DNA of 48,209 bases from an uncultured Bacteroidota bacterium (GTDB lineage Bacteria; Bacteroidota; Bacteroidia; Bacteroidales; VadinHA17). The stretch spans positions 1 through 48,209 of the forward strand of contig CALMJY010000086.1 in the NCBI GenBank assembly GCA_937864815.1, in the 5' to 3' direction. Shown piece after piece: positions 1-48,209 of the stretch; position 1 is the stretch's first letter, and every line of letters starts with the position of its first letter. Both the position numbers and the translations under genes were made by a program. The notes below the pieces were generated by a model that saw only the letters and a program-made list of their open reading frames with translations, did no database searches and had not been told where the DNA came from.

Positions 1-2718
1 TTAATTGAATTTCAGAATAAGTTTACCACCAATGCTTTTATATCCGAGATCTTCAAAGCCAACATAAACTCCAAGTTCGGCAAGGAAGAAAATCTCGCTT
101 ATACTGTAACCCAGTTCTGTATAATTCGGATTATTCTTAGTCCCGAGCCAGGAGAGGCTCACATTTTCCCTCATCAGTGTATTGCTGATTCCGGGCAGTA
201 GTTTAATAAGAAGGTATGGAGTTGTGTACTTTATGTGCAATTCCCCGAATGCCTCGGGTGTACTTATTGAATAGTATGCAGGCAGCATAAATGCATCCTG
301 GTAATCATCGAGAAGTACGAGAGGAGGCTGAGGATTAAAATGGAAGAAATCATAAAATGGAACATTCCTGTTATCCAGAAATCCTCCCGCCCTGATCCTC
401 CACCTGAGTTCACTGAAAGCACCGATATCATCATATCTTTTGTAAGCTTCAAATCTTATCATGTCATAGTGCCTGACTGCATTGTCAAACTGACTTAATT
501 CATTTATGCCATGCTGCCATGCCAAACTTAAAGTAGGCCATGTTGATCCCCGGGGTACTTTTCTTCCATTGTTTATCCTGTACTTCATGAAAGGAGTATA
601 AGTGAGCTTTATATTTATATCAGCATGTCTCATATCAGTCATGTAATTCACAGGATTTGATGCTGAGTCGAGGTAGGGGTTGTCCGGTATATTATCAGTA
701 TAAACATTGGACGACCTGATAAATGAATAGTCTGTGGTATTTTCAAGGACATGACGGTCATCAATATTTGAACTTATATCAAGGTTCAATCCATTGACAA
801 TCTCTGTTTTGAACCCCATGATGAGGTACTTTGAATCATATAGTTTCAGATAGTTTTTTTCAAAGAACAGTGATGTGATGGAGTTAAGCAAAGGGTTTAT
901 ACCTCCACCTGTTCCTATATCTTTTGAATACATACCCGTCCGAAGGTAGATTTGTCTTTGTTTTAGTCCGTTAAATGAATATGTTCCGTTAACTCTCCAC
1001 ATAAATTCCTTCCGGCTGAAAGCATATCTGAAATCAGGGTAAACAGAGATGGAATTCCAGTCTTTAAAAGCTTTGGAAAACCGGAAACTCAATCCGTAGG
1101 TGAAGCCATCAACTGTGTTGAAGGCAATACTGTTTTTATCAATGAAACCATTGTGAGTAAAATAAAAACCGCTTGTATCTCTCCAGGTATGACCAAAGAT
1201 GATCCACTGAGCCCTGGTTCCAAACATATTATTCTTCTTTCCTCCTTCTGTAGGGATTGTATCATTTTTTATTTCCCTTTTTGTAGACAAGGCCTTGATA
1301 CTATCATTTTTCCTGATGCTTTTCATTTCAAGTTCCGAAAGAGGAACAGGTCGTACAGCAGCCCAGTATATACTGTCCTTTTTACCGGCATCCTTCTCCA
1401 CAACATGGGTAGTTTTGTCGCTGATCTCCAGTTTATTCCTGACACTGTCAGGGAGGCTTTCGTTTGATTCCTTTTCCATTAGTCTTGAAAGCTTTACCAT
1501 ATCCCTGTTGCTCATATCCTCCTTCGCCAGTATCTTCTCTATCTGTTGCTTTGTCTTGGATTTTACTGTATCAGTCTTTTCTGCAGGAAGTGCTGTTCTT
1601 CCGGTATAATCGACGGAGATTGTTTTTGGCTTTGCAAGTGCCAGATTGGGTTTTACATCAAGGTATTTCACTGATCCGCCATATCCGGCATCAGCCTTGA
1701 ATCCCATTATTGAAATATTTATATCAAATTTATGGCTTACCGGCATCCAGATGTCATCCTGAACCGGAATGTATAACTGTTGCACTTTTATTTTGCCTAC
1801 AAGGTTTTCGTTTGTCAGGTCAACACTGTGAAGACACCAGAGATCTTCAATAATAAAGATAGTTCCTTCAAATACCTGCTGGCTTTTTCTTTTTGGGATT
1901 ACTTCGATCTTGTTTATTGTATAATTGCCCTGAAGTGATGCTCCCAGGTATTTAAATTTATAGTGTGAAAAAGCATTAGGGGAGAGCGGTGATATGGCAA
2001 CATCCACTAAGATAGGCTGGTAGAAACTGGCCTGTATGAAATCCATTGGTGAAATATCATCTCCCTGTTCCGGAAATGTGCTGTTAAAGGAAATTACTTT
2101 TTGAAAATACTTGTCAGGGGCATTGAATTCAATTTCATTGAATGATTCCATAACAAAAACATCACCTTCCTTTATTAACTTATCCTCATTTGAGGACTTT
2201 GATCCTGCCGAAATTGAAGTTGATTCATTGTCTGATGCAATCTTCATTGATTTTTGAAGAAGCCTGGGGATGTTTTGTACAACCAGATTCCCTTTAAGGT
2301 AAACCTCCGCTTTATAGTTGCTTATATTATTCAGGTAATATGGTGCCATTCCAATTACCTTTCTCATTATAATATATGCCGGGTCTTCTCCTGATGCTGT
2401 AATACGGACTTCAGGTATCTGGTAATACTGAACCGGTAGTATGATGTTTTTTGTAATAGTTTTGTCAGAAAGGGTAACATTAACGAAGATTGGCTCATAG
2501 CCAAGGCTTTGATAGATCACAGTATATTTTCCTGCAGGGAGCTTTATTTCATAATCTCCCTTCACATTTGCAGTGGTCCCCTGTTTTCTTTCCTGAATAT
2601 AAACTGTGGAATACTGAATGGGCTCTCCTGCCTGATTTGTTATCTTACCCTTCAGTATTTGAGCGGAGAGTTGATTGCAAGAAATTAATAAAACTAATGA
2701 TAATATTAAATGCTTCAT
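1..2718 (-). CDS. DUF5686-like protein with N-terminal carboxypeptidase-D-regulatory-like domain, outer-membrane associated
   Basis: 905 aa ORF; signal peptide MKHLILSLVLLISCNQLSAQ; CarboxypepD_reg-like start (LKGKITNQAGEPIQYSTVYIQERKQGTTANVKGDYEIKLPAGKYTVIYQSLGY); beta-rich C-terminus ending in KFN. Confidence 0.8.
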   Translation of the reverse strand: MKHLILSLVLLISCNQLSAQILKGKITNQAGEPIQYSTVYIQERKQGTTANVKGDYEIKLPAGKYTVIYQSLGYEPIFVNVTLSDKTITKNIILPVQYYQIPEVRITASGEDPAYIIMRKVIGMAPYYLNNISNYKAEVYLKGNLVVQNIPRLLQKSMKIASDNESTSISAGSKSSNEDKLIKEGDVFVMESFNEIEFNAPDKYFQKVISFNSTFPEQGDDISPMDFIQASFYQPILVDVAISPLSPNAFSHYKFKYLGASLQGNYTINKIEVIPKRKSQQVFEGTIFIIEDLWCLHSVDLTNENLVGKIKVQQLYIPVQDDIWMPVSHKFDINISIMGFKADAGYGGSVKYLDVKPNLALAKPKTISVDYTGRTALPAEKTDTVKSKTKQQIEKILAKEDMSNRDMVKLSRLMEKESNESLPDSVRNKLEISDKTTHVVEKDAGKKDSIYWAAVRPVPLSELEMKSIRKNDSIKALSTKREIKNDTIPTEGGKKNNMFGTRAQWIIFGHTWRDTSGFYFTHNGFIDKNSIAFNTVDGFTYGLSFRFSKAFKDWNSISVYPDFRYAFSRKEFMWRVNGTYSFNGLKQRQIYLRTGMYSKDIGTGGGINPLLNSITSLFFEKNYLKLYDSKYLIMGFKTEIVNGLNLDISSNIDDRHVLENTTDYSFIRSSNVYTDNIPDNPYLDSASNPVNYMTDMRHADINIKLTYTPFMKYRINNGRKVPRGSTWPTLSLAWQHGINELSQFDNAVRHYDMIRFEAYKRYDDIGAFSELRWRIRAGGFLDNRNVPFYDFFHFNPQPPLVLLDDYQDAFMLPAYYSISTPEAFGELHIKYTTPYLLIKLLPGISNTLMRENVSLSWLGTKNNPNYTELGYSISEIFFLAELGVYVGFEDLGYKSIGGKLILKFN

Positions 2719-2748
2719 AAACAGCCATTCTCAACTGTAAAAACCGTC

Positions 2749-3423
2749 CTATGACTTCTTTCCTGCCACAACAATCACTATTTCTCCCTTTGGTGTTTTC
2801 TCCCGGTAATATTCTGCAAGAAAAGCCAGACTGCCTCTAATATTTTCCTCATAAATTTTACTCAGCTCCCTCGAAACACATGCTTCGCGGTCACGACCAA
2901 AGTGTTCGGACATTTCATTAAGAGCTTTAACCAGCCGGTATGGTGATTCATAGAATATCATAGTGCGGGTTTCTTCAGCCAGTCCTGAGAGTCGTTTGTT
3001 TCTCCCTTTTTTCTGGGGCAGGAATCCTTCAAAGCAGAATCTGTCACATGGGAGTCCTGAGTTAACAAGGGCAGGAACCATTGCTGTCGGACCGGGCAGT
3101 GTTTCGACCTCAATTCCCTTTTCGATGCATGTTCTTACCAGCAGAAACCCGGGATCAGAGATACCGGGAGTTCCTGCATCGGATATAAGGGCAATTGTCA
3201 GTCCACCGATTATTTTATTACATATTGATTCAACGCTTTTATGCTCATTGAACATATGATGTGACTGCAACAGGGTTCTTATATTATAATGATTCAGAAG
3301 CTTTGAAGCCTGACGGGTATCTTCGGCAAGTATAAGACCGGCACTGCCCAGAACTTCGAGAGCCCTGAAAGTGATATCTTTCAGATTTCCGATCGGAGTA
3401 GGTACCAGAATAAGCTTACTCAT
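2749..3423 (-). CDS. rsmI: 16S rRNA (cytidine(1402)-2'-O)-methyltransferase RsmI
   Basis: 224 aa; MSKLILVPTPIGNLKDITFRALEVL, LAEDTRQASKLLNHY, SDAGTPGISDPG motifs typical of RsmI. Confidence 0.95.
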   Translation of the reverse strand: MSKLILVPTPIGNLKDITFRALEVLGSAGLILAEDTRQASKLLNHYNIRTLLQSHHMFNEHKSVESICNKIIGGLTIALISDAGTPGISDPGFLLVRTCIEKGIEVETLPGPTAMVPALVNSGLPCDRFCFEGFLPQKKGRNKRLSGLAEETRTMIFYESPYRLVKALNEMSEHFGRDREACVSRELSKIYEENIRGSLAFLAEYYREKTPKGEIVIVVAGKKS

Positions 3424-4069
3424 TCGGAATGTGTTTGCGTTTCACGAGGTCCATAAGCTGTTTAACCGCTTCATTCTCCTCACTGCTTCCCGTATAGCTT
3501 ATTATTACAGCCCTGGCATCATCGGTTGAACTGCTTTTTTCGAGTTTGGCAATTGCCTGATCATAAGCTTCTTTATCTCCGTTAAATATCTCTCTTATAA
3601 ATAAAAATCTGTCATTCAAACCTATAGCTGCCTTTAGACTCTGAATGGGTTTTAACTTCATAATTTCTGTTACATCATCCTCACCTTTGAATGTCCCAAG
3701 CTGTTCGTTTATGCTGGAGGACTTCCCTTTAAATTTATCAGCAATAATTGATGATAGCTGTTGATTCTTTTCGGTTTCAAGAGCAGCAATTACTTTCTCT
3801 GTCTTATTTTCACGTTCCTCCGGAGGTAGTTTTGACCTCGAAGGCTTAGCTGCCTGTTTTTTCTCCTCAGCCTTCTCAATCTTTTGTTCAATGGGCTGTT
3901 GCTTAATGCTTTTGAGGAGTCCGATTACATCTGCGGCACTTTTACATTTGGCTTTAGCAAGTTCAACCTGTATTTCCGGAACCCCCGGATAACTCTTGAG
4001 ATCATCAATGATCTGGCATGCGTCATTCAGATCTTTAATAATTAAATCGATTGTTGCATTGAATTCCAT
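3416..4069 (-). CDS. Conserved hypothetical protein, Lys/Glu-rich central segment
   Basis: 217 aa ORF overlapping rsmI start by 8 nt on the same strand; TACTTTTG -7-like motif upstream. Confidence 0.7.
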   Translation of the reverse strand: MEFNATIDLIIKDLNDACQIIDDLKSYPGVPEIQVELAKAKCKSAADVIGLLKSIKQQPIEQKIEKAEEKKQAAKPSRSKLPPEERENKTEKVIAALETEKNQQLSSIIADKFKGKSSSINEQLGTFKGEDDVTEIMKLKPIQSLKAAIGLNDRFLFIREIFNGDKEAYDQAIAKLEKSSSTDDARAVIISYTGSSEENEAVKQLMDLVKRKHIPNE

Positions 4070-4110
4070 ACAAACAGTTGTTAATAAAACAAACCATTTT
4101 CCTTATTTTG

Positions 4111-4118
4111 CAAAAGTA
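4111..4118 (-). promoter_or_regulatory. Putative Bacteroidetes -7 element (TACTTTTG) for the 3416-4069 gene
   Basis: CAAAAGTA on + strand = TACTTTTG on - strand, ~42 bp upstream of ATG. Confidence 0.45.
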
Positions 4119-4171
4119 ATATTATTCCACTTCATGGTGTATTAAAAAATACTTAACATGGTGGAATTAAA

Positions 4172-4768
4172 ATGTTTTTATGCAGGATGGAGTTTCTCGA
4201 GAATTCATTGGCAAAGGGAGGCAAACGGGGATCTGTTGAAGTTATTACAGGTTCCATGTTTTCGGGTAAAACAGAGGAGCTTATCAGGAGGCTCAGGCGG
4301 GCGCAATTTGCCGGTCTGAAGGTAGTGATATTTAAACCTGCACTAGATAAACGATATTCTGAAACACGTGTGGTTTCACATGATGAGAGATCAATTGTCT
4401 CGACTCCGGTCGACCATCCATCAGCAATCCTGCTTCTTGCGGGCGATGCCGATGTGGTTGCTATTGATGAGGCTCAGTTCTTCGACACTTCAGTAATTGA
4501 TGTATGCAACCAGCTTGCAGATAACGGGACAAGGATTATTGTTGCTGGCCTGGATATGGATTTTATGGGAAAACCATTTGGCCCGATGCCGGGTCTGATG
4601 GCAATTGCTGAGCATGTTTACAAGGCCCACGCTATCTGCATGCGTTGCGGAAGCCTGGCTCAGTATTCCTTCCGTAAGACCGATGAATCGCAGGTTGTTC
4701 TGCTTGGTGAAAAGAATCTCTATGAGCCACTGTGCAGAAGTTGTTATAACGCTGCCCTAAACAAATAA
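4172..4768 (+). CDS. tdk: Thymidine kinase (start may be the internal ATG at 4187)
   Basis: [20 protein letters not shown]-loop, DEAQFFD, CxxC zinc motifs (CMRCG, CRSC). Confidence 0.95.
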
Positions 4769-4771
4769 GCG

Positions 4772-7234
4772 GTGAAACTAAAATCATCAGATATTGCCCG
4801 TATTACAGGAGGTACTCTTATTGGCTCTCCTGATGTGGTCGTAAGTGAGTTGGTTACTGACAGCAGACAACTTAGTTTTACGGAAGAAATAGCATTTGTG
4901 GCTATCAGGGGAAAAAACCATGACGGTCATCAGTATATTGCAAACCTTTATCAGAAAGGGATAAGAACTTTTATTGTTGAAAAGCTTCCGGAGAATACTT
5001 CCGGCTATTCATCAGCTGCATTTATACAGACAGATAGTTCAGTTGAAGCACTTCAGAAAATAGCATCATATAGGCGCAAAGCATTTAATTCACCTGTTAT
5101 CGCTATAACAGGAAGTGCAGGTAAAACTATTGTCAAAGAGTGGCTTGCAGACATTATGAGCCTTACTCTTCCTGTAATCAGAAGCCCCAGAAGCTATAAT
5201 TCACAAATCGGAGTACCTCTTTCTGTCTGGAAACTTGATGAGAAATACCGTTTGGGAATATTTGAAGCAGGGATATCCCAGATGGGAGAGATGGAAAAAC
5301 TCCGGAAAATTATTGACCCGACAATAGGTGTAATTACTAATATAGGTGATGCCCACAGGGAAAATTTCCCTGATTATCACACCAAAGCTTCTGAAAAACT
5401 TAAACTTTTCAGAAACTCTTCAGCAATTATTTTCTGCAGTGATCATAAGATAATCCGTGAACTAATAGATTCTGATGAAAACCTGGGAAAGAAGGAACTC
5501 GTGTCATGGTCCGTACAAAACAAAAGTGCATCGGTTTATGCAGTGATATTCATCCTTCCTTCAGGAAACACGGGTCTTAATCTTACCTTCAGAGGTGTAT
5601 CATTTTTATTTGAGGTTCCATTTCAGGACAGAGCATCAATTGAAAATGCAATAACGGTTGCCTCAGTCTGTCTTTACATGGGAGTCAGTCAGGATATCAT
5701 TGACAGGGGTTTACGCGGACTTGTTTCAGTCCCTATGAGGATGGAGATGAAAGGAGGCATTAACAACTGCCAGCTTATAGAGGATTATTATAACTCTGAT
5801 CCGGGATCACTTGGTATGGCAATTGACTATCTCCTGGCACAAAACGGGAAGAAGACAACCCTGATTCTTTCTGATTTCGTTCAGGCGGGAAGGAGTGATG
5901 AAGATCTTTACGGGGAGGTAGCCGGGCTTATCAGAAAGACAGAAATTTCACGATTTATAGGTATCGGCAGAGCACTCACTTCATGCAGACATCTTTTCAG
6001 GCCTGATGACAGGTTTTTTTACACAACAGATGAATATATCAGGAGTGTAATTACAACTGATTACAGAAACGAGATAATACTCCTGAAGGGAGCAAGGATC
6101 TTTGAGTTTGAAAAGATTGCGAAGGTACTTGAGCAGCAGGTTCATCAGACTGTGCTTGAGATAAACCTGGATGCAATCTCCCACAATCTGAATAAATTCC
6201 GCAGTTACCTGGATCCGTCTGTTAAAATTATGGCCATGGTTAAGGCTTTCGCCTATGGTTCAGGTTCATCTGAGATAGCTTCCTTTCTTGAGTATCACCG
6301 CGTTGGTTACCTAGCAGTTGCATATGCAGATGAAGGAGTAGGACTTAGAAATTCCGGTGTCACCCTGCCGGTAATGGTTATGAATCCCGATCCCTCGGCA
6401 GCCGACCTTATGATTAAATATAATCTTGAACCTGAGCTGTACAGTTTTGCTTCATTCAGGTCATTTGTTACTGTGGCAGAACGACATGGTCTGATTGGTT
6501 ACCCTGTTCATATAAAGATAGACACAGGTATGCACCGCTTGGGTTTCCTCCCTGAAGAGGTTGATGAACTGGTTAAGGAAATCCATGACATGGAATGTAT
6601 CCGAATCATTTCAGTTTTTTCGCATCTTTCTGCAAGTGAGGATCCGCAGCTTGATGATTTCACAAGGAAGCAGGTTCAGATTTTTCTTGAGGCTGCGGGG
6701 AAGATTCGCGAGGCTGTAACCTATCCTTTCCTGAGGCATATTCTAAACTCTTCAGGGATCATAAGAATGCCTGAATATCAGTTTGAGATGGTTCGGCCCG
6801 GAATCGGAATTTATGGTGCCGGTAGTTTTGAAGGAGTGGAATTAAAACAGGCCGGGCGCTTCAAGACACGAATATCACAGGTTAAGAAAGTGAAGAAAGG
6901 AGAACCGGTAGGTTACGGATGTTCCGACGTGTCCGATTCCGACAGGATAATTGCAATTCTTCCGGTAGGCTATGCTGACGGGCTTAAAAGAAAGATGGGA
7001 AACAGCAGAGGCAGTCTTTTTATAAAGGGGAAAAGGGTTCCCATTATAGGGAATGTGTGTATGGATATGTGCATGGCCGATATTACCGGAACTGATGCTG
7101 TTGAAGGTGATGAAGCGGAAATTTTCGGAGAAAATATTCCTGTTAATGAAATCGCGGAGATTTGTGAAACTATTCCTTATGAAATACTTACCTCAATTCC
7201 GGAAAGGGTAAAAAGAGTATTTTACAGGGAGTAG
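4772..7234 (+). CDS. murF-alr: Bifunctional UDP-MurNAc-tripeptide:D-Ala-D-Ala ligase / alanine racemase (MurF-Alr fusion), GTG start
   Basis: 820 aa; N-terminal Mur ligase ITGSAGKT P-loop; C-terminal VLEINLDAISHNLNKFRSYLDPSVKIMAMVKAFAYGSG PLP-Lys motif and KIDTGMHRLGF of alanine racemase. Confidence 0.93.
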   Translation: MKLKSSDIARITGGTLIGSPDVVVSELVTDSRQLSFTEEIAFVAIRGKNHDGHQYIANLYQKGIRTFIVEKLPENTSGYSSAAFIQTDSSVEALQKIASYRRKAFNSPVIAITGSAGKTIVKEWLADIMSLTLPVIRSPRSYNSQIGVPLSVWKLDEKYRLGIFEAGISQMGEMEKLRKIIDPTIGVITNIGDAHRENFPDYHTKASEKLKLFRNSSAIIFCSDHKIIRELIDSDENLGKKELVSWSVQNKSASVYAVIFILPSGNTGLNLTFRGVSFLFEVPFQDRASIENAITVASVCLYMGVSQDIIDRGLRGLVSVPMRMEMKGGINNCQLIEDYYNSDPGSLGMAIDYLLAQNGKKTTLILSDFVQAGRSDEDLYGEVAGLIRKTEISRFIGIGRALTSCRHLFRPDDRFFYTTDEYIRSVITTDYRNEIILLKGARIFEFEKIAKVLEQQVHQTVLEINLDAISHNLNKFRSYLDPSVKIMAMVKAFAYGSGSSEIASFLEYHRVGYLAVAYADEGVGLRNSGVTLPVMVMNPDPSAADLMIKYNLEPELYSFASFRSFVTVAERHGLIGYPVHIKIDTGMHRLGFLPEEVDELVKEIHDMECIRIISVFSHLSASEDPQLDDFTRKQVQIFLEAAGKIREAVTYPFLRHILNSSGIIRMPEYQFEMVRPGIGIYGAGSFEGVELKQAGRFKTRISQVKKVKKGEPVGYGCSDVSDSDRIIAILPVGYADGLKRKMGNSRGSLFIKGKRVPIIGNVCMDMCMADITGTDAVEGDEAEIFGENIPVNEIAEICETIPYEILTSIPERVKRVFYRE

Positions 7235-7239
7235 GAGAT

Positions 7240-7380
7240 GTGGATATAATTTGTTTTAACCACAGAGAACACAGAGTTCTCACTAAGTGCACAGAGGTAA
7301 AGCCTTGATTATTATTTCTTTGTGAGCTCTGTGCATTTTCTTTGTGACCTCTGTGGTTAATAGATTTTGACTTTTTCTAC
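7240..7380. repeat. ~140 bp imperfect palindrome, copy A of the AACCrCArAG...CTyTGyGGTT family
   Basis: taaccacagagaacacagag...ctttgtgacctctgtggttaatagattttgactttttctac; arms are mutually inverted; copies B and C elsewhere in the window. Confidence 0.8.
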
Positions 7381-7396
7381 ACCTTTTCACCAGATA

Positions 7397-8098
7397 TCAC
7401 CCGACCTTGCTTATAATTTCAAGAGCAGGTATATCGAGGAGTGTAATTTTCTTTCTTTTTATTGCTATTTTCCCTTCTGTAGCCAGGTTTGATAATGTCC
7501 TGATAGCATTTGATGTGGTCATATTGGAATGATGAGCCAGATCATCTCTTGACAGCGAAGCGTTAATGGTCTTTCCGTCTGATTCCATTCCGTATATTTC
7601 ACTCAGCATAAGAAGGGTTTCCACCAGTCTGCCTCTGACATGTTTCTGTGTTAGAGAAACAATCCTCTCATTTGCAAAAGTCAGCTCATCGGAGATAAGC
7701 TTCATCATTTTGAATGAAAAATCTGTATTTGTTTTAAGGATATTTACAATGACATTCCTGTCAATCATGCAGACTACAGAGTCTTCGATCGCAACTGCCG
7801 AATCTATCCATTCCGAAGGATGAAAGATATTCCTGAAGCCGGTCAGTTCAGACGGCCGAACCAGTTTCAGGATCTGTTCCCTGCCTCCGACGCCGATTCT
7901 GAATATTTTAAATTTCCCGGAAACCAGGCAGATTATTCCTTTGGCTTTCTCCCCTTCACTGTAGATAAACTCACCTCTGTTTACATGAATTACAGAACAG
8001 TTTCTGGTAACAGACTCCTTATCCCTTATTTGTAATCCTTTGAATACCGAATTGGGATTTTCAAGGCAAAACTCGATGTTAGGATCTGGATATTGCAT
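7397..8098 (-). CDS. Crp/Fnr family transcriptional regulator
   Basis: cNMP-binding-like N-terminus (RGEFIYSEGEKAKGIICLVSGKFKI) and C-terminal HTH (SRDDLAHHSNMTTSNAIRTLSNLATEGKIAIKRKKITLLD). Confidence 0.9.
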   Translation of the reverse strand: MQYPDPNIEFCLENPNSVFKGLQIRDKESVTRNCSVIHVNRGEFIYSEGEKAKGIICLVSGKFKIFRIGVGGREQILKLVRPSELTGFRNIFHPSEWIDSAVAIEDSVVCMIDRNVIVNILKTNTDFSFKMMKLISDELTFANERIVSLTQKHVRGRLVETLLMLSEIYGMESDGKTINASLSRDDLAHHSNMTTSNAIRTLSNLATEGKIAIKRKKITLLDIPALEIISKVG

Positions 8099-8122
8099 TG
8101 GAAATTATGTTATAAAACATAT

Positions 8123-8130
8123 CAAAGGTA
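8123..8130 (-). promoter_or_regulatory. Putative -7 element TACCTTTG of the Crp/Fnr gene
   Basis: CAAAGGTA on + strand, 25 bp upstream of the ATG. Confidence 0.45.
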
Positions 8131-8139
8131 TGTAAAAAA

Positions 8140-9789
8140 TCAATACCTGGCTACGATAGGCAATCGTCTTCCTGCTCCAAAGGCCTTGGAGGAAATTCTA
8201 AGGATAGGAGGTGCCTGATACCTCTTGTATTCATTGAAGTTGATCATCCTTATAACTTTTCTTACTGTATCAGCATCAGCACCGTCTTCAATAATCTGTT
8301 CCGGAGGTTTCTGCAATTCAATATACTGATACAGAATATTATCGAGAATCCTGTAGTCTGGAAGGGAATCTGAATCGAGCTGGTCTGGCCGCAGCTCTGC
8401 AGATGGAAGTTTAGTGATAATATTTTCAGGAATTATCTCTTCATTTCGGTTAATATGTTCAGCAAGTCTGTAAATATCAGTTTTATAGACATCGCCTATT
8501 ACAGACAAGCCTCCTGCCATATCACCATAGAGAGTACCATACCCCACAGCAGCTTCGCTTTTATTGGAAGTGTTCAGCAGTATGTTTCCGAATTTGTTTG
8601 ATACGGCCATCAGGAGTACAGCCCTTACTCTTGCCTGGATATTCTCCTCAGTGACATCTCTCTCCCTTCCGGCAAACAAAGGAGCAAGATCCTCCTCGAA
8701 AGCAGAAAATGGTTTTTCAATACTTATTACATCATACCTTGTATTTAACCTGCTGGCAAGTTCAACAGCATCTTTTACAGAATGTTCCGAAGAGTAGCGT
8801 GAAGGCATGAGTAATGATCTTACATTTTCATTACCAAGTGCTTCGGCAGCCAGACACAGGCATACAGCCGAGTCGATACCACCTGAAAGGCCCAGTATTG
8901 CACTTTTGAGTCCGGATTTTCTGAAATAGTCACGAATGCCTAGTACCAGACCTTTGTGAATAAGCTCAACAGGATCTGTTTTCTTATTTGAGGTTGCGGG
9001 TTCCGAAGAAAGTTTTTCGGTATCGAATGTAAATACAGCTTCCTCAAAGTAAGGGAGCTTATGATATATGTTTCCCTTTGAGTCAACTATTACAGAGGCT
9101 CCGTCGAACAAAAGCTCGGTGCTGGCTCCTGTCTGATTTACAGATATCACAGGCAACGCATATTTTTTTGCTTTTCCCCTGAAAATGTTTTCCCTCGATT
9201 CTGTTTTTGTATATGAGAATGGAGAAGCAGCAATATTTATTACAATATCAGGTTTTTGTGCATTGAGCTCTTCCATCGGGGATACAGTATACAGCCGTGT
9301 CTTCTCGAATTTATTATCGAACAGTTGTTCATCCCACAGGTCTTCACAGATTGTAATGGCCAGCTTTTTGCCATTGAGAGTGAAGATATTGAAGTTCCTT
9401 TCGGGTTCAAAGTACCGGTATTCGTCAAAAATATCATAAGTAGGCAGCAAGGCCTTGTTTGCCGAGAAAATAACTTTCCCTTCCGAAAGTACCAGTGCGG
9501 AATTGAACAGTTTTTTACCTTCAGGATTTTTGTTTATGACGGGAGAACCCACAATAGCTGTTATACCACGGCACTCAATTGCTATTTCATTTACTGTCCG
9601 GCTGCATCTCTCAATAAAATCATACCTGTCGAGCAGATCAAGAGGAGGATAGCCCGATATACTTAGTTCGGAGAATACTATAAGTTCGGCACCCTCTGCT
9701 TTTGCTTTATGAATTGATGAACAGATAAGTGACTTATTATACTCAAAATTGCCTATATGATAGTTCAGCTGTGCAATAGAAATTTTCAT
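8140..9789 (-). CDS. nadE: Glutamine-dependent NAD+ synthase
   Basis: N-terminal nitrilase domain (FSELSISGYPPLDLL, CEDLW) plus C-terminal synthetase (LGLSGGIDSAVCL, TSNKSEAAVGYGTLYGDMAGG). Confidence 0.95.
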   Translation of the reverse strand: MKISIAQLNYHIGNFEYNKSLICSSIHKAKAEGAELIVFSELSISGYPPLDLLDRYDFIERCSRTVNEIAIECRGITAIVGSPVINKNPEGKKLFNSALVLSEGKVIFSANKALLPTYDIFDEYRYFEPERNFNIFTLNGKKLAITICEDLWDEQLFDNKFEKTRLYTVSPMEELNAQKPDIVINIAASPFSYTKTESRENIFRGKAKKYALPVISVNQTGASTELLFDGASVIVDSKGNIYHKLPYFEEAVFTFDTEKLSSEPATSNKKTDPVELIHKGLVLGIRDYFRKSGLKSAILGLSGGIDSAVCLCLAAEALGNENVRSLLMPSRYSSEHSVKDAVELASRLNTRYDVISIEKPFSAFEEDLAPLFAGRERDVTEENIQARVRAVLLMAVSNKFGNILLNTSNKSEAAVGYGTLYGDMAGGLSVIGDVYKTDIYRLAEHINRNEEIIPENIITKLPSAELRPDQLDSDSLPDYRILDNILYQYIELQKPPEQIIEDGADADTVRKVIRMINFNEYKRYQAPPILRISSKAFGAGRRLPIVARY

Positions 9790-9795
9790 CGGACT

Positions 9796-10494
9796 TTAAA
9801 AATTAATCCCTAACCTGATACCAAGCATTTTATGAAGTATTTTATCAAGAGGCTGACCAGCAGTGTCCTCGGTAATGTCAATAAAATTACTTTCGAAATT
9901 GAGTCCAAGAACTATTGCTGTTGTACCTCCAAGGGAGTATTCGATTCCTGCCGTTACATGATATCCCATGTTAAAATCCTTGAGCTCCGCAGAGGCGTTT
10001 TCCTTCTCAATACCCATTTCCGGAATCTCTGCTTTTCCTCCCAGGACAAACTTGGGATCAAGGCCGAGATCGGTAAAGAATGTAATATATCCTATCTGGT
10101 TCGACTGAAGTTTAAGTCCTATAGGAATTGACAGGTATTTTATATTATAAATGACCTCATTCCCCGGCAGAATTGTTGTCGGATTATTCAGTAACATTGT
10201 AATAGTATCATTATATGAAAGCTTGCCACCTGCAGTTATGAGGTTCAAACCTGTTGAAAAAGCATAGTTTTCTGTGAAATACCTGTTGAAGGTTAGTCCG
10301 AAATTCAGGCAGGGTCTGGTTCCTTTGTTTATTACATCCTTGTTGTCGGATGTGAACCATCCTGCAAGTGGATCTGCATGAATACCAAAACTGATTCTCT
10401 TCTGGGCACAGGTTTTTTCTGTGGTAATGATGAGGAGAAAAAAGAATAGTATGCACGCCAGGATCCTTTGTGCTGTAGTTTTTGAGATTTTCAT
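9796..10494 (-). CDS. Outer-membrane beta-barrel protein (porin/PorT-like)
   Basis: Signal peptide; alternating beta-strands; ends ...GIRLGINF with C-terminal Phe. Confidence 0.75.
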   Translation of the reverse strand: MKISKTTAQRILACILFFFLLIITTEKTCAQKRISFGIHADPLAGWFTSDNKDVINKGTRPCLNFGLTFNRYFTENYAFSTGLNLITAGGKLSYNDTITMLLNNPTTILPGNEVIYNIKYLSIPIGLKLQSNQIGYITFFTDLGLDPKFVLGGKAEIPEMGIEKENASAELKDFNMGYHVTAGIEYSLGGTTAIVLGLNFESNFIDITEDTAGQPLDKILHKMLGIRLGINF

Positions 10495-10546
10495 TCTGCA
10501 GTGATTTATTCTTCTGAACTTTGATGCAAACTTGAAGTAAAAGTAA

Positions 10547-10554
10547 CAAATTTA
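10547..10554 (-). promoter_or_regulatory. Putative -7 element TAAATTTG for the barrel-protein gene
   Basis: CAAATTTA on + strand upstream of the 10494 start. Confidence 0.4.
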
Positions 10555-10580
10555 TACGGAAGTTATTGCAGGACGATTCT

Positions 10581-10613
10581 TTTGAGATACTAATTAAAAA
10601 GTGATTATTTTTG
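10581..10613 (+). promoter_or_regulatory. Bacteroidetes-type promoter for gldB: TTTG-N21-TATTTTTG
   Basis: TTTG at 10581-10584, 21 nt, TATTTTTG at 10606-10613; ATG at 10635. Confidence 0.65.
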
Positions 10614-10634
10614 ACATTCTTATCATACCGGAAT

Positions 10635-11657
10635 ATGGGCAGAAATTTTATAACAGTATTATTTGTTTTTATTTATCTTATATTTTTAATATCTTGCAAA
10701 TCAAGCCATTATGATGTTGATATTTCGGATATTGATTCTGACATAAGGATAAAACGGCTTGAAATGGACATGTTTTCCATAAATCCCGGTGACATTCCTG
10801 CTGGAGTACCCGGACTTAAGGAGAAATATGGAAATTTTCTGCAGCTTTTCAGTTATGTCATTAATACGGGTAATGTTAATGACAGCTCATTCAGTGATTT
10901 ACTTGTTAGATTTTGCACAGACAGGCTAAACAATGAAGTATATGATTCAGTAATAAAGACCTTTCGTGATCTTTCAGAAACAGAAGAATTGATTAACAAA
11001 GCATTCAGGCACTATAAGTATTACTTTCCGGGAAAGAGCATCCCTTCGGTATACACTTGTATTTCAGGTTTCAATAACAGTATTATCACCGGCGATTCGG
11101 TGCTGGGAATAGGGATTGACCGCTATCTTGGTGCAGACTGTGAATACTATCCCAGACTGGGCATATACAAATATTTGTCTGACAGGATGACCCCTGCGAA
11201 TATTATTCCCGACTGTATTTATGGATGGGCTGCTTCGGAGTGGGATTATGTGCTTATCGGTTATGAAGCTGATAATGTACTTGCCGGCATGATTCATGAA
11301 GGCAAGCTGAAGTATTATCAGAAATGCATGCTGCCTGATGTGCCTGAGGATATTTTATTCGGATTCACATCTGACCAGATGAAATTCTGCAGAAATAATG
11401 AAGACCAGATGTGGCAGTATCTTCTTGAGCATGATCTGCTTTTTAAGACTGATCAGCTGATTATCAGAAAACTCACCGGTGAAGCACCTTTTACGACCTA
11501 TTTTACAAATGAATCCCCTGGCAGGGCATCGGTCTGGATAGGATTCAGAATCGTGGAATCATATATGATGAAAAATCCCGGTGTCACCCTCGAAAAGTTA
11601 ATGAAGGAAACCAATTTGCAGTCAATACTTGAAAACGCAAGATATTCACCTAAATAA
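10635..11657 (+). CDS. gldB: GldB-like lipoprotein
   Basis: ORF 10611-11657 with likely ATG at 10635 (MGRNFITVLFVFIYLIFLISCKSS lipobox); GldB-like sequence (DIDSDIRIKRLEMDMF, GIGIDRYLGADCEYY, IIPDCIYGWAASEW). Confidence 0.8.
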   Translation: MGRNFITVLFVFIYLIFLISCKSSHYDVDISDIDSDIRIKRLEMDMFSINPGDIPAGVPGLKEKYGNFLQLFSYVINTGNVNDSSFSDLLVRFCTDRLNNEVYDSVIKTFRDLSETEELINKAFRHYKYYFPGKSIPSVYTCISGFNNSIITGDSVLGIGIDRYLGADCEYYPRLGIYKYLSDRMTPANIIPDCIYGWAASEWDYVLIGYEADNVLAGMIHEGKLKYYQKCMLPDVPEDILFGFTSDQMKFCRNNEDQMWQYLLEHDLLFKTDQLIIRKLTGEAPFTTYFTNESPGRASVWIGFRIVESYMMKNPGVTLEKLMKETNLQSILENARYSPK

Positions 11658-11660
11658 AAA

Positions 11661-11676
11661 GGGGCTCTGAGGCCCC
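11661..11676. terminator. Bidirectional intrinsic terminator between convergent gldB and ferredoxin genes
   Basis: aaaaaGGGGCtctgagGCCCCtttt hairpin flanked by A-run and T-run. Confidence 0.8.
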
Positions 11677-11702
11677 TTTTCTTATTCTTTGTTGGAGGAG
11701 TG

Positions 11703-11870
11703 CTATACCGGATGAATAGCCTCTACTGGGCATACATCAGCACATGCACCACAATCAGTACATACATCCGGATCTATTTTATAGATATCACCCTCAGATA
11801 TTGCTTCAACAGGACATTCATCAATGCATGTTCCGCAAGCAGTACAGTCATCATTAATTTTGTAAGCCAT
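11703..11870 (-). CDS. 2[4Fe-4S] ferredoxin, 55 aa (not in the supplied ORF track)
   Basis: Reverse-strand translation MAYKINDDCTACGTCIDECPVEAISEGDIYKIDPDVCTDCGACADVCPVEAIHPV*; two CxxCxxCxxxCP clusters. Confidence 0.95.
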   Translation of the reverse strand: MAYKINDDCTACGTCIDECPVEAISEGDIYKIDPDVCTDCGACADVCPVEAIHPV

Positions 11871-11905
11871 TTTTATAATTTTTGATTATTAATTACAATA
11901 ATTGA

Positions 11906-11913
11906 CAAAATTA
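11906..11913 (-). promoter_or_regulatory. Putative -7 element TAATTTTG for the ferredoxin gene
   Basis: CAAAATTA on + strand, 35 bp upstream of ATG. Confidence 0.45.
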
Positions 11914-11953
11914 TCTTATTTTTTTAAAAAGAAAAAAAAACCTGATAATTATA

Positions 11954-13153
11954 TCATTCCGAGAGAAAATTTAATACCAGCCAGCTCATGTTGGCGACTC
12001 CTGTTCTGAGTCCTTCTTCATCAATGTCAAAATCAGGAGTATGCAGCTTCCTTAATTCCCCGTCAGATGTGGTTTTTCCCATTCCGGTCCTGAAATAGAG
12101 TGTCGGGGCAACTGATGAGTAAAATGAGAAATCATCGGAACTCATCCTGGTTTCAAACATTTTTACGTTTTCCTTTCCTAGCAACTCCTCCGAAAGTCTT
12201 ACTGCTTTATCTGTAAGGTATTCATTATTAATAAGTACAGGATATCCTTCTTCTATCCTTACCTCAATCCTTATACCATATTCAGAAGCTGTTTCCGCAG
12301 CAATATTTTTAAGTGAGGTTAATCCTTCAACCCTCCAGTTTTCATCAAATGTCCTGAAGGTACCTGCAATTTCAACTGTCTCAGGAATAACATTGGTAGC
12401 TCCGTAGCCGGTTATTTTCCCAATTCCAAGAACTGTGGGAATACCCCTGGCTGCAATCATTTCAGCCATTTTTTCCCGTAGCCTTACAACCAGCTTTGAG
12501 GCAATATATATCTGATCGGTGGTAAGGCCGGGAAGTGCAGCATGGCCTCCTTTGCCTGAGACTGTGATATAAATTTCATCGCATGATGCCATATAGCTAC
12601 CTGATCTGTAGCCTGTTTTTCCGCTTCCCAGCTCAGGCAGGTTATGGGTTGCAATTATTATATCAGGTTTTGGATTATTAAGTTCTCCCGATTCAATCAT
12701 AAGTTTGGCACCGCCCGGCGATTTCTCCTCTCCGGGCTGGAAAATCAATAACAGTGTTCCTCCAAACAGGCTGTTTATTGATTTCAGAAGTAGTGCGGTG
12801 CCCATGAGGATAGCCATGTGGGCATCATGTCCGCAGGCATGCATTTTACCTGGATGTAGACTTGTATAATCTGTATTATTCCTTTCCATGACCGGCAGTG
12901 CATCCATTTCTGCTCTTACGGCCACGACTTTTTTACCATTACCTTTACCTTTTATTTCTGCTATGAGTCCTGTCCCGGCAATTTTATCCCTGAATGGTAT
13001 ATTATTTTCACTCAGCCATTTACTTATGAAAGCAGATGTTTCAGTCTCTTCATATGAGAGTTCGGGATACCTGTGAAAATGTCTTCGAAGACTGATTACC
13101 TCTTTATGCAGATCATCCGCTTTGGAGAGTATGATTTCCTTTATTCCCGGCAT
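11954..13153 (-). CDS. M20 family metallopeptidase / N-acyl-amino-acid amidohydrolase
   Basis: LRRHFHRYPELSYEE, GKMHACGHDAHMAILMG, FQPGEEKSPGGAKLMI. Confidence 0.93.
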   Translation of the reverse strand: MPGIKEIILSKADDLHKEVISLRRHFHRYPELSYEETETSAFISKWLSENNIPFRDKIAGTGLIAEIKGKGNGKKVVAVRAEMDALPVMERNNTDYTSLHPGKMHACGHDAHMAILMGTALLLKSINSLFGGTLLLIFQPGEEKSPGGAKLMIESGELNNPKPDIIIATHNLPELGSGKTGYRSGSYMASCDEIYITVSGKGGHAALPGLTTDQIYIASKLVVRLREKMAEMIAARGIPTVLGIGKITGYGATNVIPETVEIAGTFRTFDENWRVEGLTSLKNIAAETASEYGIRIEVRIEEGYPVLINNEYLTDKAVRLSEELLGKENVKMFETRMSSDDFSFYSSVAPTLYFRTGMGKTTSDGELRKLHTPDFDIDEEGLRTGVANMSWLVLNFLSE

Positions 13154-13171
13154 TTATCCTGGGTGAATATG

Positions 13172-16100
13172 TTAGAAGTCGAGACTGAACGAAAGATAGA
13201 ATATTCTTGGAAGGACATAATTGTTCTCTATACCCCAGGCCCAGTCAGCTCTCACAAAATAGCCCATTATCTGAGCCCTGGCACCGGCTCCGAAGCCTGC
13301 AACAACGGGTGAACGGTTTGAATCGAGTGTAACTTTGACAGGTCCGTTGGTAATTACATCCCGGTCATAGCCATTGTCGCTATCCCAGGGAGATATCCCT
13401 GTCCATGCCGATCCAATGTCCCCGAATCCAACTACCTGTATACTGTTCAGGAAATTGGAACGAAGAGGATGACCTACAAGGTATCTTACTACAGGCCATC
13501 TGATTTCACTGTTTATAAGGGCAAAGTTATTTCCGTTACGTACATTCTGCCTGAATCCTCTCATATTTGTGGCCAGTGCCTGAAAACTGTAATTCTGTCC
13601 GGGTGTGACAGGTGTGGCATTGTTAAACATCGGAGTATTATTAAACAGGTAACCCATCCAGTTGTCAACACCTCCAAGGTAATATAACAGTTTCGTAGGT
13701 CCGAATGATGAACTGGCAGCAAACCTGTTTGCCCAGATTAACTCTCTGTGTATGCGGGTGTACTTCCTGAAATCTATACCAAGAACCACCATATCGGATT
13801 TTCCCCTGTTGAGCTGCTTATGATATTCAGCAAATACTTTGGTCCTGGTACCATAGTAAATATTTATGGCTCTTTTCCTTGTATTGTCATAGATGGCTTC
13901 ACCTTTAAGACTGCCCCAGTGCTGGTAGATGTTCTCATAACTGAGTGTAACAACATCTGTTGACATGAAGACATGCCTGTCATTTCTGTAGGCAATGGTT
14001 CCTTTCAGGGCCAGGACAGGAGTGATTGGCTTGGAATAAGAAAGATAAAGGTTATGTGAATGCGTCTTAAAGAGAGAAGTATCATTATAACTGAAAAAAG
14101 CCTGCCTGTGGAAAATAAGCTGTTTATCAAACTTGCCCTTGAGATTTTCAACACTGAGCAGGTATTCGTTGCTGTCAAAATCACCAGCGAGTCTGAATCC
14201 TCCAGTAACCCTGTAATTTTCAAAGAGATCAACAGTTCCAAACCTTGTAAGAATGTTGAATCCGGGGTTATAGTACGGGGCACCTCCGCTGTAGACCTGG
14301 TAAGAGTTATTCAGGAAGCTGAAGTCGATCTGTCCCACGATATAGTTGTTATAGAAAGAGGTCTCATAGATCCTTATCAATGGGAATTCGAGTTCTGCAG
14401 TATCCAGATCGATATCCATATAGTCTTTTCTCCAGAGCTGCTCATAATAGTTTTCTTTCTCTTTCTCAAAAATGTAATGGGCTATGTTAATCGGTTCATT
14501 CTGCTCATAATACTCATAGATAGGTTTTGTAAGTGTATCTCTTCTCTTTCTGTCCTCAATAATCAGACGCTGCCTTAGTTGCTCTATGCTGTCAGCTTTA
14601 TGGAGAAGAGTGGTTTTCTCGTTTCTGTATTGTGTTTTGAGGATTTCGCTTTCCGGTACTTTGGTCTGGTCACTGAAATTACCCTTCCGGAGCTTGAAGT
14701 TTCTCTTATTAAAAAGAACCTCACTGAAAACACCCGGTCCGTTGGCTACTGACTGGTTCAGAATATTACGGTCATAATTGGACACAGGAACAGACTCTAT
14801 ATAAAACCTGTAGTGAGTTGTGGTATCAATATAACTTATAGTACTGTCGAAGTTAGCCACATAACGGTTGAAGATTCCATTCTGATCGCCAAGGTAGGTT
14901 AACTTATTCTTCGAAATACCAACTGGCTGAAACCTGTCAGTGTACTTCCCTTCAGAAAGCCTCACCAGATAATTGTTCCTTTTGTTCAGATTATAGGTGA
15001 AGAGATCAAATGTGGTAGCGAGGTCTTCAAAAGGACTCCCTGTATTGGTTAAAGTATCTGATATGCGGTTTGATGAAAAGATTATCTCACCCGGCGAGTC
15101 TTTCAGGAAAGACGGGTGAAGATCGTCAGCAATATCCCTCGTAATCTGTTCATTGGTCCCTGATGCGATTGTGTGAATATAGAGGTCGGTATTGCCATCC
15201 TTTACAGCCGACATTACGAGTCTGGTTCCCTCGGGTGAATATGAGAAATCGAGAATCTTGTCAAAATACAGAAGGTTCCTTGTTTCCAGCTTTTTTTCAT
15301 TTAACCTGTAAAAATACATCAGCAGGTCGGCCTTCTCCTCATTAATAAATGTAAGAATTCTACCGTTGGGATGCCAGGCCATCACCGGGTACGTATCGTC
15401 GGTAAACTGCTCAAATTTAGGTTCCTTCCTGAAAATAATCTTCTGCTTTCCTGTAGCATTGTCATAAAGCCATATTCGTTTCCTTCCCCAGTCATTTGTT
15501 ATATAGGCTATATATTCCCCTCCAGGACTTACCTTCACCTGCTGGAAAATCTGCTCTTTTCTTGATTTCCTTATCAGGTTCCCATCTTCACCCGGATTAC
15601 CTTTATCTCCGGAATACATATCCAGGTAATATTTTTTCCATTCAATGAGCAGTTCTTTAAGGTCTTTCCCGATAACATACTGAAAACCATCGTCAATGTT
15701 TTTATAAATCTTTGTCAGATACAGAATATTTGGAATCAGGGCATCGCCATATTCATTTCCGATGAATCTCCAGAATGACATACCGGCATCAATGGCGTCA
15801 TCATATTCCAGATGATTGATGTTCCTGTATTTGCCAGATTTAAGGCCATCCTTTATCCTGTTTTCTGCTTCGTAATCCCAGTTATGCGATGAGTATTTTA
15901 TAAGTCCCTTTATATACCAGTCAGGCATATTAATTACCTGCGAACTTGAAACCCTGTCCCTGGTTTCAGCATTATAAAGCATCTCGTTTATTATAACTTC
16001 AGCTATTGAAGCAGCAATCTGGTTCTGATAGGCGACATGATCGTTTTCATAATAGAGCATGACCTTATTCTTGATGATTCTGCTGAAACCCCCAATATTG

Positions 16101-16447
16101 TAAGACTCCTCATCAAATGTTACAAGACCAATATTTGTTTGTTTATATTCTGCACTCTTGTTGTAGATGATGAAAATCATTCTCTTCTCAAGTGAATAAT
16201 CAAAATAATCCTCAATCTCCTTCAGTTTTTTTGTGGCATAATCTGCAGTGAACTGTGCCAGGTCGCGACCAAATTCATTGAAGTAACAGTCGAAATAATC
16301 AAATCTGTAAAACTGCCAGTAGTAATCGTAATACTGTACTTTGTTCTTGCCAAAAGTCATCTGATGACCATTATAGAATTGCCCCCTTGCATTGACATAA
16401 AGCAAGCACGCCACGATCACAATTGTCAGTTTTCTGAGGTTAGCCAT
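13172..16447 (-). CDS. TolB-propeller (PD40) protein with N-terminal peptidase-MA-like region and C-terminal Omp85-like barrel
   Basis: 1091 aa; N-term NMPDWYIKGLIKYSSHNWD; PD40-type repeats (VSPGGEYIAYITNDWGRKRIWLYD, YSPEGTRLVMSAVKDGNTDLYI); C-term MRGFRQNVRNGNNFALINSEIRWPV and GFGDIGSAWTG barrel-like motifs; C-terminal Phe. Confidence 0.75.
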   Translation of the reverse strand: MANLRKLTIVIVACLLYVNARGQFYNGHQMTFGKNKVQYYDYYWQFYRFDYFDCYFNEFGRDLAQFTADYATKKLKEIEDYFDYSLEKRMIFIIYNKSAEYKQTNIGLVTFDEESYNIGGFSRIIKNKVMLYYENDHVAYQNQIAASIAEVIINEMLYNAETRDRVSSSQVINMPDWYIKGLIKYSSHNWDYEAENRIKDGLKSGKYRNINHLEYDDAIDAGMSFWRFIGNEYGDALIPNILYLTKIYKNIDDGFQYVIGKDLKELLIEWKKYYLDMYSGDKGNPGEDGNLIRKSRKEQIFQQVKVSPGGEYIAYITNDWGRKRIWLYDNATGKQKIIFRKEPKFEQFTDDTYPVMAWHPNGRILTFINEEKADLLMYFYRLNEKKLETRNLLYFDKILDFSYSPEGTRLVMSAVKDGNTDLYIHTIASGTNEQITRDIADDLHPSFLKDSPGEIIFSSNRISDTLTNTGSPFEDLATTFDLFTYNLNKRNNYLVRLSEGKYTDRFQPVGISKNKLTYLGDQNGIFNRYVANFDSTISYIDTTTHYRFYIESVPVSNYDRNILNQSVANGPGVFSEVLFNKRNFKLRKGNFSDQTKVPESEILKTQYRNEKTTLLHKADSIEQLRQRLIIEDRKRRDTLTKPIYEYYEQNEPINIAHYIFEKEKENYYEQLWRKDYMDIDLDTAELEFPLIRIYETSFYNNYIVGQIDFSFLNNSYQVYSGGAPYYNPGFNILTRFGTVDLFENYRVTGGFRLAGDFDSNEYLLSVENLKGKFDKQLIFHRQAFFSYNDTSLFKTHSHNLYLSYSKPITPVLALKGTIAYRNDRHVFMSTDVVTLSYENIYQHWGSLKGEAIYDNTRKRAINIYYGTRTKVFAEYHKQLNRGKSDMVVLGIDFRKYTRIHRELIWANRFAASSSFGPTKLLYYLGGVDNWMGYLFNNTPMFNNATPVTPGQNYSFQALATNMRGFRQNVRNGNNFALINSEIRWPVVRYLVGHPLRSNFLNSIQVVGFGDIGSAWTGISPWDSDNGYDRDVITNGPVKVTLDSNRSPVVAGFGAGARAQIMGYFVRADWAWGIENNYVLPRIFYLSFSLDF

Positions 16448-16682
16448 ATGCAGGTTTCTTATCAGATCCGGATCATTTCAGCATCAAATTTTGTTCCAAA
16501 AGAACCGGTCCGGTCAGCAAAACTAATGATTATCTAATTCTAAACAGAATAAATTGATCAAAGTTTATTTTTTTGATGATTTTCCTTGATTTTTTTTGTT
16601 TCGGCCTGTTTTTTGATAATCTGTAATGCAACTATTATGGCAAAGAATTTGTTTATTAATAACATCAGACGTATAAAATTTG

Positions 16683-16690
16683 TAATTTTG
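16683..16690 (+). promoter_or_regulatory. Putative -7 element TAATTTTG for the DUF1573 gene
   Basis: TAATTTTG 36 bp upstream of ATG 16727. Confidence 0.45.
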
Positions 16691-16726
16691 CACAACTTTA
16701 TCAGGAAAATAAAATATAGTAAGTAT

Positions 16727-17830
16727 ATGAAAAGGTTGTTTTTAATATTTGTTGCGGTAACTCTGGGTTACACACTGAATGCTCAGCAGTCTCAGGCAAA
16801 AATGCAATTGCTTGAAACAGAACATGATTTTGGAAAATTCAAGGAGGAAGCAGGAAGGCAGACTTACGATTTTATTGTGACCAATGAAGGAAAGGATCCT
16901 CTTGTTATACAGAATATAGTTGCTTCATGCGGCTGTACCACTCCTGAGTGGACACGGTCGCCGATACCTGCAGGAGGCAAGGGCAAGATAACTGCAATTT
17001 ATGATCCCAAAGACAGGCCCGGACCGTTTAACAAAACCCTTTCGGTATATTCCAATTCAAAGCCCGAAGTGGTTGTTCTGACAATTAAAGGTGAAGTTAC
17101 TCCACGTGAAAAAACAGTCGAGGATTTATTTACATTCCCGGTTGGTGCTGTAAGATTTGAAAGTAATCATATGGCATTTACAAATATTAAGAAGACAGAG
17201 AAGAAGATAAGGGTGATGCAGATGGTTAACACATCTGATAAGGATGCAAAGGTGGAATTTATTAATCTTCCTCCTCATCTTGTTGTAAAAGCCACTCCGT
17301 CCACTCTTAAACCCGGTGAGAAAGGTATGATAGAAGGTACTTTTGATGCCACTAAAAATACTGGTTGGGGAAATGTAAGCGATATGATAAAAGTCAAAAT
17401 CAACGATGTTGTCCTTGAGAATGTCTACTATTACGTTTCTGCCAACCTTGTAGAGGATTTCTCTTCACTTTCAAAGGAGGAAATGCTCAATGCTCCAGTA
17501 TTCAGGATCTCATCTAATACCTACGACCTTGGCAAAATTAAGGGATCGACACAGAATGAGGTAGAATTCAAGTTTAAAAACGAGGGCAAGAGAGACCTGG
17601 TAATAAGGCACATCCGTTCAACATGCGGCTGTACAGCTATTCAGCAGGGGAATCAGGGTGTAGGTATTAAACCGGGTGAATCGAGTTCAATCAAGGCTAC
17701 ATTCAATTCAGGCGGATATACCGGGAAGGTCACAAAGGCTGTTTATGTATATACTAATGATCCAAAAAATTCAGAGATAGTCCTTATGATAAATGCTGAG
17801 GTTGAACAGCAGCCTGCGGCAGCAAAGTAA
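16727..17830 (+). CDS. Secreted DUF1573-domain protein (two CGCT-motif repeats)
   Basis: Likely ATG at 16727 (MKRLFLIFVAVTLGYTLNAQ) inside ORF 16586-17830; TEHDFGKFKEEAGRQTYDFIVTNEGKDPLVIQNIVASCGCTTPEW and YDLGKIKGSTQNEVEFKFKNEGKRDLVIRHIRSTCGCTA. Confidence 0.9.
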   Translation: MKRLFLIFVAVTLGYTLNAQQSQAKMQLLETEHDFGKFKEEAGRQTYDFIVTNEGKDPLVIQNIVASCGCTTPEWTRSPIPAGGKGKITAIYDPKDRPGPFNKTLSVYSNSKPEVVVLTIKGEVTPREKTVEDLFTFPVGAVRFESNHMAFTNIKKTEKKIRVMQMVNTSDKDAKVEFINLPPHLVVKATPSTLKPGEKGMIEGTFDATKNTGWGNVSDMIKVKINDVVLENVYYYVSANLVEDFSSLSKEEMLNAPVFRISSNTYDLGKIKGSTQNEVEFKFKNEGKRDLVIRHIRSTCGCTAIQQGNQGVGIKPGESSSIKATFNSGGYTGKVTKAVYVYTNDPKNSEIVLMINAEVEQQPAAAK

Positions 17831-17834
17831 TCTG

Positions 17835-18938
17835 ATGGATAAGGAGAAAGAGAGAGGAACTAAAAGTTCACTGATTGTGCAGGAGGGTGTGAGCCAGCCC
17901 CCCAGTATAAACCCTGACATTCTCCGGAAAACAGCTGGCAGAAAGAAAAGAAAATATTCGACTGATGAGTATGTTGACGGGATAACCTCAGGTAACAGAA
18001 CTATCCTTAGTCAGGCCATAACTCTGATTGAGAGTTCACTTCCCCAGCATCATGAAGAGGCACAGGCAATAATTGAACGATGCCTTTCCCATGGCTCACA
18101 ATCACTGAGAATAGGAATAACAGGTGTTCCGGGGGCAGGTAAAAGTACATTCATAGAAACTTTTGGTCTGTTCCTGACAGGGAAGGGGAGAAAGCTGGCT
18201 GTGCTTGCAGTTGATCCCAGCAGCTCAAAAACAAGGGGCAGCATCCTTGGCGACAAGACCAGGATGGAACAGCTCAGTATTCATCCTGATGCATACATCA
18301 GACCTTCCCCGTCGGCAGGAACACTCGGAGGTGTGGCAAGGAAGACACGTGAGACAATTATTCTCTGTGAAGCAGCAGGATTTGACACAATACTTGTTGA
18401 GACAGTAGGAGTAGGGCAGTCAGAAACTGCAGTACATTCCATGGTTGATATTTTCCTGCTTCTGATGCTTGCCGGTGCAGGTGATGAACTTCAGGGAATT
18501 AAACGTGGTATTATGGAGATGGCTGACATAATTGCCATAACAAAAGCTGATGGTGACAACAAAATATTTGCAGAGGGGGCAAAAGGATTATATGAGAATG
18601 CATTGCACCTTTTTCCTCCGGGACCTTCAGGATGGAAACCTAAAGTGCTCACATGTTCTGCTCTGAAAAATACCGGAATAGAAGAATTATGGGAGGTAAT
18701 AAATGCTTATTATTTATTCACAAAGAAGTCGGGGTTTTTTGATGAGTTCAGGAAACAACAGGCAGTTATCAGGATGCACGATGCTATTTCCGATTATCTC
18801 CATAATAATTTCTATAGCGACAAAGAAATAAAAAACCTGAGGCCGGAACTTGAAAAAAAACTCTATGAAGGAAGAATAACATCGTATAAAGCTGCTAAAA
18901 TTCTGATTGACAAGTATTGCAACGGAAAAGGGTGTTGA
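17835..18938 (+). CDS. meaB: Methylmalonyl-CoA mutase-associated GTPase MeaB (ArgK family)
   Basis: GITGVPGAGKSTFIE P-loop, LAVDPSSSKTRGSILGDKTRM, ETVGVGQSE, ITKADGDN; ATG at 17835. Confidence 0.92.
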   Translation: MDKEKERGTKSSLIVQEGVSQPPSINPDILRKTAGRKKRKYSTDEYVDGITSGNRTILSQAITLIESSLPQHHEEAQAIIERCLSHGSQSLRIGITGVPGAGKSTFIETFGLFLTGKGRKLAVLAVDPSSSKTRGSILGDKTRMEQLSIHPDAYIRPSPSAGTLGGVARKTRETIILCEAAGFDTILVETVGVGQSETAVHSMVDIFLLLMLAGAGDELQGIKRGIMEMADIIAITKADGDNKIFAEGAKGLYENALHLFPPGPSGWKPKVLTCSALKNTGIEELWEVINAYYLFTKKSGFFDEFRKQQAVIRMHDAISDYLHNNFYSDKEIKNLRPELEKKLYEGRITSYKAAKILIDKYCNGKGC

Positions 18939-18946
18939 ATTTTATT

Positions 18947-18954
18947 TATATTTG
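18947..18954 (+). promoter_or_regulatory. Putative -7 element TATATTTG for the TlpA-like gene
   Basis: TATATTTG 48 bp upstream of ATG 19003. Confidence 0.45.
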
Positions 18955-19002
18955 CACGAAATTTTAAGTTTTAATCATTTTTATATTCAAAGCGACAAGA
19001 AA

Positions 19003-20106
19003 ATGAAAAAGAGTATCTATTTATTTGCCATGCTTATTATTATGGCTGCCTGTTCATCCGAAAAACAGTATGTTGTTAAAGGTAAGATTGAAGGTTCTGA
19101 CAGTATAACATTCTTCCTCCAGAAAAGAGAAGCCGGTAAAACAATTACCCTGGACTCCGCTGTTTCAAAAAATGGAAACTTTACCATTAAGGGTGGAGCT
19201 GTTGATTATCCTCAGCTTGTTCAGCTTGTTGCCGGTGATACCAGGAAACGAACATCTTTTTATCTTGAGAATTCTGTAATTACTGTTGAGGGATCACTTG
19301 ATTCACTTTTCAAAGCAGAGGTAACAGGTTCAAAAACTCATGATGAGTATAAGTCATTTGTTGATTCTAACAAACCTCTCAGCGATATATATTCAGCTAT
19401 TTACAGTCAGTACCAGCAGGCTACACAGTCAGGAAATACTGCACTCCTTGCCGAAATTGAAAATAGAGCTGACTCGGTTCAGAATGAAATGCTTAAGAAT
19501 CAGAAGAATTTTGTGCTCAATAATCCTGCATCATATGTTACTCCTTCAATACTCGGAAGCATAAGCTATGATATGGAAGGCGATGAACTTGAGTCAATAA
19601 TCAGCAAGCTCGATACTACAATTGCTGCGCTGCCCACAATTGTTGCTCTTAAGGAAAGAGTGGTGCAGATGAAAGCTGTAGCAATAGGTCAGAAAGCCCC
19701 TGATTTTACAATGAATGATGTTGACGGAAATCCGGTTTCACTCTCGTCAAAAATAGGATCAAAGCTTCTTCTAATAGACTTCTGGGCAGCATGGTGCGGT
19801 CCCTGCCGCAAGGAGAACCCAAATCTTGTAAAAGTATATAACGAATTCAGTAAGAAAGGATTCGATGTATTTGGGGTCTCTCTTGATCAGAAAAAGGAAG
19901 ACTGGGTAAAAGCTATCGCTGATGACAAGCTTACATGGACACATGTATCAGATCTTCAGTACTGGAGCAATGCCGCTGCAAAAACATATGCAGTAAGCGC
20001 TATACCTGCCAGCTTCCTTCTCGATGAGACGGGAACTATCATTGCAAAGAATCTCCGCGGAGAAGATCTTTACAACAAGGTAAAAGAGGTACTGGAAGCA
20101 AAGTAG
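19003..20106 (+). CDS. TlpA-family thiol-disulfide lipoprotein with DUF4369-like N-terminus
   Basis: ATG at 19003 (MKKSIYLFAMLIIMAACSSE, lipobox); IDFWAAWCGPCRKENPNLVKVYNEF thioredoxin active site. Confidence 0.9.
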   Translation: MKKSIYLFAMLIIMAACSSEKQYVVKGKIEGSDSITFFLQKREAGKTITLDSAVSKNGNFTIKGGAVDYPQLVQLVAGDTRKRTSFYLENSVITVEGSLDSLFKAEVTGSKTHDEYKSFVDSNKPLSDIYSAIYSQYQQATQSGNTALLAEIENRADSVQNEMLKNQKNFVLNNPASYVTPSILGSISYDMEGDELESIISKLDTTIAALPTIVALKERVVQMKAVAIGQKAPDFTMNDVDGNPVSLSSKIGSKLLLIDFWAAWCGPCRKENPNLVKVYNEFSKKGFDVFGVSLDQKKEDWVKAIADDKLTWTHVSDLQYWSNAAAKTYAVSAIPASFLLDETGTIIAKNLRGEDLYNKVKEVLEAK

Positions 20107-20111
20107 AATTA

Positions 20112-21662
20112 TCAGCTAACCACTTCTACATCAATATTCAGTAGTTTGCCCAGCTTTACAAGCTGTCCGGAATAATCTCCATAAACCCATGGAAGATGGT
20201 TACCGTAATCAGCCTGTTTTCTGACGTATTCCCTGGCTGTGCCACTATCCTTGCCAACCATATAGGCAATGTCATGGCATCCGATTGTTTCATCATCCCA
20301 GCCCTTTGAATCAACCAGGGTACCTTTCAGAACCAGGATGCCGGTTCCTGCAGGATTCATCCTGGCAATTGTTATATCCTTCACATCATTATTCATAAAA
20401 TCCACAATGGCCTTGGTGCCGAATCCTGAATCAGTAAAGTGGGATAGCTGGTAAGGAAGACCCGGCTTGTCATAACCGTTCATTTTAATACCGGGCACGC
20501 TGTGATTAACAGCCATGGTGCCCTTGCCTTTTTCGGGATAGTAAAACATGTTACCGAAATGGGGTGACTTATTTGACAGTAACATAAGCATATGCATAGG
20601 AAGCAATCCACCCAGGTCACCTTCACAGGCAGAAGGAATGCCCAAATCTTTCAGCATGGTATGAATCAGGCAGGGTGTGATGCCCCATTTCTGAGGCAGC
20701 CTGCTTGTGCAGAACTCAAAACACTCAATTGTGAAAGCATTGCATTTGTGCTGTTTCATCAGGCTTACAACAGTCTGATAGAATTCCATACTGTTAACCA
20801 CATATTTTTTGTCAATAAATGACCGGCTTGCGCCACCATAAACAGTGTCGGCCATTTTCAAAGCCTCCGGCTTCATGTTTTTATCGCTCCTGATTCTTTC
20901 CATCTCATTTGACAGATCGGCATATGGGATGTTTATAAGCTGAATCCCAAATTTTTCTCTGAGTTTTTCCGGTTCGTTAATTCCGGCGATGCTGCAAACA
21001 GATGGCCATTTCCAGTCTGTCGGGAAAAGTATTCTTGTTTCAGCAAAATTCTTTCTTGCTTTTAAAAGGCTGAAAATCTGGTTTATATCTTCAATTTCGT
21101 CAGGAATATAACACTCGATACCCCTGCTGCGGCAATAGGCAGCCACATCTACAGTTCTGCAGCTCGGTCCGCTGCTTATGACTACAGGCTTCCTGTACCT
21201 TGAGGCTACATTAAAGTTTGAAATGGAACAACCGTAAGGATTAATAAGAAGGACATCCGCTTTTTTTGCATCTTCCTCTATTTTTTTATATTCCTCTTCC
21301 GTTATTTTGAAATCCTCCATGAAGAATATCTGTCCCGGTTCAAGCATTGTGACAAGCGATTTGTCAATTTTATCACTGGTCACAAACTTTCTGAACGAGA
21401 TGAGCTGATCTTCTGCTGCCTTCAGTTCCTGTTCCTTGGTCTCCCCTTTCCATCTGCAGGGCCCTTCCCATATAGCTGTGTGATACATTGCAGTTATAAC
21501 CGGTTTGACAACAAGCTTGCTAAGGTAAGGACTCGGAATATCAATACTGACTGGTATCCCGGTACTGCTCTCGAATAAGCTGTTCATATAGAGACCATTT
21601 ATTATGGCTGAACCTGTGACAGAGGCAATGGTGCCCTGCCGGATAAATTCTCTGCGGTGCAT
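20112..21662 (-). CDS. Secreted sugar-isomerase-like protein (L-fucose isomerase-like C-terminal fold suspected)
   Basis: 516 aa; MHRREFIRQGTIASVTGSAI export signal; AFTIECFEF, PSACEGDLGGLLPMHMLMLLS resemble the fucose-isomerase-like fold. Confidence 0.55.
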   Translation of the reverse strand: MHRREFIRQGTIASVTGSAIINGLYMNSLFESSTGIPVSIDIPSPYLSKLVVKPVITAMYHTAIWEGPCRWKGETKEQELKAAEDQLISFRKFVTSDKIDKSLVTMLEPGQIFFMEDFKITEEEYKKIEEDAKKADVLLINPYGCSISNFNVASRYRKPVVISSGPSCRTVDVAAYCRSRGIECYIPDEIEDINQIFSLLKARKNFAETRILFPTDWKWPSVCSIAGINEPEKLREKFGIQLINIPYADLSNEMERIRSDKNMKPEALKMADTVYGGASRSFIDKKYVVNSMEFYQTVVSLMKQHKCNAFTIECFEFCTSRLPQKWGITPCLIHTMLKDLGIPSACEGDLGGLLPMHMLMLLSNKSPHFGNMFYYPEKGKGTMAVNHSVPGIKMNGYDKPGLPYQLSHFTDSGFGTKAIVDFMNNDVKDITIARMNPAGTGILVLKGTLVDSKGWDDETIGCHDIAYMVGKDSGTAREYVRKQADYGNHLPWVYGDYSGQLVKLGKLLNIDVEVVS

Positions 21663-21717
21663 AGTTTAAGGTTTAGGTTATTGTTATAAAATTAACAGAA
21701 TTAAACGGATAATATGC

Positions 21718-21995
21718 ATATTAAGTATGAGATTCTTCGCTCCACTTTGTTTCGCTCAGAATGACAGGTAATTGTATACTAAGGGGCTGTAGAAAAAGTC
21801 TTTTAACCGCAAAGTACGCAAAGTAATGCATAAAGTGCGCAAAGTTAAATCACTGACAATTTGGCCTTTGCGTCCTTAGCGTAAAACCTTTGTTACCTTT
21901 GCGGTTAATGGATTTGTACTTTTTCTACATCCCCAACACCTAAACACTGTAAATAATTGTCATTCTGAGCGAAGCGAAGAATCTTATACTTATTA
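21718..21995. repeat. Inverted repeat pair of the GATTCTTCGCT...TTTCGCTCAGAATGACA type enclosing a second palindrome
   Basis: Left arm 21718-21774 (attaagtatgagattcttcgctccactttgtttcgctcagaatgacaggtaatt); right arm 21955-21995 (aattgtcattctgagcgaagcgaagaatcttatacttatta). Confidence 0.85.
21789..21928. repeat. ~140 bp imperfect palindrome, copy C of the AACCrCArAG family
   Basis: GTAGAAAAAGTCttttaaccgcaaagtacgcaaag...cctttgttacctttgcggttaatggattTGTACTTTTTCTAC. Confidence 0.85.
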
Positions 21996-22047
21996 TCGGA
22001 CAGTACTCTAAAGTTTACAATACTCCGGATTATAGTATAACCAATTT

Positions 22048-22725
22048 CTAGTTTTCGCTGATCACCTCAAGGATAAATCCTGTTCCCCTGACAGTTCTGA
22101 TATCAATATTCTTGTCATTCTGCACATATTTCCTGAGGCGGCTGATGAATACATCCATGCTGCGTCCCAGGAAATAATCATCCTCTCCCCAAATCTCGGT
22201 AAGAATATCCTCTCTTGCAAGGATTTTGTTCTTATTTATCATAAAGTATTTCAACAACTGGGCTTCTTTAATTGTAAGTTTTTCCCGGGTTTCTCCGCAT
22301 ACGAGTTCAAGTGTATTGAATTTCAGCACAGTGTCTGATACCTTAAATTCATCATTTGATGAGGAATATGCCCTTTTGAGTACGTTGTTTATCCTTAAAA
22401 TAAGGATCTCGGGATCGAATGGTTTGGTAATATAGTCATCAGCTCCGATCTTCAGACCTCTTACAATATCCTCCCTGAGGCTCTTGGCAGTAAGAAATAT
22501 TACTGGTACATCAGGAGTGTTTTCCTTTATCTTTTCACCAAGAGTGAAACCATCCATCTCCGGCATCATTACGTCAAGCACGCAAATATCAGGTTTATCC
22601 TGAAGGAACATTTCCCATGCTTCATTCCCGTCCCTGGCATGCTTTACTGTGAAGCCGCTCATCGAGACATACTGAGCCAGTATATTACCGAAATCCCTGT
22701 CATCCTCTGCTATCAATACTTTCAT
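22048..22725 (-). CDS. OmpR/PhoB-family response regulator
   Basis: MKVLIAEDDRDFGNILAQY, CVLDVMMPEMDGF, GADDYITKPFD receiver; C-terminal wHTH SMDVFISRLRKYVQNDKNIDIRTVRGTGFIL. Confidence 0.95.
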   Translation of the reverse strand: MKVLIAEDDRDFGNILAQYVSMSGFTVKHARDGNEAWEMFLQDKPDICVLDVMMPEMDGFTLGEKIKENTPDVPVIFLTAKSLREDIVRGLKIGADDYITKPFDPEILILRINNVLKRAYSSSNDEFKVSDTVLKFNTLELVCGETREKLTIKEAQLLKYFMINKNKILAREDILTEIWGEDDYFLGRSMDVFISRLRKYVQNDKNIDIRTVRGTGFILEVISEN

Positions 22726-22745
22726 TTTACTGTGATGTTATAATA

Positions 22746-24137
22746 TTAATATGGTATATCAATTGTGAATGTGCTTCCTTTTCCCGGTTTACTGCTGACA
22801 GATACATTCCCGCCATGAGCTTCAGCTATCCTCTTAACATAATATAACCCAAGACCCAAACCTTTGAATTTGTGAATATTGCCGGTCTGTGCCCTGTAGA
22901 ATTTATCAAATATATGTTTCTGATCAGTCTTACTGATGCCGATTCCATTATCAGAGACTCTGAATATTACAGAGTTTTCATTTCTGAAGCCTTCTATATC
23001 AATAACGGGTTCATTTACAGAATATTTTACTGCATTTGAAAGGAGGTTATTAACCATTGTTGTAAAATAAACAGGATCCAGCTCTGCTTTCAGACCATTG
23101 AGGTCATACTTTTTATTGATTGTAGCATTGCTGCCTCCACCTGAACTGAAACTGTCTACAATATCATTAAGAAGATCACCAACATCAGTATTTTTTTTGT
23201 CAAGTTCAAACTGTGATCTTTCCCACATGCTTATCTCCAAAATCATGTTTATAAGCTGATTAAGATGCACGCTTTGTTTTCCGATCATTCTTGCAGTTTC
23301 AAGAATCTTTTCCTCATTGGTTATTACCTGAGGCATCTCCAGTGTTTTTCCTGCAACTGTTATTGTAGAGAGGGGAGTCTTGAGCTCATGTGTCATATTA
23401 TTGATGAAATCGGTTTTCAGGTTAGAAAGCCGTTTCTCTTCAATAAGGTTCCTGTATGCTATAATAAAGATAATTACCACAACTACTATACTGAAAATAC
23501 TCATACCAAGAAAGGCTGCCGATTCCCTGAGAATCAGTTTTTGTTTATCGGAAAAATCTATAAAGTAATCAAATCGCAGCCTGTAATAATTATCTTCCAT
23601 CTGGAACCAGTTAACCAGAATCCTCGATTTAGCATAATCAACTGCTGCCATTTTCTCAATTATTCCAGGTCTGGCAGGTAACTTAGCTCTTGCACTGTGA
23701 ATTATTGAAACAGTATCGTCAGTTATAAGATCGAGATCATTTATTACAATAGTGTAGATGAATTTTTTCTCAAGGCCCCTGAGCTCGAAATATTTGGCAA
23801 GCATCTCCGACAGATCCTGTTCCTTGTTAAGAGAATAACTGAAAAATTCGAAGATCTCCTTCTTTTTCTGATTAAGGAGGGCAGTATCCTTAATCATACG
23901 CAGCTCCCTGTTAGCCTGTTCTGAATATTTGCTCAGGACAAAACGCACGGTGTCAAAGCCATCGGTAGACATTCTCCTGTTGATAAAATAGAGTGCTTCC
24001 TGCGCCCCCATGGTGTATTTTAGTGAGAACATTTCATTTTTCTGCTTCCAGATACCTCTTATTATTAATACCTGCACCGAAGTAAGTATTATTATTGAAG
24101 TTATTCCGAGGAGCAAAATGGTGTTTCTCTTTTTCAT
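22746..24137 (-). CDS. Membrane sensor histidine kinase
   Basis: Two TM segments; HisKA NNMTHELKTPLSTITVAG; N box NLLSNAVKYS; G boxes FRVSDNGIGISKTDQKHIFDKFYRAQTGNIHKFKGLGLGLYYVKRI. Confidence 0.95.
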   Translation of the reverse strand: MKKRNTILLLGITSIIILTSVQVLIIRGIWKQKNEMFSLKYTMGAQEALYFINRRMSTDGFDTVRFVLSKYSEQANRELRMIKDTALLNQKKKEIFEFFSYSLNKEQDLSEMLAKYFELRGLEKKFIYTIVINDLDLITDDTVSIIHSARAKLPARPGIIEKMAAVDYAKSRILVNWFQMEDNYYRLRFDYFIDFSDKQKLILRESAAFLGMSIFSIVVVVIIFIIAYRNLIEEKRLSNLKTDFINNMTHELKTPLSTITVAGKTLEMPQVITNEEKILETARMIGKQSVHLNQLINMILEISMWERSQFELDKKNTDVGDLLNDIVDSFSSGGGSNATINKKYDLNGLKAELDPVYFTTMVNNLLSNAVKYSVNEPVIDIEGFRNENSVIFRVSDNGIGISKTDQKHIFDKFYRAQTGNIHKFKGLGLGLYYVKRIAEAHGGNVSVSSKPGKGSTFTIDIPY

Positions 24138-24156
24138 CCCGGTAAGTTATGTGTCT

Positions 24157-24164
24157 CAAAATTA
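24157..24164 (-). promoter_or_regulatory. Putative -7 element TAATTTTG for the kinase/regulator operon
   Basis: CAAAATTA on + strand, 20 bp upstream of the kinase ATG. Confidence 0.4.
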
Positions 24165-24200
24165 TTCAATTATTTTATAATAGTGCTTCATGCCCCAAAC

Positions 24201-24229
24201 ATTAACCCTGCATTAACCTTGTATTAACA
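24201..24229. promoter_or_regulatory. Putative OmpR/PhoB-type operator: three 7-bp direct repeats at 11-bp spacing
   Basis: ATTAACC-CTGC-ATTAACC-TTGT-ATTAACA at 24201, 24212, 24223. Confidence 0.6.
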
Positions 24230-24283
24230 CTGCAGGATGTAATGTGGCCGTATCTTTACATCATAAACAAAAAACGGGCAGTC

Positions 24284-25033
24284 ATGAAAAAGTTAAGTGT
24301 ATTTATAACAATAGTATTGTTGATATCTTCATCGTCCTTCCAGCAGATTATGGCCCAGCAGAGCGAAGCAGACAAGGAAAAGGAAAAAAAGATCCAGATG
24401 GAGATTGAGCAGCAGAAGAAAGCAATGTCGGAGCAGTATAAAGCACAGGAGGAAGCTCTGAAAGCCGCTCAGGAAGCGAAAAAAGAAGCCAAGCCAAAAT
24501 ATATAGTACCGCCACCACCTCCCCCTCCCGGTGATATGTCGGACATGGAGATTGAAGTCATCACTGAGGATTTTGAAGGTGGAGATGAGGGAAATATTAT
24601 GAAAGTATACAGAAGTAGAGGCGACAGGTCATTCAGGATTGATGAACCTATGGTGTGGTCCTCAGTCGGATCGGGAACTGCACATGCTTATGCTTTCAGC
24701 GACCACAGCCAGATGACCAGATGGGATTTTTCAAAGAATGTAAAGGAGAGCAACTTCTCGAAGGAATATGGATTTGATGTGGAAAAGGCTTCAAAATCGG
24801 TTGTGATGTCTGTAAACGGCGATTGCAAGGATGGTGAAATACGGATCAAGATAACCATGCCTAATGGTAAAACGTATTCTGAAATACTTATTGATGAATC
24901 AGGCAGCCTGAACTGGCGTAAATCATTCTCTATAACCGAGACAGAGAACCTGGATAAAGCAGGAGAGTGGAAATTCCTGATTTCAGCAACAAAGGCAACC
25001 GGCTACTTCAAAATATCGCTTCAGACAAATTAG
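24284..25033 (+). CDS. Secreted coiled-coil / polyproline protein of unknown function
   Basis: ATG at 24284 (MKKLSVFITIVLLISSSSFQQIMAQQ signal peptide); charged helix EKEKKIQMEIEQQKKAMSEQYKAQEEALKAAQEAKKEAK, then VPPPPPPPGD. Confidence 0.8.
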   Translation: MKKLSVFITIVLLISSSSFQQIMAQQSEADKEKEKKIQMEIEQQKKAMSEQYKAQEEALKAAQEAKKEAKPKYIVPPPPPPPGDMSDMEIEVITEDFEGGDEGNIMKVYRSRGDRSFRIDEPMVWSSVGSGTAHAYAFSDHSQMTRWDFSKNVKESNFSKEYGFDVEKASKSVVMSVNGDCKDGEIRIKITMPNGKTYSEILIDESGSLNWRKSFSITETENLDKAGEWKFLISATKATGYFKISLQTN

Positions 25034-25054
25034 CAGTTAGTTTTCATTCCTGGC

Positions 25055-25082
25055 AAAAGGGGCCCTCGCAAAGGCCCCTTTT
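25055..25082 (+). terminator. Intrinsic terminator
   Basis: AAAAGGGGCCctcgcaaaGGCCCCTTTT just after the 25033 stop. Confidence 0.85.
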
Positions 25083-25138
25083 CTAATTCCACCCCTAAAT
25101 GCCGCTAAAGCGGCACTAATTGAAAAGCATCAGATCTA

Positions 25139-25645
25139 AAAGCCCCCCTTGAGGCATGGGCGTTAAACTAAGCATAGCTTTATTGCAGGAAACAATGGAA
25201 TAAGTTTCCCCTCCTTTTGAAGGAGGGGTGGCCGCAACACAATGTTTATTAAATTGTTGCAATGCTTCTTTGCGGCCGGGGTGGTTGATTTTAATAATTA
25301 TATTCTTTGTTTTTCTGAAATCTTTCATTATCTCCATTCTAAATATTAAAAGTCTTTAAAATCCAATCTGTTTTCGAATCTTATAACAGTAGCAGAGTTA
25401 CATCTTATCCAAAAGATGATCCAGATAATTTAAAACTTTTATGTGAATCGGTTTTTGTTATCAACAGAAATGAATGTAAAATAATCAAATAATCAACCAC
25501 CCCGGCCGGGAAACAAACCTTGTAATAATCAGATAATCAATCGTCCCGGCCACCCCTCCTTCAAGAGGAGGGTAAACTTTTACTATCCCTAAATTTCAAC
25601 AGAAAAAGTTTTAATTTAACGCCTATGCCTTTAGGGGGTTGGTGG
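25139..25645. repeat. ~500 bp composite inverted repeat (MITE-like or paired intergenic repeats)
   Basis: Left arm gaggcatgggcgttaaa...gtttcccctccttttgaaggaggggtggccgc...ggccggggtggttgatt; right arm carries the reverse complement in mirrored order (aatcaaccaccccggcc...cccggccacccctccttcaagaggagggtaaac...ttaacgcctatgcctttaggggg). Confidence 0.85.
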
Positions 25646-25679
25646 TAAAATCGGTTTTTAAACGGCTGCTTATTTTTCC

Positions 25680-27398
25680 CTATTTTGTTTCCCCTGTTGC
25701 TTCTCCTCCCTTTACACTTTTAACATTTACAGTGTATTTGCTTCCCCCTTTTACAATCCACCGTACATCTACCTGTGAATTGCCGGGAATATTGTTTATC
25801 TCCATCCTCTGGGGATTTCTCTTCTGTTCAGTTGTCCTGTTCTGAATAATATCATCAACTATCATTCCTGAAATCACGATTCCACCTTCAAGTGAAACAT
25901 ATACAGGATGATCAATCCTGAATTTAAGGTTTGAAGCCGAATGGGTAGGCAGCATTCTGGTGTTCTCAATGGTTGCCGATACCTCCTTAAGTCCTCCTTC
26001 AATGTTTTTTACTGTGACATTTGTCACTTTCAGTAAAGGTAATTCATTTGCATTGTAAATGCAGAAAGCGGCATTCCTGTGAGCATCTGTTTCTATCATG
26101 AATCCGGGATGTAATCTTCCAAAATTTTTCCTGAAACCACCTACTTCAATCTCTCCATACAGTGGATGGTTTACTTTCTGCCAGGCGATGAATGAATCAT
26201 CGAACAACAGCAGCCTGTCAAATTCATACTGGTCTGTATTGGTTGTATCATAAAACATCAGATAGGAAGTCCACAGCTCATTTGAATATACAAACACACC
26301 GTTGCCATGCATCCAGTCGAGCTCACCTCCCCAGACTGTGTACATATCCTTCCATATAGTCAGAAGCTTGTATCCGGGAATAATCTTTTCACCTGTTTTT
26401 CCAATTTTGTTTATTGCCTCATCATCTATCCTGCTATAAGCTTCAGCTCCACCACCCGGTATGGAAGGTCCCCTTAAGATCATTCCGCCTGAGTTATGAA
26501 ATGACTGGGATCCTGCAATATTGGGATGATTCTTTACAAAGTCCCGTACCGCCTGGTTTTCAGGAAAAGTAAAAGGATATTTATCGGCACCGTTCTGAAT
26601 ATAGTTAGGCTCCCAGTTAAATCCCCAGTCGCGGTTTCCGTCATAACTTCCGGGACCATCCTCATTAATAAGACCGTCACCGTCATTATCGAAACCTTCC
26701 ATCCCGAGCAATTCATATTCTCCTTTTTCATCTGCTGCCACTCTGATCATTTTCCTCGGATCGGAGGGATCAACCTTCATATTTCCTTTCGGACTTCTGA
26801 TCCTCATCATCGAAATTTCCTTATCTCCATTAAGATCGTCGTATCCGTCTTCATCAACCAGTCCGTCTCGGTCATTATCTCTCGGAGCAAGTCCCGAGCG
26901 TGGGGGAACTGTTGCGGAGGTGAAATATTCTCGCCCGTCGGGATTAATGGTAGGGGCTATATAAAATGTTTTCTCAGCAAGTAGTTTCCTGATGAATTCA
27001 TTTTCATCATACATTTCGCAGAGATACCATGCGGTGTACATTGCCATTTCAGTTCCCTGGAGCTCAATTGAGTGAATATTACCATCTATCCAGAATCCGG
27101 GTTTGGCAGCAGGATCCTTAACCTTTTTGTCACTTATGGTAAGCAGACAGATATTCCTTCCCTGGTATGATTTGCCTATTATTTCCATTGAGACCAGGTC
27201 AGGATAGGCCTTTGCCAGTCTTGTGCAGAGATCTGTAATTCCCTCGTTTGTATAATACTTATTCCATGAAGCCTGCACTTTAGGATTGGCAGGAGAACCG
27301 GCTGCCTTGTAAAAGAGCAGGTCACTCTGTGATAACAGGACTTCAGGTAAAAACAGAAAAATGACCGATGCCAGTGAGAACAATATATATCTTTTCAT
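25680..27398 (-). CDS. M14 family zinc carboxypeptidase, secreted
   Basis: Signal peptide; zinc ligands in WIDGNIHSIELQG (HxxE) and SQSFHNSGG; NPDGREY; DNDRDGLVDEDG and DNDGDGLINEDG Ca-type loops. Confidence 0.88.
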   Translation of the reverse strand: MKRYILFSLASVIFLFLPEVLLSQSDLLFYKAAGSPANPKVQASWNKYYTNEGITDLCTRLAKAYPDLVSMEIIGKSYQGRNICLLTISDKKVKDPAAKPGFWIDGNIHSIELQGTEMAMYTAWYLCEMYDENEFIRKLLAEKTFYIAPTINPDGREYFTSATVPPRSGLAPRDNDRDGLVDEDGYDDLNGDKEISMMRIRSPKGNMKVDPSDPRKMIRVAADEKGEYELLGMEGFDNDGDGLINEDGPGSYDGNRDWGFNWEPNYIQNGADKYPFTFPENQAVRDFVKNHPNIAGSQSFHNSGGMILRGPSIPGGGAEAYSRIDDEAINKIGKTGEKIIPGYKLLTIWKDMYTVWGGELDWMHGNGVFVYSNELWTSYLMFYDTTNTDQYEFDRLLLFDDSFIAWQKVNHPLYGEIEVGGFRKNFGRLHPGFMIETDAHRNAAFCIYNANELPLLKVTNVTVKNIEGGLKEVSATIENTRMLPTHSASNLKFRIDHPVYVSLEGGIVISGMIVDDIIQNRTTEQKRNPQRMEINNIPGNSQVDVRWIVKGGSKYTVNVKSVKGGEATGETK

Positions 27399-27421
27399 TA
27401 TAAGAATACTTTTATTATTTA

Positions 27422-29137
27422 CTATTTCAGTTCAAGTGTTGTTTTGATTGAGCCGGTATTTATTGCACCTGCATTAATTGTAACACTGCCTTTCCCCGAT
27501 ACCAGCCATGAATATTCCGCTGATCCTCCTCCTTCAAGCCTCTTCATGCGCTGAATCTTCTGCCCGCTGATAATTGTTTGCCCCTTGCCGGGATCAACCG
27601 AGATACTCATAAGCCGCGTCCACTGATTCATTACTCCTGCTTCTGCCATTGTTGCAAACAGTCCCTTGTTATGTACTTTAACAGTGACTCTGAAAATATT
27701 TTCCCCGGTATTTTCTACTTTCGGATCAAGGAATTCAAGTTCAGGATGCATTGCTGCAATGGCTGTAATGAACCTGTAGTGACTTAAAATAAGAGCTCCA
27801 AGAGTATCTGCGGGGGGATTTACAAGCGCAAAAGGCTTTATGCCTCCAACCTCAGTCATTTTATCAGGAAAATCAGGGTGCTTTATTTCACTCCATGGAA
27901 TAAACGGATCAGGAATTTTATTTTTTTCAGCAAATGAAAGGAAAGCAGCCTCAATGCTTTTCCCCTTATCAACAGGATACCACCATCCCGGTGTGCTGAA
28001 ACTGTATCTGCCATAATGAAAGTATGCCCAGTCCATAAAGTTTCCCGGGGATTGTACTGTCTGAGGATTTCCTTTGGCTCCGGTAATTTCATGGTATTTT
28101 TCGGATACAAGCCTGTTGATAATCTCATCATTTTTGGTTATGGCGGTTAATCGTCTATCAGAAGGTTCTCTTGATGAAGGCCTGCTCATACCCGTTCCCA
28201 TCCCCATCCCCATTCCCATTCCCATACCACGGCCCATTCCTGGTTCCTGAAGCAGGAAATCAGGTTGTTTGTCCGATGCTTTCAAAGGTTGTCCGAGGTT
28301 ATCCTGGGGTCCGAATGCTATTGTCATGTAAATATTAAAATGGTCGAAAAGGAAATCAGCTACGGCTTTTGTTTCGGGTTCAGACATGGCATGATAACCT
28401 GTGTTTAAACCGTGTTCCTCATAATTATAAGTGAAATTCCTGTTGGTATTTACTCCACCCTGACCATCCTCATTGAATTTTCCATCCTTGTCATTATCAG
28501 TTCCCTCCGGGTAAACAAAATATGATCCTTTCTGCCCTTTTGAAAGGTCGGCCGGAACCATAACTCTTTTATCTTCACTGCTTTCTGTCCAGTTTCCGGC
28601 CGGATCTGTAACGCGAATCATGGTGATCATTCCGTCACCATTAAGATCTTCGTAAGGATCCTCATCGATCTGAAAGTCCCTGTCGTTGTCAGTCTGACGG
28701 GAATTGACAACCCTGTCATACTTCAGGGCAGAAAAATACTGTTCTGATGCATCAGGTGATATATCAGGGAAAATATAAAAAGTAACGCTTCCAAGCAGTT
28801 CCTTTATTTCATTACTTCCTGACTCTTTGAGCAGGTTCTCGGTAAAGCCCAGCGATAATTCCCTCCCGGCAATATAATTTCCTTCCGTTCCGCCGATAAC
28901 AGCAATACCGGGTTTAAGATCTTTTTCTCCTGATCCTATTGTGATTACAACAATGTCCCTGTTTCCTGCAGTTTTAACAAGTGATTTCACCGAACATAAA
29001 GCAGGGTATTCCTTTGAAAGGGCTTCAGCCCGTTGTAGCAGGGCTGTGTGGTTCCTGTACTGAACCTGGGCAGAAACCTGTGCTGCAAAAGTTATTGCAA
29101 GAAAGGACAGGATCAGTTTTCTTAATGGTATTTTCAT
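27422..29137 (-). CDS. M14 carboxypeptidase-like paralog with degenerate zinc site (probable pseudoenzyme)
   Basis: Collinear with 25680-27398 product (FYIFPDISPDA, DNDRDFQIDEDPYEDLNGDGMI, TNRNFTYN) but HxxE replaced by EGNY and third His replaced by Gly. Confidence 0.8.
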   Translation of the reverse strand: MKIPLRKLILSFLAITFAAQVSAQVQYRNHTALLQRAEALSKEYPALCSVKSLVKTAGNRDIVVITIGSGEKDLKPGIAVIGGTEGNYIAGRELSLGFTENLLKESGSNEIKELLGSVTFYIFPDISPDASEQYFSALKYDRVVNSRQTDNDRDFQIDEDPYEDLNGDGMITMIRVTDPAGNWTESSEDKRVMVPADLSKGQKGSYFVYPEGTDNDKDGKFNEDGQGGVNTNRNFTYNYEEHGLNTGYHAMSEPETKAVADFLFDHFNIYMTIAFGPQDNLGQPLKASDKQPDFLLQEPGMGRGMGMGMGMGMGTGMSRPSSREPSDRRLTAITKNDEIINRLVSEKYHEITGAKGNPQTVQSPGNFMDWAYFHYGRYSFSTPGWWYPVDKGKSIEAAFLSFAEKNKIPDPFIPWSEIKHPDFPDKMTEVGGIKPFALVNPPADTLGALILSHYRFITAIAAMHPELEFLDPKVENTGENIFRVTVKVHNKGLFATMAEAGVMNQWTRLMSISVDPGKGQTIISGQKIQRMKRLEGGGSAEYSWLVSGKGSVTINAGAINTGSIKTTLELK

Positions 29138-29198
29138 TTTATAGAATTGATTATTAATAGGATTATTGATTTATTTTACAGGCAATTGTTACTACGGT

Positions 29199-29690
29199 TT
29201 ATTTCTGGTCGGTATTCCGGGTTTTTTTTTCCGGGGTCCGGTACATACAGTTGTTGAAGTAGGGATCCCAGTTCCTGTTCAGGTAAAACTCCTGGGTCTT
29301 CTGATTGAAATACCCGAGAATATGTTTTGGAGATACTGTATATACAAGCTCATCATTGTCACTTATGATCGGATCATTTATAGTAAAAACATCTTCAACG
29401 CAAATATCAAGCTCATTTGAAACAGCTGTATAGATGTCATAAATAATTTTGGGAATGGCAATTATTATCGTATAGGTTCCATAATCCTTTCTCTGGAATA
29501 GAAAGTATGTTACCTCAATTGGTTCATACGGATTTACCCTGTCAGTGGAATGTGAGAGCTGACTTTCAAATACAAATCCTTCATTCATAATGTTTTCAAC
29601 AATATGAAACTCTTTTGTATTATGAAGAAAGAAATAGCAATCTTTGAAATCCTGTAAAATTGAAGCAAGATGCTCACCTTTATTCTTCAT
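29199..29690 (-). CDS. Hypothetical protein
   Basis: 163 aa ORF; promoter-like TTG-N19-TATTTTTG upstream; no family recognised. Confidence 0.6.
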   Translation of the reverse strand: MKNKGEHLASILQDFKDCYFFLHNTKEFHIVENIMNEGFVFESQLSHSTDRVNPYEPIEVTYFLFQRKDYGTYTIIIAIPKIIYDIYTAVSNELDICVEDVFTINDPIISDNDELVYTVSPKHILGYFNQKTQEFYLNRNWDPYFNNCMYRTPEKKTRNTDQK

Positions 29691-29722
29691 CTGCGGGATG
29701 GAGGATTTTACTTAAATTGTCT

Positions 29723-29752
29723 CAAAAATAGCTTATATTATTTTATTTGCAA
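29723..29752 (-). promoter_or_regulatory. Promoter-like TTG-N19-TATTTTTG for 29199-29690
   Basis: CAAAAATA at 29723-29730 and CAA at 29750-29752 on + strand. Confidence 0.45.
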
Positions 29753-29779
29753 CACTAAACCTTATGTTATCTTATATGT

Positions 29780-29787
29780 TAAATTTG
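29780..29787 (+). promoter_or_regulatory. Putative -7 element TAAATTTG for znuA
   Basis: TAAATTTG 17 bp upstream of ATG 29805. Confidence 0.45.
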
Positions 29788-29804
29788 TATCCTATTTTAA
29801 TCTG

Positions 29805-30680
29805 ATGAGAAGAATACTGTTTACTATATTCCTGATAATTGCAATCCTTTCCTGTGGACGAAAAAGGGCGGAACCCGAAACAAAGGTCATAACAGTGAGC
29901 ATTGCACCTTACAAATATTTCATTGAGAAGATCGCCGGAGATGATTTCAGGGTAAATGTTATGGTTCCCTCCGGAGCCAATCCTCACATTTATGAACCAT
30001 TTCCCGGACAGATATCAGATCTCAGGAAATCAGTTGCCTATGTCAGCAACGGTTACCTTGGCTTTGAGATGACATGGCTTGACAGGTTTTACGAGGTTAA
30101 CACCGGTATGCATAAATTGTCGCTTGGAGACAGTATTGATCCTCTTGAATCTGAACACCATCATGAAGGTGAACATGCCGAAGCTGCTGATCCTCATTAC
30201 TGGGTATCGCCGGGTTGTGCAAAGATAATGGCAAAAAATCTGAAAGAATTTCTTATCCGGCTTAATCCTTCAGGCAGAGATATTTATGCGGCTAACTATG
30301 TTGTTCTGGATTCTGTAATCAGTTCTGTAGACGATCTTGCCTCCGGGCTTTTCTCCGGCTCCGGATACAAAGCTTTTATGATATACCATCCGAATCTCGG
30401 CTACCTCGCCAGGGATTATGGTCTGGAGGAAATCACAGTGGAGTATGAAGGCAAAGAACCTCCGCCATCGCGGTTGAAATACCTGATTGACAGGGCAAGG
30501 AAAGAGAACCTGAAGTATATTTTTGTGCAAAAGGAATATGATGTGAAAAATGCAAAGGCTATTGCTGATGAAATAGGAGCTGAGATAGTAATTATTGATC
30601 CGCTGTCCGAAAACTGGGAAAGCTCAACCAGGGAAATAATTAATTATTTGCATAAGAGTCTGGAATCAGGAAGAATTTAA
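29805..30680 (+). CDS. znuA: Metal (zinc) ABC transporter substrate-binding lipoprotein
   Basis: ATG at 29805 (MRRILFTIFLIIAILSCGRKR lipobox); SGANPHIYEPFPGQ, His-rich ESEHHHEGEHAEAADPHYWVSP, FVQKEYD. Confidence 0.88.
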   Translation: MRRILFTIFLIIAILSCGRKRAEPETKVITVSIAPYKYFIEKIAGDDFRVNVMVPSGANPHIYEPFPGQISDLRKSVAYVSNGYLGFEMTWLDRFYEVNTGMHKLSLGDSIDPLESEHHHEGEHAEAADPHYWVSPGCAKIMAKNLKEFLIRLNPSGRDIYAANYVVLDSVISSVDDLASGLFSGSGYKAFMIYHPNLGYLARDYGLEEITVEYEGKEPPPSRLKYLIDRARKENLKYIFVQKEYDVKNAKAIADEIGAEIVIIDPLSENWESSTREIINYLHKSLESGRI

Positions 30681-30689
30681 CTGTATAAA

Positions 30690-31436
30690 ATGGCACGTCT
30701 GTTTGAAATGGAATCTTTGTCAGCTTCTTACGGAGGAAGCCTGGTGCTGGAAAATGTTAATTTCTACGTGCAGGAGCATGATTTTATTGGAGTTATAGGA
30801 CCCAACGGAGGAGGCAAGACAACTCTCCTGAAAATAATTCTTGGCTTGCTTAAACCGGTAGGAGGTACCCTGACATTCAATAATGAACTCTTAAATTCAA
30901 ACAGCATAGGATATCTTCCCCAGATCTCCACAGGTGATTTAAACTATCCGGTCACTGCAATGGATATTGTCCTATCAGGACTTATGATAAGAAAAAAGGT
31001 TATATCACGAATGACATCTGAGGATAAGCGAAAGGCTTCAACAGTAATTGAAGAACTTGGGATAAAGGATCTTGCACGTTCACCTCTCAGTGAACTCTCA
31101 GGAGGCCAGTTGCAGCGGGTTTTCCTGGGCAGGGCTCTTATCGGTAATCCGCGGCTCCTGCTGCTTGATGAACCCGGTAATTTTGTTGACTCGACATTTG
31201 AGAACGATTTTTATGAAAAGCTTAAAGAACTGAATTCCAGGATGGCTATATTGATGGTATCTCACGACGTTGGTACTATATCACAACATATCAAGTCGTT
31301 TGCATGTGTCAACAGGAATCTTCATTATCATCCTTCACATGAGATCACCAATGATGATCTGCTTGCATATGGTTGTCCGATACAGCTTATAACCCATGGA
31401 GAAGTTCCTCATACAGTCCTTAAATTACATAATTAG
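30690..31436 (+). CDS. znuC: Metal ABC transporter ATP-binding protein
   Basis: GPNGGGKTTLLK Walker A, LSGGQLQRVFLGRAL signature, LLLLDEP Walker B; position after znuA. Confidence 0.88.
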   Translation: MARLFEMESLSASYGGSLVLENVNFYVQEHDFIGVIGPNGGGKTTLLKIILGLLKPVGGTLTFNNELLNSNSIGYLPQISTGDLNYPVTAMDIVLSGLMIRKKVISRMTSEDKRKASTVIEELGIKDLARSPLSELSGGQLQRVFLGRALIGNPRLLLLDEPGNFVDSTFENDFYEKLKELNSRMAILMVSHDVGTISQHIKSFACVNRNLHYHPSHEITNDDLLAYGCPIQLITHGEVPHTVLKLHN

Positions 31437-32275
31437 TGGAGCAGAGCATTTTTCAATATGACTTTATTATAAAAGGACTGCTGGGAGCAGTGTTTGCCAG
31501 TATTACCGCAGGTCTGGCCGGGACTTATATTGTTTCGAGGAGAATGGTTTTTTTGAGCGGAGGAATAACACATGCCTCTTTCGGAGGTATTGGTATAGGA
31601 TATTTCATTGGTATTAATCCGGTTATTGGCGCTGCTGTTTTTGGAATACTGTCAGCACTGGGAGTTGAATATCTATCAGTCAGACACAAGATAAGGGAGG
31701 ACTCCGCAATCGGCATTTTATGGGCCTTCGGAATGGCTATCGGTATTATATTTATCTATCTTACACCGGGTTATAGCCCAAACCTGATGAGCTACCTGTT
31801 TGGCAGCATTCTTACGGTTTCAAATGCTGATATCGCTGCATTGGGTATTATGTCAGTTGTTCTGATATTATATTTCCTTATATTCTACAGGGCTATCCTT
31901 TATATTTCTTTTGATGAATCATATGCAAGGACCTATTCTTCATATGTGGATATTTTCAAATACATTACCACTTCCCTCATGGCACTTACTATCGTTCTTA
32001 ATATAAGAATGGCAGGAGTTGTTCTGGTACTTTCTCTTATGACAATTCCCCCAAATATCGCAATGATATTTACAAGGGTTTATTTCAGAATTGTGTTGTG
32101 GTCGGTTGTAGCCGGATTTGTTGGTACTGCAGCAGGTTATATCATTTCATATTCTGCAGGAATCCCGGTTGGAGCCACAATTATTTTTACGCTTGTTATC
32201 ATCTGGGTTATTGCAAAGGGTATCAGCCAGGTGTTAATAAAAATGAGAGGACGGGATGGGGTAAAGAAGTTTTAA
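31436..32275 (+). CDS. znuB: Metal ABC transporter permease, GTG start overlapping znuC stop
   Basis: Multi-TM; GTYIVSRRMVFLSGGITHASFGGIGIGYF typical of ABC-3 family. Confidence 0.88.
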   Translation: MEQSIFQYDFIIKGLLGAVFASITAGLAGTYIVSRRMVFLSGGITHASFGGIGIGYFIGINPVIGAAVFGILSALGVEYLSVRHKIREDSAIGILWAFGMAIGIIFIYLTPGYSPNLMSYLFGSILTVSNADIAALGIMSVVLILYFLIFYRAILYISFDESYARTYSSYVDIFKYITTSLMALTIVLNIRMAGVVLVLSLMTIPPNIAMIFTRVYFRIVLWSVVAGFVGTAAGYIISYSAGIPVGATIIFTLVIIWVIAKGISQVLIKMRGRDGVKKF

Positions 32276-32323
32276 CCAAGGAATTTGTATGAACTTGCGA
32301 TTTATAATTTTCAATTAAAGAAT

Positions 32324-33715
32324 ATGGATTACGATCTGATAATTATCGGAAGCGGCCCGGGAGGGTATGTTGCAGCAATAAGGGCTTCGCAGCTCAAAAT
32401 GAAGGTAGCGGTTATTGAAAGAGCTGAACTTGGTGGAATTTGTCTTAACTGGGGATGTATACCCACAAAATCACTCCTTAAGAGCGCCCAGGTATTTGAC
32501 TATCTGACTCATGCATCTGATTATGGAATTTCAGTTTCAGGTGAGGTGAAGCCTGATTTCACCGCAATCATAGCAAGAAGCAGGAGTGTTGCAGAAGGTA
32601 TGAGCAAGGGAATCCAGTTTCTTTTCAGGAAGAATAATATTTTCCATATTAAGGGTAACGGAAAACTTATATCACACGATACTGTTGAGGTGGATGAACC
32701 GGATGGAACGAAGAAGAATTACACTGCGAAAAATGTAATACTTGCAACAGGGGCCAGGTCAAAAGAGCTTCCAAACCTTAAGCAGGATGGGAAGAAAATA
32801 ATCGGTTACCGTGAAGCTATGACCCTTAAGAAACAGCCTGAATCGATGGTAGTCGTCGGATCAGGGGCTATCGGAAGCGAATTTGCAGCATTTTACCAGT
32901 CAATAGGAACAAATGTAACCCTTGTTGAATTTCTGCCGAGAATAGTGCCGAATGAGGACGAGGAAGTTTCAAAGCAGCTTGAAAGATCATTCAAAAAAAT
33001 GAAAATGAAGGTTATGACCGACTCATCGGTAGAATCTGTGGACACCTCAGGCGATAAATGCAGGGTGACAGTTAAGACTCCTAAAGGCCAGGAGATAATT
33101 GAGACTGATATTGTGTTCTCTGCTGTGGGGGTGACTACCAATATTGAAGGTATAGGCCTTGAAAAAACGGGTGTAAAAACCGAAAAAGGCAAAGTGATAG
33201 TCGATGATTTCTACAGGACAAATGTAAATGGAATATTTGCTATCGGTGATATAGTTCATGGTCCGGCCCTTGCTCATGTGGCTTCAGCAGAAGGAATTAT
33301 CTGTGTCGAAAAGATGGCCGGTCTGGATCCAGAACCACTCGACTACGGGAACATACCAGGATGTACCTATACAAATCCTGAAATAGCTTCTGTAGGAATG
33401 ACTGAGGCAGCTGCCAGAGAAGCAGGATACCAGCTGAAGATTGGAAAATTCCCGTTTACAGCATCAGGCAAGGCAAGTGCAGCCGGAGCAAAAGATGGAT
33501 TTATTAAGCTTATTTTTGATGCTGAATACGGGGAACTTCTTGGTGCTCACATGATTGGAGCCAATGTAACTGAGATGATTGCAGAGATTGTTGTTGCCAG
33601 GAAGCTCGAAACCACCGCACATGAAATAATAAAGTCGGTTCATCCTCATCCTACAATGTCTGAGGCAATTATGGAAGCAGCAGCAGCAGCTTATGACGAA
33701 GTTATACATCTTTAG
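32324..33715 (+). CDS. lpdA: Dihydrolipoyl dehydrogenase
   Basis: ATG at 32324; IIGSGPGGYVAAIRASQLKM, GGICLNWGCIPTKSLL redox motif, HPHPTMSEAIMEA. Confidence 0.95.
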   Translation: MDYDLIIIGSGPGGYVAAIRASQLKMKVAVIERAELGGICLNWGCIPTKSLLKSAQVFDYLTHASDYGISVSGEVKPDFTAIIARSRSVAEGMSKGIQFLFRKNNIFHIKGNGKLISHDTVEVDEPDGTKKNYTAKNVILATGARSKELPNLKQDGKKIIGYREAMTLKKQPESMVVVGSGAIGSEFAAFYQSIGTNVTLVEFLPRIVPNEDEEVSKQLERSFKKMKMKVMTDSSVESVDTSGDKCRVTVKTPKGQEIIETDIVFSAVGVTTNIEGIGLEKTGVKTEKGKVIVDDFYRTNVNGIFAIGDIVHGPALAHVASAEGIICVEKMAGLDPEPLDYGNIPGCTYTNPEIASVGMTEAAAREAGYQLKIGKFPFTASGKASAAGAKDGFIKLIFDAEYGELLGAHMIGANVTEMIAEIVVARKLETTAHEIIKSVHPHPTMSEAIMEAAAAAYDEVIHL

Positions 33716-33819
33716 CCCCTGCACGCAACCTTTTTTTTGTTAAAACCATCAATCTTTTGGAAGAAACTGGTATTTAAGACAATTATTTTATAATTTTATC
33801 TGTTCAAAGACTTTGATCC

Positions 33820-34380
33820 TTGGCAGATATAAAAGATTTAATAAAAGGTTGTCTTGAAGGTAACAGGAGAGATCAGGAACTCCTGTACAGAAGGTATGCG
33901 GGTAAATTGTATGCCGTATGTCTCCAGTATTCCGGAAATGATGATGAAGCAAAGGATATTTTACAGGAAGGATTCATCAAGATATTTGAAAACCTGCATA
34001 ATTATAAGTTTGAAGGTTCTTTTGAAGGCTGGATGAGGAGAATAACCGTCAATACCGCTCTGGAGAAATACCGGAGCCGGAATAACCTTTATAAGGTTGA
34101 AGATATTGACCAGATAGCAGAAACTGATTCTGAGCCCGATACAGAAGATTATTCGGGTCTTGAGGCAAATGATCTGCTGGCTATTATCAGGGAGCTGCCT
34201 CCCAAATACAGAATGATATTCAACCTCTATGCCATTGAGGGTTATTCACATAAGGAAATAAGCAAAATGGTGAATATCTCAGAAGGAACTTCAAAATCGA
34301 ATCTTTCGAGAGCACGGATTATTTTGCAGAGGAGAGTTGGATCATATACAGGAATTAAGAAGAAGATTGCGAATGGCTGA
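33820..34380 (+). CDS. ECF RNA polymerase sigma-70 factor (TTG start as tracked)
   Basis: YAGKLYAVCLQYSGNDDEAKDILQEGFIKIFENLHNYKFEGSFEGWMRRITVNTALEKYRS and LPPKYRMIFNLYAIEGYSHKEISKMVNISEGTSKSNLSRAR. Confidence 0.93.
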   Translation: MADIKDLIKGCLEGNRRDQELLYRRYAGKLYAVCLQYSGNDDEAKDILQEGFIKIFENLHNYKFEGSFEGWMRRITVNTALEKYRSRNNLYKVEDIDQIAETDSEPDTEDYSGLEANDLLAIIRELPPKYRMIFNLYAIEGYSHKEISKMVNISEGTSKSNLSRARIILQRRVGSYTGIKKKIANG

Positions 34381-35695
34381 CAGCAGGGCAAATATTGATC
34401 TGGTCTTCAGAAACGGATTAAAGGATTACGAAGTTCTTCCGCCTGCGGAGCTATGGGATAATATACATGCATCTGTAAATGTACCCCGGAAAAAGCCTGT
34501 TTTTCCCTTCCTTAAAGCTGCGGCAGCCATTACTGTAGTTGCAACTATGAGCTTCCTTGCTTACCGGTTAGGTGTGGAAGTATCAACCAGTCAGATGAAT
34601 GAAATGTCGGTTGCAAATCAGGAATCATTTTCTCCTGAACTGAATCCTGTTCTTCCTTCTGTTGCAGCCAGTGTTGTTCAAAGGGAAGTTAATGACAGCC
34701 CGCTGAATAACAATATTGCTGCGGCAGTGATTCCTGCCGGTAGACCTGTGAATCTTACAGGCAGTGTTTCCGAATATACTAATCCTGCTCTTTCAAAAAA
34801 TCTTATGGCTGAAAGCCGCATGATGCCAGGCATACAGGAACCAGCTGACATAAAATATGCTAAGGTAAAACCTGTTGAATTTCAGTCGTTTACATATCAG
34901 GGATTACAGGATAATGCAGCAGTGCCGGAAGTACAGAGATGGTCGGTGTCTGCAATTGCCTCTCCTACATATTATTCACAGTTTTCCACTGGTAGTAATC
35001 AGATTGCACAACAGATTATGGAATCAGACCAGACACGATCATCATATACAGGAGGTGTAGGCCTTGCATACAAGATCTCCAGTCGCTTCAGCATTCAGTC
35101 AGGTCTTTATTATTCATCACTCGGTCAGGAGGTAGGAGGTGTTAATGCCTACAGTGGTTTCCAGCAATATGACAATTCAAAGAGCGATCATAACTTTGAA
35201 CTACTCACTGCTATGGGAACAGTTTACTCCAGAAACTCGGATGTCTTTCTTAATTCATCTGATCTGCCGGCCAGAGTCCAGACTTATTATACCACTGATG
35301 TTTTCGATCCGGTCAAAGCCAACCTTAGCTACGTTAGCAGTACCATATATCAAGACCTGAGTTTTCTCGAGCTACCAATCATCTTAAGGTATAAAGTTGT
35401 AGACAGTAAGATAGATCTTAATGTTATTGGTGGTATGTCCTACAACTTCCTTCTTAACAATTCTGTTTACGCTGTTCTTGATGGTGGTAAATATCCGGTG
35501 GGAACCACAGAAGGTCTGAATACAGTTTCCCTCAGTAGCTCCCTGGGTATGGGTATGGAGTACAATCTTACAAATAACCTTTCACTCAATCTTGAACCTA
35601 CATTCAGATATTACCTGAATCCGTTCAACTCCGGAAAAACAGGTTACCATCCCTATTCAATTGGTGTCTTTTCAGGCATCTCTTACAGGTTTTAA
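34373..35695 (+). CDS. Anti-sigma-like N-terminus + single TM + C-terminal outer-membrane beta-barrel protein
   Basis: ATG at 34373 overlaps sigma gene by 8 nt; VLPPAELWDNIHASVNVPRKKPVFPFLKAAAAITVVATMSFLAYRLG then linker and barrel ending SIGVFSGISYRF. Confidence 0.75.
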   Translation: MADSRANIDLVFRNGLKDYEVLPPAELWDNIHASVNVPRKKPVFPFLKAAAAITVVATMSFLAYRLGVEVSTSQMNEMSVANQESFSPELNPVLPSVAASVVQREVNDSPLNNNIAAAVIPAGRPVNLTGSVSEYTNPALSKNLMAESRMMPGIQEPADIKYAKVKPVEFQSFTYQGLQDNAAVPEVQRWSVSAIASPTYYSQFSTGSNQIAQQIMESDQTRSSYTGGVGLAYKISSRFSIQSGLYYSSLGQEVGGVNAYSGFQQYDNSKSDHNFELLTAMGTVYSRNSDVFLNSSDLPARVQTYYTTDVFDPVKANLSYVSSTIYQDLSFLELPIILRYKVVDSKIDLNVIGGMSYNFLLNNSVYAVLDGGKYPVGTTEGLNTVSLSSSLGMGMEYNLTNNLSLNLEPTFRYYLNPFNSGKTGYHPYSIGVFSGISYRF

Positions 35696-35792
35696 GCTGG
35701 CATAAGGCGACAGGCAACAGGCTTAAGGCGTTTCCAATCCAATAATACATGTTTTGATACCTTGAATTCTGTTTTTTAAGCAGTATTATTGT

Positions 35793-35800
35793 TACCTTTG
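35793..35800 (+). promoter_or_regulatory. Putative -7 element TACCTTTG
   Basis: TACCTTTG 29 bp upstream of ATG 35830. Confidence 0.45.
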
Positions 35801-35829
35801 CAAATTGTTTAAAAACCTGTAAAAGAATA

Positions 35830-36783
35830 ATGAGTTTTAATAAACGATCCATAATCGTAATTTCTGCCATGACCTCAGTTATAGCGATGATGATGATAAT
35901 AGGATTCGGTTTCAGGGGGTCAGAGAAAGAATCCGTATTATCATCATCCGATACCGTTTACAGTATTCAATCGTTCAAATTACCCGATGAAGTGATATTT
36001 GGAGGAGAGCGTATGCCTCTTGAGAATTTTGATACAAGGGAGAGCCTGGAAAGAGAGATTCTCATAAGTGCCTACCGTCATTCTTCAACAATACTCATTA
36101 TAAAAAGAGCGAACAGATATTTTCCAGTGATGGAGAAGATACTGAAAGAGAACAATATACCGGATGACTTCAAGTACCTGGCTGCTGCTGAGAGTGAGTA
36201 CAGTAATATGGTTTCACCTGTGGGAGCAACAGGTTTCTGGCAGATCATGCCTGAAACAGGAAGGGAACAGGGAATGGAGATCAATACTGTAGTTGATGAG
36301 AGATACCACATTGAAAAATCGACAGAATTTGCATGTGATTTTTTCAGAAAATCGTATGAAAAGTACGGGAACTGGACTCTTGCTGCAGCTTCATACAATG
36401 GTGGCAGGAGAAGGATGGATGAACAGATAGAGTTGCAGAAGCAGAATAACTATTATGATCTGCTTCTCGCTGAAGAGACTTCACGATATATTTTCAGGGC
36501 TGTAGCATATAAACTTATTATAAGTGATCCGGCTGCCTATGGATTTGACCTTGAAAAGGAAGATCTCTATCCTGAACTGAAATACTATGAAGTAAAGGTT
36601 GATACAACAGTTTCAGATTTTTCTGATTTCGCCGGCAAATTCGGCACAAACTATAAAATGCTGAAATTTCTGAATCCATGGCTCAGAAAACCTTATCTGA
36701 CACCCAAAACAAATAAGGTATACCTTATAAAAATACCTGCAGAAGGGATGCGTACCATAGAAAAGGGAGAGGCAGAAAACTGA
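35830..36783 (+). CDS. MltD-like lytic murein transglycosylase with C-terminal LysM-like region
   Basis: SLT motif AAAESEYSNMVSPVGATGFWQIMPETGREQGM ... ASYNGG; C-terminal YYEVKVDTTVSDFSDFAGKFGTNYKMLKFLNPWL. Confidence 0.88.
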   Translation: MSFNKRSIIVISAMTSVIAMMMIIGFGFRGSEKESVLSSSDTVYSIQSFKLPDEVIFGGERMPLENFDTRESLEREILISAYRHSSTILIIKRANRYFPVMEKILKENNIPDDFKYLAAAESEYSNMVSPVGATGFWQIMPETGREQGMEINTVVDERYHIEKSTEFACDFFRKSYEKYGNWTLAAASYNGGRRRMDEQIELQKQNNYYDLLLAEETSRYIFRAVAYKLIISDPAAYGFDLEKEDLYPELKYYEVKVDTTVSDFSDFAGKFGTNYKMLKFLNPWLRKPYLTPKTNKVYLIKIPAEGMRTIEKGEAEN

Positions 36784-36803
36784 ACTATAACCGGCTGGTA
36801 TAA

Positions 36804-39623
36804 ATGAGCGAGGAGATAAAAGTCCTGGGAGCCAGGGTTCATAACCTGCAGAATATTGATGTCACAATACCACGTAACAAGCTGGTTGTTATAACAGGCT
36901 TAAGCGGCAGTGGGAAATCATCTCTTGCTTTTGATACTATTTATGCTGAAGGGCAGCGGCGCTATATGGAAACGCTTTCTGCCTATGCACGCCAGTTTCT
37001 TGGCGGTATGGAAAGACCTGATGTAGATAAAATTACAGGATTAAGTCCGGTAATTTCCATTGAGCAGAAGACAACGAATAAGAATCCAAGATCAACTGTA
37101 GGAACAATAACTGAGATTTATGATTTTCTCAGATTACTCTTTGCACGGGCAGGGGAGGCTTATTCGTGGGCTTCGGGCGAGAAAATGGTGAAATACACCG
37201 ATGAACAGATTCTCGCGCTCGTGAAAAGCAGGTTTGCAGGTCTGAAAGTATATTTCCTGGCACCTGTCGTAAAAGGAAGAAAAGGTCATTATAAGGAGCT
37301 TTTTGAACAGCTCAGACGCAAAGGATTCCTTCATGTGAGGATTAACAATGAAATCAGGGAACTGGTTGCCGGAATGAAACTTGACAGATATAAGACGCAT
37401 TACATCGAGCTTGTAATTGATAAATTCAAAGTAGGAGATACCACCGATAAAAGACTTCACGATTCAATAATAATGTCACTTGACCAGGGAGATGGTGTGA
37501 TGATGGTACTTGATGCTGACGGCAATGAACCAAGATACTTCAGTCGTCACCTGATGTGCCCTGTTACGGGCATCTCATATAATGAACCCGCGCCACATAC
37601 CTTTTCATTCAATTCACCACAGGGCGCATGTCACTATTGCAATGGTCTGGGTGAAGTTTCAAGTATCGATGTTGAGAAAATAATCCCTGACAGGAATCTG
37701 AGTATCAGAAAAGGAGGCATTGAACCTCTCGGTAAATACAGGAATATCTGGATATTCTGGCAGATTGAAGCAATAGCCGAAAAAAACGGATTTACAATCG
37801 ATACTCCAATAAAGGATATTCCCGAAGAGATCCTGAATAAGGTTTTGTATGGATCAGATGAGGTACTGAAACTTTCAAACACACCTCTCGGTATGACCTC
37901 AAACTATTTCCTGACTTTTGAGGGTGTGGTAAATTTTATCGGAAATCTTGAGACCATAGGCAGTTCAGGTTCCGCCGGCAAGATAAAGGAACAGTATGTT
38001 CAGTATAATATATGCCCTGAATGCAATGGTACACGTCTGAAAAAGGAATCTTTGTATTTCCGTATTGCGGGTAAAAACATCGGGGAACTTGCCTCAATCG
38101 ATATCAGGGATCTGGCAGCACTTCTTGAGGGTATAGAGGAGAAGATGACTGGTAAACAGAAAGTTATTGCTGCTGAAATACTTAAGGAGATAAGGTCCCG
38201 ACTTGGATTTTTACTTGAAGTTGGTCTGGAATATCTTTCACTTAACAGAGGAGCGAGGACACTTTCAGGAGGGGAGAGCCAGAGGATCAGGCTTGCCACT
38301 CAGATAGGCTCACGACTTGTAAATGTGCTGTATATCCTTGATGAACCAAGCATAGGCTTGCATCAGAGGGACAACAGGCAGCTGATTTCCGCACTTAGAC
38401 AGCTGCGTGATGCCGGAAACTCTGTCATAGTAGTGGAACATGACAGGGAAATGATCTTGTCAGCCGATCATGTAATTGATATGGGACCGGGAGCAGGAGT
38501 CCACGGCGGACTTGTAGTTGCAAACGGTAATCCTTCTGAGATAATGAAGGTCAGTACAATAACTTCCAGCTATCTGAATAACACAAAGAAATTTAAAATA
38601 CCGGCAAAAAGACGTGAAGGAAATGGCAAATTCCTTACCCTTTCAGGGGCAAAAGGACATAACCTTAATAATGTTAATCTTACACTTCCTCTGGGAAGGT
38701 TTATATGCATAACAGGAGTTTCCGGCAGTGGTAAGTCTTCACTTATAAACCAGACACTTCATCCTGCTCTGGCAAAAAGATATCATAACTCCGGAAAGTC
38801 AGCTCTTCCTTTTCAGGAAATAAAGGGTCTTGAACATCTTGACAAGGTTATTGAGGTCAGCCAGGCTCCTATCGGAAAGACTCCCCGTTCAAATCCTGCG
38901 ACCTATACCGGCGTTTTTACCGATATCAGAAAATTATTTGAACAGACAACTGAAGCCAGGATAAGGGGATTTGGTGCCGGCCGGTTCTCATTTAATGTTA
39001 AGGGTGGAAGATGCGAAGGATGCGAAGGGGCCGGGATGAAGACTATCGAGATGAATTTTCTCCCGGATGTGTACGTCCATTGCAATGAATGTAACGGGAG
39101 GCGATATAACAGAGAAACCCTCGAGGTAAAATATAAGGGTCAGTCAATAAGTGATGTTCTTGAAATGACAATTGACAATGCTGTTGAATTTTTCGCAAAT
39201 GTTCCCTCTATATATCACAAGATAAAAACACTTCATGACGTAGGACTTGGTTACATTAAGCTGGGTCAGCAGTCAACTACTTTGTCGGGAGGTGAGGCAC
39301 AAAGGGTAAAGCTTGCCACTGAACTTGCCAGAAAAGACACAGGCAAAACACTGTATATTCTTGATGAACCGACTACTGGTTTGCATTTTGAAGATGTCAG
39401 GGTTCTGCTTGATGTTCTCAATAAGCTGGTGGATAGAGGTAATACGGTTATTGTAATCGAGCATAATCTCGACGTTGTAAAGATGGCAGATTATGTGGTT
39501 GATCTTGGAAAGGATGGAGGAAAAGCAGGAGGTAATATCCTCTTCTCGGGAACTCCTGAGCAGCTTATAAAATGCAAGGAAAGCTATACGGGAAAATACC
39601 TGAAACCCGAACTTCAGGCTTGA
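36804..39623 (+). CDS. uvrA: Excinuclease ABC subunit A
   Basis: 939 aa; [37 protein letters not shown], two ABC signatures, CxxC zinc motifs. Confidence 0.97.
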
Positions 39624-39632
39624 GAATTTATT

Positions 39633-39640
39633 TATATTTG
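39633..39640 (+). promoter_or_regulatory. Putative -7 element TATATTTG
   Basis: TATATTTG 29 bp upstream of ATG 39670. Confidence 0.4.
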
Positions 39641-39669
39641 AGATATTTTAAACTTTAACTGTAAGGGAC

Positions 39670-40380
39670 ATGGAGAAACCTGCCGATCTGATCAAGGATG
39701 CATTTGATATGAAAACCTGGAATGAAATACATACTACCGATTCATGGAGGGTTTTTAAGATTATATCAGAACTGGTGGAGGGGTTTGAAAAACTTGCTAG
39801 GATCGGTCCGTGTGTATCCATATTTGGTTCAGCCAGAACACATTATAATGACAAATACTACAAGCTGGCCGAAGACATCGCATATAAGCTTACACTTAAC
39901 GGATACGGTGTAATTACAGGCGGAGGTCCGGGAATTATGGAGGCTGCAAACAAAGGAGCATCGCGGGGAAATGGCAAATCGGTTGGCATAAATATAGATC
40001 TTCCTTTTGAACAACGCCCTAATCCTTATATCGATGCTGACAAACTCATAACTTTCGACCATTTCTTTGTCAGAAAGGTTATGTTTATGAAATATTCCCA
40101 GGGTTTTATTGTTCTTCCCGGGGGCTTTGGCACCTTTGACGAACTTTTTGAAGCAATAACTCTCATACAGACCAGGAAGATAGGCAAGTTTCCTATCATA
40201 CTGGTAGGTAAGAAATACTGGAAGGGTCTTGTAGAATGGATCGAGGAAGTGATGCTTGAAGAGGAGGAGAACATATCTCCTGATGATTTGAAGCTATTCA
40301 GCCTTGTTGATTCTGCCAATGATGCAGTTGAAGCTATAAAGAAATTCTACTCAAGGTATCTGCTGAGTCCAAACTTCTGA
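39670..40380 (+). CDS. LOG family (TIGR00730-type) Rossmann-fold protein
   Basis: GGGPGIMEAANKGA and PGGFGTFDELFEA motifs. Confidence 0.92.
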   Translation: MEKPADLIKDAFDMKTWNEIHTTDSWRVFKIISELVEGFEKLARIGPCVSIFGSARTHYNDKYYKLAEDIAYKLTLNGYGVITGGGPGIMEAANKGASRGNGKSVGINIDLPFEQRPNPYIDADKLITFDHFFVRKVMFMKYSQGFIVLPGGFGTFDELFEAITLIQTRKIGKFPIILVGKKYWKGLVEWIEEVMLEEEENISPDDLKLFSLVDSANDAVEAIKKFYSRYLLSPNF

Positions 40381-40381
40381 T

Positions 40382-40840
40382 TCAATGTTTTCTCATTCTG
40401 TCCATTTCGCGTGAAGCATCTTTTCTTTTGAGTGTCTCACGCTTGTCATATTCTTTTTTGCCTTTGGATATTGCTATCTCTGTTTTGGCAAGACCTCTGT
40501 CATTGATAAAAACCCTGATGACTATAATAGTAAGACCGGTCTCCTTCACCTTTCTCTCAATCTTTCTGAGTTCCCGAGATGTGAGTAGAAGCTTCCTGTC
40601 TCTCAGCGGATCATGATTATTGAGATTTCCCCACCAGTATTCCGCTATATGCATTCCCTTAAGGTAAAGCTCTCCATTACTGAAGTAACAGTAAGAATCA
40701 GCAATTGTAGCCTTGCCCAGCCTGATCGATTTAATTTCTGTGCCTGACAGTTTTATTCCGGCAATAAACTTTTCGAGAAACTCATAATCATGAGAAGCCT
40801 TCTTGTTCTTAATTACAATATTTGCAGAACTCCCTTTCAT
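40382..40840 (-). CDS. smpB: SsrA-binding protein SmpB
   Basis: [46 protein letters not shown]. Confidence 0.95.
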
Positions 40841-40849
40841 TATTCACAA

Positions 40850-41431
40850 CTAATCAAAGAAAGAGTAATATATTCTGTCTGACAGCATTATCATGAAAAT
40901 GTTTGCTGCTATATAGATTGCTGAAAATACCACGGTTGAAGAGACAAGCAACGGGATTCTTTTATGCTGAGGCGGTTTGAGCATTACTTCAGCACCTGTC
41001 CAGAAAATATAAAGTCCGTAAAAAGCTAAAATATTGATGAAGAGGAGTGACTCAAAAACCGAGCTAAGGACCTGACACAGCAGAAAGGGGACAATAGAAA
41101 ATACAACAAGCCTGAATGCAACTTTGAAACTTCTGCCAAGATCAAGCGGATATGTTGTTTCACGAAGGATCAGTGCAGCCAGGTATGTTGTTATCAGAAC
41201 GACAACAAGTTTCCTTATTCCAAAGAATAAAGAATATACAAATGAGAGTTCAGTATTTATAAAAATAAGTGATCCTGCTATTGCAGCTACAGATACAAGC
41301 AGAGTCAGGGGAAGCAGAAGGCTGTTTCTGATAAGCAATATGGGTGTGTTTTCCGAATCAATTTTTACCCAATACCTTGAAGGATTGAAGAGTATATTCT
41401 TTATTCCCGTCAGAAGAAACCGGTAGTCCAT
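40850..41431 (-). CDS. YIP1-family multi-TM membrane protein
   Basis: 193 aa; GIKNILFNPSRYWVKI followed by several TM helices. Confidence 0.75.
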   Translation of the reverse strand: MDYRFLLTGIKNILFNPSRYWVKIDSENTPILLIRNSLLLPLTLLVSVAAIAGSLIFINTELSFVYSLFFGIRKLVVVLITTYLAALILRETTYPLDLGRSFKVAFRLVVFSIVPFLLCQVLSSVFESLLFINILAFYGLYIFWTGAEVMLKPPQHKRIPLLVSSTVVFSAIYIAANIFMIMLSDRIYYSFFD

Positions 41432-41518
41432 AAATTATTGTATTGAATGAGCGTCAAAATTAATTAATTTTAGTGTATATTGCTTTTATTCCAAAATATC
41501 AGCTGATTGGACCCGGAA

Positions 41519-42439
41519 ATGACTGATAATTATGATCTTGTAATGGTTACCGGTCCTACTGCTTCAGGGAAGACCTCGCTTGCTGTTTCAATTGCACACC
41601 GTTTAAATGGTGAAATAATAAGCGCTGATTCACGACAGGTTTACAGAGGCATGGACATTGGTACCGGTAAAGACTATGATGATTATATCATTGACGGATT
41701 CAGTATTCCTTTTCACCTGATTGATATTGCAGAACCCGGGTACAAGTATAATGTCTTTGAATACCAGCGCGACTTTTTCAGAGTATACAAATCATTAAAG
41801 GAGAGGAACATATTTCCTGTAGTATGTGGTGGCTCCGGAATGTATGTTGATAGTATTATAAAGGGATACAAAATGGTGGAAGTCCCTCCCGACACCGGAC
41901 TAAGGAGCCGGCTTGAGAAAAAAACCATGGAGGAGCTTACAGGGATACTGGCTGCATTGAAAAGCATGCATAATACAACTGACTTAGATTCAAAGAAGAG
42001 ACTCATCAGGGCTATTGAGATAGAACACTTTAGCAAAAACCGCAAGGCACATAAAAGCAATATGCCCCGCATTAACTCCCTGGTAATTGGTATAATGATT
42101 GAAAGGGATAAGAGGAGACAGATGATCAGCCAGCGATTAAGGCAGAGGTTGGAATCAGGTATGGTTGAGGAGGTTAAAAGGATTATTGATTCAGGAGTTG
42201 ATCCGGAGATAATGATATATTACGGACTGGAATACAAATATATAACTCTTTATCTGACACGCAGACTAACCTATGATAAGATGATCAGTGACCTTGAGAT
42301 CGCCATTCACCAGTTCGCAAAACGACAAATGACCTGGTTCAGGGGCATGGAAAAGAAAGGGACAAAGATCCATTGGATCGATGGGGAATTACCAATGTCT
42401 GAAAAGGTTGAAAGAGTATTGGATTTGTTAAAAACTTGA
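41519..42439 (+). CDS. miaA: tRNA dimethylallyltransferase
   Basis: VTGPTASGKTSLAVSIAHRLNGEIISADSRQVYRGMDIGTGK; ATG at 41519 within ORF 41507-42439. Confidence 0.95.
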   Translation: MTDNYDLVMVTGPTASGKTSLAVSIAHRLNGEIISADSRQVYRGMDIGTGKDYDDYIIDGFSIPFHLIDIAEPGYKYNVFEYQRDFFRVYKSLKERNIFPVVCGGSGMYVDSIIKGYKMVEVPPDTGLRSRLEKKTMEELTGILAALKSMHNTTDLDSKKRLIRAIEIEHFSKNRKAHKSNMPRINSLVIGIMIERDKRRQMISQRLRQRLESGMVEEVKRIIDSGVDPEIMIYYGLEYKYITLYLTRRLTYDKMISDLEIAIHQFAKRQMTWFRGMEKKGTKIHWIDGELPMSEKVERVLDLLKT

Positions 42440-42541
42440 CCTCTTCCCCCAGCCCCTTCTCCCAAGGGAGACGGGGAGTATTTATTTCACGTTTAATTAG
42501 TTAAGTCCCTCCCACTTGGGGGAGGGATTTAGGGAGAGGTA
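42437..42541. repeat. Imperfect inverted repeat between convergent miaA and S9 peptidase genes
   Basis: acctcttcccccagccccttctcccaagggagacggggag ... gtccctcccacttgggggagggatttagggagaggt. Confidence 0.8.
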
Positions 42542-42542
42542 A

Positions 42543-44603
42543 CTACTTCAGATAAGTATCAAGCCATTCAAAGAATTCTCTCTGCCAGATGATTGCATTA
42601 TGGGGCTTTGTTACAAAGTGATATTCATCCTCAAAAAATAATAGTCGGCTGGGCACTCCTTTCAACTGCGCTGCCTGAAATGCTTCCAGACTCTGTGTAT
42701 AAGGGATTCTGAAATCATTGGCACCTGTTATAATAAGTATAGGTGTATCCCAGTTATCAACCATCTGATGAGGCGAAAACTTGTAGCTTGCCGGAGTATT
42801 CCAGTAAGGACCTTCAATATCTTTATCAGGGAACCAGAGCTCTTCGGTTGAGCCATACCAGCTTGTGAAGTTGAACATCCCGCAATGGGAAATAAAAGCC
42901 TTGAACCTTCCTCCATGCATACCTGCCAGGTAGAATACGGAATATCCTCCATAGGAGGCTCCTACGGCACCCAGCTTTTCCTTGTCGACAAAGGATTCTT
43001 TTGCCATTGCATCAGTGGCATCAAGATAATCCTGGATATTTGAACCTCCGTAATCACCTGAAATCTGTTCTTTCCAATCCTGTCCGAATCCTGAATTGCC
43101 ACGTCTGTTTGGTGCAATTACTATATACCCCTTAGCTGCCATCAGCTGATAATTCCACCGGTATGACCAGCTCTGGCCAAGTGGTCCCTGAGGACCGCCC
43201 TTGCAAAACAGAAGGGCAGGATATTTTTTAGACGGATCAAAGTCCGGCGGATATATGACCCACATCTGCATATCCTTACTGTCTTTTGTCCGTATGTACC
43301 TCTCCTCCACCTTACCCATTTTCACGTTATCATAAATATCCTTATTCAGCTTTGTAATCTGACTAAGGGCTCCGGTTTTTGTATCAACAACCGCGATTTC
43401 AGACGCCATGGACATTGACTGAATACCTGATACCATGACTCCTGACTTCAGATTGAGAGGTCCAAGATCATGAATGCCTTCTGTTATTTTGTCAACCCCT
43501 TTGCCGCTTATACTGGTCTTAAATATCTGTGTGGTGCCAAGGTATGCACAGGTAAAAAATAAATTCTGATCATCGGACCAGTTAATGTTTTCAACATCAA
43601 AATTCCAGCCTTTGGTCAGCCATTGTCTTTTCTTCTCTTTGATATCATAAATAAATAGCCTGTCAAGATCAGCCTCATATCCGTCTCTTTCCATGCTCTG
43701 ATAAGCGATTTTTGAACCATCAGGTGAAAATACAGGGTATTTATCATAACCTCTGTTTCCATCAGTAATATTAAGTTCTTCCGACGTTTTCAGATCATAA
43801 AGATAAATGTCTGAATTAGTGCTTCTGGCATCCGCAACACCATTGAGCCTTTTCGAACTGTATGCAATATATTTACCATCGGGGCTCCATGATATTTCTG
43901 TTTCATCAAAATATGGAGAGGTGGGTGATTCGTACCTCTGTCCTTCCATGATGTCCTTTATGCCGCTAACCTCACTGCCATTGAATGATGCTACAAAAAT
44001 GTGGCTGTATGAATAATCGCTCCAGGAGTTCCAGTGCCTGTACATCAGGTCATTAATAATCCTGACATTTGCTTTAGGGAGATTGTGTTTTTCATTTGCA
44101 GTCTGGTCTATTTTGACTCTTCTGGTAAAATAAATTTTGTTGCCATCAGGTGAGACTGAGAAGATCTCAAAATCGCTGAGCCCTGATACAGACTTTTGTT
44201 CCGATCCATCAGGATTCATTGTAAAGAGTGCGCCTTTGCTTACAAATGCAATTGATTTTCCATTATTGATCCATTGCGGAGAATTACCTCCATCAGTTGT
44301 AAGCCGGGTGGTTACCCCGTCAGCCACCGATACCTTATAAATATTGGTTATTCTTGTTTCTGTTTTGACGTCTATATCTGTTGCAGTATAAAGAACAGAT
44401 GTACCGTCGGGAGAAAGTGAAAATGTTCCCATTCGTCTGAATTTCCAGAGAATTTCAGGAGTCATTAACCCTCCGGCTTTCTCTTCAGCAGTCAGAGTAT
44501 TGTTTACTTGTGTCGTTTTTTCCTGTACAGGACCTGGTTTTTGGTTACATGAAACAAGCAGTATGGTAACAAGAACAAGTGACGGGAATGATAAATTCTT
44601 CAT
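42543..44603 (-). CDS. S9 family (prolyl-oligopeptidase-like) peptidase, lipoprotein
   Basis: Likely start MKNLSFPSLVLVTILLVSCNQ; catalytic GASYGGYS, TGANDFRIPY, DEYHFV; N-terminal PD40 propeller. Confidence 0.92.
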   Translation of the reverse strand: MKNLSFPSLVLVTILLVSCNQKPGPVQEKTTQVNNTLTAEEKAGGLMTPEILWKFRRMGTFSLSPDGTSVLYTATDIDVKTETRITNIYKVSVADGVTTRLTTDGGNSPQWINNGKSIAFVSKGALFTMNPDGSEQKSVSGLSDFEIFSVSPDGNKIYFTRRVKIDQTANEKHNLPKANVRIINDLMYRHWNSWSDYSYSHIFVASFNGSEVSGIKDIMEGQRYESPTSPYFDETEISWSPDGKYIAYSSKRLNGVADARSTNSDIYLYDLKTSEELNITDGNRGYDKYPVFSPDGSKIAYQSMERDGYEADLDRLFIYDIKEKKRQWLTKGWNFDVENINWSDDQNLFFTCAYLGTTQIFKTSISGKGVDKITEGIHDLGPLNLKSGVMVSGIQSMSMASEIAVVDTKTGALSQITKLNKDIYDNVKMGKVEERYIRTKDSKDMQMWVIYPPDFDPSKKYPALLFCKGGPQGPLGQSWSYRWNYQLMAAKGYIVIAPNRRGNSGFGQDWKEQISGDYGGSNIQDYLDATDAMAKESFVDKEKLGAVGASYGGYSVFYLAGMHGGRFKAFISHCGMFNFTSWYGSTEELWFPDKDIEGPYWNTPASYKFSPHQMVDNWDTPILIITGANDFRIPYTQSLEAFQAAQLKGVPSRLLFFEDEYHFVTKPHNAIIWQREFFEWLDTYLK

Positions 44604-44660
44604 AATGATTAATTTGTGTTTACCAATTTTTTTGCCTTTCTCCATGAGGGAGCCCGGGAT

Positions 44661-44790
44661 ATTGAAAAAGTTATTTTTAACCACAAAGACACAGAGTTTT
44701 CACAAAGTACACAAAGGTAAAGCCTGGTTTAATATATTTCTTTGTGATCTCTTTGCTTTATCTTTGTGACCTCTGTGGTTAAATAGATAA
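44661..44790. repeat. ~130 bp imperfect palindrome, copy B of the AACCrCArAG family
   Basis: attgaaaaagttatttttaaccacaaagacacagag...tctttgtgacctctgtggttaa. Confidence 0.8.
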
Positions 44791-44815
44791 TAGGTGTATA
44801 TTGAATTGTAAAAGT

Positions 44816-45823
44816 CTATTTTTTAAGAGCTTCAGACACTTTAGTCTTCAGTTCATCATAGAGTTCAGGATTGTCCTTGATGATCTGTTTTACAGCATCA
44901 CGTCCCTGACCAAGTTTTGTATCGCCATAGCTGAACCACGATCCGCTCTTTTTTATAATTTCAAAATCAACACCCAGGTCAACAATTTCCCCTAACTGGG
45001 AAATGCCCTCACCATACAGTATATCGAAATCGGCCTTTTTAAAAGGAGGTGCAAGTTTGTTTTTTACTATTTTAACCCTGGTCCTGCTCCCGATTATCTC
45101 TTCACCCTCTTTAAGCTGGTTTGTTTTACGGATGTCGAGTCTGACTGATGCATAAAATTTCAGTGCATTACCTCCTGTTGTAGTTTCGGGATTACCAAAC
45201 ATAACTCCGATCTTGTCGCGAAGCTGATTGATGAATATACACGAGGTATTCGTCTTGTTTATATTGGCTGTAAGCTTTCTGAGTGCCTGTGACATCAGCC
45301 TTGCCTGAAGCCCCATCTTTGAATCACCCATTTCTCCTTCAATTTCGGCTTTTGGCGTAAGAGCTGCCACAGAGTCGATAACTATAACATCTATAGCGCC
45401 TGATCTTATAAGGTTATCAGCAATCTCAAGAGCCTGTTCTCCGTTGTCGGGCTGGGAAATAAGAAGATTTTCCACGTCAACACCCAGCTTTTCAGCGTAA
45501 TTGCGGTCAAAAGTATGTTCTGCATCAATGATAGCTGCTATACCTCCGTTTTTCTGTGCCTCGGCAACTGAATGAATAGCCAGTGTGGTTTTACCGGAAG
45601 CTTCAGGACCGTAGATTTCAATAACCCTTCCGCGTGGCAAACCTCCGATTCCCAGTGCAGCATCAAGACCAATAGAACCGGTTGAAATCACCTGGATGTT
45701 TTCAATAGCCTGGTCTCCGAGTTTCATAATGGTACCCTTGCCGAAATCCTTTTCGATTTTACCCAGGGTCACCTCAAGTGCCTTAAGTTTGTCCTTGTTT
45801 ATTTCTTTTCTTTCCTTGCTCAT
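44816..45823 (-). CDS. recA: Recombinase RecA
   Basis: [62 protein letters not shown]. Confidence 0.98.
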
Positions 45824-45838
45824 AAAAAATATTTTGAA

Positions 45839-46303
45839 TTAATATTTGTACAAATCGAGTATCTGCTTTGTATGTTCTGATGTATTGACCTTGTTTATTA
45901 CTTTTTCAATGCCCCCCTTTTCATTAATGATAAAAGTTGTCCTGATTACACCGAAATAGGTTTTGCCGTACATTTGTTTCTCTCCCCACACACCATAATC
46001 GTTCAGAATCTTTTTCGATTCATCTGCAATCAGTGGAAAGGGAAGAGAATATTTTCCAGCAAATTTACTGTGTGATTTTTCGCTATCCGGACTTACACCG
46101 ACAACTTCAAAACCTTTTTTTAACAGAACTGTCTGATTATCTCTTAGATTGCATGCTTCTGCAGTGCACCCCGGGGTATTGTCTTTGGGATAAAAATAAA
46201 GGATTACCTTTTTACCTTTAAAGTCAGTTAATTTTACCTTGTTTCCGTTTTGGTCAATGCCTTCAAACAGAGGCGCTTTTGACCCTTCTTTCAACATTGC
46301 CAT
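45839..46303 (-). CDS. bcp: Thioredoxin-dependent thiol peroxidase (BCP-type peroxiredoxin)
   Basis: ORF 45839-46474 with likely start near MAMLKEGSKAPLFEG; FYPKDNTPGCTAEACNLRDN. Confidence 0.92.
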   Translation of the reverse strand: MAMLKEGSKAPLFEGIDQNGNKVKLTDFKGKKVILYFYPKDNTPGCTAEACNLRDNQTVLLKKGFEVVGVSPDSEKSHSKFAGKYSLPFPLIADESKKILNDYGVWGEKQMYGKTYFGVIRTTFIINEKGGIEKVINKVNTSEHTKQILDLYKY

Positions 46304-46449
46304 ATCAGGTCCGATTTTGTTATTAGCGGTAAATTTACGAAGTTTGAACTGTAATAAGTAAAAAACAGGTTTATTATTATCAACACGAATCAGAGGATAT
46401 TGTTCCATAGCTTCCGGCAAAGGATATATATTATTTAGCAGTCCGAGAC

Positions 46450-48102
46450 ATGGTGAAATTAGTGAATTTTTCAAAACATTATATACTTCTTCTGATTATT
46501 CTGATCTGGTTTTTTCCATACGGACTGTTTTCCCAGGGAAATAACCCCAAGCCTACCAGACAATCTTCAATGGAGGCCTATTCCAGGGGCGATTATGAAA
46601 AAGCTTATCGTGAATTCAATGAACTGCTGAAGACTTATTCCAAAGATCCTTTATATAAATATTATGCAGCAGCCTGTCTTGTAAAGCTGGAAAGAGATCC
46701 TGCAGAAGCCGTTACTCTTATGGACCAGGCACTTGAGAGCAATACCGCAGCCCGTCCATTGCCTGAAGATGCCCTCTTCATTCTGGCAAGGGCACAGCAT
46801 CTGAATGGTGATTTTGACGCCGCTGCCGGTTCTTACAACAGGTATACTGACCAGGTAGGGAAAAAGAATGCCAGGGAGCAGGGAGTTCCTGATTTCATTC
46901 AGCAATGCCAGCAGCAAAAGGGTGCTGCTGAAAAAGTCACCCTGATACCTGTAGAGAAAAAAGAGGAAGGGATCAAACCTGCTGTTGCTGCTCCGGTTGT
47001 TCCGGTGGTTGTTGAAAAGAAGGAGCCAATTGTTGAAAGCACTTTACCACAAAAAGAACCTCTGGCCGAAAATTACTCCAGACTTCTCGATGAGGCACTT
47101 GGCTTTCAATATATGGCTGATTCAGTCAGCTTACTGATTGCTGATCAGAAGCAGCAGATGGATAAACTGCCTAATGATAAAAAGGCTGCTGCCAGATCAA
47201 AAATTGCCTCTTATGAAACTATTGCAGCCGGATATCAGAAATCAGCCGATCAGAAATATGCAGAAGCTCACAAAGCTTTAAATCCTGAGGAAGATCATAG
47301 TTCCGAAACCTCGCAAATAATTGATAATCAGAATTATAAAACTTCTGATAATCAAGGTGTTACAGGTCAGGGAGATATAAAAATCCCTTCCGACACTCTG
47401 GAGATCTACTCCTATTTCAAAGTACTTGATAAACCGGTTACAGACAAGGATGAAAAGATTGAGATTGATCCTGTCGTACCGGAAGGTCTGATATACCGGA
47501 TACAGGTAGCAGTATTCAGGAATCCCGTTTCACCTGTATATTTTAAGGGAATAACTCCTGTCTATGGTTTCAGAAATGAAGGTTCGGAACTGAAGACATA
47601 CTATGCAGGCATGTTTCGCAGGATAAACGATGCAAGGAACGCACTTGCGGAAATCAAAGGCAAGGGATTCAAGGATTCCTTTATCTCATCCTTCATTGGA
47701 AAGAAGCCTGTCTCTGCCGACAGGGCTGCGGTGCTGGAAAAGGAGTGGGGCAATAAGCCGTTTGAAAGGACTGTTAATAAATTGCCGGTTATTATTCCTG
47801 CCGATACACTTCCTCCAACCCTTGTATTCAGGGTTGAGGTTATGAGGGTTCCGAAACCGGTAAAACCCAATATTATTGAGTCGATGAAAACCCTTGCAGG
47901 GAGCAGGGGTTTAGATATTATTACACTGGAAGACAAGAAAATTGCATATTTAATCGGGAATTTTATTACTTTTGAAAGCGCTGCCGAATATGCCGATCTG
48001 ATAGTCAGGAATGGTTACCGCGATGCAAAAGTGGTAGCCTGGCTCGGAACAAAGGAGATACCTCTGGAGACAGCAAGGCAGCTTTTTGAGAATCTGAAAT
48101 GA
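46450..48102 (+). CDS. Secreted TPR-like protein with two C-terminal SPOR-like segments
   Basis: Signal peptide LLLIILIWFFPYGLFSQ; TPR-like SMEAYSRGDYEKAYREFNELLKTYSKDPLYKYYAAACLVKLERD; YRIQVAVFRNPV...FKGITPVYGFR and FRVEVMRVPKPV...YLIGNFITFESAAEYADLIVRNGYRDAKVVAW. Confidence 0.7.
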   Translation: MVKLVNFSKHYILLLIILIWFFPYGLFSQGNNPKPTRQSSMEAYSRGDYEKAYREFNELLKTYSKDPLYKYYAAACLVKLERDPAEAVTLMDQALESNTAARPLPEDALFILARAQHLNGDFDAAAGSYNRYTDQVGKKNAREQGVPDFIQQCQQQKGAAEKVTLIPVEKKEEGIKPAVAAPVVPVVVEKKEPIVESTLPQKEPLAENYSRLLDEALGFQYMADSVSLLIADQKQQMDKLPNDKKAAARSKIASYETIAAGYQKSADQKYAEAHKALNPEEDHSSETSQIIDNQNYKTSDNQGVTGQGDIKIPSDTLEIYSYFKVLDKPVTDKDEKIEIDPVVPEGLIYRIQVAVFRNPVSPVYFKGITPVYGFRNEGSELKTYYAGMFRRINDARNALAEIKGKGFKDSFISSFIGKKPVSADRAAVLEKEWGNKPFERTVNKLPVIIPADTLPPTLVFRVEVMRVPKPVKPNIIESMKTLAGSRGLDIITLEDKKIAYLIGNFITFESAAEYADLIVRNGYRDAKVVAWLGTKEIPLETARQLFENLK

Positions 48103-48209
48103 AAGAGAGAACTTTACATAGAGACGACAAGCTCAGTACCGGTGGAGAATCAGCTCACTCATTCTTTATAATGACGATGTCAATACATTTGAACATGTCA
48201 TCAAGTCAC
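48099..48209 (+). CDS. clpS: ClpS adaptor N-terminus, truncated by window end, apparent frameshift near 48152-48160
   Basis: LILYNDDVNTFEHVIKS encoded from 48158 in a frame different from the ATG at 48099 (MKERTLHRDDKLSTGGESAH); ATGA overlap with upstream stop. Confidence 0.7.
   Translation, partial: MKERTLHRDDKLSTGGESAHSFFIMTMSIHLNMSSSH

Follow-up and report, generated by a model that had tools for sequence, protein, structure and literature searches.

Results

Gene organization of the locus

The window is the whole stretch of DNA analysed here, 48,209 nt of a contig from an uncultured member of the Bacteroidales. It carries an ECF sigma factor gene followed directly by a gene for a putative anti-sigma protein (Table 1), and the gene order is lpd, sigma, anti-sigma (dma), SLT lytic transglycosylase and uvrA. 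This full order is retained in one locus of the same genus (L160) and in one of another family (L161); the lpd side is also retained in L159. For comparison, 21 relative loci were taken from named environmental Bacteroidota and Bacteroidales assemblies. Twenty of them are full length, and in the remaining one (L048) the anti-sigma start is interrupted by Ns. The alignment of 21 sequences used below consists of the 20 full-length orthologs and the window.

Table 1. Features of the sigma/anti-sigma locus in the window, with a sister pair from the same genome in the last row.
Feature	Coordinates	Strand	Evidence
Predicted autoregulatory ECF promoter, GCAACCTTT-N13-CATC (-35 GCAACC, 16-nt spacer, -10 CATC)	33725..33750	+	22/22 orthologous loci
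ECF sigma factor gene, 186 aa, TTG start	33820..34380	+	Sigma70_r2 and Sigma70_r4_2 over Pfam cut-offs
8-nt overlap ATGGCTGA, sigma stop/anti-sigma start	34373..34380	+	
Anti-sigma protein, 440 aa, ATG start	34373..35695	+	Full-length orthologs 43-56% identical, same architecture
Sigma-binding-like motif ANIDLVFRNGLKDYEVLPPAELWDNI, residues 6-31	34388..34465	+	79% mean pairwise identity, 21 orthologs
Predicted inner-membrane helix, about residues 45-66	34505..34570	+	Hydropathy peak in every homolog
Disordered periplasmic linker, about 118 aa, residues 68-185	34574..34927	+	pLDDT about 30, 18% identity, indels
Predicted 8-stranded outer-membrane beta-barrel, residues 186-440	34928..35692	+	Pfam, AlphaFold2, PDB fold matches
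Lytic transglycosylase (SLT) gene, neighbour	35830..36783	+	SLT 68 bits; synteny in L159-L161
Sister pair (L224): sigma 1705-2265, anti-sigma about 2313-3611, PorP/SprF 3809-4792	G000:C329:47500-56000		

The sigma protein scores 55 bits with Sigma70_r2 and 63.5 bits with Sigma70_r4_2. Its score with TIGR02985 is 96 bits, which is under the cut-off of that model. Nearly all orthologs share the TTG start codon at this position (their upstream sequences end in TTG), and it perhaps keeps sigma synthesis low. The first-pass annotation had reported an 8-nt overlap between the sigma gene and the downstream gene. The overlap is exactly 8 nt in the window and is kept in 19 of 20 orthologs, the other one (L045) having 11 nt. 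An automatic ORF list starts the anti-sigma gene at a TTG (34337); this start was set aside since the conserved start is the ATG at 34373. In one locus (L021, G174:C1:92633) a single ORF joins the first 64 sigma residues to the barrel end, which is probably a decayed fusion or an assembly error of a sigma/anti-sigma pair.

Domain structure of the putative anti-sigma protein

The N-terminal motif has the consensus NIDxLFxxxLKDFExxPPxxVWxxI in the wider class, where it is recognizable throughout. Because this module is found beside ECF sigma genes also when it is fused to other C-termini, it is the part of the protein most tied to sigma factors. AlphaFold2 gave low confidence for the N-terminal 45 residues. 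With the full-length alignment it predicted a helix at residues 45-80, disorder at 81-186 and then eight long strands; residues 71-186 have a pLDDT below 50. A model of the barrel alone reached a pLDDT of 80 and a pTM of 0.74, again with 8 long strands, which are separated by long segments. The disordered linker blurred a fold search of the PDB with the full-length model, and the search was rerun on the barrel alone; among its best matches are 8-stranded barrels such as those of the OmpA, OmpW and NspA type, with modest TM-scores (about 0.4-0.57). The Pfam match of the C-terminal part to OMP_b-brl_2 (27.6 bits) is barely above the cut-off of 27, and the chain ends in GISYRF, an OMP C-terminal signal. 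A PDB sequence search gave no match, and a Pfam scan of the anti-sigma protein found no FecR, STN, RseA or zf-HC2/zinc-finger anti-sigma domain.

These parts agree with the first-pass annotation, which had described a soluble N-terminus, a hydrophobic helix, a linker of ~100 aa and a C-terminus ending in Phe, and had proposed a C-terminal barrel to be checked by structure prediction. It had also raised the alternative that the helix is a cleaved signal peptide, and the orthologous sequences speak to this point. The helix is preceded by a conserved region of 40 residues and 2-5 basic residues and is followed by a conserved Y-R/K, and the orthologs have no A-x-A site in common. By these features it does not look like a typical cleavable signal peptide.

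The same features bear on a rival reading, that of an ordinary outer-membrane barrel whose signal peptide is unusually long, next to a sigma factor under some other control. A hydrophobic N-terminal helix does precede the barrel, and this genome has many ordinary barrels that belong to its Pfam family. However, the 26-residue N-terminal motif is 79% identical among the orthologs, whereas the n-regions of signal peptides normally drift. The missing A-x-A site and the positive residues after the helix also argue against an ordinary barrel, as does the presence of the same N-terminal module beside sigma genes in proteins that have no barrel. We regard this reading as highly improbable.

Conservation and distribution

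The 20 full-length orthologs (43-56% identity) have in common the motif, helix, linker, barrel, upstream sigma gene and overlap. Mean pairwise identity (n = 21) falls from 79% in the motif to 50% in the helix and 18% in the linker, and rises again to 65% over the barrel and 86% over its last strand. None of the 118 linker columns is conserved (n = 21), and the linker length is nearly constant. Such a pattern, with constraint at both ends and none on a connecting tether of almost uniform length, is what one would expect if both ends work. The first-pass annotation had made its model conditional on both ends being real parts of one polypeptide, and the alignment supports the view that they belong to one conserved chain. 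It had further suggested a survey for the same architecture beside ECF genes: besides the orthologs, a relative of the anti-sigma protein was found in 157 of 393 sampled genomes of the order (about 40%). With the whole architecture present in 20 orthologs and a relative in so many genomes, the observation is not a chance one. In the wider class both motif and barrel are recognizable, and the linkers range from a similar length to several hundred residues. An ECF sigma gene lies directly upstream in all complete homologous loci. A search of viral contigs found no relatives.

Predicted promoter and regulon

The motif GCAACC-N16-CATC is present upstream of the sigma gene in all 22 orthologous loci, where 0.01 would be expected after shuffling. 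Many other families of the order have relatives, and GCAAC(C/T)-N15/16-CATC precedes the sigma gene in 25 of 28 of these. A sister sigma clade has the same -35 element with GTC in place of CATC (19 of 24 loci); this difference in the -10 element speaks for recognition of the promoter element by the cognate sigma factor. Relatives of family f6 (L062-L071) have no such promoter next to the sigma gene. Their upstream sequence resembles another coding region, so we do not claim a promoter loss. Between the ECF promoter and the start codon, at 33751-33819 of the window, lies a second conserved stretch that is AT-rich (TACTGGCATTTAAGA...TTATATTTTTAT in orthologs) and is perhaps a housekeeping Bacteroidota promoter.

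The strict motif has a single occurrence in the 4.66-Mb genome, at the window operon. Most one-mismatch and relaxed matches in this genome fall within genes, and they were discounted as chance. One exception, with a 15-nt spacer, is intergenic (G000:C239:219), about 200 nt upstream of a gene for a secreted carboxypeptidase-regulatory-like protein. NigD was dropped as a regulon marker because its gene is absent from this genome. Among 149 genomes of the order the strict motif occurs 62 times, compared with 9 times for the reversed control, and at least 11 of the 62 sites lie no more than about 300 nt from where a sigma/barrel-anti-sigma pair starts, several of them on the divergent strand. In L139 a serpin lipoprotein gene (1037-2269; Pfam Serpin, E 2e-118) is divergent from the sigma/anti-sigma pair, with the strict motif at 2353. 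Serpin-like genes were also seen near the motif in L093, L150 and L163. Other sites likewise precede genes of exported proteins: a DUF4382 lipoprotein (L146), a weakly PagL-like barrel (L142) and, in L148, an FKBP-type isomerase lipoprotein. As a set, the motif-preceded genes of relatives point to the envelope; individual sites may have arisen by chance.

Related pairs in the same genome

The same genome encodes three more sigma/anti-sigma pairs in which the N-terminal module is related. On G000:C212 lies a second, divergent barrel pair (L167: sigma 933-1514, anti-sigma 1504-2745), preceded by another outer-membrane-barrel-like gene. At about 7.1 kb of G000:C329 (L002, L165) a sigma gene is paired with a 180-aa anti-sigma protein that has the same module and helix and a short helical C-terminus, without a barrel; a gene for a 370-aa repetitive, beta-rich exported protein follows this pair.

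In the third pair (L168, at 49.8 kb of C329) the anti-sigma protein is composed of the N-terminal module, one helix, a linker, two PKD domains and a CHU_C type IX (type B) sorting domain. A PorP/SprF gene (Pfam PorP_SprF) lies directly after the sorting-domain anti-sigma gene in this genome and in G588, and SprA is also encoded in this genome. The PKD/CHU_C anti-sigma family (including L194-L220) is found in at least 25 genomes of the order, and PKD_4 and CHU_C were matched in all 25 relatives scanned. The CHU_C score of the protein from this genome is 27.0 against a Pfam cut-off of 27, and it is below the NCBIfam cut-off. The sorting-domain pairs have their own promoter variant, GCAACC-N17-GTC. 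In the sigma tree the sorting-domain type clusters with a few barrel types, apart from the window type. Proteins with type B sorting domains are reportedly anchored by PorP-like proteins (PMC9143113). In the literature searched, with partial coverage, we found no report of an anti-sigma protein joined to a type IX sorting domain. From its domain content and gene neighbourhood, the PKD/CHU_C pair is possibly an undescribed trans-envelope anti-sigma system anchored via the type IX system.

Discussion

Comparison with known systems

The first-pass annotation had implied that the single-chain design was unprecedented; this part of it did not hold, since Dma/Das and EcfO-Reo had already been described (PMC9308784, PMC13114119, PMC13088901). 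The architecture is not new and matches that of Dma/Das and Reo/EcfO of Bacteroides (PNAS 2024; Nat Commun 2022; J Bacteriol 2026). In B. thetaiotaomicron, the genes for Dma1 and Dma2 lie beside those of ECF21 sigma factors, and in both proteins an anti-sigma region at the N-terminus is joined through a transmembrane helix and a long disordered tether to a barrel at the C-terminus; the hypervesiculation phenotype of dma2 depends on its sigma factor gene das2 (PMC13088901). EcfO-Reo of Phocaeicola is said to extend through all compartments, and it is the pair with the strongest induction by two antibacterial toxins directed at the outer membrane, BcpT and Bd-A (bacteroidetocin A), of which Bd-A inhibits BamA (PMC9308784, PMC13114119). 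Every anatomical feature that could be tested was found in the window pair, and we therefore count it with the Dma/Das and EcfO-Reo kind, a comparison made by descriptions.

By description, the window pair shares with Dma/Das the order of parts, the adjacent sigma gene and the restriction to Bacteroidota (PMC13088901). It differs in coming from another lineage, in a genome without a gene for NigD (the known Dma1 target), and in its position between lpd and SLT/uvrA. With EcfO-Reo of Bacteroides fragilis and Phocaeicola vulgatus it shares a sigma gene followed by a gene for a C-terminal-barrel anti-sigma protein predicted to reach from cytoplasm to surface (PMC9308784, PMC13114119). The EcfO-Reo regulon includes NigD and O-antigen effects, whereas neither was found for the window pair. 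In RseA-RpoE of E. coli the anti-sigma protein is likewise membrane-bound and the OMP C-terminal signal is the stress cue; however, RseA itself lacks a barrel, the cue resides in other proteins and is sensed by DegS, and the window anti-sigma protein has no RseA Pfam match. In FecR-FecI cell-surface signalling an outer-membrane barrel also informs an inner-membrane anti-sigma protein, but the two are separate proteins and a TonB-dependent transporter is involved; the window protein has no FecR or STN match.

Proposed mechanism

Genome comparison establishes the architecture, its conservation, the coupling of the two genes and the predicted promoter. On this basis and from the published relatives we think it very probable that the pair consists of a sigma factor and a single-chain trans-envelope anti-sigma tether, autoregulated and released on outer-membrane disturbance or barrel binding. 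The N-terminal 40 residues would hold the sigma factor at the inner membrane, and the uncleaved helix, the disordered tether of ~118 residues and the 8-stranded barrel would form one chain that reaches from there to the cell surface. A disturbance of the outer membrane or of barrel assembly, or the binding of something by the barrel, would lead to alteration or proteolysis of the tether or the N-terminus, and this change would release the sigma factor. The freed sigma factor would then transcribe its own operon from GCAACC-N16-CATC (autoinduction) and, in relatives, also genes for envelope proteins. Sequestration by the N-terminus and induction by outer-membrane stress are proposed by analogy to the published relatives. 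As to the releasing step, we speculate that the trigger is the insertion state or strain of the barrel, either relayed along the tether or made accessible to a protease. A direct readout of barrel assembly, as the first-pass annotation had suggested, would fit the published induction by a BamA inhibitor.

The chain may not stay whole. Anti-sigma proteins of the FpvR/FoxR type are cleaved between domains, and in a two-piece variant of the model one protein would be made and its linker cut in maturation, leaving the barrel and the inner-membrane anti-sigma part to work as two separate partners, like self-cleaving regulators of the FecR type. Since the linker is disordered and evolves fast, proteases would have access to it. 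Against such cutting, the linker has no conserved cleavage motif (0 of 118 columns), and permanent separation of the parts would be hard to square with the kept tether length and with a fusion that holds strictly in all relatives. We consider the two-piece variant unlikely.

A further question is what the barrel reports. The same single-chain protein could use its barrel as a receptor for a ligand, e.g., a glycan, in place of monitoring barrel assembly or membrane integrity. This hypothesis has been proposed for Dma2, and the long segments between the strands of the barrel model would suit it. However, the strongest reported inducers of EcfO-Reo are outer-membrane-damaging toxins and a BamA inhibitor, and the predicted regulon genes of relatives encode exported proteins, among them a serpin and an FKBP isomerase. 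A ligand receptor seems the less favored role.

Under the single-chain reading, the module and helix might serve as a general trans-envelope tether with a swappable outer end: a barrel inserted by BAM would report on the outer membrane, and the PKD domains with a type B sorting domain, retained or exported by the type IX system, would report on that system. We see this generalization as evenly balanced.

Significance

The window pair appears to be a new case, in environmental Bacteroidales, of a single-chain anti-sigma design known from a few gut Bacteroides. With relatives in about 40% of the sampled genomes, anti-sigma proteins predicted to reach from cytoplasm to surface in one chain are common in environmental Bacteroidales. 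The predicted autoregulatory promoter is added here; GCAACC-N16-CATC provides a signature for regulon prediction, and the fixed genetic layout can be used for testing. The sister family with PKD and type IX sorting domains is the newest lead from this analysis. If the state of the barrel is the release step, the protein would be the most direct sensor of outer-membrane assembly known; if the type IX form is true, the principle would extend to a second export machine.
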